64,000 nucleotides of DNA. It comes from Carboxylicivirga sp. M1479 (GTDB lineage: Bacteria; Bacteroidota; Bacteroidia; Bacteroidales; Marinilabiliaceae). The position numbers and the translations under genes are program-made. Each line of letters starts with the position of its first letter. Positions within the stretch are counted from its first letter, which is position 1. Below, in pieces: positions 1 to 64,000 of the stretch. The stretch lies in the NCBI RefSeq assembly GCF_007097485.1, contig NZ_VKDE01000009.1:1-64000 (forward strand), written 5' to 3'. The notes beneath the pieces are model-generated. The model had not been told where the DNA came from. It saw only the letters and a list, made by a program, of their open reading frames with translations, and searched no databases.

Positions 1-599
1 GGGGTATTGTCTTGTTTTCCAACCATATCTGCAAGCTTTGTTACTAAAATACACAATTGCTTGCAGAACAAGAAACTTAATGAGATGTATTATCTACTGA
101 ATATCAACTCCCTAAGTCACTTTTAAGGTTTGACTAATTATTTGGACATTATTGGGTTCAAGGATATCTTCCTGATTATACTGTGCCTCACTTCGTGTCC
201 AGTTGTAACATCCGGTTAAAAGTACACATTATCAAAAAATGGCAAACTTGTGATGTATATGATGATGCAGTTATCTCTCTACACCATGGCTTCTTTGAGC
301 TGAAGGTATTCCGTATCAGAACCCAGGTCATTCGCCTGATCGTCATCGGTAATAATTCTGACATTAACACCCTTGTTTATGACTTACTATATCCTTTCGA
401 GAATCTCATTATCGCTGATGGTAAAAACACAAATATCGATTTTTCTGACGGCATAACTAATTTGTGTAAGAATCGTACACACGCATTCCTTGCTCGGACT
501 ATAATAAGAGCGACTATAAAAGCTTTGTGGCTCTTTGGGCAGCATCAACTTATTGGCTTCTTTAAAGATCTCACTTCTAACATAATTAAATAATGTTTA
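1..599 (-). pseudogene. Decayed phospholipase D-like (HKD nuclease/hydrolase) gene
   Basis: No intact frame exists, but the reverse strand, read across several frames, spells a PLD-like domain. In order it gives SPSKEC (about 500), ISYAVRKIDICVFTISDNEI (around 410-470), NVRIITDDDQANDLGSD (around 325-375), IHHKFAIF (around 240) and LTGCYNWTRSEAQYNQEDIL (around 150-210). The HxK motif and the downstream Asp survive only in different frames. Frameshifts near 485 and 235 and in-frame stops near 398-403, 285 and 225 break it. Intact relatives cleave phosphodiester bonds in lipids or nucleic acids. The tail runs off the left edge of the window. The open frame on the opposite strand here is only its shadow. 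The family call is firm from the motifs; the exact ends are not. Confidence 0.75.
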
Positions 600-709
600 G
601 CAAGTTACTTATCGTTAATAACAACTTTTGGTGCATTCATTTAACTTTTGGGAAAAATTCTATTTTCAAGTGTTTGCTTTAAATAAGTTACTAATTCTTC
701 ATTTTTTAT

Positions 710-1441
710 TTAAACTGTCTTCTCTACTAACTGATAAAACTGTTCCTCAAGGCGCCCTATTCTCTTTGATTCTGTTTCATCAACAAGATTACCAATAGAC
801 CTTACTATAGGATAATAATAATCAATATCGTCAATACTTACTCTTAATAAATCATAATCAACTTGCAATACTAAAATAGTGTGATCTGCTAATACTTTTA
901 GCTTACTAATAAAAATAGCATCACCTATTTTCAAAACGTAGTATTGATCTCGCGAAATATTATTTTGTTGAGTTTCAATTATTACAATGTCATTTTGTTT
1001 TATACTATTAGGTAATGCCCTATAGTCACGAAGCATCACATTAACAGCAACTAGTGTCATTGAAGTCTCATGCAAAGGTATTTTAATTATATCAAGCTCT
1101 TTGTTGTCATCTATCACACCTCTCTCAACTTCATGAATAGATGAATAAAAAGGTATATTTTTAATGTGGCATACAAACTTTTTAGTACTCTTAAAAGTCG
1201 GTTCATTTCCTACATCAAAATGATAAAGTTCGTTTACTGTTAGCTCCTTATTGATTAACTCATCGATTGTAATGCTAAAATATTTAGCAATCCTATTAAT
1301 TAAATCGATCTTCGGTTCTGCCCTTCCCTCTTCGTACGAACCAATGCTAGCCCGTGATAAGTCAAATACTTCAGCAAACTCAGTCTGACTTATCTTCTGT
1401 ATTGAACGAATCTTTCTAATATTACTTCCAAAATAACTCAT
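710..1441 (-). CDS. XRE-family transcriptional regulator with S24/LexA-like C-terminal region
   Basis: This is a 243-residue DNA-binding protein. Residues about 6-64 form a lambda-Cro/C1 helix-turn-helix (SQTEFAEVFDLSRASIGSYE, then the EPKIDLINRIAKYF helix). The C-terminal half ends in a pattern like the S24/LexA beta-fold (NDIVII, then QYYVLKIGDAIFISKLKV). However, the usual G-[D/E]-S-M serine position reads NVMLRDYRALP, so autocleavage looks lost and the domain may only dimerise or sense. It is transcribed away from the PspA-flotillin cassette starting at 1635. The shared 190-bp gap carries a sigma-type promoter and a repeated motif, so it probably controls that cassette. That role is an inference; the HTH call is secure. 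Confidence 0.85.
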   Translation of the reverse strand: MSYFGSNIRKIRSIQKISQTEFAEVFDLSRASIGSYEEGRAEPKIDLINRIAKYFSITIDELINKELTVNELYHFDVGNEPTFKSTKKFVCHIKNIPFYSSIHEVERGVIDDNKELDIIKIPLHETSMTLVAVNVMLRDYRALPNSIKQNDIVIIETQQNNISRDQYYVLKIGDAIFISKLKVLADHTILVLQVDYDLLRVSIDDIDYYYPIVRSIGNLVDETESKRIGRLEEQFYQLVEKTV

Positions 1442-1453
1442 GGTAAATGCTAT

Positions 1454-1490
1454 TTATATTTGCATTGCTAAATTATATCGTTATATTTGC
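1454..1490 (+). promoter_or_regulatory. Bacteroidota-type promoter with overlapping operator-like repeats
   Basis: TTTG at 1459-1462 is followed after 19 bp by TATATTTG at 1482-1489, matching the Bacteroidota primary-sigma consensus TTTG-N19-21-TAnnTTTG. The 10-mer TTATATTTGC occurs twice, at 1454-1463 and 1481-1490, and the flanks GCATTGCTAAA and TTTGCTAATGC form an imperfect inverted pair. The site points toward the cassette at 1635 and lies just upstream of the divergent XRE gene, so it is a plausible operator for that regulator. Binding is an inference. Confidence 0.6.
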
Positions 1491-1634
1491 TAATGCAACT
1501 ATCAAAGAAATAGAAATATAGATTAAAATGCTAATTTCCTTACCTCTTTCTTATGAATATAAATAAACTATTTATGCTTAATGAGACAATATTTTTTTTA
1601 AATTCAAAACCCGAAAAATGATTAAACCACTCTA

Positions 1635-2036
1635 ATGATGGAAAACAATTTTAAAAAAGTAAAGAATTACCTTTTAGAACTAAATTGCGAGATAGTTAAT
1701 GAGAATGAGACCGAAAGCATTCTTGTTGTAACCAAGCCTGACGAAGGAATAGTCAATTTAGTTTTAGGCTGTGTTGATCCACTCCTAATAATGGAGCAAT
1801 TTATATTTGAAATTAATGGAGACAACTTGAATGTGTTCAAACAATTACTTATGAAGAATCGAGATATTGTTCACGGTGCATTTGTACTAGACGAAACAGG
1901 TCGCAAGGTCATCTTCAGAGACACACTTCAAATTGAAAACCTTGACTTAAATGAATTGGAAGGTTCGATTAATTCATTAAGCCTATTACTTAGTGAATAT
2001 GCGAATGATATCATTAAATTTTCGTCAATAAAGTAA
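1635..2036 (+). CDS. Small Tir-chaperone/YbjN-like protein, first gene of the PspA-flotillin cassette
   Basis: This 133-residue soluble protein has no signal peptide or membrane segment. Alternating short strands and helices, with a closing acidic helix (LNELEGSINSLSLLLSEYAN, about 105-124), resemble the type III secretion chaperone/YbjN fold. Small proteins of this class, including E. coli YjfI (DUF2170), often sit directly before PspA-like genes. It ends four bases before the pspA start, so the two are probably translated together. The start could be Met1 or Met2 (adjacent ATG codons at 1635 and 1638). A role as an adaptor or chaperone for PspA is an inference from position; the fold assignment is by pattern only. 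Confidence 0.7.
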   Translation: MMENNFKKVKNYLLELNCEIVNENETESILVVTKPDEGIVNLVLGCVDPLLIMEQFIFEINGDNLNVFKQLLMKNRDIVHGAFVLDETGRKVIFRDTLQIENLDLNELEGSINSLSLLLSEYANDIIKFSSIK

Positions 2037-2040
2037 CGCC

Positions 2041-2754
2041 ATGAACATATTTAGCAGATTATTCAGAATAGGAACAGCCGAGGCACATTCGGCAGTAGAC
2101 AAATTAGAAGATCCAATTAAAATGACTGAACAAGGCATTCGTGATCTCAAAAGCAATTTAGACGATAGCTTAAAAGCTTTAGCAGAAGTAAAAGCACTAA
2201 CGATTCGTGCAAAAAACGATTACGAATCAAGCCGTACACATGCAGGCGAATATGAGAAAAAAGCCATATTACTTCTCAAAAAAGCAGAAAAAGGCGAATT
2301 ATCCGCAGAAGATGCCGACCGCCTAGCAACAGAAGCTTTAGCTAAAAAAGAAGAGTGCTTAGTTCATGCTACTCAGAAACAAAGTGAAGTAGCCCGTTTT
2401 GAACAGAATCTAGGACAATTGGATAGTAATATTAAAAAACTTCGCTCACAAATTAGTGCATATGAAAATGAGCTAAAAACCTTAACCGCTCGTGTTAAAG
2501 TTAGCAAAGCAACCAAGAGTATTAACAAACAAATGGCACAGATCGATTCAAGTAGCACCATTAACATGCTTGAAAAGATGAAAGAAAAGGTAGACCAAGA
2601 AGAGGCACTATCTGAAGCTTATGGAGAAATAGCCAATGAGTCAAAAACATTGGATGATGAAATAGACTCTGCACTTGGAGGAAATAAAGCCGAAGCATCC
2701 GAATCCTTAGCTGAGTTAAAAGCAAAGTTAGGATTAGATAAAGAAGAAGAGTAA
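2041..2754 (+). CDS. pspA: PspA/IM30 (ESCRT-III-like) membrane-stress protein
   Basis: This 237-residue protein is almost entirely helical and coiled coil. It opens with the typical MNIFSRLFRIGTAEAHSAVD amphipathic segment and continues with the EDPIKMTEQGIRDLKSNLDD motif, as in PspA, Vipp1 and E. coli YjfJ. Members bind stressed inner membranes, polymerise and limit proton leakage. The length is normal for the family. It follows the small chaperone-like gene by four bases. A stem-loop with a T-run lies immediately downstream, so part of the transcription probably stops here. No pspBC or pspF genes are nearby; control presumably comes from the divergent XRE protein. The family call is secure. 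Confidence 0.93.
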   Translation: MNIFSRLFRIGTAEAHSAVDKLEDPIKMTEQGIRDLKSNLDDSLKALAEVKALTIRAKNDYESSRTHAGEYEKKAILLLKKAEKGELSAEDADRLATEALAKKEECLVHATQKQSEVARFEQNLGQLDSNIKKLRSQISAYENELKTLTARVKVSKATKSINKQMAQIDSSSTINMLEKMKEKVDQEEALSEAYGEIANESKTLDDEIDSALGGNKAEASESLAELKAKLGLDKEEE

Positions 2755-2760
2755 ATGCAA

Positions 2761-2798
2761 AGAGGTTAGTACCTGATGGAATTAACCTCTATTTTTTT
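2761..2798 (+). terminator. Rho-independent (partial) terminator after pspA
   Basis: AGAGGTTA at 2761-2768 pairs with TAACCTCT at 2783-2790 and is followed by ATTTTTTTG. It separates pspA from the yqiJ-like gene. Because the downstream genes face the same way with no obvious new promoter, it may act as an attenuator giving more pspA transcript than distal transcript. Confidence 0.65.
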
Positions 2799-2861
2799 GA
2801 ACAGCTACAATATTGGTTTCGCAAACGGGAACCCTTAATCACTAATCCAAATCCCTCTGTC

Positions 2862-3548
2862 ATGAAGGAATTATTTGAAGCTGCCTTTTCGGGAGTAAAT
2901 GTTATCCCAACGGTACTATTAGTTTTAGTATTATTCTATTGGCTATTGGTTATCATTGGTGCAATGGATATTGACACTGTTGACTTTGATATCGATGCCG
3001 ATATAGATGTGGATGTTGACATAGACATTGATACAGATGTAGATACTGATTTAGATGGGGCTAATTCTGTAGAAGAAGGCATTGGCTCAATAGCTTTTCT
3101 TAATTCTGTTTTAGTCTTTTTTAATCTTGGTAAAATACCATTTATGGTATGGCTAAGCTTCCTGATTATTCCCATGTGGATTATTTCCATTTTATTTAAT
3201 CACTTTATGGGCAATAGTTTGTTTTTAATAGCTTTAGTCGCACTGATACCAAATTTGATTGTCAGTCTTATAGTTTCAAAAGTTCTTACAACCCCAATTG
3301 CAGCAGTTTTTGCCAGACTCAAAAAGAATAATGACGACCAGTTTAAATACACCGGTAAAATTTGTACCGTTTTAATGCGTACCACCAATAATAGGTTCGG
3401 TCAGGCAGAGATAAGCAGAAACGGAAACATTTATCGTGTAAATATCCTGACCCATGGTGAGGCCATATTGGAGAAAGGTCAAACAGCCTTAATAATCGAA
3501 TACCTAGCTAATAAGAAGTGTTATTTAGTCGAACCTTATAAAATTTAA
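2862..3548 (+). CDS. YqiJ-like inner-membrane OB-fold protein with Asp-rich repeat
   Basis: This 228-residue membrane protein has a hydrophobic helix at about 14-35, then an unusual strictly alternating acidic stretch (D-I/V/T/A-D..., residues 36-66). Hydrophobic segments follow at about 79-115 and 119-142, and a C-terminal soluble beta domain (about 161-228) looks like the NfeD/YqiJ OB-fold. In E. coli the yqiJ-yqiK pair couples such a protein to a flotillin; the same order is seen here, with the flotillin starting 5 bases after this stop. It probably anchors or organises the flotillin. The Asp-rich run is not something I associate with YqiJ and may bind divalent cations. Confidence 0.78.
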   Translation: MKELFEAAFSGVNVIPTVLLVLVLFYWLLVIIGAMDIDTVDFDIDADIDVDVDIDIDTDVDTDLDGANSVEEGIGSIAFLNSVLVFFNLGKIPFMVWLSFLIIPMWIISILFNHFMGNSLFLIALVALIPNLIVSLIVSKVLTTPIAAVFARLKKNNDDQFKYTGKICTVLMRTTNNRFGQAEISRNGNIYRVNILTHGEAILEKGQTALIIEYLANKKCYLVEPYKI

Positions 3549-3553
3549 AATAT

Positions 3554-5695
3554 ATGGAAATGATTCAATCTCTTGGCATAAGTGCCGTTATTTTTCTTGT
3601 AATTGTTATTATCGGTATTATATCTTTAATAATAAAAACCTATCGTAAAGCCACACAAGGTCAGGCAATGGTACGGACAGGAGCCGGTGGTGCAAAAGTA
3701 ACTTTTACTGGAATGTTTGTAATCCCAATACTCCACAAGATGGAATCAATGGACATTACCTTAAAAACAGTGGTTATTGAGCGCATGGCCAAAGATGGCT
3801 TGATCTGTAAAGACAATATGCGTGCTGACATCAAAGTGGCCTTCTTCGTTCGAGTTAACAAAACAAGCGAGGATGTTATTCAAGTTGCCCAATCAATTGG
3901 TTGTAATCGGGCTTCTGACCAGAAAGCTTTGGTAGAACTCTTTGATGCCAAATTCTCAGAAGCACTTAAAACTGTTGGTAAACAATTTGAATTTGTTGAA
4001 CTATATAATTCACGTGAGAAATTTAAACACGAGATTCTCAACATTATCGGTACTGATTTAAACGGATATATACTGGATGACTGTGCCATTGACTTTCTAG
4101 AACAAACACCGCTTGAATCGTTATCTGAAAACAACATCCTAGATTCTGAAGGCATTAAGAAAATTGTAGAATTAACCGCTAAACAAAAGGTGTTATCAAA
4201 CCAAATCGAACGTAATAAACAAAAAACCATAACTAAACAGGATGTTGAAGCGCGTGAAACAGTTTTGGAGCTAGAACGTCAGTTAGCGGAAACCGAAGAA
4301 AACCAGAAAAGGGAAGTCGCTAACATAAAAGACCGTCAGGAAGCTGAAATCAAAAAAGTTGCAGAGGAACAACGCTTAGTAGCAGAAAAAGCTCGCATAA
4401 TTGCGGAGGAAGAAATTGCCGTTGCTGAAAAGAATAAAGAACGCCAGGTTGTTATTGCCGATAAAAATCGTGAACGCGTTGAGGCAGTTGAAACTGAAGC
4501 TGTAGAACAAGAACGTGAATTGAAGCATACCGAGCGTGAACGCATTGTTACTCTAGCACAGATCGAAAAACAAAAAGAAGTTGAAATTCAAAAGAAACAA
4601 ATACAGGAAGTAATTCGTGAACGCGTAGAGGTTGAAAAAGCAACAGTTGCTGAACAAGAGAAAATTAAGGATACGCAAGATTTTGCAACTGCTGATCGTG
4701 CCAAGAAAGTGGCTATCACTAAAGCAGAAATGGATGCAGAAGAAGCTTTTGTACGTGAAATTAAATCGGCTGAAGCTGCCAAGAATGCGGCAGAACACAA
4801 TGCAAAGACAAGGTTGATTGACGCTGAGGCTGAATTTGAAGCAGCAGGTAAAAGGGCTGAAGCAAGCAAAATAATGGCTGAAGCTAAAGCTGCTGAGGAA
4901 GCTGCTATCGGTGTTGCCGAAGCGCAGGTTATTGAGGCCAAAGCCGACGCCATGGAGAAACAAGGCCTAAATGAGGCCAAAGTAATGGAGATGAAATCAG
5001 AAGCCGAAGCTAAAGGAAAAAAGGCCAAAGCAGCTGCCGAGGCCGAATCTATACAAAAGGTTGGAGAATCTGAAGCAGAGGTTATCAAAGCAAAAGCTGA
5101 AGCTCATGCTGAAAAAGGACAAGCTGAAAACAAAGTTCTGGATGAACGTAATGCAGTTGAGGCGAAAGGTATTGAAGAAAAAGGTATGGCAATGAAGAAG
5201 CTGGATGCTGTTGGCAGAGACCATGAAGAGTTTAAGCTGAAGTTAGACATGCAAAAAGAGCTTGAACTTGCGCGTATCAATATCCAAAAAGGAATTGCAG
5301 ATGCACAATCACAAGTGATTGCTGAAGCATTAAAAGCTGCTAATATAGATATCGTTGGTGGAGAAACAATGTTCTTCGATAAGATAATTGGTTCCATTAC
5401 GCAAGGCAAACAAGTTGATAAATTAGTTAAGAACAGTGACATTATTAGCGATATCAAAAACCACTTCTTTGATAGTTCTGATGGCAAAAGCTTTAAAGGC
5501 CAATTCGCCAGCTTTATCGACCAATTTGGCATCTCATCTGAAGATGTTCGCAATTTAAGTATCAGTGCCTTGATAGGCCGAATGATGCAAGAAAACACCG
5601 ATGAAAAGACTGGTAGCATGCTTAGTAGCTTAAACGACATTGCTAAAAGTTTAGGCGTATCAAATAGCACTGCTAAAGCCCTGGGCATCGTATAA
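3554..5695 (+). CDS. Flotillin/YqiK-like SPFH-domain protein
   Basis: This 713-residue protein has one N-terminal membrane helix (about 9-29) and an SPFH/band-7 domain (about 35-200, including the TLKTVVIERMAKDG and AIDFLEQTPLESL regions). A very long Ala/Glu/Lys coiled coil follows (about 205-560, many AEA repeats), then a C-terminal helical region. Flotillins form ring-like scaffolds on membranes and define microdomains. The length fits the larger YqiK class rather than short HflK/stomatin forms. It is tightly coupled to the YqiJ-like gene upstream (5-bp gap). Several long open frames on the reverse strand here result from the repetitive codon pattern and are not genes. Confidence 0.9.
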   Translation: MEMIQSLGISAVIFLVIVIIGIISLIIKTYRKATQGQAMVRTGAGGAKVTFTGMFVIPILHKMESMDITLKTVVIERMAKDGLICKDNMRADIKVAFFVRVNKTSEDVIQVAQSIGCNRASDQKALVELFDAKFSEALKTVGKQFEFVELYNSREKFKHEILNIIGTDLNGYILDDCAIDFLEQTPLESLSENNILDSEGIKKIVELTAKQKVLSNQIERNKQKTITKQDVEARETVLELERQLAETEENQKREVANIKDRQEAEIKKVAEEQRLVAEKARIIAEEEIAVAEKNKERQVVIADKNRERVEAVETEAVEQERELKHTERERIVTLAQIEKQKEVEIQKKQIQEVIRERVEVEKATVAEQEKIKDTQDFATADRAKKVAITKAEMDAEEAFVREIKSAEAAKNAAEHNAKTRLIDAEAEFEAAGKRAEASKIMAEAKAAEEAAIGVAEAQVIEAKADAMEKQGLNEAKVMEMKSEAEAKGKKAKAAAEAESIQKVGESEAEVIKAKAEAHAEKGQAENKVLDERNAVEAKGIEEKGMAMKKLDAVGRDHEEFKLKLDMQKELELARINIQKGIADAQSQVIAEALKAANIDIVGGETMFFDKIIGSITQGKQVDKLVKNSDIISDIKNHFFDSSDGKSFKGQFASFIDQFGISSEDVRNLSISALIGRMMQENTDEKTGSMLSSLNDIAKSLGVSNSTAKALGIV

Positions 5696-5703
5696 CAAAT
5701 TTC

Positions 5704-5738
5704 ATTAACGCTTCCTGAACTATTCAGGAAGTGTTAAT
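5704..5738 (+). other. Strong stem-loop between flotillin and ATPase genes
   Basis: ATTAACGCTTCCTGAA (5704-5719) and TTCAGGAAGTGTTAAT (5723-5738) form a 16-bp hairpin with one G-T pair and a 3-base loop. No T-run follows, so it looks more like an mRNA-stabilising or processing structure than a full terminator. It sits in the 125-bp gap that divides the cassette. Confidence 0.6.
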
Positions 5739-5820
5739 CCTACTATTCTGCAATAGTACATTTTCATATTGCTCAAATTGTCATGCTTTTTTTTCATCAC
5801 ATTCCCCTAACAATTGATTT

Positions 5821-8800
5821 ATGTCTGATAATCAAAACACTACAGATAAGAACATACAGCTTGAGGAAGGCACTTACGAAATCATCAAAAACAGATTACG
5901 ACAAAGTGGCGGAGAGCTAAGTCAAAGGTTAGAACAACTCAATACATCTCGAAAAGATGTGTTCGGATCCATTGAAAGCACTCTCGTTGCAACTGATCGA
6001 ATCGGAACTGAAAACAACTGTACCCCTGCCGACATGGTGGCCCTGGGCAACATCCTACTCTTTGGATACAATGTAACCATGGGCTTGAAAACAAAAACTT
6101 CATTGGATGATGTATTCAGTGTTTATGACTTTAACGAACACACTTTCAATCAAAACAACATCAACATCATTAATGACTCACAGTTTATTAATGATTTCGA
6201 CAACTTGTATGAGTATTACAAAGAGACTCAGTTTAAAAAATTTGCAACCATCGGCCCTCATCTGTTTATGGTGTTTCAAACGGGTAAAAGCAATGACGAC
6301 ATAAAAGCATTTAAATGGCTTATCAAAAGCGATGAACTCGAATACAAAGGCAATCGTAGCTCACACGAATTTGTATTCCCCGATCAGCATGAATTTAAGT
6401 GGGAAAAAGTTACACGAGAACAATATGTTTATGGTGAGCATCCGCATGTTTCAATCAGAGATAGGGTTTTTGTTGAAGCTGTAGGCGGAGACATCACCTT
6501 CAAAATTGAAGACAATACAGATTCTGGTCTTGGAATATATGCCGAAGAGGTTGAAGTTAAAGATCAAACACTAGATGACGCAGAGATTCATTACGCTATT
6601 ATTGGCAACCTTATCATCATTCGTATCTTGCCATACAAAGAAAATGAGTTCCGTTATTTTGTCTATAATTCAAAAATTCAGAAAGTTCAACGTATCGACG
6701 CCCTCGAAGATTCATGTGTATTATTACCTGATGACCAAGGCCTTATTTTTGCCAATGGTTATTATTTACAAAACGGACAATTCAAACTATTCGACAGAGA
6801 TATTGAAGGCTTAATGTATGAACGCAAGTTAGCTTCTATCAATGGAGAAGACTTTCTTTATACTTTTTACAATCAGGAAATTGGCGCCTATGTGCTTCTA
6901 ATATATAATTTGATTAATCAGCGCGTTGAAACACCAATTATTTGTAACGGCTATTCATTGTTTGACAATGGTGAGTTATGCTACTTCAAAAAACCCGATG
7001 AGCCATCACGTCATCATATAATACAAGTCTGGCAAACACCTTTTATGACAACTGAAAACCAAGCTACTCCAACAAACAATTCTCGTTTATATAAAATCGG
7101 GAATAAGGATGTGGTTAAAGCCATGGCTGAATGTAACGAAGTCATCTTATTAGTTAATAAAGATGAAGCTTATACTGATGTATATGGCGACTTGGTAAAA
7201 CGTTGCACCGATGTAATTGACAGTTATTACTGGTTATCCGAAAAAGATGCATTTGACATTAAAACACCTCTTAATGAGATTAAAGAATCTGCATTCTCGG
7301 CGATTACCGAATACGAGAAAGTCAGAAATATTCGCAAAAATACAAAAGAGCAAATTAAGGAGGTAAGTGATAAAGTCAAGGAAATATTTAACCACATTAC
7401 CAAGCAACAAATTGGGCACATAGATCGCTATGTGGAATTATTGGCCGCACTCCGAACCGCTAGAGGCGAAGTTATAAGCCTGAAAGAACTACGCTATGTT
7501 GACATGCTTTTTATTGACGAATTAGAGAATGATGTGGAAGAAAAAACAGTTCGATTATCGCAGGACTGTGTTACTTTTCTATTACGAGAGGAAGCTCTCT
7601 ATTCATACGAAGAAAAAGTTAATAATATTCGAGAGGGAGTTTCAAAGATCACTAAGGTTAGCGAGGCCGATGACCTTTCTGACGAGATAATCAAACTTGC
7701 CGGTCAACTCGAAATGCTTATTGACATCGTTAGTAGCCTAAAAATTGAGGATGCCACACAAACAACGCAAATAATCAATAATATTTCAGGTGTATATTCA
7801 CAGTTTAATCTCATTAAAACAGATCTTAAAAAGCAACGAAAAAGCCTCAGAGCCGTTGAAGCCAAAGCTGAATTTAACTCACAATTAATGCTAGTTGAAC
7901 AAGGCATGCTCAATTACATCGACCTTTGTGATTCACCGGGAAAAGCCGACGAATACCTCTCTAAACTAATGGTACAGCTCGAAGAGTTAGAAGGTAAATT
8001 CTCTGATTTTGACGAATTTATGCCAAGCATTGCTGAACGAAGAGAGCAGGTTTACAATGCTTTCGAGACTAAAAAGCTGAGCTTAACTGAAGAACGCAAT
8101 CGAAAAACAACAGCTTTACAATCATCTGCAGAACGTATTCTAAAAGCAATTCGTAGTCGTATTTCAAAATTCAAAGAAACCTCGGAGGTTAATGGTTACT
8201 TTGCATCTGATTTAATGATTGAAAAAGTGCGCGATGTCATAACTCAGCTGAAAGAGTTAGATGACAATGTGAAAGCTGATGATTTAGAAAGTAAGTTAAA
8301 GTCATTAAAAGAGGAAACAATTCGTCAGATTAAAGATCGGACAGAACTTTTCGAGGGTGACGCTAACATCATTAAGTTTGGAAATCATAAGTTTTCGGTA
8401 AATACCCAACCATTAGAACTTTCAATGGTAAACAAAGATGGTAGCATGTTTTACCATTTATCGGGCACCAACTTTTTTGAGGAAGTAAAAGATACCGAGT
8501 TTATGGCAACAAAAGATATCTGGAGTCAATTGTTACCATCCGAAAACAAATCGGTTTATAGGGCTGAATATATGGCCTATATTATATTCAATGCATCTAA
8601 GAATAAAACAGATGGACATCTGTCTCTACCAGAACTAGCAGGCTTAAGCGACAAAAAATTAGTAGAACATGTTCAAAGAATAATGTCATTGCGCTTTAGC
8701 GAAGGTTACTCCAAAGGAGTGCATGATTTTGATACAGCCATTATCCTGAAACAACTTTTGAATGTGTACAGCAATGCAGGTCTGCTACGTTATCCTGCCG

Positions 8801-10719
8801 ATGCTAGGGCAATGGCTGAGTATTTTTGGAAAGTATATTGCAGTGACGAGCTGCGCTCTGATCTAAACAACAATCTGAAAGGTGCTGGACTGATAATTAA
8901 GGTATTCCCAGACACACATCAGTTTGATTACCTGCTGGATACCTTGCTTAAGATGCTTCAGGAATTTCAAGTTGCCGAAAAACTATTCAATGAAGAGAGT
9001 ATTGAGGATGCAACCCATTTCCTTTTCCATCAGATGCTGGAGGCCGATGAGTTTATCATCTCCAAGGCAGCTATCAACCACCTGGATGGATTTGTGGCCT
9101 ACCTGAGAAAAAACAGGGCAACAAAAACTTACGAAGAGTCATTAAAACCTTTATTAAAAGATTATGCTAATGCCTATCGCTTAATTACAAAATGGGTGAA
9201 GGCCTATTTAGACATGGAAGGCAAATCAGCCGAACACCTGAATGAGGTAAGTATGACGCTTTTGCTTGATTCAAAATTACGTAAGAAGTTGATTGATCAA
9301 CCTGTATCTTCTGAGTTAACAGGACTTAAAGGCTCACACCAGTTGATTATTGAAAATAAATACAACTTCCATTTTAACGCCTTTATGGCTAAGATGAATG
9401 GTTTTACACGTTCCACTGTCCCAAAGTTTGAGAAGTATAATTTACTAAAAAAGCAACTGACAGATTCATTTACTGACGAATTGCGTTTGAATGAGTTTAA
9501 ACCGCGTGTACTGTCTTCATTTGTCAGAAACAGATTAATTGATAAGGTCTATTTCCCATTAATTGGTAATAACCTGGCCAAGCAAATTGGTGCAGAGGGT
9601 GCCGGCAAACGAACCGACCTCATGGGTATGCTACTATTAATTTCTCCTCCGGGTTATGGTAAAACAACCTTAATGGAATACCTGGCAAGTCGCCTTGGTA
9701 TCATCTTTATGAAGATTAACGGGCCTTCAATCGGACATACTATTACATCACTGGATCCTTCTGAAGCTGAAAATGCTGCAGCCAGAGAGGAACTTGAAAA
9801 GCTAAACCTGTCTTTTGAAATGGGCGACAATGTGATGATTTACCTGGATGATATTCAACACTGCAACCCTGAATTTTTGCAGAAATTCATTTCTCTTTGT
9901 GACGCCCAGAGGAAGGTGGAAGGTGTTTACAAAGGTAAAAGTAAAACCTACGACTTCAGAGGCAAAAAAGTATGTGTGGTGATGGCAGGTAACCCATATA
10001 CCGAGAGTGGTGATAAATTCAAAATTCCGGATATGTTAGCCAACCGTGCCGACATCTATAACATTGGTGACATTATCGGAGGATCTGCTGAAGAATTCAA
10101 GTTGAGCTATATTGAAAACTCCCTCACTTCCAATCCTGTATTGAACAAACTGGCTTCCAAAAGCCAGAAAGACTTATACACTCTTATTTCCATTGCCCAA
10201 ACAGGCAGTAAAGACGGACTGGAGTTCGAAGCGTCACATACACCAGAGGAAGTCAACGAATATGTAACAGTACTCAAAAAGCTATTGACCGCACGTGATG
10301 TTATTCTAAATGTAAACCTGGAATACATTTCTTCTGCTGCGCAAGCCGAAGAATACAGATCTGAGCCACCATTTAAACTACAGGGTTCTTACAGAGATAT
10401 GAATAAGATATCGGAAAAGATCCTGCCAATAATGAATGACCAGGAACTGGAAACATTGCTCTTATCTCACTATCGCAATGAAGCACAGACACTGACGAGC
10501 GGTGCCGAAGCGAACATTCTTAAGTTTAAAGAGATATACGGCGTAATAACAACCGAAGAGATAGAGCGCTGGACTGAACTGAAAGAAACCTTTGTTAGAA
10601 ATAACAAATTAAAAGGAATGGGTAGTGATAAGCAGGCCGCTAATGTATTGGTTCAGATGGAAGAAATTGCCAAAGGCGTATTCGGCATTAAAGATGAAAT
10701 AGGAAAAAACAAGAACTAA
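5821..10719 (+). CDS. Giant coiled-coil AAA ATPase (DUF3686 'DNA repair ATPase' type)
   Basis: This 1632-residue cytoplasmic protein has a long N-terminal beta-rich region (about 100-440) and a coiled-coil middle (about 490-840) rich in Glu and Lys. Its C-terminal AAA ATPase core has a Walker A SPPGYGKTT (about 1275-1283), a Walker B VMIYLDDIQH (about 1338-1347), and a sensor-like VVMAGNPYTESGD. This matches the family annotated as DNA repair ATPase with an N-terminal DUF3686 domain; that DNA-repair label is by annotation habit, not proof. In this cassette it may remodel PspA or flotillin assemblies, much as Vps4 does for ESCRT-III, which is an inference. The TerB-like gene follows after 18 bp. 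Confidence 0.82.
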   Translation: MSDNQNTTDKNIQLEEGTYEIIKNRLRQSGGELSQRLEQLNTSRKDVFGSIESTLVATDRIGTENNCTPADMVALGNILLFGYNVTMGLKTKTSLDDVFSVYDFNEHTFNQNNINIINDSQFINDFDNLYEYYKETQFKKFATIGPHLFMVFQTGKSNDDIKAFKWLIKSDELEYKGNRSSHEFVFPDQHEFKWEKVTREQYVYGEHPHVSIRDRVFVEAVGGDITFKIEDNTDSGLGIYAEEVEVKDQTLDDAEIHYAIIGNLIIIRILPYKENEFRYFVYNSKIQKVQRIDALEDSCVLLPDDQGLIFANGYYLQNGQFKLFDRDIEGLMYERKLASINGEDFLYTFYNQEIGAYVLLIYNLINQRVETPIICNGYSLFDNGELCYFKKPDEPSRHHIIQVWQTPFMTTENQATPTNNSRLYKIGNKDVVKAMAECNEVILLVNKDEAYTDVYGDLVKRCTDVIDSYYWLSEKDAFDIKTPLNEIKESAFSAITEYEKVRNIRKNTKEQIKEVSDKVKEIFNHITKQQIGHIDRYVELLAALRTARGEVISLKELRYVDMLFIDELENDVEEKTVRLSQDCVTFLLREEALYSYEEKVNNIREGVSKITKVSEADDLSDEIIKLAGQLEMLIDIVSSLKIEDATQTTQIINNISGVYSQFNLIKTDLKKQRKSLRAVEAKAEFNSQLMLVEQGMLNYIDLCDSPGKADEYLSKLMVQLEELEGKFSDFDEFMPSIAERREQVYNAFETKKLSLTEERNRKTTALQSSAERILKAIRSRISKFKETSEVNGYFASDLMIEKVRDVITQLKELDDNVKADDLESKLKSLKEETIRQIKDRTELFEGDANIIKFGNHKFSVNTQPLELSMVNKDGSMFYHLSGTNFFEEVKDTEFMATKDIWSQLLPSENKSVYRAEYMAYIIFNASKNKTDGHLSLPELAGLSDKKLVEHVQRIMSLRFSEGYSKGVHDFDTAIILKQLLNVYSNAGLLRYPADARAMAEYFWKVYCSDELRSDLNNNLKGAGLIIKVFPDTHQFDYLLDTLLKMLQEFQVAEKLFNEESIEDATHFLFHQMLEADEFIISKAAINHLDGFVAYLRKNRATKTYEESLKPLLKDYANAYRLITKWVKAYLDMEGKSAEHLNEVSMTLLLDSKLRKKLIDQPVSSELTGLKGSHQLIIENKYNFHFNAFMAKMNGFTRSTVPKFEKYNLLKKQLTDSFTDELRLNEFKPRVLSSFVRNRLIDKVYFPLIGNNLAKQIGAEGAGKRTDLMGMLLLISPPGYGKTTLMEYLASRLGIIFMKINGPSIGHTITSLDPSEAENAAAREELEKLNLSFEMGDNVMIYLDDIQHCNPEFLQKFISLCDAQRKVEGVYKGKSKTYDFRGKKVCVVMAGNPYTESGDKFKIPDMLANRADIYNIGDIIGGSAEEFKLSYIENSLTSNPVLNKLASKSQKDLYTLISIAQTGSKDGLEFEASHTPEEVNEYVTVLKKLLTARDVILNVNLEYISSAAQAEEYRSEPPFKLQGSYRDMNKISEKILPIMNDQELETLLLSHYRNEAQTLTSGAEANILKFKEIYGVITTEEIERWTELKETFVRNNKLKGMGSDKQAANVLVQMEEIAKGVFGIKDEIGKNKN

Positions 10720-10737
10720 CGATATTAAAAGATAGCA

Positions 10738-11151
10738 ATGGACTTTAGAAATTACTTTGACTCAGCTGAAGCACAACTGGCATTATTTATTAAAATGGCC
10801 AAAGCCGACGGTGAAATTATCCAAGCAGAAATGATGTTTTTAAAACTGCTGGCACACAAACTTAATATTAATAGCAGTGATTTTGATACTATACTGGATA
10901 ACTATGAAAAATATAGGTATTTGCCTCCTGCCAATGAAAAAGAGCGATTTATGACACTTTATATTCTTATCCAGATGATGAAAGTGGATTTGTCGATGAA
11001 GGCGGAAGAAATAGAGTTTTGCCTTGAAATCGGCAAGCGACTTCATATCGATGAAGATAAGATGAAAAACATCATTGAGCTATCAAAACAACAGGAGAAA
11101 AAAGTGGTTGGCTATGAGGAGATTAAAAAGGAATTAAAACCTATTCTTTAA
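10738..11151 (+). CDS. TerB-like helical protein, last gene of the stress cassette
   Basis: This all-helical protein of 137 residues has the TerB-type opening AEAQLALFIKMAKADGEIIQ, with the ADGEI acidic turn, and a second similar half (MKVDLSMKAEEIEFCLEIGK). TerB-family proteins bind metal ions and sit at the membrane face of Ter stress complexes. No terC, terD or terZ genes are nearby, so this is not a classic tellurite operon. It lies 18 bp after the giant ATPase and ends the rightward run at a perfect inverted repeat. Family call likely; the function in this setting is unknown. Confidence 0.75.
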   Translation: MDFRNYFDSAEAQLALFIKMAKADGEIIQAEMMFLKLLAHKLNINSSDFDTILDNYEKYRYLPPANEKERFMTLYILIQMMKVDLSMKAEEIEFCLEIGKRLHIDEDKMKNIIELSKQQEKKVVGYEEIKKELKPIL

Positions 11152-11205
11152 CTTTATCAATTTAATTGCATTAGACTGAAACTTAGAATATTAACTCGAA
11201 TCAGG

Positions 11206-11252
11206 AACTTCTATAGCATACCTCTGAATTGAAATAGTATGCTATAGAAGTT
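11206..11252. terminator. Perfect 16-bp inverted repeat between convergent genes
   Basis: AACTTCTATAGCATAC (11206-11221) pairs exactly with GTATGCTATAGAAGTT (11237-11252) around a 15-base loop. It lies between the stop codons of the TerB-like gene and the convergent TonB-like remnant, so it most simply serves as a two-way terminator. Confidence 0.7.
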
Positions 11253-11259
11253 ATTTTGA

Positions 11260-11877
11260 TCACGTAAGACTAAATCTAACTGGTATTGTATAGCTCACTT
11301 TCACCGGTTTGCCTCGCTGCTTGCCTGGCTTCCATTTCGGCATTGCTTTTATAATACGAGTAGCTTCAGCTTCTAATTCGGATGAGACTCCACGTACTAT
11401 TTTAATATCAGTTATACTTCCATCAACATCGATGGCAAAACTGATGTAAACAATTCCACTAACACCGTTCTCAACAGCTATAGGTGGATAAACAAGGATA
11501 TTGGCAATAAATTCAGTTAAGGCTTCAGCACCTCCCGGATATTCGGGCATTTCCTCAACAATTAAAAGCAGGCCATCTCCCTCTTCTTCCTCCTCAACTT
11601 CCATATATACAATCTCAAAGTCTCCCTCACTATCTTCGATATGTAATTCTTCACACAATTCAACATCACAATCTACAATTGATAGAATATCACTTGATGT
11701 TGGAGGAGGTGGTGGTGATTGAGGATTCCGATTTTGCGCTCTAATAGAGTTAATGATTGGATCAATCGCTACAAAAGGTGTAAATTCAGTCAGCAAATTA
11801 TATTTCAATCCAAGAGCTGTTATTTCCTCTTTGAGCTCTGCATCAAGTAATATCTTAAAAAATAAAACACGATTCAA
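11260..11877 (-). pseudogene. 5'-truncated VIT/VWA protein remnant with TonB C-terminal domain
   Basis: The open frame gives 205 residues, but the first 40 contain EITALGLKYNLLTEFTPFVA, the segment that closes VIT/von Willebrand-A proteins in this phylum. After it come a proline run (about 54-60), an acidic linker and a TonB C-terminal domain (about 105-205: YPPIAVENGVSGIVYISF and MPKWKPGKQRGKPVKVSYTI). There is no ATG before this core; the only in-frame start is TTG at 11877, the frame runs upstream without a signal peptide, and a stop lies near 11940. The simplest reading is that the VIT and VWA part was deleted, leaving a C-terminal stump. It could also be a functional short TonB-like protein, but without a membrane anchor that is unlikely. 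Confidence 0.6.
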
Positions 11878-12081
11878 AACATGGTTTAGTTTAAGAAGAA
11901 GTTGCCCGAAAAATCTTACTAGTAGGTATATTAGTGTTTAAGAGGTTTAAGGTTGGGTTATTGTTGAAAATATAGAACAAGTTAATGTAACCAAAAATTG
12001 AAATCAAGGAAGACTCGATTTCATCTAACGATAAAGGGAGAGATTAATTTTCAGAAATTGTTCGACCTATGTTGGACCCAT

Positions 12082-12116
12082 AAAAAACAAAAGCACCTAC
12101 ATCTCTGTAAGTGCTT
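12082..12116 (-). terminator. Terminator of the tRNA gene
   Basis: On the reverse strand AAGCAC and GTGCTT close a stem-loop (12091-12116) followed by TTGTTTTTT (12082-12090), directly downstream of the tRNA. Confidence 0.75.
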
Positions 12117-12126
12117 GATAATGAAG

Positions 12127-12200
12127 TGGGCCCACCTGGGCTTGAACCAGGGACCCCCTGATTATGAGTCAGGTGCTCTAACCAACTGAGCTATAGGCCC
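12127..12200 (-). tRNA. tRNA with CAU anticodon, probably tRNA-Ile2 (lysidine-modified)
   Basis: The reverse strand folds as a standard tRNA. The acceptor GGGCCTA pairs with TGGGCCC, with discriminator A. The D-arm is GCTCAGTTGGTTAGAGC, the anticodon arm CTGACTCATAATCAG has anticodon CAT, and the T-arm is CCTGGTTCAAGCCCAGG. The GACTCATAATC loop context resembles the minor isoleucine tRNA read as k2CAU rather than elongator or initiator Met. No CCA is encoded. No integrase or att-like duplication is seen next to it. Confidence 0.88.
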
Positions 12201-12375
12201 GGCTTTATAAGGTACATGACCTTTTCAGCGGATGCAAAAATAGTTAACAATTTGGTATTATCAAATAGATAATTCAATATTTTCAAGGTATTTCATCTTA
12301 TTATATGCAATCTTATCGTTGAAATATTCATTACACTTCTGTATTTTAGAGTGATACAAATTGAAACCAGTTCTT

Positions 12376-12663
12376 ATGAAAACCTCGAAATATTTTTTTC
12401 TATCCGTTCTTGTTGCCATGAGTCTTGTATTGAGTGCCTGTTTACCAGGAGGAGGTAATTACTCACCTGCTGATCCAGCTGGATTTTTTACAGGTATTTG
12501 GCACGGTTGGATTGCCCCTTTATCACTTATTTTAGGTTTGTTTAATAAAGATATAGGCGTATACGAATCATTTAACACAGGTTGGTGGTACGATTTTGGG
12601 TTTTATATTTCCATTATTGCAGGTTTCGGAGGCATAAGGTTGTTGAGAAAAAAGAGTGACTGA
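12376..12663 (+). CDS. Small membrane lipoprotein of unknown function
   Basis: Starting at the ATG at 12376 (an upstream TTG at 12361 is open but lacks support) this encodes 95 residues. It has a lipoprotein signal (LVLSAC, Cys about 22), a short glycine/proline stretch, a hydrophobic segment near WHGWIAPLSLILGLF and a second membrane helix near the end (GFYISIIAGFGGIRLL), followed by KK. I recognise this only as a widespread small Bacteroidota family with a conserved W-H-G-W and N-T-G-W-W-Y-D-F-G pattern; no function is known to me. Its neighbours do not suggest an operon. Confidence 0.7.
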   Translation: MKTSKYFFLSVLVAMSLVLSACLPGGGNYSPADPAGFFTGIWHGWIAPLSLILGLFNKDIGVYESFNTGWWYDFGFYISIIAGFGGIRLLRKKSD

Positions 12664-12761
12664 TCAAATATTCCTTCTCAATACACTATTTATGCCTTAT
12701 CTTATAACTAAAACAACTTGTTTTACGTATTTGTAAGTGCACCTTTAATATCATACTCTTT

Positions 12762-15700
12762 ATGCGCATCATATTCACCATATCGTTATTGGTTGGATGG
12801 AGTGTTTTATCACTGCATGCGCAATATTTTGGTCAGAATAAGCCGTCTTACGAAGAGTTCGATTTTGAGCTTTATAAAACCCCAAACTTTGAGCTTTATC
12901 ATTACTTTAGTAATCAGGAACTAGTTGAGTCATTAGGTAGGCAGTCTGAGAAGTGGTACTACTACCATCAACAAATTTTGCTCGATACCTTTAAATTAAA
13001 AAGTCCTATCATATTTTATTCAAATCATGCTGATTTTCAGCAAACAACCGCTGTAAGTAGCCGTATTGATGTGGGTACAGGTGGAGTTACTGAGGGCATG
13101 AAAAGGCGTGTAGTGATGCCAGTGACTTTTACCAAACAACAAACCGACCACGTATTGGGTCATGAGTTGGTCCATGCTTTTCAATACCATATGCTAGCTA
13201 ATGATGAAGAGATAAACCTCATGGCCATTAACAATGTACCCTTATGGATGATTGAGGGAATGGCTGAGTATTTGTCGCTGGGCAGTATTAATAGTCACAC
13301 CGCATTGTGGATGCGAGATGCCTTAATCAATAATAACTTCCCTAGTTTGGAAGATATGACCCGAAGCTATCGCTATTCTCCCTATCGCTACGGACACGCT
13401 TTTTGGGCTTATATAGCACATCAATATGGCGAGCAATATATCTCTCGACTTTTTAGAGCTACAGTACATAATGGTTATGAACAAGCCATCAGCGATGTCT
13501 TAATGATTTCAAATGACTCTCTTTCTATCGAATGGGAAACGACTTTAAGAGAGCACCTCTTGGATGAAGCAATTGATTCCACATTTTCTATCATTGGAAA
13601 CCGCCTTATCTCAAAGAAAAATAGTGGGCGCTATAACCTTAATCCTTCATTAAGTCCTGATGGAAATTACTTAGTCTACCTATCTGAGCGCGATCTGTAT
13701 GATATCGACCTGTTCCTGGCAAAGGGTTCTACCGGTGAGGTTATTTCACGTTTGTACACAGCTACCAGCCACGACGAGATTGATGCTTTAAATTATTTGG
13801 AAACCGCCGGCACCTGGTCTCCCGATAGCCGATTTTTTGCCTTTATCGCCTTTAAGCAAGGGCAATCGACCTGTCAGATTTTTGATGTGGAGAAGAAACA
13901 GCTTGATCGAGAGATTATCATAGAGAATTATGACGAAATATCGTGGCCGGATTGGAACCCCGCATCTAACCACATTGCATTTGCTGCTTTAAACAATGGG
14001 GTATCCGATATTATCGTATATGACTTAGATACTGATTCTGTTACTAATTTAACCCACAATAATTACTCGTGCATACAACCAAGCTGGACGCACGATGGTG
14101 AATATTTGTATTATGTGAGCGACAAATCGTTAAGTGAACAACTTTATTCCAGAAATAGCCTGAATATCGCACGTATTTCAGCTGATGGTGAACAGCATGA
14201 GTTGTATAACACCTTCGACGGTGCTAAAAACCTTAATCCAACCAGCACGCAAAATAATGATGAGGTTTTATTTCTATCCAATTGGGATGGTAGGCGTAAT
14301 TTATATTTGTATAATACTGAAACTAAATCCTTAAACCAGGTAACCAATTATCCTACTGGAATAACTGGAATGACTGATTATGCGCCGGCCTTAACCATAT
14401 CTGGAGACACCTTGCTGTATACCATGCTATGGAATGGAGAGTATTCCATTTATCAAACATCGCTACAGCACTTGGGCGATAAATTACAAGCCGTTAATAA
14501 TCGTGAAGTAAACTTTAGTGATTCGCGCCTGATGCCCTATTCATCTATTCCTTCACAAGTAGAAACTAACTTATACTTTAATCGTCAACCATATGCTTTA
14601 CAGGCCGATAGTTTTTTTACCGATAAAATACAAAATCGCTTTAAGCTTGATTTTATTGGTAATGCGTCGGCCGGTGTTATGACTGGGCGTTTTGGAACAG
14701 GAATGGCCGGTAGTATTGAAGCCATGTTTAGTGATATATTGGGCAAGAACATGCTCTATACAGCCTTGAGTATTAATGGAGAGATTTATGATTTTGGTGG
14801 TCAGATAGCCTACATCAACCAGCGAAAAAGAGTGAAAGTGGGTGTTGGACTATCTCATATTCCTTACCGTACTGGTACCTATCAATATCAAACAGACTCT
14901 TTGGGTGATGGTAGCACATCGCGTTCGCTTAATTACTTGTTTCGGCGGACTTTTGAAGATAAATTATCGGTATTTACTTTTATTCCTATCAATAAAACGC
15001 GCCGTTTTGAATTGGGAGCTTCCTATGCTTTTTATAATTATAGGATTGAGAAACTAAAGAATATTAACTCATTCTCTCAGGTATATTCTGCAGAGAAAGA
15101 ACGGATGCCTGCGCCTGATGGATTTGGAACGGGTATCTTTGATGCCGCCTTTGTTATTGATAACGCAAAAATGGGCTTGGCATCGCCGGTAGAGGGAAAG
15201 AGACTGCGCATTCAAATGGAGCATTATCTTCATAAATTACAAATGCAGACCTTATTGATTGATTTTAGGCGCTATGTTTTTATTAAACCATATAGTTTAG
15301 CATTTCGTTTGTACCACTACGGACGTTATGGAAAAGATTCAGATACAGAACGCATGACCGAATTATTCCTTGGTTCGCCATGGTTTGTACGTGGTTACGA
15401 TATGGGTAATTTTTATGGTGACGAATCAACAAATGGTAATACCATCAGTATGAATCAGATGATTGGTACGCGCCTTTTGGTTTCTAACCTTGAATGGCGC
15501 ATGCCCTTTACCGGACCCAAAGAAATTGCCATGCTTAGTTCTGGTTTTCTGTTTAGTGAACTAGCCATGTTTATTGATGCAGGGGTTAGCTGGAATAAAA
15601 ATTCGTACCCGGTTGCCCGCCTCACAACCAACAGTAATCAACAGCGAATTCCTGTTTTTAGTGGTGGTTTAGCCTATCGTGTTAACTTATTTGGCGCGCT

Positions 15701-15788
15701 TATATTAGAGCCTTATTATGCATTTCCTTTCCATCAGAATAGGATTAAAACGGGTGAGTTTGGCATTAATATCTTTGCCGGATGGTGA
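12762..15788 (+). CDS. Outer-membrane gluzincin-like protease with TolB propeller and beta-barrel
   Basis: This 1008-residue exported protein has a signal peptide (about 1-20, LSLHAQ) and then a metalloprotease-like domain with HELVH (134-138) and a downstream EGMAEY (165-170), the gluzincin arrangement of peptidase MA-type enzymes. PD40/TolB-like beta-propeller blades follow (about 280-590: LSPDGNYLVYLSERD, WSPDSRFFAFIA, WNPASNHIAFAA, WTHDGEYLYYVSD). The final 380 residues look like a BamA/TamA-type outer-membrane barrel (WFVRGYD, FSGGLAYRV, ending in FGINIFAGW). The fusion suggests a protease held at the outer membrane by its own barrel. Catalytic residues appear intact; the substrate is unknown. 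Confidence 0.78.
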   Translation: MRIIFTISLLVGWSVLSLHAQYFGQNKPSYEEFDFELYKTPNFELYHYFSNQELVESLGRQSEKWYYYHQQILLDTFKLKSPIIFYSNHADFQQTTAVSSRIDVGTGGVTEGMKRRVVMPVTFTKQQTDHVLGHELVHAFQYHMLANDEEINLMAINNVPLWMIEGMAEYLSLGSINSHTALWMRDALINNNFPSLEDMTRSYRYSPYRYGHAFWAYIAHQYGEQYISRLFRATVHNGYEQAISDVLMISNDSLSIEWETTLREHLLDEAIDSTFSIIGNRLISKKNSGRYNLNPSLSPDGNYLVYLSERDLYDIDLFLAKGSTGEVISRLYTATSHDEIDALNYLETAGTWSPDSRFFAFIAFKQGQSTCQIFDVEKKQLDREIIIENYDEISWPDWNPASNHIAFAALNNGVSDIIVYDLDTDSVTNLTHNNYSCIQPSWTHDGEYLYYVSDKSLSEQLYSRNSLNIARISADGEQHELYNTFDGAKNLNPTSTQNNDEVLFLSNWDGRRNLYLYNTETKSLNQVTNYPTGITGMTDYAPALTISGDTLLYTMLWNGEYSIYQTSLQHLGDKLQAVNNREVNFSDSRLMPYSSIPSQVETNLYFNRQPYALQADSFFTDKIQNRFKLDFIGNASAGVMTGRFGTGMAGSIEAMFSDILGKNMLYTALSINGEIYDFGGQIAYINQRKRVKVGVGLSHIPYRTGTYQYQTDSLGDGSTSRSLNYLFRRTFEDKLSVFTFIPINKTRRFELGASYAFYNYRIEKLKNINSFSQVYSAEKERMPAPDGFGTGIFDAAFVIDNAKMGLASPVEGKRLRIQMEHYLHKLQMQTLLIDFRRYVFIKPYSLAFRLYHYGRYGKDSDTERMTELFLGSPWFVRGYDMGNFYGDESTNGNTISMNQMIGTRLLVSNLEWRMPFTGPKEIAMLSSGFLFSELAMFIDAGVSWNKNSYPVARLTTNSNQQRIPVFSGGLAYRVNLFGALILEPYYAFPFHQNRIKTGEFGINIFAGW

Positions 15789-16059
15789 TTTTAATCACGA
15801 ATATTTTTCTCCGAATAGCGCAATACACACCTTAAAATCATTATCTTGTCATTGTAGGGACAGATAATTTTGGCGTGAGGAAAAGATGAATTATACAATT
15901 CTTAAAACACAAACGCATGAGGTGTCTAAGCCGGAATCTACCGACTTTTTATCAGCACAATTTAAAACTGAACAAGCCTGTTGTTCTTTTTTTGTGGCAA
16001 AGAATTGATGTATTTCACTCACACTTGATTGGTCAATTACTAACTAAAATAAAATTTCT

Positions 16060-18330
16060 ATGAATTCAATTTTTTGGTTTATACCATTTGCCTCTGTATT
16101 GGCTTTGGTTTTTGCGTGGATATTTTTTAAATCCATGATGAAAGAGTCCGAGGGGACCGATAAGATGAAAGAGATTGCACAACATGTACGCGATGGTGCA
16201 ATGGCCTACCTTAGTCGGCAGTACAAAGTGGTTGGGATAGTGTTTGCTGTTTTATTCGTGATATTAACCTTATTGGCTGTTATTGGTGTTCAGAATCCAT
16301 TTGTGCCTATCGCCTTTTTAACTGGAGGTTTCTTTTCTGGTTTATGTGGTTTTTTGGGTATGAAAACAGCCACTTTTGCCTCAGCAAGAACTGCGCATGG
16401 CGCCTCAAAATCGCTTAACCAAGGCCTGAAAGTTGCATTTCGTAGTGGTGCAGTAATGGGTATGGTTGTGGTAGGTTTTGGTCTTTTGGATATTGCCCTC
16501 TGGTATTGGGGACTTAATTATATTTACGATTCAAATATTTTCGGTATGGGTCTTTCTGTTGCTACTGAAGCCGGTATTTTGGCCGATGGTGCAATGTGGG
16601 ATGCCGGTGTTATCGTTAGCGATGCTTTCCAATCCATTAAAATGACACATATTACTACTACCATGTTAACCTTTGGTATGGGTGCTTCTACTCAGGCCTT
16701 ATTTGCACGTGTAGGTGGAGGAATTTATACGAAAGCTGCCGATGTGGGCGCCGACCTTGTGGGTAAAGTTGAAGCTGGTATACCTGAAGATGATCCGCGT
16801 AACCCTGCGACTATTGCCGATAATGTGGGTGATAATGTGGGTGATGTAGCTGGTATGGGTGCTGATTTATATGAATCATATGCTGGCTCTATTTTAGCCA
16901 CTGCTGCTCTTGGTGCCGCTATTGCTGTTGGTCCCGATGGTAAATTTGATGAGATGAAAATGCTAGCTCCAATGATGGTGGCTGCCATTGGTATTATATT
17001 CTCCATCATTGGTGTTTATATGGTGCGTACAAAAGATTCAGCAACCGCTAAAAGCTTGCTAAATTCATTGTTAGTAGGTACAGGCGGTAGTTCGGTACTA
17101 ATTCTGGCTGCAATGGGCGTAATGGCCTATGGAGGATGGATTGAGTGGGGTATTTTTGGATCTGTAGTAGCTGGTTTGCTAGCTGGTATAATTATAGGTC
17201 AGGGTACTGAGTATTATACATCAGATGGCTATAAACCAACACAAGGGATTGCTCAACAGGCAATGCAAGGGCCAGCAACAACTATTATCGATGGAATTGC
17301 TGTTGGTATGTATTCAACCTGGATACCTGTTGTAACTATTGTGGCAGGTATTATTGCGGCCTTCGGTTTTGCAGGTGGTTTTGGCGATTTTGCACACGGT
17401 GTATATGGTATTGGCTTTGCCGCTGTAGGTATGCTATCAACCTTAGGGATTACTTTGGCTACTGATGCTTTTGGGCCAATTGCAGATAATGCAGGTGGTA
17501 ATGCCGAAATGGCTAATTTACCAGAAGAGGTTCGCGAACGTACTGACGCCTTAGATATGTTAGGAAATACAACTGCTGCTACTGGTAAAGGTTTCGCTAT
17601 TGGTTCAGCGGCTTTAACGGCCATGGCTTTAATGGTGGCGTATATGGAGGAAGTACGTATCTGGTTAAAGAAAGTACCTGAGTTAGGAACTAAATTTATA
17701 GAAGTTACCGGAGCTGAGAGTTTGTCCGCAGCTACAATGGATCACTTTATCGAATATTATAATCTAAATGTATTTAATCCAATGTTATTGGCCGGATTGT
17801 TTCTTGGTGCTATGATGGCTTTTGTTTTTTGTGCCATGACCATGAAAGCTGTTGGACGAGCAGCAGGTGCTATGGTTGATGAGGTGCGTCGTCAATTCCG
17901 TGAAATACCTGGTATCCTTGAGGGAACTGGAACACCTGAATATGCCAAATGTGTTGCTATCTCAACCAAAGGGGCACAGCGTGAAATGTTAGTTCCTTCT
18001 ATTTTAGCCATTACGGTGCCTATTGCTGTTGGTTTATTATTGGGTGTAGCTGGTGTAATTGGCTTGTTAATGGGAGGTTTAGTAACAGGTTTTACCTTAG
18101 CGGTAATGTTGAATAACTCTGGTGGAGCCTGGGATAACGCTAAAAAATACATCGAAAAAGGTCACCATGGTGGTAAAGGTAGTGATGCACACCATGCAGG
18201 TGTAGTTGGAGATACTGTTGGTGATCCATTTAAAGATACTTCTGGTCCATCATTAAATATACTTATTAAGCTAATGACCATGGTTTCGGTTGTTATGTCT
18301 GGACTAACCGTAATATATTCACTATTTTAG
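16060..18330 (+). CDS. hppA: Membrane-bound ion-pumping pyrophosphatase
   Basis: This 756-residue polytopic membrane protein uses the energy of pyrophosphate hydrolysis to pump Na+ and/or H+ out of the cytoplasm. Family motifs are clear: the substrate loop [29 protein letters not shown], and the C-terminal [13 protein letters not shown]. At about residue 501 the sequence reads [10 protein letters not shown]. Alanine at this site marks the K+-dependent class, most of which pump Na+ (established for the family; the ion here is inferred). It is a single-gene unit with its own terminator. The length is normal, with an intact C-terminal domain. Confidence 0.96.
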
Positions 18331-18390
18331 AATTGTCCACTTCTACATGTTAAAGCGGATGATTATGCATTCGCACCATCAATTAATTAT

Positions 18391-18421
18391 ATACCGCCCT
18401 TATATACGGGGCGGTTTTTTT
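18391..18421 (+). terminator. hppA terminator
   Basis: CCGCCC (18394-18399) pairs with GGGGCGG (18408-18414) and is followed by seven T. Confidence 0.85.
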
Positions 18422-18712
18422 ATGCTGTATAGAGTGGTGATCTTTGGAAAAATGCCATGGCTTTAATTATTAAAAATGACTTGTTGGCGAGTTGGTTTTG
18501 GAACAATTGTCGCTAGTTTAACGAATGGTATCTTGCCATTGTTTACTTTAACTGTAGGTAAGGGCTTGGCAACGTGCCACATAAAAAAGTAGCATTGTTT
18601 GGGTGCTTGGCATTGTTCCAATGGTAGAAACGCCATAAAAGAAGCCATGGAACTTTACGCCGACTAAAATATACAAGTGAACAGAGGAGTAAGCCGAAGG
18701 GGTCAATGGGCA
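18422..18712. other. Intergenic stretch without recognised gene
   Basis: About 290 bp between the hppA terminator and the terminator of the leftward secreted-protein gene. A 61-codon frame is open on the reverse strand (18463-18648) but has no recognisable motif, start signal or partner. I see nothing else supportable. Confidence 0.5.
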
Positions 18713-18743
18713 TAAAAAAAGCCGTCCAGATACTGAACGGCTT
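18713..18743 (-). terminator. Terminator of the leftward secreted-protein gene
   Basis: Reading leftward, AAGCCGTTCAG and TGGACGGCTT form a stem with a TATC loop, followed by a run of T (complement of 18713-18719). Confidence 0.85.
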
Positions 18744-18763
18744 AAGAATATATTACGGTGTAA

Positions 18764-19201
18764 TTATTTCAATTGCTTCACAAGCGATAATACAGATTTA
18801 GCACATCCCTCTTGACCACCTTTGAATGAGAAATAAAGATTGTAAACACCTGTTTTTCGGCATACAAACTGAAATTCTTCATACATTTTGCCATTGTGGA
18901 AATTGCTACTGATTAACTTGTCACTTTGCTTCAGTTGCATAATCATCTTCTCTGAATTAGAAGCGCCATTAACAATGTTAAACTTGTATTGTGTGTTGCT
19001 ATTAAGAACGACAGAAAACTTAACATAGCCTGTTTTCGTATCTTTCTTTTCTTTCACCATTTCAACTGTAAAGTCTTTGATGTACTGGCTTGTTCCCATT
19101 GCTTTTAATGCTGTTTTAAGCAAGTCATCGCCACATTGAGCCGATGCGCTAACAGCAGTGAATGTAAAAAGAACTAAGAAACTATAAATAAACTTTTTCA
19201 T
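18764..19201 (-). CDS. Secreted protein of unknown function
   Basis: From the ATG at 19201 (a 13-codon upstream extension has no signal-peptide logic) this encodes 145 residues with a clear signal peptide (FLVLFTFTAVSASA, then Q-C-G-D-D). The mature part of about 125 residues has a mixed pattern with two cysteines in the body (FVCRKTGVYNLYFSFKGGQEGCAKS) that could form a disulphide. The second half resembles the short beta-sandwich seen in small Bacteroidota periplasmic proteins. I do not recognise the family. It has its own terminator. Confidence 0.7.
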   Translation of the reverse strand: MKKFIYSFLVLFTFTAVSASAQCGDDLLKTALKAMGTSQYIKDFTVEMVKEKKDTKTGYVKFSVVLNSNTQYKFNIVNGASNSEKMIMQLKQSDKLISSNFHNGKMYEEFQFVCRKTGVYNLYFSFKGGQEGCAKSVLSLVKQLK

Positions 19202-19267
19202 GGTATCAATTTTAATTGGTCTGGGTAAGAATATTTGCAAAAGTAATTATTTTTCAAACACTCAGAC

Positions 19268-20176
19268 TTACGACACAATGAATTGTCTTAAAGACTTGAT
19301 TTCAGCAATAATAGTTGCCACTTGTTCTGGTGTCACCTCAACATTACTAATCTCATCCTGAACGATAATTAGCATACCGTCTTGCTCAATGGTTTTAGGT
19401 TCGGCAAATTCAGTTGTTATTTTAACTCCGTCGTATGCACTTCTAAGTTTACCAATGCGTTGAGCTAACTCAGCAAAATCAGGATCGTTGCTATAGTTTT
19501 TAAGGATGATTTCGATAATATTGATAATGTCCTTTTGTTCAGCAATGCGGTTGATTAAACCTTCATTCTTTGTCTCTTCAATAACATTAGCAGTAATGTA
19601 TAAACCTTCAATCCACGCACCAGTAACAATTAATGATGATACATTGCTTCGTTTTTGGCTACGTAAGTATGAATCCATTTTGTTAAAGCTCGAAATTGAG
19701 ATTTGCATTAATGAATCTAGGTTGTTATTATTCGTCGCCATGCGCTTTAACGATGTAAAGTCGAAGAATTGACCAACTTTAATGCCTTCAGCTAATTCTT
19801 TTATCCCTACCAAATAAGAAACAACAATGCTGTTTTTATTAAAGGTGTTGATATAACCAAGATCGGCACTGTAAGCACCCAAATTTAAAGCACGTTTATA
19901 ACTAGTGTTATAAGTATCGACTTTATGTGGGTTGTTTAATATTTTTTGTGAGAAGTCTACGCCAGTAGCTTTAATTAATGAAGCCATTTCAACTGGTGAA
20001 GAAATATTCTGAATAACATCACTCATCACTTCCTCAGATAGTTCAAGTGCTCCACTTTCTGCAGGTGCAAGAGTCAATTCATCCGAATCATTGCTTTTTT
20101 TTGATGACCCTGAACAGGCTGTTATTAAGCTAATTCCGGCAATCATCAGGGCTAGGTAACTAAATTTTCTCAACAT
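19268..20176 (-). CDS. Lipoprotein of unknown function
   Basis: This 302-residue lipoprotein has signal and lipobox GISLITAC (Cys 21) followed by a Ser/Lys/Asp-rich linker. The mature part is mostly helical, with a repeated pattern of asparagine-rich and hydrophobic helices (KRALNLGAYSADLGYINTF, EGLYITANVIEETKNEGLI). It lies between the ABC transporter gene (57 bp away) and another secreted protein, all reading leftward. I know it only as a Bacteroidota hypothetical family; no enzymatic motif is visible. Confidence 0.7.
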   Translation of the reverse strand: MLRKFSYLALMIAGISLITACSGSSKKSNDSDELTLAPAESGALELSEEVMSDVIQNISSPVEMASLIKATGVDFSQKILNNPHKVDTYNTSYKRALNLGAYSADLGYINTFNKNSIVVSYLVGIKELAEGIKVGQFFDFTSLKRMATNNNNLDSLMQISISSFNKMDSYLRSQKRSNVSSLIVTGAWIEGLYITANVIEETKNEGLINRIAEQKDIINIIEIILKNYSNDPDFAELAQRIGKLRSAYDGVKITTEFAEPKTIEQDGMLIIVQDEISNVEVTPEQVATIIAEIKSLRQFIVS

Positions 20177-20232
20177 TCTAGTACGTTTTTAATTTCGACT
20201 GAAGCAATTATACTTAATTAATTGGTAAAAGG

Positions 20233-23200
20233 TTACTTTTTAAACAGTTTTAATTCGCCAAAGAAGTCAATGCCTCGCTTTAACAAATCAAAATATAGTA
20301 CGGCATACAGCATGATCGTTAATAACCAAACAATGGAAATATTAAACCATAATGTATCGTAAAATACGCCTGCAAAATGTTTTTGTGGAGCTAAAAAGTG
20401 CGTTCGGAATGATACGGCTGATTCTGGTTCAGGTACCTGATATATAGGATCAACCACCTGAATCAACTTATCACCATCGCGCAATAGTTTATTTTTATCA
20501 AATGTTTTGCGTACAATGTCCGAAATACTTTCGTTGTAATGCTTGTCTTTAATGCTATTGAAGCGCTCTTTGTTATTACGGATATTATCCGACATAAAGC
20601 GATTAATGGTATTATCCGCTTTATTAAATATGTCGCGATAATGTTCGTTCAGTTGCGCAATATAAGCTAGTGTTGATTCTACAACTTGTTCGTTAAAAGC
20701 TTCTGGCGTTAATTTATCAAGATCGTTAAATTCGATTGATGAAACGCGTTTAGTTTCTTTTGAAAGCTCGTTACGTAATAATGCTAAATCATTAATGTAG
20801 GTCTCGCTGTTAGTATCCGCTAAACGGCATGCATCCACCACTTCCTCAAGCTCAGGTAAATAGTATACATTTTTAAAGTCGGAGCTGCTTTGCTGTAGTT
20901 CAACATCAAAAATGTTCTTCTTATAGTTGTTGTGCTTGTATTGGTGAACAATTAAACCCTCGTAGATATATCGCGATGGCATAACCTCAGCTACAAATGG
21001 AACTTTATCAACACTCGTAAAGTCTTTGTTTAGTTTATCAAATGTAAACATAGCGCCACCCAAAACCATTTGAGGTATCATTACCAATGGGATTAGGATG
21101 TAGATGGTTACAATAGAGTTAAACGAAGCTGATAGTATCAATCCAAGGATGTTGGCAAATGCCGAAACCGAGAATAGGGCAAGCCAAAATTCGAAATTCA
21201 TGCCTTGGATGCCTAAAATTGTGTTGGCTACTAATACAAATAATGTCATTTGTATGGCCGACATAACAAAGAGAATAAGGATTTTAGAAGCCAGATAACT
21301 GGAACGACTCAAATTCAGGAATTTCTCTCGTTTTAATATTTTTGCATCTTTAAAAATCTCTTCAGCACTTATAATGAGGCCAAAGAATAAAGCGACAATA
21401 ATGCCCATAAAGATGTAAGGAGCAATGTTTTCATTCTCGCGGAATACATAAACACTTGATTCAGGATCAACAATATAGCGAATTAAATAAGCTAATATAA
21501 ATCCAAGGAATGGTGCCTCAAGCAGGTTAAGAAGTATGTATTGTTTGTTGCTGATCTTTGATTTAAAATCGCGTAAAGTATAAATAAAGAACTGCTTAAA
21601 CCACGATGGTATATTCAGTGATTTGGGAGGAGTAGAGTCAACTTGCTCTACCTGTGGTAATTCTATATTTTCCTTATAGTGTTCGTGCCACTCCTCTGGC
21701 GAGGTTTTACGCTTGTTGGTGTAATTTCCGTATTCATCAATTACATTGGCATCGATGATGTTGAAAATTAATTCGGGATTAAGGTTACCGCAGGTACCAC
21801 ATTCACCCTGGTCACTGTTTATTTGGGCATCTAAACGCTTGAAGTAAATTAATGATTCACTAGGATTACCATAATAAACTGGATAACCACCAGTATCAAG
21901 AATATACATTTTATCAAACATCTTATAGATGTCTGACGATGGTTGGTGAATTACTACGAAGATAAGCTTTCCTTTCAAAGCTAGCTCCCGTAGCAGATTC
22001 ATAACATTCTCAGAGTCACGAGATGATAAGCCAGATGTAGGCTCATCAACAAAAAGGATTCCTGGCTCACGAATAAGCTCTAAAGCAATGTTTAATCGTT
22101 TGCGCTGACCACCACTAATCATCTTGTTAAGCGGAGATCCAACCTTTAAATTACGACGCTCATATAAACCAAGGCTCATGAGTGTGTTGTTCACCATTTC
22201 CTCAATCACACTTTCTTCTTTGTCTTTGAAACAAAGTTTAGCGTTGTAATATAAGTTTTCGTATACAGATAACTCTTCAATCAATAAGTCATCCTGAGGA
22301 ATATAGCCAATAACTCCCTCAACTTTATCGCGCTCGTGGTGTAAGTTATAGCTATTGATAAGTACTTCTCCTGAAGTAGGCGTTTCATTACCGCAAAGTA
22401 CGTTAAGCAGTGTTGTTTTACCCGCTCCGCTGGCTCCCATTATACCAATCAGTCGTCCTTGTTCTTCGCTAATGTTTACATCGCGCAGACCAATGCCACC
22501 TGTTTTAAATTGGAAGCCTACATTTTTTACTTCGTAGGAAATTTTTGACACCGATGAGTCAGACATAAAGCGTGAAACAACATCGGTGTAATATACTGGT
22601 TGACCTTTTGGTAATTTGGTAAAACTACCTTTAGGAAAAAGATAAATACGACGATTATTAATAAGCAACCCATTCAAGAATAAATCCTGACTACCTGTAT
22701 ATCTGACAAAATACAGGCCTGCACTATTAACGCGAAGTATAACCAAATGCCCATCAAGCTCACCCGATTGAATGTGCTTGGAATTTTGGTGATTTGGCTG
22801 TTGATGATTAACAATGAGTACATCGTCTAAATCAAGTTTCGATACATCATCGTTAACCGTGTAGGTTTCAATAGCTTCAATCTCTTCCTTAGGCAATTTA
22901 AAAACATCGGCAACCGTATTGATAATTGCCATGCGTTGCTCGGTAAATTTACGGTCAGCATTAACTAACTCGTACAAGCGCAAAAGCACAACTACTTTTT
23001 GCTCTTTATTCAGTTTTTTGTTAATCTTCTTACAAATTCCGAGAATCTTCACGGAATCCTTCATCGAAGTTAACTTAACCTTGCCTTCTGGTTCTGCTTT
23101 ACCAAGTTTTGAATCCTTAGAAAATTTTAAGAAGAGTGCATAATATTCTTCAACATCCTCAGCATTTAGTTGCTGTTCAAGAAATGTTTTTACATACTCT

Positions 23201-23283
23201 GTTTCATTCGCCTCAACACCACCATCCTGTTTAGCAATTAAGCCAAACAGCTGCATCAGTGCCTTCAGAATTTCTTCACTCAT
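20233..23283 (-). CDS. ABC transporter (ABCG-like half-transporter) with TerB-like and FHA-like N-terminal domains
   Basis: This 1016-residue membrane protein starts with a helical TerB-like region (about 1-130: LFGLIAKQDGGVEANETEYV; the acidic turn recalls TerB's ADGEI). A beta-rich FHA-like segment follows (about 150-235: SGELDGHLVILRVNSAGLYF, FLNGLLINNRRIYLF). The ABC ATPase has Walker A GASGAGKTT (about 281-289), signature ISGGQRKR (about 388-395) and Walker B ILFVDEPTSGL. An ABC-2-type permease with about six helices follows from residue 590, broken by a large soluble loop (about 790-960). It is the last gene after siaB and siaC on the same strand with short gaps, suggesting that the phospho-switch controls it. 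Substrate unknown. Confidence 0.85.
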   Translation of the reverse strand: MSEEILKALMQLFGLIAKQDGGVEANETEYVKTFLEQQLNAEDVEEYYALFLKFSKDSKLGKAEPEGKVKLTSMKDSVKILGICKKINKKLNKEQKVVVLLRLYELVNADRKFTEQRMAIINTVADVFKLPKEEIEAIETYTVNDDVSKLDLDDVLIVNHQQPNHQNSKHIQSGELDGHLVILRVNSAGLYFVRYTGSQDLFLNGLLINNRRIYLFPKGSFTKLPKGQPVYYTDVVSRFMSDSSVSKISYEVKNVGFQFKTGGIGLRDVNISEEQGRLIGIMGASGAGKTTLLNVLCGNETPTSGEVLINSYNLHHERDKVEGVIGYIPQDDLLIEELSVYENLYYNAKLCFKDKEESVIEEMVNNTLMSLGLYERRNLKVGSPLNKMISGGQRKRLNIALELIREPGILFVDEPTSGLSSRDSENVMNLLRELALKGKLIFVVIHQPSSDIYKMFDKMYILDTGGYPVYYGNPSESLIYFKRLDAQINSDQGECGTCGNLNPELIFNIIDANVIDEYGNYTNKRKTSPEEWHEHYKENIELPQVEQVDSTPPKSLNIPSWFKQFFIYTLRDFKSKISNKQYILLNLLEAPFLGFILAYLIRYIVDPESSVYVFRENENIAPYIFMGIIVALFFGLIISAEEIFKDAKILKREKFLNLSRSSYLASKILILFVMSAIQMTLFVLVANTILGIQGMNFEFWLALFSVSAFANILGLILSASFNSIVTIYILIPLVMIPQMVLGGAMFTFDKLNKDFTSVDKVPFVAEVMPSRYIYEGLIVHQYKHNNYKKNIFDVELQQSSSDFKNVYYLPELEEVVDACRLADTNSETYINDLALLRNELSKETKRVSSIEFNDLDKLTPEAFNEQVVESTLAYIAQLNEHYRDIFNKADNTINRFMSDNIRNNKERFNSIKDKHYNESISDIVRKTFDKNKLLRDGDKLIQVVDPIYQVPEPESAVSFRTHFLAPQKHFAGVFYDTLWFNISIVWLLTIMLYAVLYFDLLKRGIDFFGELKLFKK

Positions 23284-23311
23284 ACTTTAATTTTCAGGGA
23301 GGTCAGTACTC

Positions 23312-23692
23312 TTAGTCGGTATATGATATGTAATCGAAAGGAATTTCAACAATATCGGCATACTCTTCTCCAGCTTCCAACATGTCTTCTTCCTCTTCGT
23401 GATAATGCCATTTGATAACAACTTCGTTGTCGTTTTCAACAATTTCTTCAAATTTTAAAAGAATATCCAAAATTACCTTTGAAGATGCCGTGTTGAAATA
23501 TTCTAATTTGAAATGAAACTCTGTTTTGTCAGCTGGTGCTTCAGAGTATGCATCAATCCACTCCAAAATTGGTTCGTAAAACATGTTTACATCTTCGGGT
23601 AGAGAACGTCCTGAGATTTCAAATTTATTATTGTCTTTGTCCAAAATTACGTTTGGGGTATCATCCGTCCCCGCAATATTGATTACTTCCAT
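23312..23692 (-). CDS. SiaC-family (DUF1987) regulatory phosphoprotein
   Basis: This 126-residue acidic protein matches the SiaC/DUF1987 family: the core SGRSLPEDVNMFYEPILEWI, then FKLEYFNTASSKVILDILLK. Thr68 in the YFNTASSK motif lies at the same number as the phosphosite known in Pseudomonas SiaC. In that system SiaC is phosphorylated by the kinase SiaB and dephosphorylated by SiaA, and in its free form activates a diguanylate cyclase. Here siaB is immediately upstream (12 bp gap) but no siaA or siaD is in the window. The downstream neighbour is an ABC transporter with an FHA-like domain, a possible new partner. Confidence 0.88.
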   Translation of the reverse strand: MEVINIAGTDDTPNVILDKDNNKFEISGRSLPEDVNMFYEPILEWIDAYSEAPADKTEFHFKLEYFNTASSKVILDILLKFEEIVENDNEVVIKWHYHEEEEDMLEAGEEYADIVEIPFDYISYTD

Positions 23693-23704
23693 TGTATTGT
23701 CAGA

Positions 23705-24295
23705 TTAGTTTCTTTTGATTGTTGATGTTAGTATGAAGAAGCTTACTTCATCGTTTAATTTCTTAAACTCGTAGCCAAGCTTGCTACCTGTTTTTTTAGC
23801 AATATCGATAAAGCCAAGACCGGCACCGCCTTTTTCTGATATCTTACCTTCGCGCATTTGCTTCTTATATAGGTCCGATAATCCTTTTTTATCTAAGCTA
23901 TTAACGTGTTTTAAGCTGGCTTCTAATTCAGGAACTTTTACGTTTTTAATAACGTTACCTGTTATAATATTATAGCTTGCCTCACCATGGCTAACCATAA
24001 CAATACCTCTGCGTTCATCTTCATTATTATCTAATGAATCTGCGTGTTTACTAATGTTCTGTAAGCACTCCACCATTACATTAAACACTTTACGCTGTAC
24101 CGAGTTAGACTCCTGGCTTTTCTCAAGGCTTTTTTCGGTAAGTGATGTAAATGTTTTGGTAATTTCCTGGGTTACTTCTCCTTCGTAAACCAACTTAATT
24201 TCATGTGTTTTCATCGTCTTATACATTTGATATGCAAAGTCTAAAAAAACATCATTTTCGTTCTTCTTATCCATACTCTGAAGTGTGTTTAACAT
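23705..24295 (-). CDS. SiaB-family protein kinase (histidine-kinase-like ATPase fold)
   Basis: This 196-residue cytoplasmic protein has the SiaB/DUF6272-type kinase fold: N-box-like VECLQNISKHA (about 76-86) and G-box GGAGLGFIDIAKK (about 156-168). SiaB kinases phosphorylate a threonine of the partner SiaC, encoded directly after it. The start may be Met1 or Met8 (MDKKNENDV); I keep the longer form. A TACTTTTG box lies upstream at 24333-24340 on this strand, but no clear TTTG partner was found. Pairing with siaC makes the call strong. Confidence 0.86.
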   Translation of the reverse strand: MLNTLQSMDKKNENDVFLDFAYQMYKTMKTHEIKLVYEGEVTQEITKTFTSLTEKSLEKSQESNSVQRKVFNVMVECLQNISKHADSLDNNEDERRGIVMVSHGEASYNIITGNVIKNVKVPELEASLKHVNSLDKKGLSDLYKKQMREGKISEKGGAGLGFIDIAKKTGSKLGYEFKKLNDEVSFFILTSTIKRN

Positions 24296-24605
24296 ACTAC
24301 TTCCTTATCAGTTTGCAAAATAATAAGAATTGCAAAAGTAGAAAGAACATTATAAAGAATAAGTGCTTTCGATACTTGTTTTTTGCAATTCGTTTATGAT
24401 AACGTTAGATTTTTTGTGTCCTTTTTAATATTAGTCCACTAAATAGCATCTTAACGTATCAGTGCTACTACGCAAAAAAATGATAATGGTTCTGTTATTT
24501 TACGCCAAATAGAGCATTTGACGCCTTAATCAGCGCTTTTTATTGATGAATAGCGCTAAAATAAGCTGTTTTATTTCAAGAAGAAACACTAAGTGCTTGA
24601 TTAAC
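24296..24605. other. 310-bp gap between siaB and the GNAT gene
   Basis: This non-coding stretch should hold the siaB promoter (a possible -7 box at 24333-24340, reverse strand). It also has a short AGCGCT pair near 24532-24556 that might end the upstream GNAT transcript. No gene is visible. Confidence 0.4.
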
Positions 24606-25163
24606 TTAATTTAAGTTGATTAAGAAGTTGGATTGAAGATTGATTTTTTCGCTTAAATTATTTTCAGCCTTAAGCTCATGATCATGGGTGCTAATAATAA
24701 ATCCCTGCGAAAGATAGTTGGATATGGCTGACATCTTATCAAATTCATTTGCGTGAAAGAAGATTCTTTTGGGCTCGAACTGAAAACAATGATCAACTGC
24801 TTTTGATAAGAGCATGGCTCTTACTTCAAAATCAACAAAATCACTCACCATACCAAAGTTTTTAATCTCTACCTGACGATCGGGAAGAACAATTAAGTCG
24901 AAGGATCCAATGACTTCACCCTCGTATAGTGCCATGAAAAAGTGGACTTCGGGATATGCCAAAAAATTGCGAAGTATATCTTTATTCCAAGATAAATTTT
25001 CCCACCAACCATCATTGAGCTTATTGGATACTGGTAATTCATATGAGTAGTCAGTATTTTTTTTAATTCTGATTAACTCAATGCTGGTATCAAAGCCTTT
25101 TGCTGGAATAAATTGACTTCGGTTTTTTAACTCAAGAATATTGTAGTTCACACGTTTTTTCAT
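24606..25163 (-). CDS. GNAT-like acetyltransferase
   Basis: From the ATG at 25163 (a GGGAG run precedes it; the longer open frame to 25184 is less likely) this encodes 185 residues. The centre shows the GNAT strand-loop pattern EVHFFMALYEGEVIGSFDLI, and later AISNYLSQGFIIST, as in Gcn5-related N-acetyltransferases. The usual R-x-x-G-x-G/A pyrophosphate loop is not clean (DFEVRAMLLSKAVDHCFQ), so cofactor use is less sure. No neighbour gives a substrate. Confidence 0.6.
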   Translation of the reverse strand: MKKRVNYNILELKNRSQFIPAKGFDTSIELIRIKKNTDYSYELPVSNKLNDGWWENLSWNKDILRNFLAYPEVHFFMALYEGEVIGSFDLIVLPDRQVEIKNFGMVSDFVDFEVRAMLLSKAVDHCFQFEPKRIFFHANEFDKMSAISNYLSQGFIISTHDHELKAENNLSEKINLQSNFLINLN

Positions 25164-25238
25164 AACTCCCTCATAAACATCCAAAGGGTGTTACGCATTT
25201 TTTATGCCAAAGTTTACTAAAAAATGCTAAAAATGAAT

Positions 25239-26219
25239 TTAGCTGATTGCCTCCCAGCTTTGACTAAGTGATGAACGCTCAATGGCATCGAGTACTTTTT
25301 GGTTATGAAGATCATCATCATCCGACTCTTCACCCTTATTGACCATGGCAGCAAAGGCATCAATCATTAAGCCATATTGATCAACCGGATCTATAAGAAT
25401 ATCGCGTGAACTAATGGCTGTATCAACGGTAATTTTTGCCGGAACATCGGTATAGGTGTTAAATGGTAAATGAATAGTAATACGTCCCGCTGTTGCAATG
25501 ATTTCAACGCGCTGGAATGCCGCAGTGCTTGTTGAAACGGTAAATGTTGCTTGAGCCGACTCAAAATCAAGAATGGCCGATGTTAAGTCATCAGTCCCAA
25601 ATTCCTTGTGGTAGTTCATTGTACTTATTACACGCACGGGTTCTCTATCCAAAAGAAAGCGAGGAACAGATATAGCATAACAACCAATGTCTCTTAAGCC
25701 ACCACCACCATACTCCTTAATATTGCGAATGTTACTTGGCGATGGATTGTTGTAAGAAAATAGAGTGTTGATGTATTTGATGTTTCCAATGTTGTTAGTT
25801 CTGATAATGTCGCGTACTTTAATCCATTGCGGATGGTACTTATACATATAGGCCTCCATCAAAATAACATTATTTTTATCGCATACCTCTTTAACTTCTA
25901 TCAATTCTTGTGAAGTCATGCACATGGGCTTTTCGCAAAGTATATGCTTGCCCTTCAAAGCCGCTTTTTTTATCCACTCGGCATGAAGGTGGTTGGGAAG
26001 AGGTATGTAAACGGCATCTAGTTCCTCATCGTTGAGCAGCGCTTCGTATGATTGATAATATTTGGGGATATTGAATTGTTTCGAAACCTGTTCGGCTTTG
26101 GCTGCAGATCTGGAAGCTATGGCTACAATATCAACGGACTCAAGAGCCGTGGCTGGCAATACGATTCGTTTAATAAAATGGTTAGAAGCACCTAATCCAC
26201 CTAGCTTTATTGTTTTCAT
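25239..26219 (-). CDS. Gfo/Idh/MocA-family oxidoreductase
   Basis: This 326-residue cytoplasmic NAD(P)-dependent sugar-type dehydrogenase has an N-terminal Rossmann domain that opens with KLGGLGASNHFIKR and carries the family motif ILCEKPM (about 93-99). A central beta-sheet domain includes EAYMYKYHPQW and GGGGLRDIGCYAI. Members oxidise or reduce sugars, cyclitols or dihydrodiols. The length is typical. It is not part of the sugar locus at the right end, and the substrate cannot be told. Confidence 0.88.
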   Translation of the reverse strand: MKTIKLGGLGASNHFIKRIVLPATALESVDIVAIASRSAAKAEQVSKQFNIPKYYQSYEALLNDEELDAVYIPLPNHLHAEWIKKAALKGKHILCEKPMCMTSQELIEVKEVCDKNNVILMEAYMYKYHPQWIKVRDIIRTNNIGNIKYINTLFSYNNPSPSNIRNIKEYGGGGLRDIGCYAISVPRFLLDREPVRVISTMNYHKEFGTDDLTSAILDFESAQATFTVSTSTAAFQRVEIIATAGRITIHLPFNTYTDVPAKITVDTAISSRDILIDPVDQYGLMIDAFAAMVNKGEESDDDDLHNQKVLDAIERSSLSQSWEAIS

Positions 26220-26240
26220 ACCCTTGGTTTTGAATCAGTA

Positions 26241-28982
26241 TTAATCAACTTGGTAATTGTAAATGTAATTTTCAGACCCACCTACGATAAGGTTAAAACG
26301 TGAGGCCGATGATTTAAGAAATCCGATGCTGAAGCGAGAGTGCCCCTTGAGTGGAAAACCTTTATACAAGTCGCCATTTTTATTTAACAAATGAATGCGT
26401 CCTCCTGTTTTTTCACTGATTCCAAACTTAATATCCTTACTTGAGAATTGGTAGCGATCAACAGTAAGGTTTATTGATTGATCAAAGGATTCATCAAATA
26501 ACTCATCTCCATCCTGACGAATGCAAACCACTCGTTTATCTTCAGAGAATAAATAATGTAGTTGATTATTCATATAGAAAGCATCAAAACCATGATTTCC
26601 TTCAATTTCTGTAATTTCGTTCTGAACTACCTCACCGTTTGATAGCTTTATCTCAAGCAATAAGCCATCCTTGTTAGTGCTAATTAAAGCATCATTGGTT
26701 TTATCCTTATTAATAAGGTGGTAAACTGAATTGTGGTTGCGAACGAAATTGTTTTTAAGCTTTACCCTAATGTTTCCCTTACGATCGCAAATGTAGTTAC
26801 GTTTGTCATCGGCAAAGGCAATATAATCTTTACCATTTGAACGAAAGTGCTGAATTGCTTGGCTAACCGTTCCTTCTGATTTATTAAATTTCCAACCTGA
26901 AACGATATTACCTTTGGTATCGTACAGATACACTTTTTTATTTTCACAGGCGATAAATAATCGATATTTGCGGTTGTTATCGTAATCAAATACAGCCATC
27001 GAATTACTTGCTTTAGATGGCAGGCGAACAGGGAAGTTGGCCACATGATTACCATTTCTATCGAGCAAATAGATTGAATTTTTAGTGTTGAATAGGTATT
27101 GTAGTTTATTATTGCGGTAGTAGTCAATTTGGGTAATATTACCATCTATAGGACTATCAAGCGGTTTTTTCCAAAGTACACGCCCACTGTTGCTTAATAA
27201 ATATAGGTTGTTGGCATTGTCTTGCACAATAACTTCTCGCTCTTTGGTGTAGTGGTTTTTTACAAGTACTGGTTTGGTGTAAACTGTCGAATCCAAGAGG
27301 CTCTGCCAAATAGTGCGTGGTTCCGATTCTCGTGTAGGAAGATACTGTAAATATGAAGTAGAATAAATCATTTCACCAGTTCCACTTAACTGAGTGCCCA
27401 AGCCATAAAAGTTATTTAAGGTTTCTTTTTGGTTTTCGGATAAATTGCCAATTAAGGGTTCAAAAGCACCACCAAGGATTGCTGACAAGTGGGCTGTTTC
27501 GCAGTAGGCAAACATATTTTCTCTGGATGAAAACTGACCTAGAAATGCCTGATGTGTTTTACTGTTATTCAGTGTTTTATTTAGTATGTTGTTGTAAATG
27601 AATTGTTCAATTAGAACTGTTGCATCGGCAATAATTAAATTGTTTTCAAAAAGAGCCATGTATTTTTGTGGAACCTTAGGAAATATTGGGTCAAAAAAGT
27701 GTTTAATAAAATTTTGATCAAAAGCTCGGTAAATCGTATAACTAAGATCATTATCGGGCTTGTATTCCTTAATTTTTAGCGATGTTAATTTGGCTTGCAG
27801 AGAACGTGCAATGTTCAGAAGTCCATCGTGAGCGCTTGATTCGCTGTTAAGCTTCAATACCATGAAACCATTGGCCTTAGATTCGAGGTGGTTATAATCG
27901 GTGTAGGCTAAAGCTACAGAGCCTGATAAGTGTTTGAAAAGTTCATTTTCAGGATCAAAACCAATACTTTTTGTCCAACTGTTTATTGTATTACGGTAAC
28001 TATCGTTGGTCGTATTTTTCTTGTGAAAATTATTTATTCGCTTTTTAATTTCATTACCATCAGATAGAGATAATGACATGTAGGCTCTAGTGTTGCCAGG
28101 TAATACATTTTGTATTTTTGCGCGTTGTGGCTGTGCATTGCTTAATAACTGACTGATGATACCATGGCTTGTGCTGATAAAACCATTCATCAGAATTCCG
28201 TTATTCTCAATATCTAAATCAACCTCTGCCCATTTGCTTTGATTCGCAACAACTTTAACTTTTTTCTTGAAATTACTGGCTGAGGCTACTTTTAATACTT
28301 CAGGCAGTTGCTCAAAATTGACAAACACATTTATTTTTGAGCCAGCACCTATTGTTTTTTGAATCTTTTTAAAATCTGCTGAATTGGTCCAGTTATCGTT
28401 CGATAGTTGCTGTCTAATTGATGACTCAATTAATAAGCTGGATTCGCTAAATAGTAAAAGCCCATTTTTTATGTGGATGAACCATTGTTTATCGTTGGCT
28501 TTTAGCTGATAAATGCTTTTGGAGTTATATTTTCTATTTGATAATGCAAAACCTAATTTGGGAGCTGTTTTTAGGAATCGTAACAGTTTGTTCTCCTGCC
28601 GCCTGTTTGGTAGTTCAATTACGAATAGAGCCTTTGTGTCATCTTTGCCCTGGGCATGTATCGAACAATAAAGGGGTAGTTTATTAATCTCTTTCGCTAA
28701 ACTAATTCCTTCGTTATTTACAACTGAATCAAGAGAACTTAGTTGATCGAATCTATTTTTTATAGGTTCAAAGCTTTCCAACTCATTAGTATAATCAATG
28801 GTTCGAATTAGCTTTTGAATGTAAGCAAGGTTATCTGTTTTGATTATTAAGGCAGCACCACTAGGAATGACAGATAAAGAGTGGTTGTTGTCGTAGCTTT
28901 TTGAACGGCTAACATGAATGAAGATATAAACTAAAACAGTACAGCAAATGGAAATGGTGGCAATTACCCAGCCCTTTTTCAT
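26241..28982 (-). CDS. Membrane-anchored DUF3352-like protein with C-terminal beta-propeller
   Basis: Choosing the ATG at 28982 (an upstream GTG at 29009 adds nine residues) gives 913 residues. One membrane helix (about 4-24, WVIATISICCTVLVYIFI) anchors a large periplasmic part. The first 550 residues resemble DUF3352-type proteins (the PSGAALIIKTDNL opening). The last 350 are repeated short blades of PQQ/WD-like type (NNLYLLSNSGRVLWKKPL, NSIYLLDRNGNHVANFP, KKVYLYDTKGNIVSGW, NYICDRKGNIRVKL). No function is known to me. Confidence 0.65.
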   Translation of the reverse strand: MKKGWVIATISICCTVLVYIFIHVSRSKSYDNNHSLSVIPSGAALIIKTDNLAYIQKLIRTIDYTNELESFEPIKNRFDQLSSLDSVVNNEGISLAKEINKLPLYCSIHAQGKDDTKALFVIELPNRRQENKLLRFLKTAPKLGFALSNRKYNSKSIYQLKANDKQWFIHIKNGLLLFSESSLLIESSIRQQLSNDNWTNSADFKKIQKTIGAGSKINVFVNFEQLPEVLKVASASNFKKKVKVVANQSKWAEVDLDIENNGILMNGFISTSHGIISQLLSNAQPQRAKIQNVLPGNTRAYMSLSLSDGNEIKKRINNFHKKNTTNDSYRNTINSWTKSIGFDPENELFKHLSGSVALAYTDYNHLESKANGFMVLKLNSESSAHDGLLNIARSLQAKLTSLKIKEYKPDNDLSYTIYRAFDQNFIKHFFDPIFPKVPQKYMALFENNLIIADATVLIEQFIYNNILNKTLNNSKTHQAFLGQFSSRENMFAYCETAHLSAILGGAFEPLIGNLSENQKETLNNFYGLGTQLSGTGEMIYSTSYLQYLPTRESEPRTIWQSLLDSTVYTKPVLVKNHYTKEREVIVQDNANNLYLLSNSGRVLWKKPLDSPIDGNITQIDYYRNNKLQYLFNTKNSIYLLDRNGNHVANFPVRLPSKASNSMAVFDYDNNRKYRLFIACENKKVYLYDTKGNIVSGWKFNKSEGTVSQAIQHFRSNGKDYIAFADDKRNYICDRKGNIRVKLKNNFVRNHNSVYHLINKDKTNDALISTNKDGLLLEIKLSNGEVVQNEITEIEGNHGFDAFYMNNQLHYLFSEDKRVVCIRQDGDELFDESFDQSINLTVDRYQFSSKDIKFGISEKTGGRIHLLNKNGDLYKGFPLKGHSRFSIGFLKSSASRFNLIVGGSENYIYNYQVD

Positions 28983-29175
28983 ATGATTAAATTTATTTTC
29001 AAAGGTCACATGGTACGCCCAAATAAAATTAGATCTTCCAAAGGTTTTTTCTGAAGATCAAGATTTACCAGCTCGTTTCATGTGTTCAGATTGTATGGTT
29101 AAAATCAATGTAATGTAAGCATAATTAACAAATACAAAAGTAGTTCTGAACAAGGAGATGGGCAAAAAAAACAAG

Positions 29176-30699
29176 TTAATGCTGTGAAAAAATATTTTGG
29201 CTTTGATCAAGAATTTTAGTTTCTATATCACAAGCACCTAAAATAGAATGAAAAAGTAATGAAGTTGATGTTTCATTATTTTTATTTTTAATAGCACTTT
29301 TATATTTGTCCATATTTTTTTCCTTGTAAGTTTCGGACATCCATACAAAACATGCAGCATCATGGAGTTTCTCATGCTCGCTTGCATGCAACCACATTTC
29401 ATTTTCTCCTAATAATTCTCCGTGATCGGATATGTAAATTAATAGTGAATTTTTATTTTCTATTTTATGGATTATTTCATCAATAAAGTAATCCATATAC
29501 AATATGGAATTATCATACGAATTGATTTTCTCTATAGCACTATTGTGTTGGATAGATCTTGATTTAGTGATTGGGGTAAATACTTTAAACTTCTCAGGAT
29601 ATCTATAATTATAGTACCAATGTGAACCGATGGAGTGTAAAAACACACATTGATTTACATCAGAAGATAAATCTATATTTTTAAATAAGCTTAATAGCTT
29701 ATTGTCTGTCCATTTTATGTCAGAATAAGTACTAATTGTCATACTGGCGTTACTATAATACTTAGCAGATTTAGCAATTTTATCGTACGTATAATCTGGT
29801 GTCTGATTGGCTAGCCAGAAAGTATTAAATCCACATTGGTTTAATACAGATATGATTGATTTCTCAGAGTAGGCTCTTTCTGGAGATTGTGAATCTGATC
29901 TAGTAAGGAGTTGTGGAATTGATGCTGCAGTATATGTGTATAACGATTTGTTGTTTGAAAAAGAAATAATATCACGCTTAAGTAGCTGGGGGGTTGTGTT
30001 CCTATGATACTTATTTAACCCTAGATGATCATTTCTTACCGCTTCGCCAATTACTACAATAACCAATAGCGAATCGCTTTTTGACACTTTAGCATCCAAA
30101 GCAATATCCCTTCTATCGATGCTATATAATTCTTTAACTTTTATGTATTCTTTGGTTGCATTAATTATCGTAAAAGGCACCCTATTAATAATAGTATTCT
30201 GCCTATAACTATTTGCATAAACAGCAGGGAAAATAAGAATAAGGGAAATAATAAGATGAAGTGCCCATTTTGCACGAAATAATGGATTAAATCTACTTCT
30301 GTGATGTATAGTAAATGCAATGATAACTATGCATATTAAGATGATAACTCCGATGTCAATTGATAAAAATTCCTTTGTTACCTGCCAATCAGTATTCAGA
30401 GTGACCTCTAGAATAGCACCTGTTATTGTAATGTTAAACAAGTATAAGTAACAGGAGCTTAGTATGGATATAGCGGCAATTGGTGGAAAGAAAAGATAGA
30501 ATATAAATTTATTAATACTTAAAAAGTAAAGTATTCCAAAAATAGCACTTGTAATTATGCCAAAATGAATGAAAAATGAAATACTATCTGACGCTGATGC
30601 TAGCGGAATTCTAATGTAATTGCTAAATCCTATGAGGAAACTAAGAATTAACAAGATAGTTAAGTACTGTATTTGTTTTTTAAATATCTGTTTTCTCAT
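29176..30699 (-). CDS. Phosphoethanolamine transferase-like (EptA/MCR family) membrane sulfatase-fold enzyme
   Basis: This 507-residue protein has about five N-terminal membrane helices (about 12-175) and a periplasmic alkaline-phosphatase-fold domain. It has the metal ligand Glu in VVIGEAVRNDHLGLNKY (Glu 209), the nucleophile Thr in LYTYTAASIP (probably Thr 257), and the SDHGELLGE metal motif. EptA/MCR-like enzymes add phosphoethanolamine to lipid A or other surface glycans; this can affect polymyxin sensitivity, but the acceptor here is unknown. It overlaps the remnant of an acyltransferase gene at its start. The GC content and codons look like those of its neighbours. Confidence 0.85.
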   Translation of the reverse strand: MRKQIFKKQIQYLTILLILSFLIGFSNYIRIPLASASDSISFFIHFGIITSAIFGILYFLSINKFIFYLFFPPIAAISILSSCYLYLFNITITGAILEVTLNTDWQVTKEFLSIDIGVIILICIVIIAFTIHHRSRFNPLFRAKWALHLIISLILIFPAVYANSYRQNTIINRVPFTIINATKEYIKVKELYSIDRRDIALDAKVSKSDSLLVIVVIGEAVRNDHLGLNKYHRNTTPQLLKRDIISFSNNKSLYTYTAASIPQLLTRSDSQSPERAYSEKSIISVLNQCGFNTFWLANQTPDYTYDKIAKSAKYYSNASMTISTYSDIKWTDNKLLSLFKNIDLSSDVNQCVFLHSIGSHWYYNYRYPEKFKVFTPITKSRSIQHNSAIEKINSYDNSILYMDYFIDEIIHKIENKNSLLIYISDHGELLGENEMWLHASEHEKLHDAACFVWMSETYKEKNMDKYKSAIKNKNNETSTSLLFHSILGACDIETKILDQSQNIFSQH

Positions 30700-30877
30700 C
30701 TAACCTTAATAACCAGGGTGAATATTTACTAGCTATATAAGCAACGAACATTATAATCGGAAGGGCAATACCTAATTCTAAATGACCAAATGCAACCAAA
30801 ATAATTGTAATGCCTTTAGCTGTGTCTAGCCATTTAATTCGATTATTTAGTTTATTTTGTTGCAAACTATCTAACAA
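30680..30877 (-). pseudogene. Internally deleted acyltransferase-3-like gene fragment
   Basis: A 65-residue frame joins the N-terminal signature of membrane acyltransferases (RIKWLDTAKGITIILVAFGH) directly to a typical C-terminal helix (LPIIMFVAYIASKYSPWLLRL). Normal members are about 300-350 residues, so the middle, including the other membrane helices, has been deleted at about 30780. The only possible start is TTG at 30877, overlapping the end of porZ by 11 bases. The intact enzyme would have acylated a sugar or lipid at the cell envelope. Clearly not functional. Confidence 0.75.
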
Positions 30878-33221
30878 TTAACAATTTAGTGACACTCGAT
30901 TTTTCTCCATCAGGAGAGCTTACATAAATTAGGTAAACACCTGTTTTAACATTTTCCCCACTTAAATTTTTTCCATCCCAATATGCTTTACCACCAAGTG
31001 ATGTTGTTTCGTGTACGAGTTTACCACTTACATTGGTTATTTTAAGGATGCTATTTTGCACTAAGCCGGTAATAGTAATGTCGCCATTGTAATCTTCACG
31101 TACAGGATTTGGGTAAGCGTATAGGTCGTTATAGTCATCTCCGCCCTCAGTCGCATACCCTTTGTACGAAACTATGCCCTTAGCAGTTCCAATAAATACT
31201 TCACCAGTAGTTGGAGAGACTGCAACGCTTGTTATGGTATTAGACGGTAAAGGGCTGTTATCCATATTAAACGAAGCATAAGTTTTTAATCCATCCTCAG
31301 AAACTAAATAGATACCTGAATTTTCTGTTCCTAACCATTTGCGGTTGGCACCATCAACAGCTATGCACGATACATTTTCCTTTTCTAATAAATAATCGGC
31401 TAGATTACTGCCGTCGTTTCGTGGTACTTTAATGCGGCTGGCAATTGGGTAATCTTCAGAAAATATAGCCCATGGACGATAGTAAACCAGTACTCCCTTA
31501 TCAGTTCCTAACCATATATAGCCATTTTTATCTTCAGCCATACTAAGTACCAGTTTCGTTATGACATTTCTATTTTCATCCCAAAGTTGCAATTGTCCTT
31601 TATTTCTTTGATCATTGCCAGTGGGCTTCATTCCACTCTTGTATTCGTGTTCACTTTGGTCTAATGAGCCTTTGGTATCAACAACCATAATACCTTGTCG
31701 TTCTGCTGTAAATGACATTGGAACAGGGATCCATAAAACGTCATTGTGGGTCATTAGAAACTGCCCAGTGCTATGTAGAAAGTTCCCAGCCTCATAGTCA
31801 AATTGTAACCATTGGTCATTATTTTTCACAACAATTCCTTGATTAACAGAACTGTTTGACATCCATATATTTCCTTTGCTATCACTGGCAATTCCTCCTA
31901 CTCGTACGTATTTCCTAGCGTCAGGATAGATGTCTTGGAGGCCACTATTGGTTTCGTCGAAATGTACAATGTGATCAATACCTTTGGTTTCGTATATGCC
32001 ACCGCCCCATGTGCACATATATGCAACAGAATCATTTATTGCATTGGAGCAGATGCGTAATAAATCTCGACTTGTTGTTGAACTGGCTGGCGTTTCGCTC
32101 CTATAGTTATTCCATTGTTCAAAATCAAAATATGAATATTCAATGGTTCTGTTTAGATTATTGTAAATAGAATTAATGCCTCCTCCAGTAGAATATACAC
32201 CAGTTCTGGTTGCATGGATGTCAAAGCAATTATTAGAATAAGGACCATTGGCTATGTAATTCACATCAGCATCCTTGCCAAGCAATACTAATCCATGGTT
32301 GTAATCCGCAATAAAGTATACATCTTCATAACTTGAATAGGTGGCATCTTGTGCATTTATATTGTCATCAAATGAATAGTTCTCAATTCGTTTAATTATT
32401 GTGAAGACTTCGTTGTAAATTTCAATAGCTGACTGATAAGAGATGACCATTTGACCACCAAAGACCTTTAGGCTTTTAAAATTGCTTGTCGTTTTTAAGT
32501 TTTGCCAATTGCTTTCATCCCCGTAAAAAACCACGTAGCTATTGTAATTTTTAACTGTTGACACTATTTCATTTTCATGTTTATTAACGGCAACATGAGG
32601 GTTTGATGAAGTTGATATTCTTATCCATGCCTTATCATAGACGATTAGTGGATCTGTTAAGTCAGCTTTTAAAAGGCCTCGTTCAGTTGCCGCATAAATA
32701 TGATTATCAATCACTGTAGTTTGGTAAATCTTCAAACTCTCAGCATTATAGCCTAAAAAGTAAGTGTCGCTAACCTCATATTTTTCGATGTTAATGACTA
32801 GGAGTGCATAATCCGTGCTGCAATACACTGTATTATCAACAATATGAAAATGGTTAATTTGCTTTGTTCCTTGTATCTGTTTTAGCTTAAAATCAGGAAT
32901 GTTGATGATGTTATTCTCGCTAAGAATATCTACATTACCATTGGCATAACCTATTATAAACCTATCATTACTAAATGCATTAACCGCAGTTATAGAAACA
33001 TCACTTAATCCATTAACTCTGCTGTAGGTATTGATTTCTTTAGTAAGCTTATTTAGGATCATTAATCCCATTTCGCTGGCAGTAATCGTATAATTCTCAG
33101 ATTCGGCGATGTGCTCAGTGTTCCTATACGAGAAATGGTCTCGCCATTTGGTATCCTGAGCTTTTAATGGGCCTAAAGCAATAAATAAGATAGTTGTAAT
33201 GAATAAGATATTTCTATGCAT
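30867..33221 (-). CDS. porZ: PorZ-like type IX secretion/A-LPS delivery protein
   Basis: This 784-residue exported protein has a signal peptide to LKAQ (about 21), two stretches of beta-propeller blades, and a C-terminal type-A sorting domain (YAYPNPVREDYNGDITITGL ... GVYLIYVSS ... KLLIVR). PorZ in Porphyromonas gingivalis has this layout and similar length; there it delivers anionic LPS to the PorU sortase that anchors secreted cargo. The presence implies a type IX secretion system elsewhere in the genome. It overlaps the end of rdgB by 8 bases, so the two are translated as a pair. The call rests on architecture and length. Confidence 0.78.
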   Translation of the reverse strand: MHRNILFITTILFIALGPLKAQDTKWRDHFSYRNTEHIAESENYTITASEMGLMILNKLTKEINTYSRVNGLSDVSITAVNAFSNDRFIIGYANGNVDILSENNIINIPDFKLKQIQGTKQINHFHIVDNTVYCSTDYALLVINIEKYEVSDTYFLGYNAESLKIYQTTVIDNHIYAATERGLLKADLTDPLIVYDKAWIRISTSSNPHVAVNKHENEIVSTVKNYNSYVVFYGDESNWQNLKTTSNFKSLKVFGGQMVISYQSAIEIYNEVFTIIKRIENYSFDDNINAQDATYSSYEDVYFIADYNHGLVLLGKDADVNYIANGPYSNNCFDIHATRTGVYSTGGGINSIYNNLNRTIEYSYFDFEQWNNYRSETPASSTTSRDLLRICSNAINDSVAYMCTWGGGIYETKGIDHIVHFDETNSGLQDIYPDARKYVRVGGIASDSKGNIWMSNSSVNQGIVVKNNDQWLQFDYEAGNFLHSTGQFLMTHNDVLWIPVPMSFTAERQGIMVVDTKGSLDQSEHEYKSGMKPTGNDQRNKGQLQLWDENRNVITKLVLSMAEDKNGYIWLGTDKGVLVYYRPWAIFSEDYPIASRIKVPRNDGSNLADYLLEKENVSCIAVDGANRKWLGTENSGIYLVSEDGLKTYASFNMDNSPLPSNTITSVAVSPTTGEVFIGTAKGIVSYKGYATEGGDDYNDLYAYPNPVREDYNGDITITGLVQNSILKITNVSGKLVHETTSLGGKAYWDGKNLSGENVKTGVYLIYVSSPDGEKSSVTKLLIVR

Positions 33222-33795
33222 AGTTGTCTTTTAAAAACTCTATCAATTTAACCATTGCTCTTCCGCGGTGACTAATCTCGTTTTTCTCTTGTAAATTCAT
33301 TTCTGCAAACGAATTAGCGAATCCTGTCGGTTTAAAAATAGGATCGTAACCAAAACCATCCCCGCCTGTTTTAACTCTTAAGATCTCTCCGTCAACACTC
33401 CCTTCAAACTGAAATTCTTTACCCTTAATAATTAGGGAGATTACTGTTCTGAAACGTGCCTTACGATTGGATGAATCACCAAGTTTATTCAGAACCATAT
33501 TCATGTTCGCATCAGCATTTTTGTCTTCTCCCGCATACCTTGCGGAATAAACACCAGGCTCACCATTTAGGGCATCCACCTCTAGTCCTGTGTCATCTGC
33601 AAAACAATTGACTTTATATTTCTTGAATATATACTCCGATTTTTGCAGAGCATTTTCTTCAAGTGTATCCCCAGTTTCTGGTATTTCTTCAATAAAGCCA
33701 ATATCGGCCAATCCAAGTACTTTAAATTGATTACCAATTAATGCTTGTATTTCCTCTAACTTGTTAGGATTATTTGTTGCGAATACCAGTTCCAT
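33214..33795 (-). CDS. rdgB: RdgB/HAM1-family dITP/XTP pyrophosphatase
   Basis: This 193-residue cytoplasmic enzyme hydrolyses non-canonical purine triphosphates (dITP, XTP) to monophosphates, keeping them out of DNA. Motifs are FATNNPNKLEEIQ at the N terminus, CFADDTGLEVDALNGEPGVY in the middle and DGFGYDPIF and SHRGRAM near the end. The length is typical. It is followed by porZ with an 8-bp overlap, a pairing that may be conserved in the phylum. Confidence 0.95.
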   Translation of the reverse strand: MELVFATNNPNKLEEIQALIGNQFKVLGLADIGFIEEIPETGDTLEENALQKSEYIFKKYKVNCFADDTGLEVDALNGEPGVYSARYAGEDKNADANMNMVLNKLGDSSNRKARFRTVISLIIKGKEFQFEGSVDGEILRVKTGGDGFGYDPIFKPTGFANSFAEMNLQEKNEISHRGRAMVKLIEFLKDNYA

Positions 33796-33885
33796 AATAT
33801 AATTGAATTAACTATTAAACGTATTGCTTACAAAAGTATTTTAATTCGATTAAAAAAACATATTGAGATGGATGAGTATTTAAAC

Positions 33886-33917
33886 AAAAAAAAGACGATC
33901 ATAAGTGACCGTCTTTT
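33886..33917 (-). terminator. Terminator of the universal stress protein gene
   Basis: On the reverse strand AAGACGGTCAC and GATCGTCTT form a stem followed by a run of eight T (complement of 33886-33893). Confidence 0.8.
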
Positions 33918-33942
33918 GTATATCCTTAATAAATCATCATTC

Positions 33943-34776
33943 TCAACCAAAACCTCCGTAGCCATACTTCATTAGATCGGTACGAGGGTTAATGACTAAT
34001 ACTGGCATTTTAGCACTGTTGGCAATAATGTATTGCTCATAGGCTCCAAGCACATAGTCATGAAAAGCTATATCGCGTGTGGTCATCACTAAAACTAAGT
34101 CAGCATCAATTTTTTCAGAAAACTGAATGGTTTCCTGAGAAAAAGATGTAGTTCCTTCAGAAAGAACAAGTTCATAATCAACCCCTTTTTCTTCCAAATA
34201 TTTTTTAGAAAAAACAACATTCGCTTTTGTCCGGCTATCTATAATACCTTCTTTGGTTGCAGCTGCATAAATGTAAACCTTAGGTTTAGAAAATTGATAC
34301 AGGAATTGTATCCATTTCAACTTCTCCTTGTTTTCGGCTTTGTAATCAATTGGGAAAACAACTTTTTGGTAATCGGCACGTTTAGGAGCCGATTGAACAA
34401 CCAAATAAGGGATTTTAGAACCTACAATAACCTTTAAGGCCCAGCTGCCTGTTAGCTTTTGTAAGCCTTTCATTCCGTGTGTTCCCATTACAACAAGAAT
34501 GCAGTTTAATTCTTCAACAACGGCATTAATTGTTTTAAATATTGTTCCTTCCTTAACGGAATAGCCTGGTTGAACTCCCCATTGGTCTTTTAGTGATTCA
34601 ACATGCTCACGAAGCTTTGTTTCCAATTCGGAAATTTGTTCTTCCTTTTTAGCAATATGTAGTAAATGTATTTTAGCATCTAATTCTTTTGCAACCTTAA
34701 TAGCATGCTGAACGGCATTGTCCGCTACTTCGGTAAAATCGAATGGAACTAGAATTGTGTTCTTTGGTGTGTCCAT
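33943..34776 (-). CDS. Tandem-domain universal stress protein (UspA family)
   Basis: This 277-residue soluble protein has two Usp folds. The first begins TILVPFDFTEVADNAVQHAI and carries the ATP-loop-like VVMGTHGMKGLQKLTGSWAL (about 95-114). The second half (about 145-277) has lost a clean nucleotide loop (VLVMTTRDIAFHDYVLGAY). Usp proteins are induced by stress or stationary phase; some bind ATP. It is a single-gene unit with its own terminator, divergent from the cyclase gene. Confidence 0.9.
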   Translation of the reverse strand: MDTPKNTILVPFDFTEVADNAVQHAIKVAKELDAKIHLLHIAKKEEQISELETKLREHVESLKDQWGVQPGYSVKEGTIFKTINAVVEELNCILVVMGTHGMKGLQKLTGSWALKVIVGSKIPYLVVQSAPKRADYQKVVFPIDYKAENKEKLKWIQFLYQFSKPKVYIYAAATKEGIIDSRTKANVVFSKKYLEEKGVDYELVLSEGTTSFSQETIQFSEKIDADLVLVMTTRDIAFHDYVLGAYEQYIIANSAKMPVLVINPRTDLMKYGYGGFG

Positions 34777-34864
34777 AAAAAGCTCTCCTGAATGTTCTTT
34801 ATTAACGGAATAAATATAGTATTTTTGATTCTAATTGCAAGATAGGGACCTTACCGAAATAAAT

Positions 34865-36679
34865 ATGCCGAAGGGAGCAATCAACATAGCAAAGTCAGCG
34901 CTACAACTTTTCAAAAAAAATCTCTTATACTCGCTTATATACGTATCATGTTCATTTTTGTTCGTAAAAAGTGTGTATGCGCAAGATAAAAATGTACAGT
35001 TGTTTATAGAAACCCCTGGCAAAAAGCATGTTGTTGACAGTATTTCTTGCTTGGTTGAATATAAATCTATCTCTATTCATTGGCAAACCAAGGATTGTAG
35101 TATAAAACAATGTAGATATCAATTAATTCCGTATTCTCAAGGATGGAGTGATTGGTCAGATCGTAATGCAGCGACTTTCTTTAATTTGGGAAATGGACCA
35201 TATACTTTTAGGGTGGAATTTAATGGTGGCCAAACTATTGATGCTAAATTTGATGTTCAACTACCCTTTTGGAAGAAATCCATCTTCTACATTGCGTCAA
35301 TTGTTGTTTTGAGCTTTCTAGCTTTCCTATTGGTTATGTTGGCTTTTAAACAACGCATCAGAATCATTAGCCATAATATTGAGCAAGAGTTTAAAAAAGC
35401 TTTTAAGATAAAGCAAAATGCCCAAGAAAAAGTTATCGGTGATGATGCATTTTCAGTAAAAGAACAAGCCCGCATTCGATCAAGGAAATACAAGAGGGTA
35501 ACTGTTTTATTTGCCGACATACAGGGCTTTACAAAAATTGTGGAGCATATTAACCCAGAAACATTAATTGATGAACTGGATCGCTTCTTCTTTTTCTTTG
35601 ACGGTTTGGTTGAGAAACACAACATTGAGAAGATAAAAACAATTGGGGATGCATACATGTGTGCTGGTGGAATACCAAATGTAAATCGGACGAACCCGGT
35701 TGAAGTGGTATTGGCTGGTATCGAGATGCAAAAGTTTATGCTAGATGCCCAAAAGCTATCTGACAAGAAACTTGATTTTTGGGAATTAAGAGTTGGGATA
35801 CATACTGGGCCAGTTATTTCAGGAGAGATAGGTAAGAAAAATGTATCTGTCGATATTTGGGGAGATACTGTAAATATTGCCTCGCGTATGGAAAGCTCTG
35901 GTTCAACGGGTAAGGTGAATATTACAGGAGTGACGTACGAACTGATTAAGGATTTTTTTGATTGCGATTACAGGGGTAAGATGCCAATTAAATACAAAGG
36001 CGAAACAGACATGTACTTTGTCAAACGGATAAAGAGCGATTTATCAGAAGATGAGAATGGAATTTTCCCCAATAGAAAATTTATTATTAAGCTACAGCAT
36101 ATTCGATTTAGTGATCTGGAAGAATTTATTCTAAGAAAGTTGGATTCAGAACTAATGGAGGGTTTGCACTATCATAATATGGAGCATACCAAAGATGTGG
36201 TTACCAGAACCGAGATTATTGCGCGTGGTGAAAATGTAAGTTCAGAAGATCTACTGATATTGAAAACAGCGGCATTGCTCCATGATAGCGGATTTATTGT
36301 TGAGTATGATAATCACGAAGACAATAGCATTAGTTTCGCGCATGAATTATTACCCAATTACAAGTACAGTGATTATCAAATAAAGCAAATTGTAGAGTTA
36401 ATTGATGTAACTCGTGTTGGTAAAAAACCACGAAATTACCTGGAGAAGATTTTGAAAGATGCCGATCTTGATTATTTAGGGCGTGCTGATTTTATTGCAA
36501 TTTCTGATAATTTATTTAAAGAGTTAAATCATCATAATGGAAAGGTATCCATTGATGAGTGGAATAAGTTGCAATACGAGTTCATATCTAAACATACTTA
36601 TTACACTAAAACCGCCCGACAGTTAAGGCAAGTTAATAAAGAAAGGCAGCTTCATAAGCTTAAGCTACTTGTTTCATAA
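34865..36679 (+). CDS. Membrane adenylate cyclase (class III) fused to a C-terminal HD domain
   Basis: From the ATG at 34865 (a TTG ten codons earlier is less likely) this encodes 604 residues. An N-terminal helix, a short Y_Y_Y-like sensor segment (about 85-125: SQGWSDWSDRNAATFFNLGN) and a membrane helix (about 139-162) precede the class III cyclase domain (about 210-385). Its metal sites are in FADIQGFT and IGDAYM, and its transition-state residues in NIASRME; the KIKTIGDAYM lysine and DIWGDTVN aspartate favour ATP as substrate. An HD-type domain follows (about 425-590: YHNMEH, LLHDSGF, DADLDYLGR), complete in the H-HD-D metal residues. A fused cyclase and HD hydrolase is unusual and may make and remove the same messenger. 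Single gene. Confidence 0.85.
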   Translation: MPKGAINIAKSALQLFKKNLLYSLIYVSCSFLFVKSVYAQDKNVQLFIETPGKKHVVDSISCLVEYKSISIHWQTKDCSIKQCRYQLIPYSQGWSDWSDRNAATFFNLGNGPYTFRVEFNGGQTIDAKFDVQLPFWKKSIFYIASIVVLSFLAFLLVMLAFKQRIRIISHNIEQEFKKAFKIKQNAQEKVIGDDAFSVKEQARIRSRKYKRVTVLFADIQGFTKIVEHINPETLIDELDRFFFFFDGLVEKHNIEKIKTIGDAYMCAGGIPNVNRTNPVEVVLAGIEMQKFMLDAQKLSDKKLDFWELRVGIHTGPVISGEIGKKNVSVDIWGDTVNIASRMESSGSTGKVNITGVTYELIKDFFDCDYRGKMPIKYKGETDMYFVKRIKSDLSEDENGIFPNRKFIIKLQHIRFSDLEEFILRKLDSELMEGLHYHNMEHTKDVVTRTEIIARGENVSSEDLLILKTAALLHDSGFIVEYDNHEDNSISFAHELLPNYKYSDYQIKQIVELIDVTRVGKKPRNYLEKILKDADLDYLGRADFIAISDNLFKELNHHNGKVSIDEWNKLQYEFISKHTYYTKTARQLRQVNKERQLHKLKLLVS

Positions 36680-36765
36680 AGTTGCTACAAGCCTTTTGTG
36701 TTGTGATATGAGAAGCGATTTTTAATACGCTTAATTATATGTGTCATAAAGATTACAAATAAAGA

Positions 36766-36799
36766 TTTGCTGTATAACTAATGAACTATTGTATATTTG
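36766..36799 (+). promoter_or_regulatory. Probable promoter of the bactofilin-ATP synthase operon
   Basis: TTTG at 36766-36769 and TATATTTG at 36792-36799 fit the phylum's -33/-7 elements, with a slightly long 22-bp spacer. The bactofilin start is 30 bp beyond. Confidence 0.5.
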
Positions 36800-36828
36800 T
36801 TCGATTCTTTAAAACTAACATATAGAAA

Positions 36829-37212
36829 ATGGCTAAAAATTTTGAACCTGAAAACAAGCTGCCTAACATGATAGGCCCGGGAACTAAAATCAAAGGTGAT
36901 ATTGAAACCAATGGCGATATTAAAATCGATGGAGCTATTGAGGGGAACATAATTTCAAAAGGCAAAGTGCTTGTTGGCCAAAATGGTACTGTAACAGGAG
37001 AACTTAAATGTACTAATTGCGATATCTATGGTACTTTTGATGGGCAATTAACTGTTAGTGAGCTATTATCGCTTAAGTCATCGAGCAAACTGCATGGCGA
37101 TGTAAAAACGAGTAAACTGTCTATTGAGCCAGGAGCTATCTTTACAGGTACTTGTAAAATGGACGAAAAAGGTACTCAAGCCACTGCGAGTATTCCTAAT
37201 GCCAAAAAGTAA
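36829..37212 (+). CDS. Bactofilin (polymer-forming cytoskeletal protein)
   Basis: This 127-residue protein is made largely of a right-handed beta-helix of short repeats (IGPGTKIKGDIETNGDIKID ... IEGNIISKGKVLVG ... GELKCTNCDIYGTFDGQL), flanked by polar tails, as in bactofilins. These polymerise without nucleotides and shape or place cell-envelope functions. It precedes the ATP synthase genes; its end overlaps the next gene by 14 bases. Bactofilin before atpB is a recurrent order in Bacteroidota. Confidence 0.9.
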   Translation: MAKNFEPENKLPNMIGPGTKIKGDIETNGDIKIDGAIEGNIISKGKVLVGQNGTVTGELKCTNCDIYGTFDGQLTVSELLSLKSSSKLHGDVKTSKLSIEPGAIFTGTCKMDEKGTQATASIPNAKK

Positions 37213-37585
37213 AAATAAGGTAAAAGCGATTCAGGCATCGTTTATTTATCTACTAATTGCAGGGCTGTTAGTAGGTTTTTATAACATAAGTGCCGAATGG
37301 TTACAATTTTCATATGAGAAGGTAAGTGCTGGGTTATTATTCCTAACCAGTATTTACCTTCTTTTTTATTATTTATTCTTTTTTATTCAAAAAAAGCATA
37401 GTGATAAAGTTGGCTTTATCTTTCTGATACTAATGGCCTTAAAGCTTTGTTTTGTTTTCGGATACTTGTTTCTTTTTCTAAATCCAACCGACAGTCAAAA
37501 CAAAAGAGAAATACTATTGTTTTTAATGAACTATTTCGCGCTATTGGTCGTAGACTTGACTATGAAAATACGCTTAATGAAATAA
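37199..37585 (+). CDS. Small four-helix membrane protein before atpB (AtpI/DUF6168-like)
   Basis: From the ATG at 37199 (the longer frame upstream lies inside bactofilin) this encodes 128 residues with four predicted membrane helices and short loops. Its position right before atpB and its size match the AtpI-like or DUF6168 proteins that often open ATP synthase operons and may help assemble the c-ring. No sequence motif confirms this. Overlap with the bactofilin end suggests coupled translation. Confidence 0.7.
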   Translation: MPKSKNKVKAIQASFIYLLIAGLLVGFYNISAEWLQFSYEKVSAGLLFLTSIYLLFYYLFFFIQKKHSDKVGFIFLILMALKLCFVFGYLFLFLNPTDSQNKREILLFLMNYFALLVVDLTMKIRLMK

Positions 37586-37614
37586 GCAAAGTAAAACAGC
37601 ACTATTATCATTTG

Positions 37615-38691
37615 ATGCAACATATAAAACTATTTTTTGCACTACTTGCTTGTTGGGCTATAACCCAAAATAGCATCGCAGCCGATAAACATGGAGAAAG
37701 TTCTGATAATGAATTTGACCCAATGGAAATGATTATGCATCACATTGCAGATGCACATGAGTGGCACGTTATTTCTTATACAAGCAAAAGCGGAGAGGAA
37801 AAACACATCACATTGCCACTTCCAATTATTTTAATCGACGATGGGCTACACGTATTTATGTCATCGGCCTTTCATCATGGAGAAAAGGTGGTTCAAAAAG
37901 GTGATAATTACTACAAACTTTACCACGAGAAAATTTATAAAACAGATGCCCTTGGTACCATTAATTACGGTCCAGAGCATGAGGTGCTGAATGATAAACC
38001 AATTGATTTTTCTATCACTCGAAACGTGGCTTCCATGTGGTTGAGCATTATTATAATTATTTGGTTATTTACAGCCGCGGCCAAGCGTTACAAAGGAGCA
38101 CCTGCTGTGCCAAAAGGCATGCAATCGTTTTTAGAACCGCTCATTCTTTTTGTGCGCGATGATATTGCTTATGAACAAATTGATAAACACAAGGCCGATA
38201 AATTTGTGCCTTTTTTACTCACTTTGTTCTTTTTTATATGGATCAATAATTTAATCGGATTAATACCATTTTTCCCAGGAGCAAGTAACCTAACGGGTAA
38301 TATTTCGCTGACAATGGTGTTGGCACTTATCACTTTCTTAGTCACAAACTTTAGCGGTACAAAAAGCTATTGGGGTCATATCTTTTGGATGCCTGGCGTA
38401 CCAGTACCCATTCGCTTATTATTATCGGTAATCGAATTTATTGGCTTGTTTACAAAACCATTTGCTTTGATGATTCGTTTATTGGCTAATATTACGGCTG
38501 GGCATATCATCATCCTTAGTTTATTCTCACTTATCTTTGTTATGAAATCGGTTGCCATTGCACCTGTTTCAATATTAATGGCACTGATGATGTTTATGTT
38601 GGAATTATTAGTTGCAGTTTTGCAAGCATATATATTTACCTTATTATCAGCCTTGTTTATTGGCATGGCTGTGCATGATGAAGAACATTAA
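37615..38691 (+). CDS. atpB: F-type ATP synthase subunit a
   Basis: This 358-residue membrane subunit (start at the ATG at 37615; longer frames upstream overlap the previous gene) has an N-terminal signal-like helix and a periplasmic extension of about 110 residues, as is usual in this phylum. The five to six conserved helices include IRLLANITAGHIII (the essential arginine) and the C-terminal LLVAVLQAYIFTLLSALFIG. It forms the half-channels for ion flow next to the c-ring. First structural gene of the operon. Confidence 0.95.
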   Translation: MQHIKLFFALLACWAITQNSIAADKHGESSDNEFDPMEMIMHHIADAHEWHVISYTSKSGEEKHITLPLPIILIDDGLHVFMSSAFHHGEKVVQKGDNYYKLYHEKIYKTDALGTINYGPEHEVLNDKPIDFSITRNVASMWLSIIIIIWLFTAAAKRYKGAPAVPKGMQSFLEPLILFVRDDIAYEQIDKHKADKFVPFLLTLFFFIWINNLIGLIPFFPGASNLTGNISLTMVLALITFLVTNFSGTKSYWGHIFWMPGVPVPIRLLLSVIEFIGLFTKPFALMIRLLANITAGHIIILSLFSLIFVMKSVAIAPVSILMALMMFMLELLVAVLQAYIFTLLSALFIGMAVHDEEH

Positions 38692-38717
38692 TAGTTATAT
38701 TTTTTAAACGTAATACA

Positions 38718-38927
38718 ATGGAAGGTTTATCATTAACCACAATCGGTTTAGGCTTAATTATTATTGGAGCCGGATATGGAATTGGTCGAATTGCTCAAAG
38801 CGCTATGGAAGCTATGGGACGTCAGCCAGAAATTAGTTCAAAAATTCAGACTGCGATGATTATTGCTGCTGCCCTTATTGAAGGTGCTGCTTTATTTGCA
38901 ATTGTTGTTGCGTTGATGAAAGGATAA
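38718..38927 (+). CDS. atpE: F-type ATP synthase subunit c
   Basis: This 69-residue hairpin of two helices has the polar loop AMGRQPEI and the carboxylate in AALIEGAALF. The residue after the key Glu is Gly rather than Ser/Thr, and the Gln partner seen in Na+ rotors is missing, so the rotor is likely proton-coupled. It lies 26 bp after atpB. Confidence 0.95.
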   Translation: MEGLSLTTIGLGLIIIGAGYGIGRIAQSAMEAMGRQPEISSKIQTAMIIAAALIEGAALFAIVVALMKG

Positions 38928-38939
38928 AACTCAACGATT

Positions 38940-39434
38940 ATGGGATTGTTAACACCAGATCCCGGTTTAGTCTTTTGGTCAGCCCTCACATTTGGACTGC
39001 TGGTTTTCATATTAAAGCGTTATGCCTGGAAACCGATACTGCATGCTGTTAAATCTCGCGAAGAGACCATAGAGTATGCCTTAGCAGCAGCCAAAAAAGC
39101 CAAAGCAGAAGTGGAAGATTTAAATGCCACTAAAGTTCAGATAATGAACGATGCCAAAGCAGAACGTGATACACTGATTAAAGCTGCACGGGAATTAAAA
39201 CAATCAATGTTAGATGATGCCAAAAGCAAGGCGCAGGATGAAGCAGATAAAATCATTGCATCTGCCAGAGTTCAGATTGAGCGAGAGAAGAATGAGGCCA
39301 TCTTACAATTGAAAGAAAAAGTAGCAGAGTTTTCGGTTGATATTGCCGGTAAGTTGTTAGAAGAAGAATTAGAGTCGACTGACAAACAAAAAGCTATCAT
39401 CGATAAATATTTGCAAGAAGTGAATTTTAATTAG
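38940..39434 (+). CDS. atpF: F-type ATP synthase subunit b
   Basis: This 164-residue peripheral-stalk subunit has an N-terminal membrane helix (LVFWSALTFGLLVFILKRYAW) followed by a long charged helix, typical of b subunits that form the stator dimer. It starts 12 bp after atpE. Confidence 0.94.
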   Translation: MGLLTPDPGLVFWSALTFGLLVFILKRYAWKPILHAVKSREETIEYALAAAKKAKAEVEDLNATKVQIMNDAKAERDTLIKAARELKQSMLDDAKSKAQDEADKIIASARVQIEREKNEAILQLKEKVAEFSVDIAGKLLEEELESTDKQKAIIDKYLQEVNFN

Positions 39435-39486
39435 TGACAAGCATCACTAAACACAACTAGTAGAACACCGTTCTGAAAACTGAAGT

Positions 39487-40023
39487 ATGAACAGAAGTTT
39501 AATAGCAGACAGATATGCCAAGGCCCTTTTTAAGCTTGCTACAGAGCAAAATGAGCTAGAACGCATTTATAACGACGTATGTATGTTGCAGGCTTATTGC
39601 AAAGATGCAGAAGGTTTTACAGACTTATTGAGCAGTCCAGTTATTAAACCTGCACAAAAAAAGCAGGCTTTTCATACAGTATTAAACGGTAAAGTGGAAA
39701 AGAATACTTTAAATCTGATTGATTTATTGATATCGAATAACCGCGAGCTTCTATTGGAAGATATCAACAGGCGCTTTATTTATTTATACAAAACCGAAAA
39801 GGGAATTAAGGAAGTAACACTTTATACAGCTGTTGAATTTGATACAGAGCAAAGTGAGAAGCTTAATCTTTTTTTGCAAGAACAATTTAAAGCACCAATT
39901 GAATTAACGCTAAAAGTTAAGCCTGAATTACTGGGAGGTTTTGTACTTACTATTGATGGTAAAATGGCTGATGCCAGTATGAGTTCAAAGTTGAAACAAA
40001 TTAAAAAGCAGTTGCTTAGTTAA
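39487..40023 (+). CDS. atpH: F-type ATP synthase subunit delta
   Basis: This 178-residue OSCP/delta subunit links the stator to the alpha subunits. The N-terminal helical bundle begins SLIADRYAKALFKLA, and the C-terminal domain shows LKVKPELLGGFVLTIDGKM. The length is normal. Confidence 0.94.
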   Translation: MNRSLIADRYAKALFKLATEQNELERIYNDVCMLQAYCKDAEGFTDLLSSPVIKPAQKKQAFHTVLNGKVEKNTLNLIDLLISNNRELLLEDINRRFIYLYKTEKGIKEVTLYTAVEFDTEQSEKLNLFLQEQFKAPIELTLKVKPELLGGFVLTIDGKMADASMSSKLKQIKKQLLS

Positions 40024-40044
40024 ACGTACTAAATTAATAAGCGG

Positions 40045-41628
40045 ATGGATACGATAAAACCGGCTGAAGTATCGGATTTATTAAAAAAACAGATTGCAGG
40101 CTTTCAGACCTCAACCGAACTGGAAGAAGTAGGAACTGTTTTGCAGGTGGGTGATGGTATTGCCCGTGTTTATGGTCTTGCTAATGTTAAAGCCAACGAG
40201 TTGGTTGAGCTGGATTCATGCATGGGAGTAGTGCTTAACCTTGAACAGGATAATGTTGGGGTGGTACTATTTGGTTCATCACAAGCCGTAAAAGAAGGTG
40301 ATTTAGTGAAACGTACTGGGCGTATTGCTTCACTTAATGTTGGTGAAGGTATGGTTGGGCGTGTGATAAACGCTCTTGGTAAGCCTATTGATGGGAAAGG
40401 ACCAATACAAGGCGATACCTTCGAAATGCCATTGGAGCGTAAAGCACCTCAGGTAATTTATCGCCAGCCAGTGCAACAACCATTACAAACAGGATTATTA
40501 TCAGTTGATGCCATGACACCTATTGGTCGTGGTCAGCGAGAATTGATTATTGGTGATCGTCAAACTGGTAAAACAGCCATTGCTATTGATACGATTATTA
40601 ACCAACGATCGTTCTACGACGATGGAGAACCGGTATACTGTATTTACGTAGCTGTTGGGCAAAAGGGAAGCACAGTTGCTCAAATAGTTAATACGCTTGA
40701 GAAACATGGAGCCATGGAATACACAACAGTGGTTTCTGCCCCTGCAGCCGATCCTTCGGCCATGCAGTTTTATGCTCCTTTCTCAGGAACAGCTATTGGC
40801 GAGTTTTTCCGCGATACAGGGCGTTCGGCTTTAATTATTTACGATGATTTATCGAAACAGGCAGTCTCTTATCGTGAGGTAAGTTTATTACTGCGTCGTC
40901 CGCCAGGTCGTGAAGCTTATCCGGGTGATGTATTTTATTTGCATAGCCGTTTATTAGAGCGTGCAGCAAAAATCATTGAGTCGGATGAAATAGCGGCTCA
41001 AATGAATGATTTGCCTGAGTCAATCAGGCCATTGGTTAAAGGAGGCGGATCATTAACTGCCCTACCAATTGTTGAAACGCAGGCTGGTGACGTATCAGCT
41101 TATATTCCAACCAACGTGATTTCAATTACCGATGGACAGATATTTTTGGAGAGTGATTTATTCAACTCTGGAGTTCGTCCAGCTATTAATGTAGGTATCT
41201 CGGTATCGCGTGTAGGAGGTAGCGCACAAATAAAGCCAATGAAAAAAGTGGCTGGTACACTAAAGTTAGATCAGGCACAGTACAGAGAGTTGGAAGCATT
41301 TGCTAAGTTTGGCTCTGACCTTGATCCGGCTACCACTATGGTATTGGATAAGGGACGAAAAAATGTGGAGCTATTGAAGCAACCACAATACCAACCTGTA
41401 AAAGTAGAAGAGCAGGTAGCCTTGATTTACTGTGGAACCAAGGGATTATTGAATAATGTGCCTGCCGACAAAGTAAAGGAATGGAAGAAGGAGTTCATCG
41501 AAAATCTTCAAATGAGTCATGCGGATATGTTAGCCGATTTAAAGCAGGGTAAATATAACGATGATATTACGGCTAAGATTGAATCAGTAGCAAAAGAGAT
41601 TGCTGACAAGTACATAATCGAAGAATAG
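40045..41628 (+). CDS. atpA: F-type ATP synthase subunit alpha
   Basis: This 527-residue subunit has P-loop [11 protein letters not shown] (about 172-182), the [20 protein letters not shown] region and the arginine finger segment in [11 protein letters not shown]. It forms the catalytic head with beta, but no atpD (beta) gene is present in this window. Confidence 0.97.
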
Positions 41629-41633
41629 AGTTT

Positions 41634-42518
41634 ATGCCAAATTTAAAGGACATACGAATTCGAATAAACTCGGTTAAAACAACTCGACAGGTGACAAGTG
41701 CCATGAAAATGGTGTCAGCTGCCAAGTTCAAAAAGGCGCAAGATGATATATCCTATATACGCCCTTATGTTGATCGATTAGCAGGTATGATCTATAAACT
41801 TTCTGGTTCATTAGAGGAAGGGTTTGAGCTTGAGTGGTCAGAAGTACGCGAGCCAAACAAAGTACTGATTGTGCCCGTGTCATCAAATCGAGGATTGTGC
41901 GGTGGTTTTAATGCCAATGTGATTAAAGAGGTTGAAAAACTTTGTAAGAAAGATTTTAAGATGCAGAATATGAAAGGCAATGTTGATATCATTGCCATTG
42001 GTAAGCAGGTACAAAAAATCTTAAAATCACGAGGCTATAATGTAGTAAAGGATTATAACGATTTGTATTCTGATACTTCTTTTGAGGAGGTTATTAATGT
42101 TGCTCAAGAAATGATGGAAGGCTTTGTTTCTAAGAAATATGATAAAGTCGTACTTGTTTACAATGAGTATAAAAATGCTGCCGTACAGTTTATTCGTGCC
42201 GAGCAATTTTTACCAATGGCTTTACCTACTGAAGAGGAAAATACAGCTACAAACGCAACAGATTATATTATTGAACCCGATGTTCCAACCTTTATAAAAA
42301 GGGTGATTCCGGATGCTTTAAAAACAATGTTTTATCGTGTTATATTGGAGTCCTTGGCATCGGAACATGGTGCCAGAATGACGTCGATGCACAAAGCAAC
42401 GGATAATGCTACTGATATGCTGAGCGAATTGCAATTGCAATACAATAAAGCTCGTCAGGGGGCCATTACAACCGAAATATTGGAGATTGTAGGTGGAGCA
42501 GAGGCTTTACAGAAGTAG
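41634..42518 (+). CDS. atpG: F-type ATP synthase subunit gamma
   Basis: This 294-residue rotor subunit has the N-terminal coiled coil (IRIRINSVKTTRQVTSAMKM), the GLCGGFNANV motif and the C-terminal LQLQYNKARQGAITTEI helix. Last gene of the operon: a terminator follows and the next gene is convergent, so atpD and atpC must lie elsewhere. Confidence 0.96.
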   Translation: MPNLKDIRIRINSVKTTRQVTSAMKMVSAAKFKKAQDDISYIRPYVDRLAGMIYKLSGSLEEGFELEWSEVREPNKVLIVPVSSNRGLCGGFNANVIKEVEKLCKKDFKMQNMKGNVDIIAIGKQVQKILKSRGYNVVKDYNDLYSDTSFEEVINVAQEMMEGFVSKKYDKVVLVYNEYKNAAVQFIRAEQFLPMALPTEEENTATNATDYIIEPDVPTFIKRVIPDALKTMFYRVILESLASEHGARMTSMHKATDNATDMLSELQLQYNKARQGAITTEILEIVGGAEALQK

Positions 42519-42546
42519 ATTAGCTAATATTATAATTAGATATGAG

Positions 42547-42577
42547 AAAGCCACCCATGAGGTGGCTTTTGTTATTT
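42547..42577 (+). terminator. Terminator of the atp operon
   Basis: AAAGCCACC and GGTGGCTTT form a stem with loop CATGA, followed by TTGTTATTT. Confidence 0.75.
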
Positions 42578-42609
42578 AAAGGAACTTCTCCAATAGTAAA
42601 TTAGTCCTT

Positions 42610-43320
42610 TTAAGGGTTTATGAGTTCTTCCTCCTCATCGCTATTTTCTTCAAAACCTGCTTTCATAAAAGCATTGGCTAACACCAGGTCAAAAGGAGTA
42701 GTTATCTTAATGTTTTCGCGGTTACCTGCTACCAGGTGTATGGTTTTTCCATACGCTTCCACCACCGATGCGTCATCAGTAAATAATGACTGATAGTTTT
42801 GATCGTAGGCAGGTAATAGTATGTCGGAATGAAAAACCTGAGGCGTTTGCACCAGTTTGATTGTTGAGCGGTCCAGTGCTTTGCTGCAGTCGTCATTAAT
42901 CTGACGGATTGATTCAAAGGCATCTAGTACAGGAATGGCATTGCCCAAAGCCTTGGCGTGATGATAGCAGCGCTTCAATGTTTCAGGTGAAACAAAGGGG
43001 CGAACACCGTCGTGTACACCTATTAAGGCAGGTGTTTCTACCAGCGATAACCCATTCTTAACACTATGAAAACGTGTTTCTCCACCAGAAATGGTTTCAT
43101 GTGGAACATTAAAATGATGTTGGGTACATAGAGTTTGCCAATAGTTGATTTGGGACTTGGGCAGTACCAATATTACTTTAATATTAGAATCAAAATCGTA
43201 AAATCGATTAATGGTATGCATTAATACCGGTAAGTCATTCACTTTCAGGAATTGCTTTGGAATATCACTTCCCATGCGTGTGCCGCTACCACCGGCTACA
43301 ATTACTATGTAGTTTGTCAT
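42610..43320 (-). CDS. ispD: 2-C-methyl-D-erythritol 4-phosphate cytidylyltransferase
   Basis: This 236-residue enzyme makes CDP-methylerythritol in the non-mevalonate isoprenoid pathway. The CTP-binding loop AGGSGTRMGSDIPKQFL is at the N terminus; later come GVHDGVRPFVSP and the TDDASVVEAYG substrate segment. The length is normal. It is a single gene, convergent with atpG. Confidence 0.95.
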   Translation of the reverse strand: MTNYIVIVAGGSGTRMGSDIPKQFLKVNDLPVLMHTINRFYDFDSNIKVILVLPKSQINYWQTLCTQHHFNVPHETISGGETRFHSVKNGLSLVETPALIGVHDGVRPFVSPETLKRCYHHAKALGNAIPVLDAFESIRQINDDCSKALDRSTIKLVQTPQVFHSDILLPAYDQNYQSLFTDDASVVEAYGKTIHLVAGNRENIKITTPFDLVLANAFMKAGFEENSDEEEELINP

Positions 43321-43532
43321 TCGATAATGGGGTCGATGTTTATAAATTTTCTCCCTGCATCAAATTTACTGCGTGTTTATAAATAACACAAGTTTTACGT
43401 CTTCCGCTTTGTAATTAATCAATGATGAGGAGCAATGAATGGAGCAAATGTGCCGACTTAATGCAGCGCATTTACGACCGAATCTGTATTGTTTTTTGTA
43501 TTTTGCAACTTCATTCTTCAAAATGCAATAGT

Positions 43533-44213
43533 ATGATAGAGCCCATTGTTTTTGATTTTCTTACGCAGCTTAAGGCCAATAATAATCGCGAATGGTTTAA
43601 CGAGCATAAAGCTTTTTTTAACGAAGCGAAAACATCCTTTGAATCATCAATGCAACAGTTTATTGATTTGGTGCATGAGGTGGATCCAAGTGTTGGTAAC
43701 CTAAGTACCAAGGAATGCGTGTTTCGTATTTACCGCGATACCCGCTTTGCCAAAGATAAAACGCCCTATAAAACCAACATGGGAGGTTTTGTAGCTAAAG
43801 GAGGCAGGAAAAGTACCATGGCTGGTTACTATCTTCATGTTGAGCCCGGTGCCTGTATGATTGCAGGAGGTAGTTATTGTCCACCCTCTGATGTGTTAAA
43901 GGCCATTAGACGCGAGATATATAATTTTGCTGATGAGTATAAGGCCATTATCAATGCCGATGAATTTAATACGGTGTTTCCGCAAAGGTTCGAAGATAAG
44001 TTGAAGATGGCGCCAAAGGGCTTTCCTAAGGATTTTGAAGATATTGATTTGTTAAAATACAAGTCTTTTGCGCCCTTGCATCCAATAGCTGATGAAGAAT
44101 TAACGGGAGCAAAGGCCACTCAGAATGTGAAACATGTATTAACCATTCTTGAGCCACATAATACCTTTATCAACAGAGGGATTGAGGCCGAGGAAGACGA
44201 GATTGTTTTATAA
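43533..44213 (+). CDS. DUF2461-family protein
   Basis: From the ATG at 43533 (longer upstream frame rejected, since the family starts near LDFLxxLxxNNxxxWF) this encodes 226 residues. Typical motifs are LKANNNREWFNEHKAFF, VFRIYRDTRFAKDKTPYKTN and YYLHVEPGACMIAGGSYCPP. DUF2461 proteins are common in bacteria but have no assigned function. The reading frame ends 49 bases before the LarC-like start, so the two may be co-transcribed. Confidence 0.9.
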   Translation: MIEPIVFDFLTQLKANNNREWFNEHKAFFNEAKTSFESSMQQFIDLVHEVDPSVGNLSTKECVFRIYRDTRFAKDKTPYKTNMGGFVAKGGRKSTMAGYYLHVEPGACMIAGGSYCPPSDVLKAIRREIYNFADEYKAIINADEFNTVFPQRFEDKLKMAPKGFPKDFEDIDLLKYKSFAPLHPIADEELTGAKATQNVKHVLTILEPHNTFINRGIEAEEDEIVL

Positions 44214-44262
44214 GGGTGCCTTTACAGAAAATGATTTACTAGATATAAAGTTAAAAAAAACC

Positions 44263-45048
44263 ATGCAATTATACATAGATCCCAAAGGTGGCATAGCAGG
44301 CGATATGTTTGCCGCAGCACTTATTTCGGCTGGTGCCAATGAAGAAGAAATGCTCAAGGCCATGTCTTTGGCGGCTGAGAAAATTGGGCATTCAACGATC
44401 AGCACATCCTTAACTCACGATAATGCACATCGCTTGCACATCGATATTCAGCACAATGATGGCCATTTATCGGGCCATAAAGCCTATCATCTTTTAGAAG
44501 ATATTTTTGCTGAACTGAATATTAAAGAGCCCTACCAACAGTTCGGTTTCAAAGCATTGGATGTACTTGTGAAAGCTGAGATTAAGGCGCACAAGGAGAA
44601 TACATTTCTGACTGATCATATTCATGCACATCATCATCACCACCACGATAGTGACCATGAACACGAGCATCATGAAGATGCTTATTTACACGAAGCACAA
44701 GATATTTTGATTGATATAACAGGAGCAGCCATGGGCTTGCAGTTATTGAATGCTCCCATAAAAGCTTACTTATTGTCGCCTGTTAGTTTTGGTGGTGGGC
44801 ACATCACTTTTTCACATGGTCATTTGCCAGTACCGGCTCCTGCTACCAAAATAATATTTGATAATCATGGTCTGCCTGGTACAATGGGACCCATTGAAAA
44901 GGAACTTTGTACGCCTACGGGATCTGCCATTTTAGCAGCTCTTAATGCTGAGTTAATGCAAGAAAAGGCATCGGGCGCTTTACAAGAAGGAACTTCACGA
45001 GGAGGTAAAGATTTTGATATTCCTCCATTAAAAGTGCTATTGGCCTAA
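44263..45048 (+). CDS. LarC-type nickel insertion protein (N-terminal LarC domain only)
   Basis: From the ATG at 44263 this encodes 261 residues with the LarC/DUF111 opening YIDPKGGIAGDMFAAALISA, a central His-rich loop (about 120-140, with more than ten histidines) that probably binds nickel, and LSPVSFGGGHITFSHG and GPIEKELCTPTGSAIL. LarC works with LarB and LarE to build the nickel-pincer cofactor of lactate racemase. Here the C-terminal LarC2 part is missing, there is no frameshift signal, and no larA, larB or larE is adjacent, so this short form may serve another nickel enzyme. Confidence 0.82.
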   Translation: MQLYIDPKGGIAGDMFAAALISAGANEEEMLKAMSLAAEKIGHSTISTSLTHDNAHRLHIDIQHNDGHLSGHKAYHLLEDIFAELNIKEPYQQFGFKALDVLVKAEIKAHKENTFLTDHIHAHHHHHHDSDHEHEHHEDAYLHEAQDILIDITGAAMGLQLLNAPIKAYLLSPVSFGGGHITFSHGHLPVPAPATKIIFDNHGLPGTMGPIEKELCTPTGSAILAALNAELMQEKASGALQEGTSRGGKDFDIPPLKVLLA

Positions 45049-45155
45049 AGTGTGTCCCATAACAAGTGAAGGAACAATAGGAGCGTTCTGAAAAGATTGT
45101 AAATAGAGGCTTTGTGATTAAAGCAAGGCCTCTATTGTTATAGTGGATTAAGCCT

Positions 45156-45557
45156 TTATTGAGCTTTCAACTCCTCAATCTTTTTTAAACCCTCTTCTAA
45201 CGATGCCACAATAATCCTAAAATCATCGTGTTTGGCTTCTTTGGCAGCATCTTGTAGGCCTAATCTTTGCAAAGGGTCCGGCATTATTTGTACTGAGCGA
45301 AGTAAATTGTGTGTATTGGAATACATCATGCCAAAGCTCATTAATTCTTTTACTTTAGGCGCTACTGGTTTGAACTCTGGAGCTAACTCTATCAGAGAAT
45401 AAAATGCTTGACCACCAAAACTATCAACTGCTCTTGTGTAATCACGTTTAAAATCATCGCCAATGGAGATGGCAACCTGATCATTCCATCTATTTTTTAG
45501 TTTCAGATAAAGGATGTTGTTCTTCGATTGAATTTTAAAGTATTCTGCTGTATTCAT
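45156..45557 (-). CDS. Small soluble protein, possible STAS-like fold
   Basis: From the ATG at 45557 (longer frame upstream lacks a start signal) this encodes 133 residues. The pattern of an N-terminal strand pair (FKIQSKNNILYLKLKNRW) followed by alternating helices and strands resembles SpoIIAA-like/STAS proteins of this phylum. That comparison is by shape only; I do not recognise the family. Single gene. Confidence 0.45.
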   Translation of the reverse strand: MNTAEYFKIQSKNNILYLKLKNRWNDQVAISIGDDFKRDYTRAVDSFGGQAFYSLIELAPEFKPVAPKVKELMSFGMMYSNTHNLLRSVQIMPDPLQRLGLQDAAKEAKHDDFRIIVASLEEGLKKIEELKAQ

Positions 45558-45891
45558 TTTTGTTAGGTTTTTTAGTTGTAACGCAAAAGTAATTGATGAT
45601 TTATATGTAAAAAAGGTAGTCGTCAATGATATTGTTCCGTTTGTCAATAACAGCCTACAAAACATCTGATGCAGATCAGTTTTAAACGAATATCTCCTTG
45701 GAGAGAATAGCCTTTCTGTATTTATACTGTTTAATAGTAATTTTTAATTCAATAAGTATTCGTAATTATTTATTAGGATATTAGGCTTTTGATTCCTTAT
45801 TTTTGTGGGTCTATACTTGATTTGGGCTGAGGTAATGATTTGGCGAACTCTTTTATTTTAACTTATTTTAACGAGATTAATCGGGGTAATT
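45558..45891. other. Divergent intergenic region upstream of the sigma factor
   Basis: This 334-bp non-coding gap must hold promoters for both divergent genes. A TATTTTTG box at 45798-45805 could serve the sigma gene, but no well-spaced TTTG partner was found. No copy of the ECF-type element seen at 46504 and 60647 occurs here, so sigma expression may not be autoregulated by that element. Confidence 0.4.
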
Positions 45892-46476
45892 GTGCTAGAA
45901 AAAAAGGGAACAGAACGCGAATTGATTAGTGCTTTAGCGAATAATGAAACTAAAGCCTTTGAATCGCTGTACCTTTTATATGGTAGGAAATTATTGGTTT
46001 TTGTAAATGGTTACCTCAATTCGAAAGATGACGCCGAAGAAATTGTACAGGAAGTATTTGTAAAATTATGGAAGAAGCGAGCAGAGCTTGAGACGCATGA
46101 TTCATTAAAAGGCTACCTGTTTACCATCGCTTATAATGCTATAAAAAAGCGATTTCTTAAAATTAAGCGCGAACAAGACTTAAAGCAAAATTATGCTCTT
46201 GAGTATATGCACGACTCTGGGGAAACTGTATCGGAAGAAACATATAGCGAGGTAATTCGCCAAATAGATAGTATTGTTGAACAGATGCCTGAAAAGCGGA
46301 AGCAAGTTTTTCAGCTTTGTAAAAAAGAAGGTTTATCTATTTCTGAAGCCGCTAATTACTTGAACATTTCTGAAAAAACCGTGAAGAATCAAATGACTTC
46401 TGCTTACCAAACGATTCGTGAGCAATTAAAAGCCAACTTACATGTTTTGTTAGTGCTTAATCTGTTTTATCTCTAA
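45892..46476 (+). CDS. ECF RNA polymerase sigma factor (Bacteroidota FecI/SusC-linked type)
   Basis: This 194-residue sigma-70-like factor (start GTG at 45892) has region 2 near residues 18-90 (FESLYLLYGRKLLVFVNGYL, DAEEIVQEVFVKLWKKRAEL) and region 4 near 125-180 (MPEKRKQVFQLCKKEGLSIS, ISEKTVKNQMTSAY). This is the class paired with FecR anti-sigma factors to control SusC/SusD loci by trans-envelope signalling. The anti-sigma gene follows after a 77-bp gap with an ECF-type promoter element. It most likely controls the downstream glycan locus. Confidence 0.93.
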   Translation: MLEKKGTERELISALANNETKAFESLYLLYGRKLLVFVNGYLNSKDDAEEIVQEVFVKLWKKRAELETHDSLKGYLFTIAYNAIKKRFLKIKREQDLKQNYALEYMHDSGETVSEETYSEVIRQIDSIVEQMPEKRKQVFQLCKKEGLSISEAANYLNISEKTVKNQMTSAYQTIREQLKANLHVLLVLNLFYL

Positions 46477-46503
46477 AATAAAATTCAACTTTTTTTTATT
46501 TGC

Positions 46504-46541
46504 AATAGGACCCTCTGATTTTAGCCGGATAGTATAGGTGA
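46504..46541 (+). promoter_or_regulatory. ECF-type promoter element, copy 1 (before fecR)
   Basis: AATAGGACC (46504-46512), a 14-base spacer, then GGATAGTATAGGTGA (46527-46541). The identical two blocks with the same spacer occur again at 60647-60684. The GGACC and ATAGTATAGG parts sit at the spacing expected for -35/-10 elements of an ECF sigma factor. The fecR start is 13 bases downstream. Confidence 0.65.
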
Positions 46542-46553
46542 AGACAGTTGTTT

Positions 46554-47588
46554 ATGCAAGAGATAGATAAAATAATTAGTAAGTTAAAGCAACATCAACC
46601 ATTAGTCGAGAGCGATTATAAAGTACTGTTAAATTACTTGCAGCACGATGGTAATGAGGCTGAATTTAAGAAAACATTGAGTAGTCATTGGAGCCAGGTT
46701 TGTGATGATCAGGATTTAGTATTACATGAGCCTGATGATTTGTTCTACAAAATATACCATCAGGCACTTGAAAGTGAGAAGGACTCAACACCGAAAGTTA
46801 TAAGTTTGATGGGATGGGTTCAACGAATTGCTGCTCTTCTGTTTCTTCCTTTGTTAATTCTGTCGGCATGGAATTATTATTCGAGCGAGAACATCCAAGA
46901 GTTGGCCGATGAGGTTTTATCCATTCAATCGCCAATAGACAGCAAAACACGTTTTTTCTTACCCGATGGAACACAAGGTTGGTTGCAGGCTAATTCCTCA
47001 ATACAATTTGCACAAATTGATAATAAAGAGCGCTCAGTACAACTCGACGGAGAAGCGTTTTTTGATGTTGCGCGTAATGAAAAGCAACCCTTTATTGTGT
47101 CAACCAATGACTTTAAGGTTAGAGTTTTAGGAACGCGTTTTAACGTAATGGCTGATGCTAATATGGCCGTGTCAAAAGTTTATTTGGAAGAAGGAAGTGT
47201 TGAGATGCTGGGTATAAATAATGAGCATCACACCTTACTAAAGCCAGGGGAAGAGTTTTTATTTGATAAAAAGTTGAAAGAATTTAGTGTCAATACTGGG
47301 TTACAGGAAGAGCACATTGCATGGACTAAAGGTATTTTGTTGCTTAAAAATAAGACTTTAAAGGAGTCGGCTTTAGCACTTGAGAAATTCTATAACATTG
47401 AAATAGAAATTGCTGATAAAGAGCTGGAGAATATGCCAGTTTATGCCAAAATTCAAAATGAACAAATAGATGAAGTGCTTGAGTATGCAAAATTAATACT
47501 GCCAATTACATACTCCATTGAGAAACCAATTGTGTTAAAGGATGGAACTTTTACAAAGAGAAAGGTGGTGATAAGAAAAGTTAATTAA
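46554..47588 (+). CDS. FecR-family anti-sigma factor
   Basis: From the ATG at 46554 this encodes 344 residues: a cytoplasmic N-terminal part that binds the sigma factor, one membrane helix (about 90-105), and a periplasmic FecR domain (about 120-215: KTRFFLPDGTQGWLQANSSI, LDGEAFFDVARNEKQPFIV, VRVLGTRFNVMA). A C-terminal STN-like segment ends it. It senses the STN domain of the SusC partner when that transports its glycan and then releases the sigma factor. It sits between the sigma and susC genes. Confidence 0.93.
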   Translation: MQEIDKIISKLKQHQPLVESDYKVLLNYLQHDGNEAEFKKTLSSHWSQVCDDQDLVLHEPDDLFYKIYHQALESEKDSTPKVISLMGWVQRIAALLFLPLLILSAWNYYSSENIQELADEVLSIQSPIDSKTRFFLPDGTQGWLQANSSIQFAQIDNKERSVQLDGEAFFDVARNEKQPFIVSTNDFKVRVLGTRFNVMADANMAVSKVYLEEGSVEMLGINNEHHTLLKPGEEFLFDKKLKEFSVNTGLQEEHIAWTKGILLLKNKTLKESALALEKFYNIEIEIADKELENMPVYAKIQNEQIDEVLEYAKLILPITYSIEKPIVLKDGTFTKRKVVIRKVN

Positions 47589-47597
47589 TAATCAAAA

Positions 47598-47625
47598 ACA
47601 GGATAGTGCTGGAACACCATCCTGT
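47598..47625 (+). other. Stem-loop before susC
   Basis: ACAGGAT (47598-47604) and ATCCTGT (47619-47625) form a hairpin, extended by one more G-C pair, without a T-run. It lies in the fecR-susC gap, a place where mRNA processing often raises susC output. Confidence 0.45.
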
Positions 47626-47683
47626 AAATATTGCAGAGCGTTCAAAGTCTTAATTTTTAGAACTCTACTAACATTACAAATTT

Positions 47684-50600
47684 ATGAAAAAAAAACAAAA
47701 ACCATGGGTATGGGATAACTATACCCTAAAGAGAGAATTGCGTATTATGAAAGCAATAGTCGTCTTATTACTCGTAACATTCATTCAGGCTTATTCTGCT
47801 ACGACTCTTTCGCAAGAGAAGCAGGTGAATTTGAAGTTAAAAAAGGCCCGACTGATTGAGGTCATTTCTGAAATTGAAAAGCAATCAGACTACAAGTTTT
47901 TCTTTAGTCCACAAAGTATCGATGTTGAAAAAACTGTGAGTGTTGATGTGCAAGATGAAAACCTTGTTACTGTACTTGAAGAAGTGTTTGGCAATAGTGA
48001 TGTGGTTTATCGAATTATTGATAACCAGGTGATATTAACCCGTTCAGCCAAGACTTCTGTCACAAATAAAATGCAACAAGGCATAACTGTTAGTGGTATT
48101 GTTAATGATGTTAAGGGAGAGCCCTTACCAGGCGTTAATGTGTTTGAAAAAACAAATCCTACCAATGGTGTTATTACAGGTATTGATGGTAATTACAGCA
48201 TTGAAGTGAGTTCTGCCGATGCTATTTTATCATTCTCATTTATTGGTTTTGAAGAGCAGGATGTGAATGTATCAAGCCGAAGTAGCATTAATATAACCTT
48301 AGTTGAGGAATTTACTGACCTTGATGAGGTAGTGGTAGTTGGTTATGGCACTAAGAAAAAAGTTAATTTAACAGGCGCCGTCGCTACTATAGATGGAGAA
48401 GCACTGGAAAACCGCCCAACAGATAATATATTAAAGTCCTTACAAGGAACTGTTCCTGGTGTAACAATTATCGATCGCCCGGGTGGTACTTCAATTAGCA
48501 TTCGTGGCCGTGGAACATTTGCTGGTGCTTCAAGTCCGCTTTACATTGTTGATGGTATTGAGGTAAGCAGTGACTTCTTTAATAACCTGGACCCAACCAT
48601 TGTTGAGAATATATCTTTCTTAAAGGATGCTGCATCGGCTTCTATTTATGGAGCAAAGGCAGCTTATGGTGTTGTTTTGGTTACTACTAAACAAGGAAGT
48701 AGCTCTGCCTTAAATGTGACTTATAACGGTTCATATGGTGCTCAAAAAGCAACGTATCTGCCAGAGGTTCTCGATTCTTATCAGTATGCAGAGATGTATC
48801 GTACATCGGAACTAAATAGCGGAATTGATGAAGCGAACCTACGTTATAGCTTAGCGGATGTTCAAAAGTATAAAGATGGTTCAGATCCAGACTTGTATCC
48901 TAATTCAAATTGGTTTGATTTAGTGTTAGAACCATCTGCAATGTTTACAAAGCATAGTTTAAATCTTTCCGGAGGTTCTGAAAAAGTACAATATATTTTT
49001 GGCCTTGGTTATCAGCGTGATGAAACCTTAACACCTGGTCAGGGAACCGATCGTTATAACTTCTTAAGTAAAACAACTGCAGATCTAAAAGATTGGTTAA
49101 CAGTTTCAACCAATGTTAACTTCATCTATAAAAAGTACGATAATACTTTGGGTGGCTCTTCTCTTACAGAATTTTTAAGACAACCGCCAACACACGTAGC
49201 TCGTCACACCGACGGTAGTTGGGGATCAATCAGAGATTTTCGCCAGGCTACTGCTGAAGAGATCAATTATAACCCTTTACGTCGTTTGATGGAGCGAGGA
49301 AGAAATAGCTCCGATACCAAACATTTTTTAGGGAATATTAATGCGATTATTACACCTTTCGAGGGCTTTAAATTCACTAATCAGCTAGCTTATAATTTTT
49401 ACGATTATCGCTCATTTTCATTCCAAAACACAATGGAAGGCGTATCTAGTTATTTGAATCCTAACGGAGGTATAATACCTGGAACCGACTCCGATGTGAA
49501 CGAAATGAAAAACTATTGGGAGTATAGTGAAAAATTGGTTTACGATGGATGGATTAACTATGATAAAGTATTTAATTCGGTGCATAGTTTGGGTATTATG
49601 GCAGGTATGCATGCCGACTCGTGGCATCAAAAGGATTTAGATGTTGGTCGTAAAATGTTTCCAAGTAATGATATGAATGCCCCAGGTGGTGGCTCAACTG
49701 ATCCGGATAATCAATTAATTACAGGGGCAGATGACGATCCCCCAAAAAACTTATTTTTAGAAGAAACCAGCCTGTCTTACTTTGGTCGTGCTACTTATGA
49801 TTATAACGGACGCTACTTGTTTGAAGCTAACTTCAGAGCAGATGCTTCGTCGCGTTTTGCGAATGTTGGTAAATGGGGCTATTTCCCATCGGTATCAGCC
49901 GGATGGCGTTTAAGTGAAGAAGAGTTTATGAGTAACCTATCATGGCTTGATAATTTAAAACTAAGAGCTTCATGGGGTAAAAATGGTAACATTCGCAACG
50001 TAGGTTTATATGATACTTACGATACCTTTAGTGGTGCCGGTACAGTTTACAATGGCGGTTCTGTATTGCCTATTTTGGTTGAAGGACGCATTTCCAACCC
50101 AACATTAACTTGGGAAAAAACAACCACGACTGATGTTGGTATAGACATGTCGGTGATGAAAGGTTTATTTGGCATTACCTTGGATTATTATGCTCGTATT
50201 ACTGACGATATTTTGGTTGAGCAAACCGATATACTCCCTGAAACAGGTATTTCTAACCTACCATATAAGAATGTAGGAAAAGTTAATAACAGCGGTATTG
50301 AATTGGCTTTAACGCATCAGCAAAGCTTTGGTGACTTCTCTTATAATGTAGGCTTTAACATGGCTTATATAAGTAATGAAATTACAAGTTTAGGCGACGG
50401 CATTGATAAGTTGCCACCAAGCGGCTATTGGATTAACCAGGTAGGGCAACCAATCGGAAGCTTCTACATGTACGAAGCCGATGGATTATATTCTACTGAG
50501 GATATTGCCAATGGTGATGTTGTTGAATTTGGTGGTTACGACATTGAAGCAGGTATGGTTAAACTAGTTGATCAGGATGGTGATGGCGAAATAACTGGCG

Positions 50601-51115
50601 ATGACCGTACGATTGTTGGTAGCGATGTGCCTGATTTAACCTATGGTATCAACCTTAACCTAGAATATAAAGGATTTTCTTTGTCGGCTATGGGACAAGG
50701 TATTTCGGGTGTTAAGGTATACATGGATAACGAAGCATCACAAGCATTCTTTAACAGTTCGGTACCACGCGAATGGCAATTAGATAACTGGACACCTGAA
50801 AATCAGGGTGCACGTTATCCTAAGTTGTTCAAAGAAAATGATTTGAGGTATCAGTATAACTCTATCCAATCATCGTACTGGTTGTTCAACGCCGATTATT
50901 TCAGAATCAAGAACATCACTTTTGGCTATACTTTGCCAACACATGTTGTAAAATCTATCGGTCTTGAGAAAGTTAGATTCTTTGTATCGGGCGATAACAT
51001 GTTTACAATACGCGGTGATAAGCGCATGGAGGATTTTGATCCTGAACGTTCTTCAGGTCGTGGTGCTCAGTTAAATATGAAGACCTATACAGGCGGTGTT
51101 TCAGTTACATTTTAA
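47684..51115 (+). CDS. SusC/RagA-type TonB-dependent outer-membrane transporter with STN domain
   Basis: This 1143-residue outer-membrane transporter imports oligosaccharides. It opens with a charged leader and signal (about 22-42), then an STN signalling domain (about 50-115), a carboxypeptidase-regulatory-like domain (about 128-210: GIVNDVKGEPLPGVNVFE), the TonB box/plug (VVVVGYGTKKKVNLTGAVAT, then GTVPGVTIIDRPGG) and the barrel. The STN domain fits control by the adjacent FecR and sigma pair. The length is normal. It is followed by susD after 27 bp. Confidence 0.96.
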   Translation: MKKKQKPWVWDNYTLKRELRIMKAIVVLLLVTFIQAYSATTLSQEKQVNLKLKKARLIEVISEIEKQSDYKFFFSPQSIDVEKTVSVDVQDENLVTVLEEVFGNSDVVYRIIDNQVILTRSAKTSVTNKMQQGITVSGIVNDVKGEPLPGVNVFEKTNPTNGVITGIDGNYSIEVSSADAILSFSFIGFEEQDVNVSSRSSINITLVEEFTDLDEVVVVGYGTKKKVNLTGAVATIDGEALENRPTDNILKSLQGTVPGVTIIDRPGGTSISIRGRGTFAGASSPLYIVDGIEVSSDFFNNLDPTIVENISFLKDAASASIYGAKAAYGVVLVTTKQGSSSALNVTYNGSYGAQKATYLPEVLDSYQYAEMYRTSELNSGIDEANLRYSLADVQKYKDGSDPDLYPNSNWFDLVLEPSAMFTKHSLNLSGGSEKVQYIFGLGYQRDETLTPGQGTDRYNFLSKTTADLKDWLTVSTNVNFIYKKYDNTLGGSSLTEFLRQPPTHVARHTDGSWGSIRDFRQATAEEINYNPLRRLMERGRNSSDTKHFLGNINAIITPFEGFKFTNQLAYNFYDYRSFSFQNTMEGVSSYLNPNGGIIPGTDSDVNEMKNYWEYSEKLVYDGWINYDKVFNSVHSLGIMAGMHADSWHQKDLDVGRKMFPSNDMNAPGGGSTDPDNQLITGADDDPPKNLFLEETSLSYFGRATYDYNGRYLFEANFRADASSRFANVGKWGYFPSVSAGWRLSEEEFMSNLSWLDNLKLRASWGKNGNIRNVGLYDTYDTFSGAGTVYNGGSVLPILVEGRISNPTLTWEKTTTTDVGIDMSVMKGLFGITLDYYARITDDILVEQTDILPETGISNLPYKNVGKVNNSGIELALTHQQSFGDFSYNVGFNMAYISNEITSLGDGIDKLPPSGYWINQVGQPIGSFYMYEADGLYSTEDIANGDVVEFGGYDIEAGMVKLVDQDGDGEITGDDRTIVGSDVPDLTYGINLNLEYKGFSLSAMGQGISGVKVYMDNEASQAFFNSSVPREWQLDNWTPENQGARYPKLFKENDLRYQYNSIQSSYWLFNADYFRIKNITFGYTLPTHVVKSIGLEKVRFFVSGDNMFTIRGDKRMEDFDPERSSGRGAQLNMKTYTGGVSVTF

Positions 51116-51142
51116 TCATTAAGTTATTAAATCAGAAAAGCA

Positions 51143-52975
51143 ATGAAAATAAATTCATATATACATAAGCTAGTATGGCTATTGCCATTGGTGGCACTTA
51201 TGGCTTGTTCCGATGATTTCTTGGAAAAAGCACCAAACGATGCCTTGGATCCATCAAAAATTAACGCTTCAAAAGCAGAGGAATTGCGTAATGCGATTTA
51301 TGCTGAGATACCTGGAAGTGATTTAGTATACCAAGAGGGATATGCTGATAATGGTTACTCACGTAACTGGTGGGATAGTAACGGTGCCTTAGTACAAACC
51401 AATGCAGTATCAGGTTCTGAGAACTTTGGTTATGGTGATTGGAACCATTATGGCGATAAGGGTAATTCCTTTGCCTCTATCCGTACATGTAATATGTTAA
51501 TCGCTAAATTGGCCGATTTCGAAATTGATGAAGACATGGCTAAGAAGCTAGAGGCTGAAGCACGTATGTTAAGAGCCTGGTTGTACATGGAGTTGACATT
51601 GTACTACGGCGATGTAGCTATTGTTACTGATATTGAAGCTGAATACCCAGATGGTTTACCACGCGACCCTGCCAGTGAAGTTCGTGCATGGATTTTGGAA
51701 GAATTGGAGGCAGCAGCTCTTATCTTACCTAAATCAAATGATCAGGGTAAGTTTAATAAAGCGATGGCTTATGCACTTAAAGCACGTGCTTCGTATTATT
51801 TTGGTAACTATCAAGAAGCTGCTGATGCTGCCCGTTATGTGATTGATGAAGGTGGTTATTCGCTTCATTATACAAATGAGTTATCGGCAACAGAACAAAA
51901 AGATGCTGATTATTTCAGAACTTTGGTTGATTTTGATGCATTAGGACTTGATGAAGATGCTTTTATCAATGGTATCTTTAATTATAGAGATATTTGGAAT
52001 ACAGATTATAACTCAGAAGCCATCATTTCTAAGGAGTATTTGGCAACCGAGGATCATGGTGATTTCAACCGAATTACAGCTTTCTTATCTCCTAACCTTT
52101 CGGAGAAACAGGCATGGGCAACGATTGCACCCTTACAGGATTTAGTGGATGATTATTGGTATGCCGATGGTCAAACAGAGGCAACTGTACCAGATAAAGA
52201 TACCCGTGCAACAAATTACAATAGCTTAAGAGATGAAGTATCAACTATTCAGGAAGGGGCTGACCCATCTGATCCAAACGATAATTTATCATTTAGCGAG
52301 GCTGTTGAAACAATTGCCAATGAACTGGCATCGCGTCCATATTTAGCCGAGTTCCTGAACCGCGATAGTCGCTTGTATGCATCTATTGTATTTCCATTTG
52401 CATCGGTAAACACCTATTTCGATGGAAACTACCAGGAGTATAATTACAACATTAACAACTATGGACAAACAGGTTTTGTATGGCGTAAAATGAGTGGTGG
52501 TGATGATTTAGTGTCTGTTTGGGGCGATTCATATCACCTAAGTGGAGCCGATTTTCATGTGATCCGTTTGGCAGAGATGTTATTGATTTATGCCGAAGCA
52601 CACACACAAACCGATGGATACGATGGAACGGTAGTAACGGAACTAAACAAGTTGAGACAACGTTGCGGTATGCCAGACGTACCAACTGGTTTAGGTAAAG
52701 ACCAGGCCTTAGAATTTATTCGTAAAGAGCGTAGAATTGAATTGGCTGGTGAGGGTAACCGTTATTTCGATATTCGCTTGTACGAAGACGATGCCCGTAA
52801 TGGTGGATATAAAGGACAACAAGCTGCAAGTGTAGTAATGCAAGGGCAGTCGTACGATCCACAAGGTAACCCAAGTGCATTAAAGGTGTGGGATCCTCGC
52901 CTATTATTAATGCCAATACCTACAAACTCAAGGGATAAAAATCCACTTTTAGATCAGAACACAGGCTATAACTAA
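51143..52975 (+). CDS. SusD/RagB-type glycan-binding lipoprotein
   Basis: This 610-residue surface lipoprotein has a signal with lipobox ALMAC (Cys 22). It has the SusD helical core, including RMLRAWLYMELTLYYGDVAI and the C-terminal RKERRIELAGEGNRYFDIRL motif. It caps the SusC barrel as a lid and captures the glycan. A strong terminator follows, so the enzyme genes may be read from a separate promoter or by read-through. Confidence 0.95.
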   Translation: MKINSYIHKLVWLLPLVALMACSDDFLEKAPNDALDPSKINASKAEELRNAIYAEIPGSDLVYQEGYADNGYSRNWWDSNGALVQTNAVSGSENFGYGDWNHYGDKGNSFASIRTCNMLIAKLADFEIDEDMAKKLEAEARMLRAWLYMELTLYYGDVAIVTDIEAEYPDGLPRDPASEVRAWILEELEAAALILPKSNDQGKFNKAMAYALKARASYYFGNYQEAADAARYVIDEGGYSLHYTNELSATEQKDADYFRTLVDFDALGLDEDAFINGIFNYRDIWNTDYNSEAIISKEYLATEDHGDFNRITAFLSPNLSEKQAWATIAPLQDLVDDYWYADGQTEATVPDKDTRATNYNSLRDEVSTIQEGADPSDPNDNLSFSEAVETIANELASRPYLAEFLNRDSRLYASIVFPFASVNTYFDGNYQEYNYNINNYGQTGFVWRKMSGGDDLVSVWGDSYHLSGADFHVIRLAEMLLIYAEAHTQTDGYDGTVVTELNKLRQRCGMPDVPTGLGKDQALEFIRKERRIELAGEGNRYFDIRLYEDDARNGGYKGQQAASVVMQGQSYDPQGNPSALKVWDPRLLLMPIPTNSRDKNPLLDQNTGYN

Positions 52976-52983
52976 ATAGTATA

Positions 52984-53009
52984 AAAATGCCCTTCGGGGC
53001 ATTTTTTTT
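52984..53009 (+). terminator. Terminator after susD
   Basis: AAAATGCCC, a TTCG tetraloop-type turn, GGGCATTTT and a T-run. Confidence 0.85.
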
Positions 53010-53026
53010 CACCCAATCTTAATGTT

Positions 53027-54925
53027 ATGAAAAATAGAATATTGACTTCCCAAATATACATCCTCACAACAATAGCAACACTATTTTTCCTATCTACGGT
53101 ATTTACTTTTACCTCCTGTACACATCCCAATCAAATTAAAACAATTAATGTTCAGGATTACGGAATTGAAGCCAATACCAAACAATGCATTACATCCGAC
53201 ATTAATAAGCTAATTGAAAGCTTGGGTGATGAGGCTGTTGAAATAGTTTTTCCCAAAGGGAGATATGATTTTTATCCTGATAGCAATTACTTAAGGCCTT
53301 ACTACGAAACCAATACCTATGATGTTAACCCCAAAAGATTAGCCATTCTACTGGATAAAAAGAAGAACATTACCATCGATGCACAAGGGTCTGATTTTAT
53401 TTACCACGGGCATATTCAACCATTCACATTGGATAATAGCGAAAATATTACCATCAAAAATGTCAATATCGATTGGGATATCCCTTTAACAGCAGAGGCG
53501 AAAGTTGTTGAGGCTGATGCGAAGCACATCTTATTGAAGATTGATGAAAGCCAGTTTCCATATTCTGTAAATAGCAAAAGCGTAACATTTAAGGGTGAAG
53601 ATTGGGAAGAAGATTGGAGATTATCTGGAGGCTCGTGGTTAATTGAATACAATACCGAGCATATTATACCAGCACACACAGGTGGCCATGGTTGTGTCAA
53701 TGGCGATTTAGACAATGTTAACTATTCACTTACAGATGAGGGCCTGCTTTTAATGGAGGGTGACTTTACAAAAACACCTGGGGTTGGTAACTATTTAATA
53801 TTGCGCCACAGTACGCGCGATCATGCTGGCATGTTTCTTTTTCATAGCAAAAACATACACCTGGAGAACATAAATGTTTACCATACTTCGGGCTTAGGTA
53901 TTCTTTCGCAATACTGCGAAAATATTGAGATGAGAAACGTAAACATGATCCCTAACAAAAGTAAAAACCGCTTTTTAGCTGGTCACGATGATGGATTGCA
54001 TTTTATGGGTTGCAAAGGCGATATTATTATTGATGATTGCGATGCGCAAGGTCTAATGGATGACCCAATAAATATACATGGAACCTGTATACCCGTATTA
54101 GAGAAGTTGAATAATAAAACCGTAAAGTGTCAGTTTGCCCATAGCATGAGTTGTGGATTACAATGGGCAGAGGCAGGTGATACCGTGGGTTTTCTAGATA
54201 AAAAATCAATGAGTACCATTGCTAAAGGAGTAGTATCTAAAATTGATTATTTAAATAAAGATAGTTTGGTAATAGAATTTGAACAGGCTGTTCCAAAGGA
54301 TTTAAATGCCAGTTATTCCATCGAAAACTTAAGCTGGACTCCCAATGCTACCATTACCAATTGTTTTGTGGGAAGCTGTCGTGCCCGTGGCTACCTCATT
54401 TCTACCCCTGGTAAAGTTTTGATTGAGAACAATGTGTTTGAAACCAGCGGTTCGGCCATTCTTATTGCTGGCGATGCTAACTATTGGTACGAGAGTGGTG
54501 CTGTTACCGATGTTACCATTCGAAACAATGAATTCAGATGGTCCTGCAACTCTTCGTATTATCAATTTTGTAATGCTATAATTAGTATTTTTCCTGAGAT
54601 ACCGGAGCCTGATTCAAAACGCCCATTTCATAAAAATATTCGAATAGAAAATAATACGTTTAACCCAGCAGATTACCCAATTCTGTATGCCCTGTCGGTC
54701 GATGGATTAAGCTTTAAAAACAATACCATAACGCGTAGTTACGATTATGAACCATGGCACTTTCAAAAGCATAGTTTTTTAATTGATGCATGTCAGAATG
54801 TTGAGATCAGTGGAAACATCATTGGTGACAATGTGCTAGGTAAGAATATTTTACTCCAAAGAATGTCAGAAGATGAGTTGAAGTTAAACAATGGCGAATT
54901 GACAATTAGCAACGGAGCTGAATAA
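53027..54925 (+). CDS. GH110-like alpha-1,3-galactosidase (beta-helix lipoprotein)
   Basis: This 632-residue protein has a lipoprotein signal (FTFTSC, Cys about 31), then a right-handed parallel beta-helix with many N-I-T-I repeats (ENITIKNVNIDWDIPL, KNIHLENINVYHTSGLGIL). Motifs HDDGLHFMGCKGDIIIDD and GLMDDPINIHGT match GH110 alpha-1,3-galactosidases, which remove terminal alpha-Gal from blood-group B and linear alpha-Gal structures. Some marine relatives act on carrageenan-type galactans, so that alternative remains. First enzyme of the cluster. Family call by motif memory, not by search. Confidence 0.8.
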   Translation: MKNRILTSQIYILTTIATLFFLSTVFTFTSCTHPNQIKTINVQDYGIEANTKQCITSDINKLIESLGDEAVEIVFPKGRYDFYPDSNYLRPYYETNTYDVNPKRLAILLDKKKNITIDAQGSDFIYHGHIQPFTLDNSENITIKNVNIDWDIPLTAEAKVVEADAKHILLKIDESQFPYSVNSKSVTFKGEDWEEDWRLSGGSWLIEYNTEHIIPAHTGGHGCVNGDLDNVNYSLTDEGLLLMEGDFTKTPGVGNYLILRHSTRDHAGMFLFHSKNIHLENINVYHTSGLGILSQYCENIEMRNVNMIPNKSKNRFLAGHDDGLHFMGCKGDIIIDDCDAQGLMDDPINIHGTCIPVLEKLNNKTVKCQFAHSMSCGLQWAEAGDTVGFLDKKSMSTIAKGVVSKIDYLNKDSLVIEFEQAVPKDLNASYSIENLSWTPNATITNCFVGSCRARGYLISTPGKVLIENNVFETSGSAILIAGDANYWYESGAVTDVTIRNNEFRWSCNSSYYQFCNAIISIFPEIPEPDSKRPFHKNIRIENNTFNPADYPILYALSVDGLSFKNNTITRSYDYEPWHFQKHSFLIDACQNVEISGNIIGDNVLGKNILLQRMSEDELKLNNGELTISNGAE

Positions 54926-54972
54926 TATAAGTTTTAGACTAATCTACTCGACAATTGCATATTAAAACATCT

Positions 54973-57297
54973 ATGAAATCAATACTACAGCTTTTACTGC
55001 TTTGTTCATTGCTTATGAACTTAGCATCGTGCCATACTAAAACGGCAGAGCATTTCGAAATTAAAAAGGGGCAATTCTATCTGAACGAAGAACCCATCCA
55101 ACTGGTTTGCGGCGAGATGCATTACCCACGTATCCCGCATGAATATTGGCGCGATCGTTTGCAACGTGCCAAGGCCATGGGATTAAACACCATGTCGGCC
55201 TATGTGTTTTGGAATTACCACGAGCGTCAACCTGGCGTGTTTGATTTTGACGGTCAGGCCGACTTGGCCAAATTTATTACCATGGCACAAGAAGAGGGCT
55301 TGTACGTGATTTTGCGTCCTGGACCTTATGTGTGTGCCGAATGGGATTTTGGAGGTTACCCATCGTGGTTACTGAAAGAAGAGGGCATGGTATATCGCAG
55401 TAACGATGAGAAATTTCTGGTAGCCTGCGAGCGATACATAGCGCGTTTGGGTAAGGAGCTAGCTCACTTAACTGTAGAGAATGGTGGCCCTATTCTAATG
55501 GTTCAGGTGGAGAATGAGTATGGTTCATACGATGATGATAAGGTATACCTGGGTAAACTGCGCGATATGATTATTGATGCTGGTTTTAATGTGCCACTGA
55601 TGACCTGCGATGGTGCTGGACAGATGCAAGCCGGATACGTCGATGGGGCTCTGGCAACGGTTAATGGAGCTGTGGGTGAGGATATTTTTAAATCAGTCGA
55701 TCGCTTTTCGCCTGGAGGGCCCTATTTTGTGGCTGAGTTTTACCCTGCCTGGTTCGATGTGTGGGGAACAAAGCATTCGTATCGCGATTATAAGAAACCA
55801 ACCAAACAGTTGGAGTGGATGATTAAGAATGGTGTGTCAGTTAGTATCTATATGTTTCATGGAGGTACCAATTTTGATTATACCAATGGAGCGAATACAG
55901 CTTATGGTTATGCACCGCAGCCAACTAGCTATGACTACGATGCCCCATTGGGTGAGCATGGAAATGCCTATCCGAAATATTATGCATTCCGAGAGGTTTT
56001 GCAAAAACATCTACATAAAGGCGAAGCATTGCCTGATGTACCTGCTGAAAACCCAATTATAGAAATACCGGAAATAAAACTTAATGAAAGTGCAGCTTTA
56101 GCAGAAGCCTTTAATAGCCGTAAAAAATCTGTTCATCCACTTTCTATGGAGGATGTGAACCAGGATTTTGGCTATATCCATTACGAAACCGAACTTACAA
56201 AGGCAGTTAAGGGGCAGTTGACTATTAAGGATGTGCGCGACTATGCTGTTATCATGCTTAATGGAAAGCAAATTGGCAGTTTAGACCGTCGCCATCGACA
56301 AAGTAGTATTGAAATTGATGTGAAGCAGGTGCCAGCCAAATTAGAGATCATCGTCGAAAATGTTGGACGTGTTAACTATGGCTCTGATATATTAAATAAT
56401 CGCAAAGGCATTACAGAGAAAGTAAGTATTAATGGCGAGGAGATTTTAAACTGGACCAACACGCCATTACCCTTGTACAAAGCACCTGTTGGGCAATATG
56501 CTTATTCAGCAAAAAACATAAAAGGGCAGCCGGCCTTTCATAAAGCCAACTTTAATTTGAAAAGTTTGGGGGATACCTTTCTCGACTTGAGTGATTTTGG
56601 TAAAGGAGCTGTTTGGATCAACGGTCGTTCTTTGGGTAAATTTTGGAACATAGGGCCGCAGCAAACTCTTTATGTGCCTGCTCCATGGTTAAAAGAGGGT
56701 AATAATGAGTTATTGATTTTCACACTTGAAGATACTGGAGCACGAAAATTAGGTGGTCTAAAGCAGCCAATACTTGATCAATTGGGTAAGGATAAAAATG
56801 CCCAAGAAAGACCTAAACGAAACAATAATAAGAAACCTCAGCTTGATGATGGCGATGTTGTGCTTAAGTCTGAAATGCTAAAGCAAGCGGGCTGGCAAAG
56901 TTTCAGTTTCGAGAATGCGATTACACTGCGCCATTTGGCCTTACAAACATTATCGTCTTTTGATGATGATTTTAGTTGCCTGAGTGAGCTGGAGGTATTG
57001 GATGAAAACGGTAAACCTATAACCAAAGATACCTGGAAGGTTGTATACGCCAGTAGTGAAGAGGAAATGGCGAACGAAGGCTTTGCCGATTATTTGATTG
57101 ATGGTGATTTGGGTAGCTATTGGCACTCTAAATGGCACCAAAAAGGGGAGCAACATCCGCACACAATTATTATTGATTTGGGAGAGATTACCAATGCCAC
57201 TGGCTTAAGGTTAAGGCATCGAAATATTACACAGGCTGGTGTGGTAAAAGATTTTAAAGTGTATGCCCGCCCTCAGTTCTTTTTGTTTAATGATTAA
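54973..57297 (+). CDS. GH35 beta-galactosidase with C-terminal F5/8-type domain
   Basis: This lipoprotein of 774 residues from the ATG at 54973 (the TTG six codons earlier is less likely) has a signal with ASC near residue 21. The TIM barrel carries VCGEMHYPRIPHEYWRDRLQ, RPGPYVCAEWDFGGYPSWLL, the acid/base in QVENEYGSY (about 179-187) and the nucleophile segment VAEFYPAWFDVWG. HGGTNFDYTNG is also present. C-terminal beta-sandwiches include a galactose-binding-like domain. It removes terminal beta-linked galactose. Follows GH110 with a 47-bp gap. Confidence 0.93.
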   Translation: MKSILQLLLLCSLLMNLASCHTKTAEHFEIKKGQFYLNEEPIQLVCGEMHYPRIPHEYWRDRLQRAKAMGLNTMSAYVFWNYHERQPGVFDFDGQADLAKFITMAQEEGLYVILRPGPYVCAEWDFGGYPSWLLKEEGMVYRSNDEKFLVACERYIARLGKELAHLTVENGGPILMVQVENEYGSYDDDKVYLGKLRDMIIDAGFNVPLMTCDGAGQMQAGYVDGALATVNGAVGEDIFKSVDRFSPGGPYFVAEFYPAWFDVWGTKHSYRDYKKPTKQLEWMIKNGVSVSIYMFHGGTNFDYTNGANTAYGYAPQPTSYDYDAPLGEHGNAYPKYYAFREVLQKHLHKGEALPDVPAENPIIEIPEIKLNESAALAEAFNSRKKSVHPLSMEDVNQDFGYIHYETELTKAVKGQLTIKDVRDYAVIMLNGKQIGSLDRRHRQSSIEIDVKQVPAKLEIIVENVGRVNYGSDILNNRKGITEKVSINGEEILNWTNTPLPLYKAPVGQYAYSAKNIKGQPAFHKANFNLKSLGDTFLDLSDFGKGAVWINGRSLGKFWNIGPQQTLYVPAPWLKEGNNELLIFTLEDTGARKLGGLKQPILDQLGKDKNAQERPKRNNNKKPQLDDGDVVLKSEMLKQAGWQSFSFENAITLRHLALQTLSSFDDDFSCLSELEVLDENGKPITKDTWKVVYASSEEEMANEGFADYLIDGDLGSYWHSKWHQKGEQHPHTIIIDLGEITNATGLRLRHRNITQAGVVKDFKVYARPQFFLFND

Positions 57298-57334
57298 GAA
57301 ACAACTCTTGAAGACCTCTTTAATATTAAAACCC

Positions 57335-58933
57335 ATGTTTATGAAATCTACAATTATTATTACCGTATTCTTTGCGCTAGTCACATCTATTCAAGCTCAA
57401 GTGTCAATTATCCCACAACCATTAAACATTGAAATAGGGCAAGGAAATTATCGTTTGACCGCACAAACGCACATTGTAAGTAATAAAGCGAATGAAGATA
57501 ATGCACGTTACTTGCAGTCGCTACTTGAACCATATTTTAAAAAGAGCTTAAGTACTCATTCAAGAGGCAATAAGGGCATTATGCTTCAGATCGATGAAGC
57601 GGTACAAAAGACTTTAGGCGGTGAAGGCTATGTGTTGGAAACAACTAAGGATGGTGTGAAAATAGTTGGCTCAACACCAACTGGTGTTTTTTATGGTATC
57701 CAATCATTAAAGCAAATGCTACCGCTTGATGCTTCTAATACCTTGGAATACGATTTACCATTTGTGAAAATAGAAGACAAACCACGCTTTGGATGGCGAG
57801 CTTTTATGCTTGATGAAGCACGTTATTTCAAGGGTATGGACCAGGTGAAAAAGCTGCTTGACCAGATGGCTCTTTTAAAGATGAATGTGTTTCATTGGCA
57901 TTTGACCGATGATCAGGGCTGGCGCATTGAAATTAAGAAGTATCCTCTATTAACAGAAGTTGGTTCTAAGCGAAGTAACACGCAGGTGGGTGGTTGGAAT
58001 AGTGAGGAGCGTTCAGGTGAGTCGCATAGTGGTTATTATACTCAAGCGCAGATTAAGGAGATTGTCGATTACGCCAGCCAGCGTCAGATCACTATTATTC
58101 CAGAAATTGAAATGCCAGGGCATGCCTCTGCGGCTATTGCAGCCTACCCGTGGTTAGGTACCATTGGTAAACTCAAAGAAGTACCTGTTGTGTTTGGTAA
58201 ATTAGATGACTCATTTAACGTGGCCGATCCGCGTGTATATGGTTTTATTGAAGAGGTATTATCTGAGGTGATGGCTTTGTTTCCTGCTAAAACTATTCAC
58301 ATTGGTGGTGATGAGGTGCGCTTTGATGCATGGAAAGAATCTGACGAAGTACAACAATTTATGAAAGAGAAAGGCCTGCAATCGCCAGCCGATCTACAGA
58401 TATACTTTACCAACAAAGTGTCTAATTATATCGATGAGAATGGTCATCGTATGATGGGATGGAATGAGATATTAGGTGGAGATGTGCATGAATGGCAAAA
58501 GGCCGAAGATGTGAAAGTAACTGAGAAGCTAGCGCCAAGTGCCATCATTCATTTTTGGAAAGGCAACACCGATTTAATAAATGAGGCGGTAACAAATGGT
58601 TATGATATCGTTAATTCGTATCATGAATATACCTATCTCGATTACGGATATAACTACATCTCACTTGAAAAAGCCTATGGTTTTAATCCTATTCCAGCGG
58701 ATTTAGACCCTCAATATCATCATAAAGTATTAGGCTGTGGTTGTCAAATGTGGAGCGAATGGATTCCTGAAGTGCGTGACTTGGACCGTATGGTTTTTCC
58801 TCGTTTGGCTGCATACGCCGAAGTAGGATGGACGGACCATCAAGAAAAAGATTATTCATTATTTCGGGAGAAGCTAGATAAGCTGTTGTTGCTGTGGGAA
58901 AGAAGTGGCATTCAAGTTCAGAAGTTTGAATAA
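57335..58933 (+). CDS. GH20 beta-N-acetylhexosaminidase
   Basis: This 532-residue exported protein (ATG at 57335 or 57341; earlier codons overlap GH35) has a signal to SIQAQ. It has an N-terminal GH20b-type domain, then the barrel with FHWHLTDDQGWRIEIKKYP, PEIEMPGHASAAIAAYPWL and the catalytic Asp-Glu in HIGGDEVRFDAWKES (about 321-335). It removes terminal beta-GlcNAc or beta-GalNAc by substrate-assisted catalysis. Its place next to GH35 fits stepwise cleavage of Gal-HexNAc chains. Confidence 0.94.
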   Translation: MFMKSTIIITVFFALVTSIQAQVSIIPQPLNIEIGQGNYRLTAQTHIVSNKANEDNARYLQSLLEPYFKKSLSTHSRGNKGIMLQIDEAVQKTLGGEGYVLETTKDGVKIVGSTPTGVFYGIQSLKQMLPLDASNTLEYDLPFVKIEDKPRFGWRAFMLDEARYFKGMDQVKKLLDQMALLKMNVFHWHLTDDQGWRIEIKKYPLLTEVGSKRSNTQVGGWNSEERSGESHSGYYTQAQIKEIVDYASQRQITIIPEIEMPGHASAAIAAYPWLGTIGKLKEVPVVFGKLDDSFNVADPRVYGFIEEVLSEVMALFPAKTIHIGGDEVRFDAWKESDEVQQFMKEKGLQSPADLQIYFTNKVSNYIDENGHRMMGWNEILGGDVHEWQKAEDVKVTEKLAPSAIIHFWKGNTDLINEAVTNGYDIVNSYHEYTYLDYGYNYISLEKAYGFNPIPADLDPQYHHKVLGCGCQMWSEWIPEVRDLDRMVFPRLAAYAEVGWTDHQEKDYSLFREKLDKLLLLWERSGIQVQKFE

Positions 58934-58951
58934 GCTCTAAACTCGATTGTA

Positions 58952-58987
58952 GTCAAGAGCAAATGGCTTTTTAGGATGCTTCTTGAC
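58952..58987 (+). terminator. Possible stem-loop terminator after GH20
   Basis: GTCAAGAGCA and TGCTTCTTGAC form an imperfect stem (58952-58961 and 58977-58987) around a T-containing loop. No strong T-run follows, so it may only be a processing stem. Confidence 0.35.
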
Positions 58988-59060
58988 CTATTTATACAGG
59001 CAAAGTGTCTTTATTATTAAGAAATACATCCAACTATTTATGCACTAAAATCATTATCAA

Positions 59061-60200
59061 ATGAGAGTCTTGGTCATTCTTTTTTCCTTTCTAATAACGA
59101 TTAATTCATATGCTCAGGTAGATACTGATCGTATGAAATTTAAACACAAACCCTATGTACAGGCAGTTACCAATCACTCAGCCAGTATACTGTTTGCTAC
59201 CACTCAACAAGCCGTTGCCTCCGTTTTTATTTCGGAACAAGGAGCCGATGGGCAAACAATTACAAATAGCACACACGGTTTGGTTAATGCAGGAGATAAA
59301 CTTCACACGCTTGACTTAAAAAACTTAAAAGAGGGCACTACTTATACCTATCGAGCCATTGCGCGTCAGCTAATGCAACTAACGCCCTACTATACATATT
59401 ATGGCGATACCATTTATTCCGATACCTATCGTTTTACCACCCGAAGTAGTATATCGGATACCACACGTTTTATTGTAATGGCCGATATTCATGGCGATAC
59501 AAAAAAGTTACAGGCTCACATAAACACTTCTTTTCAGCCAGATTTTTACCTATTTAATGGTGATGTTATTAATGATTTTCATCGCGAAGAAGATTTTACA
59601 GAATGTATACTCAAACCATCCATTGAATTGTTTGCTGCCGAAAAACCATTTTATTATTGCCGTGGTAACCACGAAACACGTGGTTTTTTCGCACGTCGTT
59701 TGTTTGATTACATCGATACACCAAGCGGTAAACCTTACTACACAATTTCGCAAGGTCCCTTATTAATTATTGTGATGGATGTTGGTGAAGATAAACCAGA
59801 CGATAACCGTTACTACTATGGATTGGCCAATTTTGATGCCTATCGACAAGAGCAATCCGAATGGTTGAAGGATGTGGTGAAAAGTGATGCCTTTAAAAAA
59901 GCCAAGTACAAAATTGTGTGCTCGCATATTCCTTTCCTGGGTTTAGAAACCGCCTATCCTGTTGATAAGAAGGTGTATGCTATGTGGGGTCCAATACTTG
60001 AAAAAGCTAAAATCGACTTGATGATATCAGGTCATACGCATGAATACTTTTGGTATACGAAAGAAAAATCACCAGCGAAGTACCCTGTTTTAATAACTGA
60101 TAATAAGCAGCGAGCAGAGGTGTTGGTTAATGAAAATGGGATCAGCATTAAGGTTGTTGATACGGAGCAAAATGTGATTGAGGTCATTAGCCTAGATTAA
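59061..60200 (+). CDS. Secreted metallophosphoesterase (purple-acid-phosphatase-like)
   Basis: This 379-residue exported protein has a signal to NSYAQ (about 19), a fibronectin-III-like N-terminal domain (about 25-125: KPYVQAVTNHSASILFA) and a calcineurin-type phosphoesterase domain. Metal motifs are MADIHGD (about 139-145), NGDVI, YCRGNHETRG, CSHIPFLG and SGHTHEYFW. It could remove phosphate groups from the target glycan or supply phosphate. It sits inside the sugar locus on the same strand but without an obvious tight link. Confidence 0.85.
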   Translation: MRVLVILFSFLITINSYAQVDTDRMKFKHKPYVQAVTNHSASILFATTQQAVASVFISEQGADGQTITNSTHGLVNAGDKLHTLDLKNLKEGTTYTYRAIARQLMQLTPYYTYYGDTIYSDTYRFTTRSSISDTTRFIVMADIHGDTKKLQAHINTSFQPDFYLFNGDVINDFHREEDFTECILKPSIELFAAEKPFYYCRGNHETRGFFARRLFDYIDTPSGKPYYTISQGPLLIIVMDVGEDKPDDNRYYYGLANFDAYRQEQSEWLKDVVKSDAFKKAKYKIVCSHIPFLGLETAYPVDKKVYAMWGPILEKAKIDLMISGHTHEYFWYTKEKSPAKYPVLITDNKQRAEVLVNENGISIKVVDTEQNVIEVISLD

Positions 60201-60282
60201 GAATTCTGGACAGGTGTGACCTAGTTTTTTCTTAAACGGCCGTTACCACCGGGGTAGTTGGCTAATGTGAAATCAATAACTT

Positions 60283-60471
60283 TTTCTTACAATAGGCTCC
60301 TTAGGGTTTACAATGCGTTCCTTGGGTGGTACAATTGGCTCATTAGATGGTAAAATCGTCTCCTTGGCTCGTTGGAACGGCTCCTTGAAGGTTATATTCG
60401 ACGCCTTGGGTGTACAAATCAATTCCTTAAGCGGGATTATGGCCTCCTTGACCGGTACGGTTGGCATTTAT
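60283..60471. repeat. Nine-unit 21-bp tandem repeat in a 505-bp gene-poor gap
   Basis: The degenerate anchor CTCCTT recurs at 60297, 60318, 60339, 60360, 60381, 60402, 60423 and 60444, exactly 21 bp apart, with a decayed ninth unit at 60465. Units differ at many sites, yet no length change has occurred in any. The phase would code seven residues. The reverse strand reads as a 64-residue frame (60273-60467) with a PxKExI-V heptad. The forward strand gives a hydrophobic heptad (TIGSLGG-like). Which strand, if any, is used is not clear. The rest of the gap (60201-60705) holds no gene; the ECF-type element lies at its right end. Confidence 0.8.
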
Positions 60472-60646
60472 GCCGATAAAGTAATTGAATGATTAATTTG
60501 TTTTAACAATTATTGTAGTACTCTGACACTTATGTAAATAAGGTCTTTATAACTTGTAGCTCTTTATGTAGAGGTGCTCAAAGACCTATCCTATATCTCA
60601 AAAAAACTGTTTTATAGTTTTGAACGCCGAATTGTAGCACGTTTGA

Positions 60647-60684
60647 AATAGGACCATCCTTTAGCAGAAGGATAGTATAGGTGA
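60647..60684 (+). promoter_or_regulatory. ECF-type promoter element, copy 2 (before GH95)
   Basis: AATAGGACC (60647-60655), 14 bases, GGATAGTATAGGTGA (60670-60684): the same bipartite sequence as at 46504-46541. The spacer here also forms a short ATCCTT/AAGGAT hairpin, absent from copy 1. The GH95 start is 22 bases downstream, making it a likely target of the local sigma factor. Confidence 0.65.
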
Positions 60685-60705
60685 GTAGGATTAATAACAA
60701 ATTAT

Positions 60706-63186
60706 ATGCGAGAATTTATTTTTCTAATTCTATATATTTTTAGCCTGACAGGCAGTGCTCAAACGACAACTTCGTTGAATAAGGACATCGATGAGAAGGC
60801 TATTATAAAGACAATTGATTCTATTCAAACCGATTATTCACAGGGTTTGGTGCTTTGGTTTGATGAACCAGCCACCTCAGTTGGCAAAGAGTCGTGGTTA
60901 AAAGAGACGAAACCTAACTACGGGCCACACTCCAATCCTGATACTGCCTGGGATAAACTTGCTTTGCCCATTGGTAATGGCCATTTGGGAGGCATGGTAT
61001 ATGGCCATATTACCGAAGAGCGCATCCAGTTTAATGAGAAATCATTGTGGACAGGAGGTCCAGGAACTAAAGGCTACAATAATCCTAACATTTCAGAAGC
61101 GCATGAGCACTTGCCTGTTATAAGAAACAGTGTTCTTAATGGTGATATAGAAGGGGCTGAAGCCTTGGCTAACAAATACCTGCGAGGTACCTGGAAAGGT
61201 AATGATCCACGCTTTGGCAAGTACCAAACATTTGGCGAGATACAAGTAAAAACAGGCATTAGTGAAGAGGGTGTTTCTAATTACCAACGCGCCTTATCCC
61301 TTGATTCAGCCTTTGTGACTGTTTCATTTGCCAAGAGTGATACCATATATAAGCGTCGTTACTTTTGCTCATATCCACACAATGTGATGGTCATGCGATT
61401 TGAGGCCAATATGCCCGGAGCTCAAAACCTTGAATTTAGAATCAAGAGTCCGCATAAACATACATTTCAAACCACAGATGATGGCTTGTTATTAACAGGT
61501 GAGGTAAGTGATAATGGTTTGGGCATTGCCTCTCGAGTGCAGGTAGTTGCCGAAGGAGGTAGTGTTGAAATTAATAGTGATCACATTAAAGTGAGCGCTG
61601 CCAATACTGTCACCTTTTTGCTAACAGCCGATACCGAGTATCTATTAAATTACCCCGCATACCGTGGTGAGGACCCAATTGCTAATACGCTGCAAACTAT
61701 TAATAGTGCCAAAAAAGAGTCATTTGCTGAGTTGAAAGGTGCCCATGTATCTGATTACAGAGAACTATTCACTAGGGTTGAGCTGGAAGTTAATCAGTCA
61801 TCTGCATTGGAAAATATTCCGACAGATAAGCGCTTAAATGCATATAAAAGCAAGCCCACGGATAATGGCTTAGAAGTGCTTTATTACCAGTACGGACGCT
61901 ATTTGTTAATATCATCATCGCGAAAAGGTAATTTACCTGCCAATTTGCAAGGCATCTGGAATAATGAATTGTACCCCGCCTGGTTATCCGATTATCATCT
62001 CAATATTAATTTACAAATGAATTATTGGGGGGCTGAGAACAGCAACCTTGGCGAATGTCATATCCCACTTATCGAATACATCGATAATTTACAAGAACCG
62101 GGAGCCCTTACCGCTAAAAGCTATCATAACGCTCGTGGCTGGACTACTAACATGCACTCCAATGCATGGGGATATACAGCACCCGACAATTACGGTGTTT
62201 TATATTGGCAGTATTTTCCATTAAGTGGTGCTTGGTTGTGTCAGCACGTGTGGGAGCACTACGATTTTAACAGAGATAAAGAATACCTGGAAAATACAGC
62301 GTATCCCATACTCAAATCGCAAGCTCAATTCATCGAAGATTACCTCTATAAACTGGGTGATTCTGTTTATGTGTCATGTCCCTCATGGTCGCCCGAGCAT
62401 GGCAATGTGTCTATTGGCACCACTACCGACCATGCTATGGCTTGGGATCTATTAAACAATGCCCATAAAGCGGCTACTATTTTAGGTGTAGATGAAACAG
62501 AACGTATACGATGGAGCGGTATCAAAGACAGTATCCAGAAAGTACAGATTGGTCGTTGGGGACAGTTACAAGAGTGGTTTGAGGATGTGGATAGTCCAAC
62601 AGATGAACACCGCCACCTCAACCATTTATTTGGTTTGTATCCGGGACATCAAATATCTCCGATAACAAGTCCTGATTTGGCCGAAGCTGCCCATAAAACA
62701 CTAATTGCTCGTGGTGATGGTGCCACAGGTTGGAGCATGGGTTGGAAAATTAATTTTTGGGCACGCATGCACGATGGTAACCATGCCTATCTCCTGTTGA
62801 AGAATTTATTAAAAAAGGGAACCTCTACCAATCTGTTCGACTTACATCCTCCATTTCAAATTGATGGTAACTTGGGAGGTATGGCAGGTATGGCCGAAAT
62901 GTTATTGCAAAGCCATGCTGGCTTTATTCACTTGTTACCGGCTCTGCCAGATGCATGGCAAAGCGGACGTGTGAACGGTTTAGTGGCTCGTGGTGCTTTT
63001 GAATTGGATATGGAGTGGGAACATGGTCAATTGGTAAAAGGGCGAGTGTTCTCAAAAAAAGGAGGCCTTTGTCAAGTTAAGTATCAAACAAAGTTGATTG
63101 AAATAAATACAGAAGCGGGCTGTTATTACGATTTTGAATTGAAAGATATGCGTGCTTCAACATCCAATGATGAAGTATATAATTGA
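60706..63186 (+). CDS. GH95 alpha-L-fucosidase/galactosidase
   Basis: This 826-residue exported enzyme has a signal to LTGSAQ (about 20). GH95 features are LALPIGNGHLGGMVYGHITEE (read in two parts) near residues 85-105, LPANLQGIWNNELYPAW near 405-425, LFGLYPGHQISPI and FQIDGNLGGMAGMAEMLLQ. The family mainly removes alpha-1,2-linked L-fucose (H antigen); some members act on alpha-L-galactose, and the residue that separates them cannot be judged here. It is preceded by the second ECF-type promoter element and followed by GH109 after 58 bp. Confidence 0.93.
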   Translation: MREFIFLILYIFSLTGSAQTTTSLNKDIDEKAIIKTIDSIQTDYSQGLVLWFDEPATSVGKESWLKETKPNYGPHSNPDTAWDKLALPIGNGHLGGMVYGHITEERIQFNEKSLWTGGPGTKGYNNPNISEAHEHLPVIRNSVLNGDIEGAEALANKYLRGTWKGNDPRFGKYQTFGEIQVKTGISEEGVSNYQRALSLDSAFVTVSFAKSDTIYKRRYFCSYPHNVMVMRFEANMPGAQNLEFRIKSPHKHTFQTTDDGLLLTGEVSDNGLGIASRVQVVAEGGSVEINSDHIKVSAANTVTFLLTADTEYLLNYPAYRGEDPIANTLQTINSAKKESFAELKGAHVSDYRELFTRVELEVNQSSALENIPTDKRLNAYKSKPTDNGLEVLYYQYGRYLLISSSRKGNLPANLQGIWNNELYPAWLSDYHLNINLQMNYWGAENSNLGECHIPLIEYIDNLQEPGALTAKSYHNARGWTTNMHSNAWGYTAPDNYGVLYWQYFPLSGAWLCQHVWEHYDFNRDKEYLENTAYPILKSQAQFIEDYLYKLGDSVYVSCPSWSPEHGNVSIGTTTDHAMAWDLLNNAHKAATILGVDETERIRWSGIKDSIQKVQIGRWGQLQEWFEDVDSPTDEHRHLNHLFGLYPGHQISPITSPDLAEAAHKTLIARGDGATGWSMGWKINFWARMHDGNHAYLLLKNLLKKGTSTNLFDLHPPFQIDGNLGGMAGMAEMLLQSHAGFIHLLPALPDAWQSGRVNGLVARGAFELDMEWEHGQLVKGRVFSKKGGLCQVKYQTKLIEINTEAGCYYDFELKDMRASTSNDEVYN

Positions 63187-63244
63187 TTGAAGATTAAATA
63201 GAATAGAAAATATATTATATCAATAAACCTTAAGAATAATTATC

Positions 63245-64000
63245 ATGACATCAAGCAGAAGATCGTTTTTGAAGAATATGGCCATTGGAACAGGGGTGAT
63301 TGCCTCCGCTCCTTTAGCGGGTTGTAATACAAAGTCAACTGAAGCAGAAGCAGTGGCTCAGATAAGAAAATCGGCAGAGCGTTTGCCTGCCATGAGTTTT
63401 AACATGTGCGGCTACGCTGCTCCCAAATTAGAAACGGTGCGTGTAGGTTTTGTGGGAATTGGGGATCGTGGTATTGGCGCTGTTGACCGCATGGGTTTTA
63501 TCGAGGGTGTTGAGGTAACAGCCATTTGCGATACCCGTCAGGCAGCTTTGGATGGTGCACAGGCTTCGCTGGCTAAGGCTGGTTTGCCAAAAGCCAAAGA
63601 ATTTACAGGTAGCGACACTGCCTTTAAAGAGTTATGTGAGAGTGGTTTGGTTGACCTTGTGTACATCGCCACACCTTGGGAATGGCACGTGCCGGTGGCT
63701 ATTGCTGCCATGAAAGGTGGCAGTCATGCAGCCGTTGAGGTCTCTACTGCCAAAACAATGGACGAATGTTGGGAGATGGTTGAAGTATCGGAGCAGACCA
63801 AAAAACACTGTGTGATATTGGAGAACTGCTGTTACGATTTCTTTGAGTTATTGACCTTGAACATGGCACGTCAGGGAGCTTTTGGTGACCTGGTACATGG
63901 CGAAGGAGCGTACATTCATGATTTAGATTACTGGCATTTTAACAAGCCACAAGATGATAAACCACGTGGTGATGGTGCCTATGATAAATTGTGGCGTTTG
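63245..64000 (+). CDS. GH109-like NAD-dependent alpha-N-acetylgalactosaminidase (partial, runs off window)
   Basis: The first 252 residues are visible. A twin-arginine-type signal (SSRRSFLKNMAIGTG, lipobox-like LAGC) precedes a Gfo/Idh/MocA fold with VGFVGIGDRGIGAVDRM for NAD binding. The distinctive TAKTMDECWEMVEVSE, VILENCCYDFFE and GDLVHGEGAYIHDLDYW match GH109 glycosidases that remove alpha-GalNAc, including from the blood-group A antigen, by a redox mechanism. The C-terminal half is outside the window. Start by the only ATG in frame with the signal peptide. Confidence 0.85.
   Translation, partial: MTSSRRSFLKNMAIGTGVIASAPLAGCNTKSTEAEAVAQIRKSAERLPAMSFNMCGYAAPKLETVRVGFVGIGDRGIGAVDRMGFIEGVEVTAICDTRQAALDGAQASLAKAGLPKAKEFTGSDTAFKELCESGLVDLVYIATPWEWHVPVAIAAMKGGSHAAVEVSTAKTMDECWEMVEVSEQTKKHCVILENCCYDFFELLTLNMARQGAFGDLVHGEGAYIHDLDYWHFNKPQDDKPRGDGAYDKLWRL

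What the first reader, a model, noticed from the sequence alone, without database searches (positions are those of the whole stretch)
1454..11151. XRE-controlled PspA-flotillin-AAA ATPase-TerB cassette as a candidate uncharacterised membrane-stress or defence system
Seen: six rightward genes with short gaps (Tir/YbjN-like, PspA, YqiJ-like, flotillin, 1632-aa AAA ATPase, TerB-like), divergent from an XRE/S24-like regulator. Known: PspA is ESCRT-III-like, flotillins scaffold membranes, TerB is membrane/metal-linked, and parts of this order are found in other phyla. Inference: the giant ATPase could remodel PspA/flotillin assemblies in a Vps4-like way, with the XRE protein as the switch. The ATPase is usually annotated as DNA repair without proof.
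Basis: partly seen in the sequence, partly recalled or inferred. Interest (0 to 1): 0.75.

Follow-up and report, generated by a model that had tools for sequence, protein, structure and literature searches.

The report
XRE-switched PspA–flotillin–AAA+ membrane cassette
This is a real, conserved bacterial gene cassette that probably builds an ATP-driven membrane repair or protein-care platform around a flotillin scaffold; its core was already in print, but its dedicated on/off switch and the type of its motor protein were not found described.

Summary
In detail: a divergent XRE/S24-like gene faces CesT/Tir-PspA-YqiJ-flotillin-ATPase-TerB, closed by a terminator-like hairpin. The gene set is not new: Ravi et al. 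2024 (PMC11237479) describe the CesT/Tir-PspA-flotillin-AAA+-YqiJ operon, and the P. aeruginosa bac operon, reported up during phage infection, is the nearest system with experiments.

Added here. (1) XRE belongs to the cassette: of 69 loci with at least 7 kb upstream, XRE, CesT and PspA are all present in 33, all absent in 35, PspA alone in 1; 15 CesT-PspA pairs without the ATPase lack it. (2) A conserved operator overlaps a Bacteroidota-type promoter; in seven genomes picked for having it, the near-exact site occurs once, at the cassette. (3) The steadiest ATPase partners are flotillin (66 of 69) and YqiJ (63 of 69), in ten named phyla, not PspA; 6 of 25 PspA-less loci lie in genomes with no PspA hit. 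(4) The motor's best structural alignments are MoxR-type (CbbQ, NorQ). (5) TerB is accessory (3 of 90). No defence island seen.

Best reading: a flotillin-NfeD scaffold with its own AAA+ motor, plus a PspA/CesT repair module, under a local repressor.

The parts
710..1441 (-). XRE-family regulator with a C-terminal S24-like domain; the residue at the catalytic Ser position reads as Asp here
   Evidence: HTH_3 1e-10, S24 under its cut-off; divergent homologue in 33 of 69 loci; 34 rows compared by eye
1459..1489 (+). Bacteroidota-type promoter TTTG-N19-TAnnTTTG reading into the operon
   Evidence: relaxed form of the pattern in 24 of 34 XRE loci against 1.2 in shuffles; strict form 13 of 34 against 0.3; consensus recalled
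1453..1505 (.). imperfect palindromic operator (arms 1453-1473 and 1485-1505); half-sites at 1466, 1486 and, outside it, 1529
   Evidence: inverted repeat, 76%; motif 49 seen against 4.3 expected over 34 loci; positions
1635..2036 (+). CesT/Tir-like chaperone (PF22550)
   Evidence: E 1.9e-55
2041..2754 (+). PspA, ESCRT-III-like; the only PspA hit in this genome
   Evidence: E 1e-43; one match in the genome
2862..3548 (+). YqiJ/NfeD-like membrane protein
   Evidence: 41% identity to a DUF1449 protein; YqiJ_N only E 0.19 in Pfam
3554..5695 (+). flotillin-like SPFH protein
   Evidence: 45% identity to a flotillin-family protein; SPFH orthologue on pQBR103
5704..5738 (+). stem-loop between flotillin and ATPase, possibly setting relative amounts
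   Evidence: z -5.7; a hairpin more stable than all 40 shuffles in 29 of 50 loci
5821..10719 (+). ATPase: WD40-like propeller (about 50-407), long coiled coils (about 481-844), helical middle, C-terminal AAA+ module
   Evidence: motor residues conserved
10738..11151 (+). TerB-like accessory gene
   Evidence: PF05099 1.6e-10; 3 of 90 loci
11206..11252 (.). terminator-like hairpin closing the unit
   Evidence: 16-bp perfect arms, -24.6 kcal/mol, z -6.5

Best explanation
An XRE-gated membrane maintenance machine. Shown by sequence: one divergent regulator, a conserved operator at the promoter, an operon-like run closed by a hairpin, and an ATPase with a conserved AAA+ site. Inferred: in unstressed cells the XRE protein sits on the operator and blocks the promoter. 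A membrane or protein-folding signal, sensed through its S24-like domain without self-cleavage, releases it. Flotillin with YqiJ/NfeD then forms a membrane scaffold or clamp that holds damaged membrane proteins. The ATPase, docked through its propeller and coiled coils, is the scaffold's dedicated motor: its MoxR-like AAA+ ring remodels clients or the scaffold itself. In Bacteroidota the CesT-PspA pair is added: CesT handles PspA, and the scaffold recruits PspA to reseal the bilayer. The hairpin after flotillin keeps the motor scarce relative to the scaffold.
Against: No physical interaction was tested; conserved order shows association, not contact. MoxR-type motors typically work with a VWA protein (PMC13036017 abstract) and none was found in the operon. 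The Z lead over dynein (14.8) and ClpA (13.5) is small, and Foldseek's own list is headed by RuvB with spastin at rank 5. The operator motif was chosen after looking at the same regions, related loci were not thinned, and it is absent from 10 of 34, five of them the Hymenobacter group. One genome, G335, has nine further sites at 2-3 mismatches against none in its control. The hairpin test fails in 21 of 50 loci. Deleting the P. aeruginosa flotillin paFlo3 lowers biofilm only about 20% (PMC13086221 passage).
Confidence: 0.5

Rival explanations
1. Vps4-like: the ATPase disassembles and recycles PspA (ESCRT-III-like) polymers, flotillin only placing them.
For: PspA-CesT adjoins the ATPase cassette in 33 of 69 loci and, with another CesT type (DUF2170), on pQBR103, so the pairing recurs. 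Spastin, a classical AAA, is rank 5 in Foldseek's list and PF00004 is the best Pfam AAA hit. Ravi et al. suggest ATP-dependent membrane remodelling for PspA with AAA+ partners.
Against: 35 of 69 ATPase loci have no PspA; of 25 such genomes 6 have no PspA hit at all, though 14 have one elsewhere. By eye the PspA C-terminal tail is the same in pairs without ATPase. VIA-align favours MoxR-type AAA+. Pfam reports no MIT domain.
Confidence: 0.2
2. Co-regulated but physically separate membrane-stress proteins sharing one switch.
For: CesT-PspA pairs occur without the rest and YqiJ-flotillin-ATPase without PspA.
Against: Fixed order and module structure in dozens of loci.
Confidence: 0.15
3. Anti-phage defence system.
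For: Patchy distribution (10 of 395; 14 of 60 relatives), copies on plasmids; PA3728-PA3732 up in phage-infected P. aeruginosa.
Against: No PADLOC hit for CesT, YqiJ, flotillin or ATPase; hits of XRE, PspA and TerB are HTH-only or weak. Of 138 flanking proteins, 9 PADLOC models had one member each at 1e-15, the best a candidate model PDC-S48 at 2.4e-42 (no control set was run). No homologue in 50,697 phage records. Induction of a psp-type system by phage can be plain membrane stress.
Confidence: 0.1
4. DNA repair ATPase, as annotated.
For: Database label; Walker A similarity to RuvB, RuvB first in Foldseek.
Against: Sequence similarity to solved structures covers only about 33-67 residues around Walker A; steady linkage to membrane scaffold genes.
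Confidence: 0.03

Closest known systems
CesT/Tir-PspA-band-7/flotillin-AAA+-YqiJ operon of Ravi et al. 2024 (PMC11237479; example ANH61663.1)
   Same: Same five genes; [quoted passage not shown] otherwise passages).
   Different: The words XRE, S24 and TerB do not occur in its main text; section 19 gives no operator, MoxR assignment or hairpin. Supplements were not read.
Pseudomonas aeruginosa bac operon bacABCDEF (PMC10948618, PMC2587700, PMC13086221; passages)
   Same: [quoted passage not shown]
   Different: Proposed sigma-54 promoter; no XRE in the passages seen; DUF2170 in place of PF22550; bacF not identified here. That bacE is DUF3686 rests on annotation wording, not on a sequence test.
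FloA-NfeD holdase of Staphylococcus aureus (PMC11222466; abstract and headings)
   Same: Flotillin plus NfeD partner.
   Different: ATP-independent; no AAA+ motor in the abstract.
YdjGHI-PspA of Bacillus subtilis (PMC8581546; abstract and headings)
   Same: An SPFH protein brings PspA to the membrane.
   Different: No motor in the abstract; other membrane partners.
MoxR-type AAA+ (CbbQ, NorQ)
   Same: Best VIA-align matches of the motor.
   Different: Solved chains are about 235-270 residues and NorQ acts with a VWA protein; here the motor is fused to a propeller and coiled coils.

Membership tests
Ravi et al. CesT/Tir-PspA-flotillin-AAA+-YqiJ operon | CesT/Tir-PspA pair with flotillin, YqiJ and propeller/coiled-coil AAA+ | tested here: met
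   flotillin and YqiJ by homology
Ravi et al. CesT/Tir-PspA-flotillin-AAA+-YqiJ operon | flotillin identity by a curated model | tested here: inconclusive
   no Pfam hit for the window protein; the pQBR103 orthologue hits Band_7
Vps4-type ESCRT ATPase | N-terminal MIT domain | tested here: not met
   Pfam reports none at E 0.01; the N-terminal half models as a propeller and coiled coils
Vps4-type ESCRT ATPase | classical AAA clade motor | tested here: inconclusive
   PF00004 29.9 bits, AAA_5 26.3 bits; CbbQ/NorQ lead VIA-align, Vps4 not among the rows shown; spastin rank 5 in Foldseek
Vps4-type ESCRT ATPase | constant ESCRT-III (PspA) partner | tested here: not met
   35 of 69 loci have no PspA; 6 of 25 such genomes have no hit (several are drafts)
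MoxR AAA+ | MoxR-type AAA+ fold | tested here: inconclusive
   [not shown]
MoxR AAA+ | VWA-domain partner | tested here: not met
   no VWA hit in the cassette's seven proteins and the next gene
Canonical PspF-PspABC system | PspF, PspB, PspC next to pspA | tested here: not met
   none among the eight proteins scanned; rest of the genome not searched
bac operon of P. aeruginosa | CesT-like, PspA, NfeD, SPFH, ATPase order | tested here: inconclusive
   order agrees with the papers; no P. aeruginosa sequence was compared
S24/LexA self-cleaving repressor | catalytic Ser before the conserved Met | tested here: not met
   read by eye from the aligned rows: Asp in the window, Ser in 1 of 34 (L016), 6 gapped (the column counted by the script was not this one)
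Known anti-phage systems (PADLOC) | match to a system's effector genes | tested here: not met
   ATPase, flotillin, YqiJ and CesT have no hit at E 0.01

The most novel reading that the evidence does not exclude
The YqiJ/NfeD-flotillin-DUF3686 triad is an ATP-powered membrane-microdomain machine: a flotillin scaffold with its own propeller/coiled-coil MoxR-like motor, spread over ten or more phyla. Bacteroidota wired it to PspA and CesT under a dedicated XRE switch, making an inducible ESCRT-III-plus-flotillin repair organelle.
Probability: 0.35. Interest if true: 0.78.

Novelty: new variant of a known kind. Interest (0 to 1): 0.52.

Why it matters
In the papers seen here bacterial flotillins and PspA have no proven ATPase partner. 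A widespread three-gene unit that nearly always pairs flotillin and NfeD with one giant AAA+ protein gives a concrete candidate motor, and the PspA version asks directly whether a bacterial ESCRT-III relative works with an ATPase. The local operator makes the trigger testable with a reporter, and the 'DNA repair ATPase' label could be corrected in many genomes.

Tried and rejected
Vps4-type docking tail on PspA: by eye the C-terminal helix is the same in CesT-PspA pairs without the ATPase, so not specific. TerB as a detached C-terminal ATPase domain: no convincing match in the extensions, best E 0.21. ATPase C-terminal extension as marker of PspA absence: 52 of 69 loci without PspA upstream against 0 of 35 with it have at least 45 extra residues (104 of 108 rows, L037, L050, L082, L091 dropped; this 69 is not the 69), but one clade confounds it and pQBR103 has PspA plus about 107 extra residues. 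Sequence profiles of the ATPase against solved structures: none for the whole, only the Walker A region for the motor half. CesT, flotillin and YqiJ against solved structures: nothing. Defence island: not seen, without a control set. Vps4 is not among the VIA-align rows shown; that absence proves nothing. The window's own operator was not searched genome-wide. Paper searches: DUF3686, 0 papers; flotillin with MoxR, 1 paper, seen in the listing only. Statements that something is not in print rest on these and on the passages read.
Full report
OBSERVATION. The cassette is present as described (domains). It looks like one transcription unit: gaps of 4, 107, 5, 125 and 18 nt, a Bacteroidota-type promoter at 1459-1489 and a 16-bp perfect hairpin at 11206-11252 between TerB and the converging TonB_C gene. 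GC is 0.36-0.40 over 2-12 kb and 0.32 in the first 2 kb, within the window's range. The genome has one PspA hit, the one here. The flotillin and YqiJ names are by homology, since the window proteins have no significant Pfam match.

DISTRIBUTION. DUF3686 is in 10 of 395 phylum genomes, own included, 5 of 171 genera, in 14 of 60 close relatives, 8 of 14 in the own genus with own included, and in 105 of 317 genomes of another, unnamed class. The plasmid collection has 12 of 72,556 records, each covering at least 80% of the query, several of chromosome size; phages 0 of 50,697. So the family is wide and patchy.

CORE AND MODULE. In 90 loci (80, 9, and the window) home-made profiles found flotillin in 80, YqiJ in 71, PspA in 36, XRE in 35, CesT in 34 and TerB in 3; some contigs end inside the operon and near-identical loci were not removed. 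With at least 7 kb upstream (69 loci; the window falls short and is not counted): flotillin on the same strand in 66, YqiJ in 63; PspA, CesT and divergent XRE all present in 33, all absent in 35, PspA only in 1 (L028). Exceptions for the core: L027 and L036 lack both labels, L041, L078 and L083 lack YqiJ, L044 has both on the other strand. Seven named phyla are in that set; Pseudomonadota, Deinococcota and Actinomycetota come from the plasmid collection. In 20 of the 105 genomes, flotillin was labelled in 17, YqiJ in 16, and PspA, CesT and XRE in none. Eight plasmid-collection loci (of 12) all have YqiJ-flotillin-ATPase; Hymenobacter sp. DG25B has the full XRE cassette, and pQBR103 has YjfI-PspA-rhomboid-DUF2491-DUF350-DUF1190-glutathionylspermidine synthase-YqiJ-SPFH-ATPase in one run. 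On the ATPase tree (108 rows, quick method) Bacteroidota rows with one Chlorobi row form one clade (48 rows, SH-aLRT 98); the XRE-CesT-PspA set sits only there, and PspA alone also in L085 outside it; Bacteroides sp. 51 groups with Chryseolinea, Sphingobacterium and Empedobacter, which suggests transfer.

TWO-WAY CONTROL. Of 395 phylum genomes 50 have CesT_Tir_1, including all 10 DUF3686 genomes. The 15 other strong ones (E 6.3e-38 or better) were all fetched (stretches of 6.5-18 kb): each is a CesT-PspA pair, and none shows an XRE, flotillin or YqiJ label. The 25 weak ones were not examined. Of 25 genomes whose ATPase locus lacks PspA, 14 have a PspA hit over the cut-off elsewhere, 5 only a weaker one and 6 none; several are draft genomes.

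SWITCH. Over 34 XRE-CesT intergenic regions, with some flank, TTWGCWAA occurs 49 times in 24 loci, against 4.3 expected and at most 12 in 200 dinucleotide shuffles; the motif was picked from the same regions. A TTTG-N18-21-TAnnTTTR promoter is in 24 of 34 against 1.2 (maximum 4 in 100 shuffles), the strict TAnnTTTG form in 13 against 0.3 (maximum 3), and in 21 of the 24 the -33 box reads TTTGC, the start of a half-site. The promoter consensus is recalled. Seven genomes chosen because their locus shows the motif each hold exactly one site within one mismatch of TTTGCTAATTTTATTTGCAAA, and its coordinates fall inside the cassette locus (two checked, five by the contig ranges). Sites at 2-3 mismatches also occur: nine in G335 against 0 in its control, 0-3 in the other six, no more than their controls. 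The S24-like domain lacks the catalytic Ser in the window and in all but one of 34 rows, 6 being gapped there (by eye). I infer a repressor that responds without self-cleavage. Own-genus loci show the same operator-promoter arrangement by eye.

EXPRESSION. A stem-loop just after flotillin (5704-5738, z -5.7) has counterparts in 29 of 50 loci where none of 40 shuffles is as stable, against 3 of 13 PspA-YqiJ and 5 of 27 YqiJ-flotillin gaps. The four loci tested, all from the class, do not show it. I infer that it may keep the motor below the scaffold in amount.

KNOWN. Ravi et al. 2024 (PMC11237479; section 19 and passages read) already list the operon, without XRE or TerB. Popp et al. 2022 (PMC9239133, passages) note band-7 proteins beside pspA in Bacteroidota and other phyla, NfeD as a partner in Acidobacteriota, and HTH regulators in PspA operons, so a regulator as such is not a new idea. 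The P. [quoted passage not shown] PA3728 is listed as an ATPase in PMC8190622 (passage); deleting bacA raises the other five proteins 6.1 to 13.5 fold; PA3728-PA3732 are up in all phage-infected samples in PMC12041424 (passage). The pQBR103 YjfI protein matches the BacA model at 1.1e-63, below its cut-off. So the kind is known; the XRE-switched Bacteroidota form, the core/module split and the motor assignment are what I add.

VERDICT. Real, conserved, partly known. Most likely a flotillin-centred, ATP-driven membrane maintenance machine with a PspA module and a local repressor; Vps4-like action on PspA remains possible but is not the conserved theme; defence is unsupported.

Noticed in passing
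L221 1043-14247 (pQBR103): A ten-gene run on a Pseudomonas plasmid joins the DUF2170-PspA-polyamine operon type to the YqiJ-SPFH-ATPase type, two groups that Ravi et al. list apart.
   Followed up: partly
window 5704-5738 and 28 other of 50 loci: A stem-loop right after the flotillin gene, shared in position though the sequences printed differ.
   Followed up: yes
ATPase C-termini, e.g. L031, L036, L064, L213: Extensions of 45-290 aa in many ATPases outside Bacteroidota, one with ankyrin repeats (L031), one with weak TPR matches (L036), many with a similar-looking helical stretch.
   Followed up: partly
L085 (Phycisphaerae SG8_4): A PspA-like gene directly downstream of the ATPase, outside Bacteroidota.
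   Followed up: no
L229 and L231-L234, just downstream of the ATPase: Genes of about 210 aa follow the ATPase in own-genus loci; the one in L231 is a TonB_C protein. The window has TerB there and a TonB_C gene facing it at 11260-11877.
   Followed up: partly
L230, L236, L062, L087 downstream of the ATPase: The other loci seen with TerB in the same place; L236 has TerB but no PspA label.
   Followed up: no
G335: Nine further operator-like sites at 2-3 mismatches, most reading GCTAATnTTATTAGCAA; whether they are a wider regulon or a repeat was not examined.
   Followed up: no
NZ_OL790812.1, NZ_OL790811.1: Records of about 4 Mb labelled Proteus mirabilis plasmids that are probably chromosomes.
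   Followed up: no
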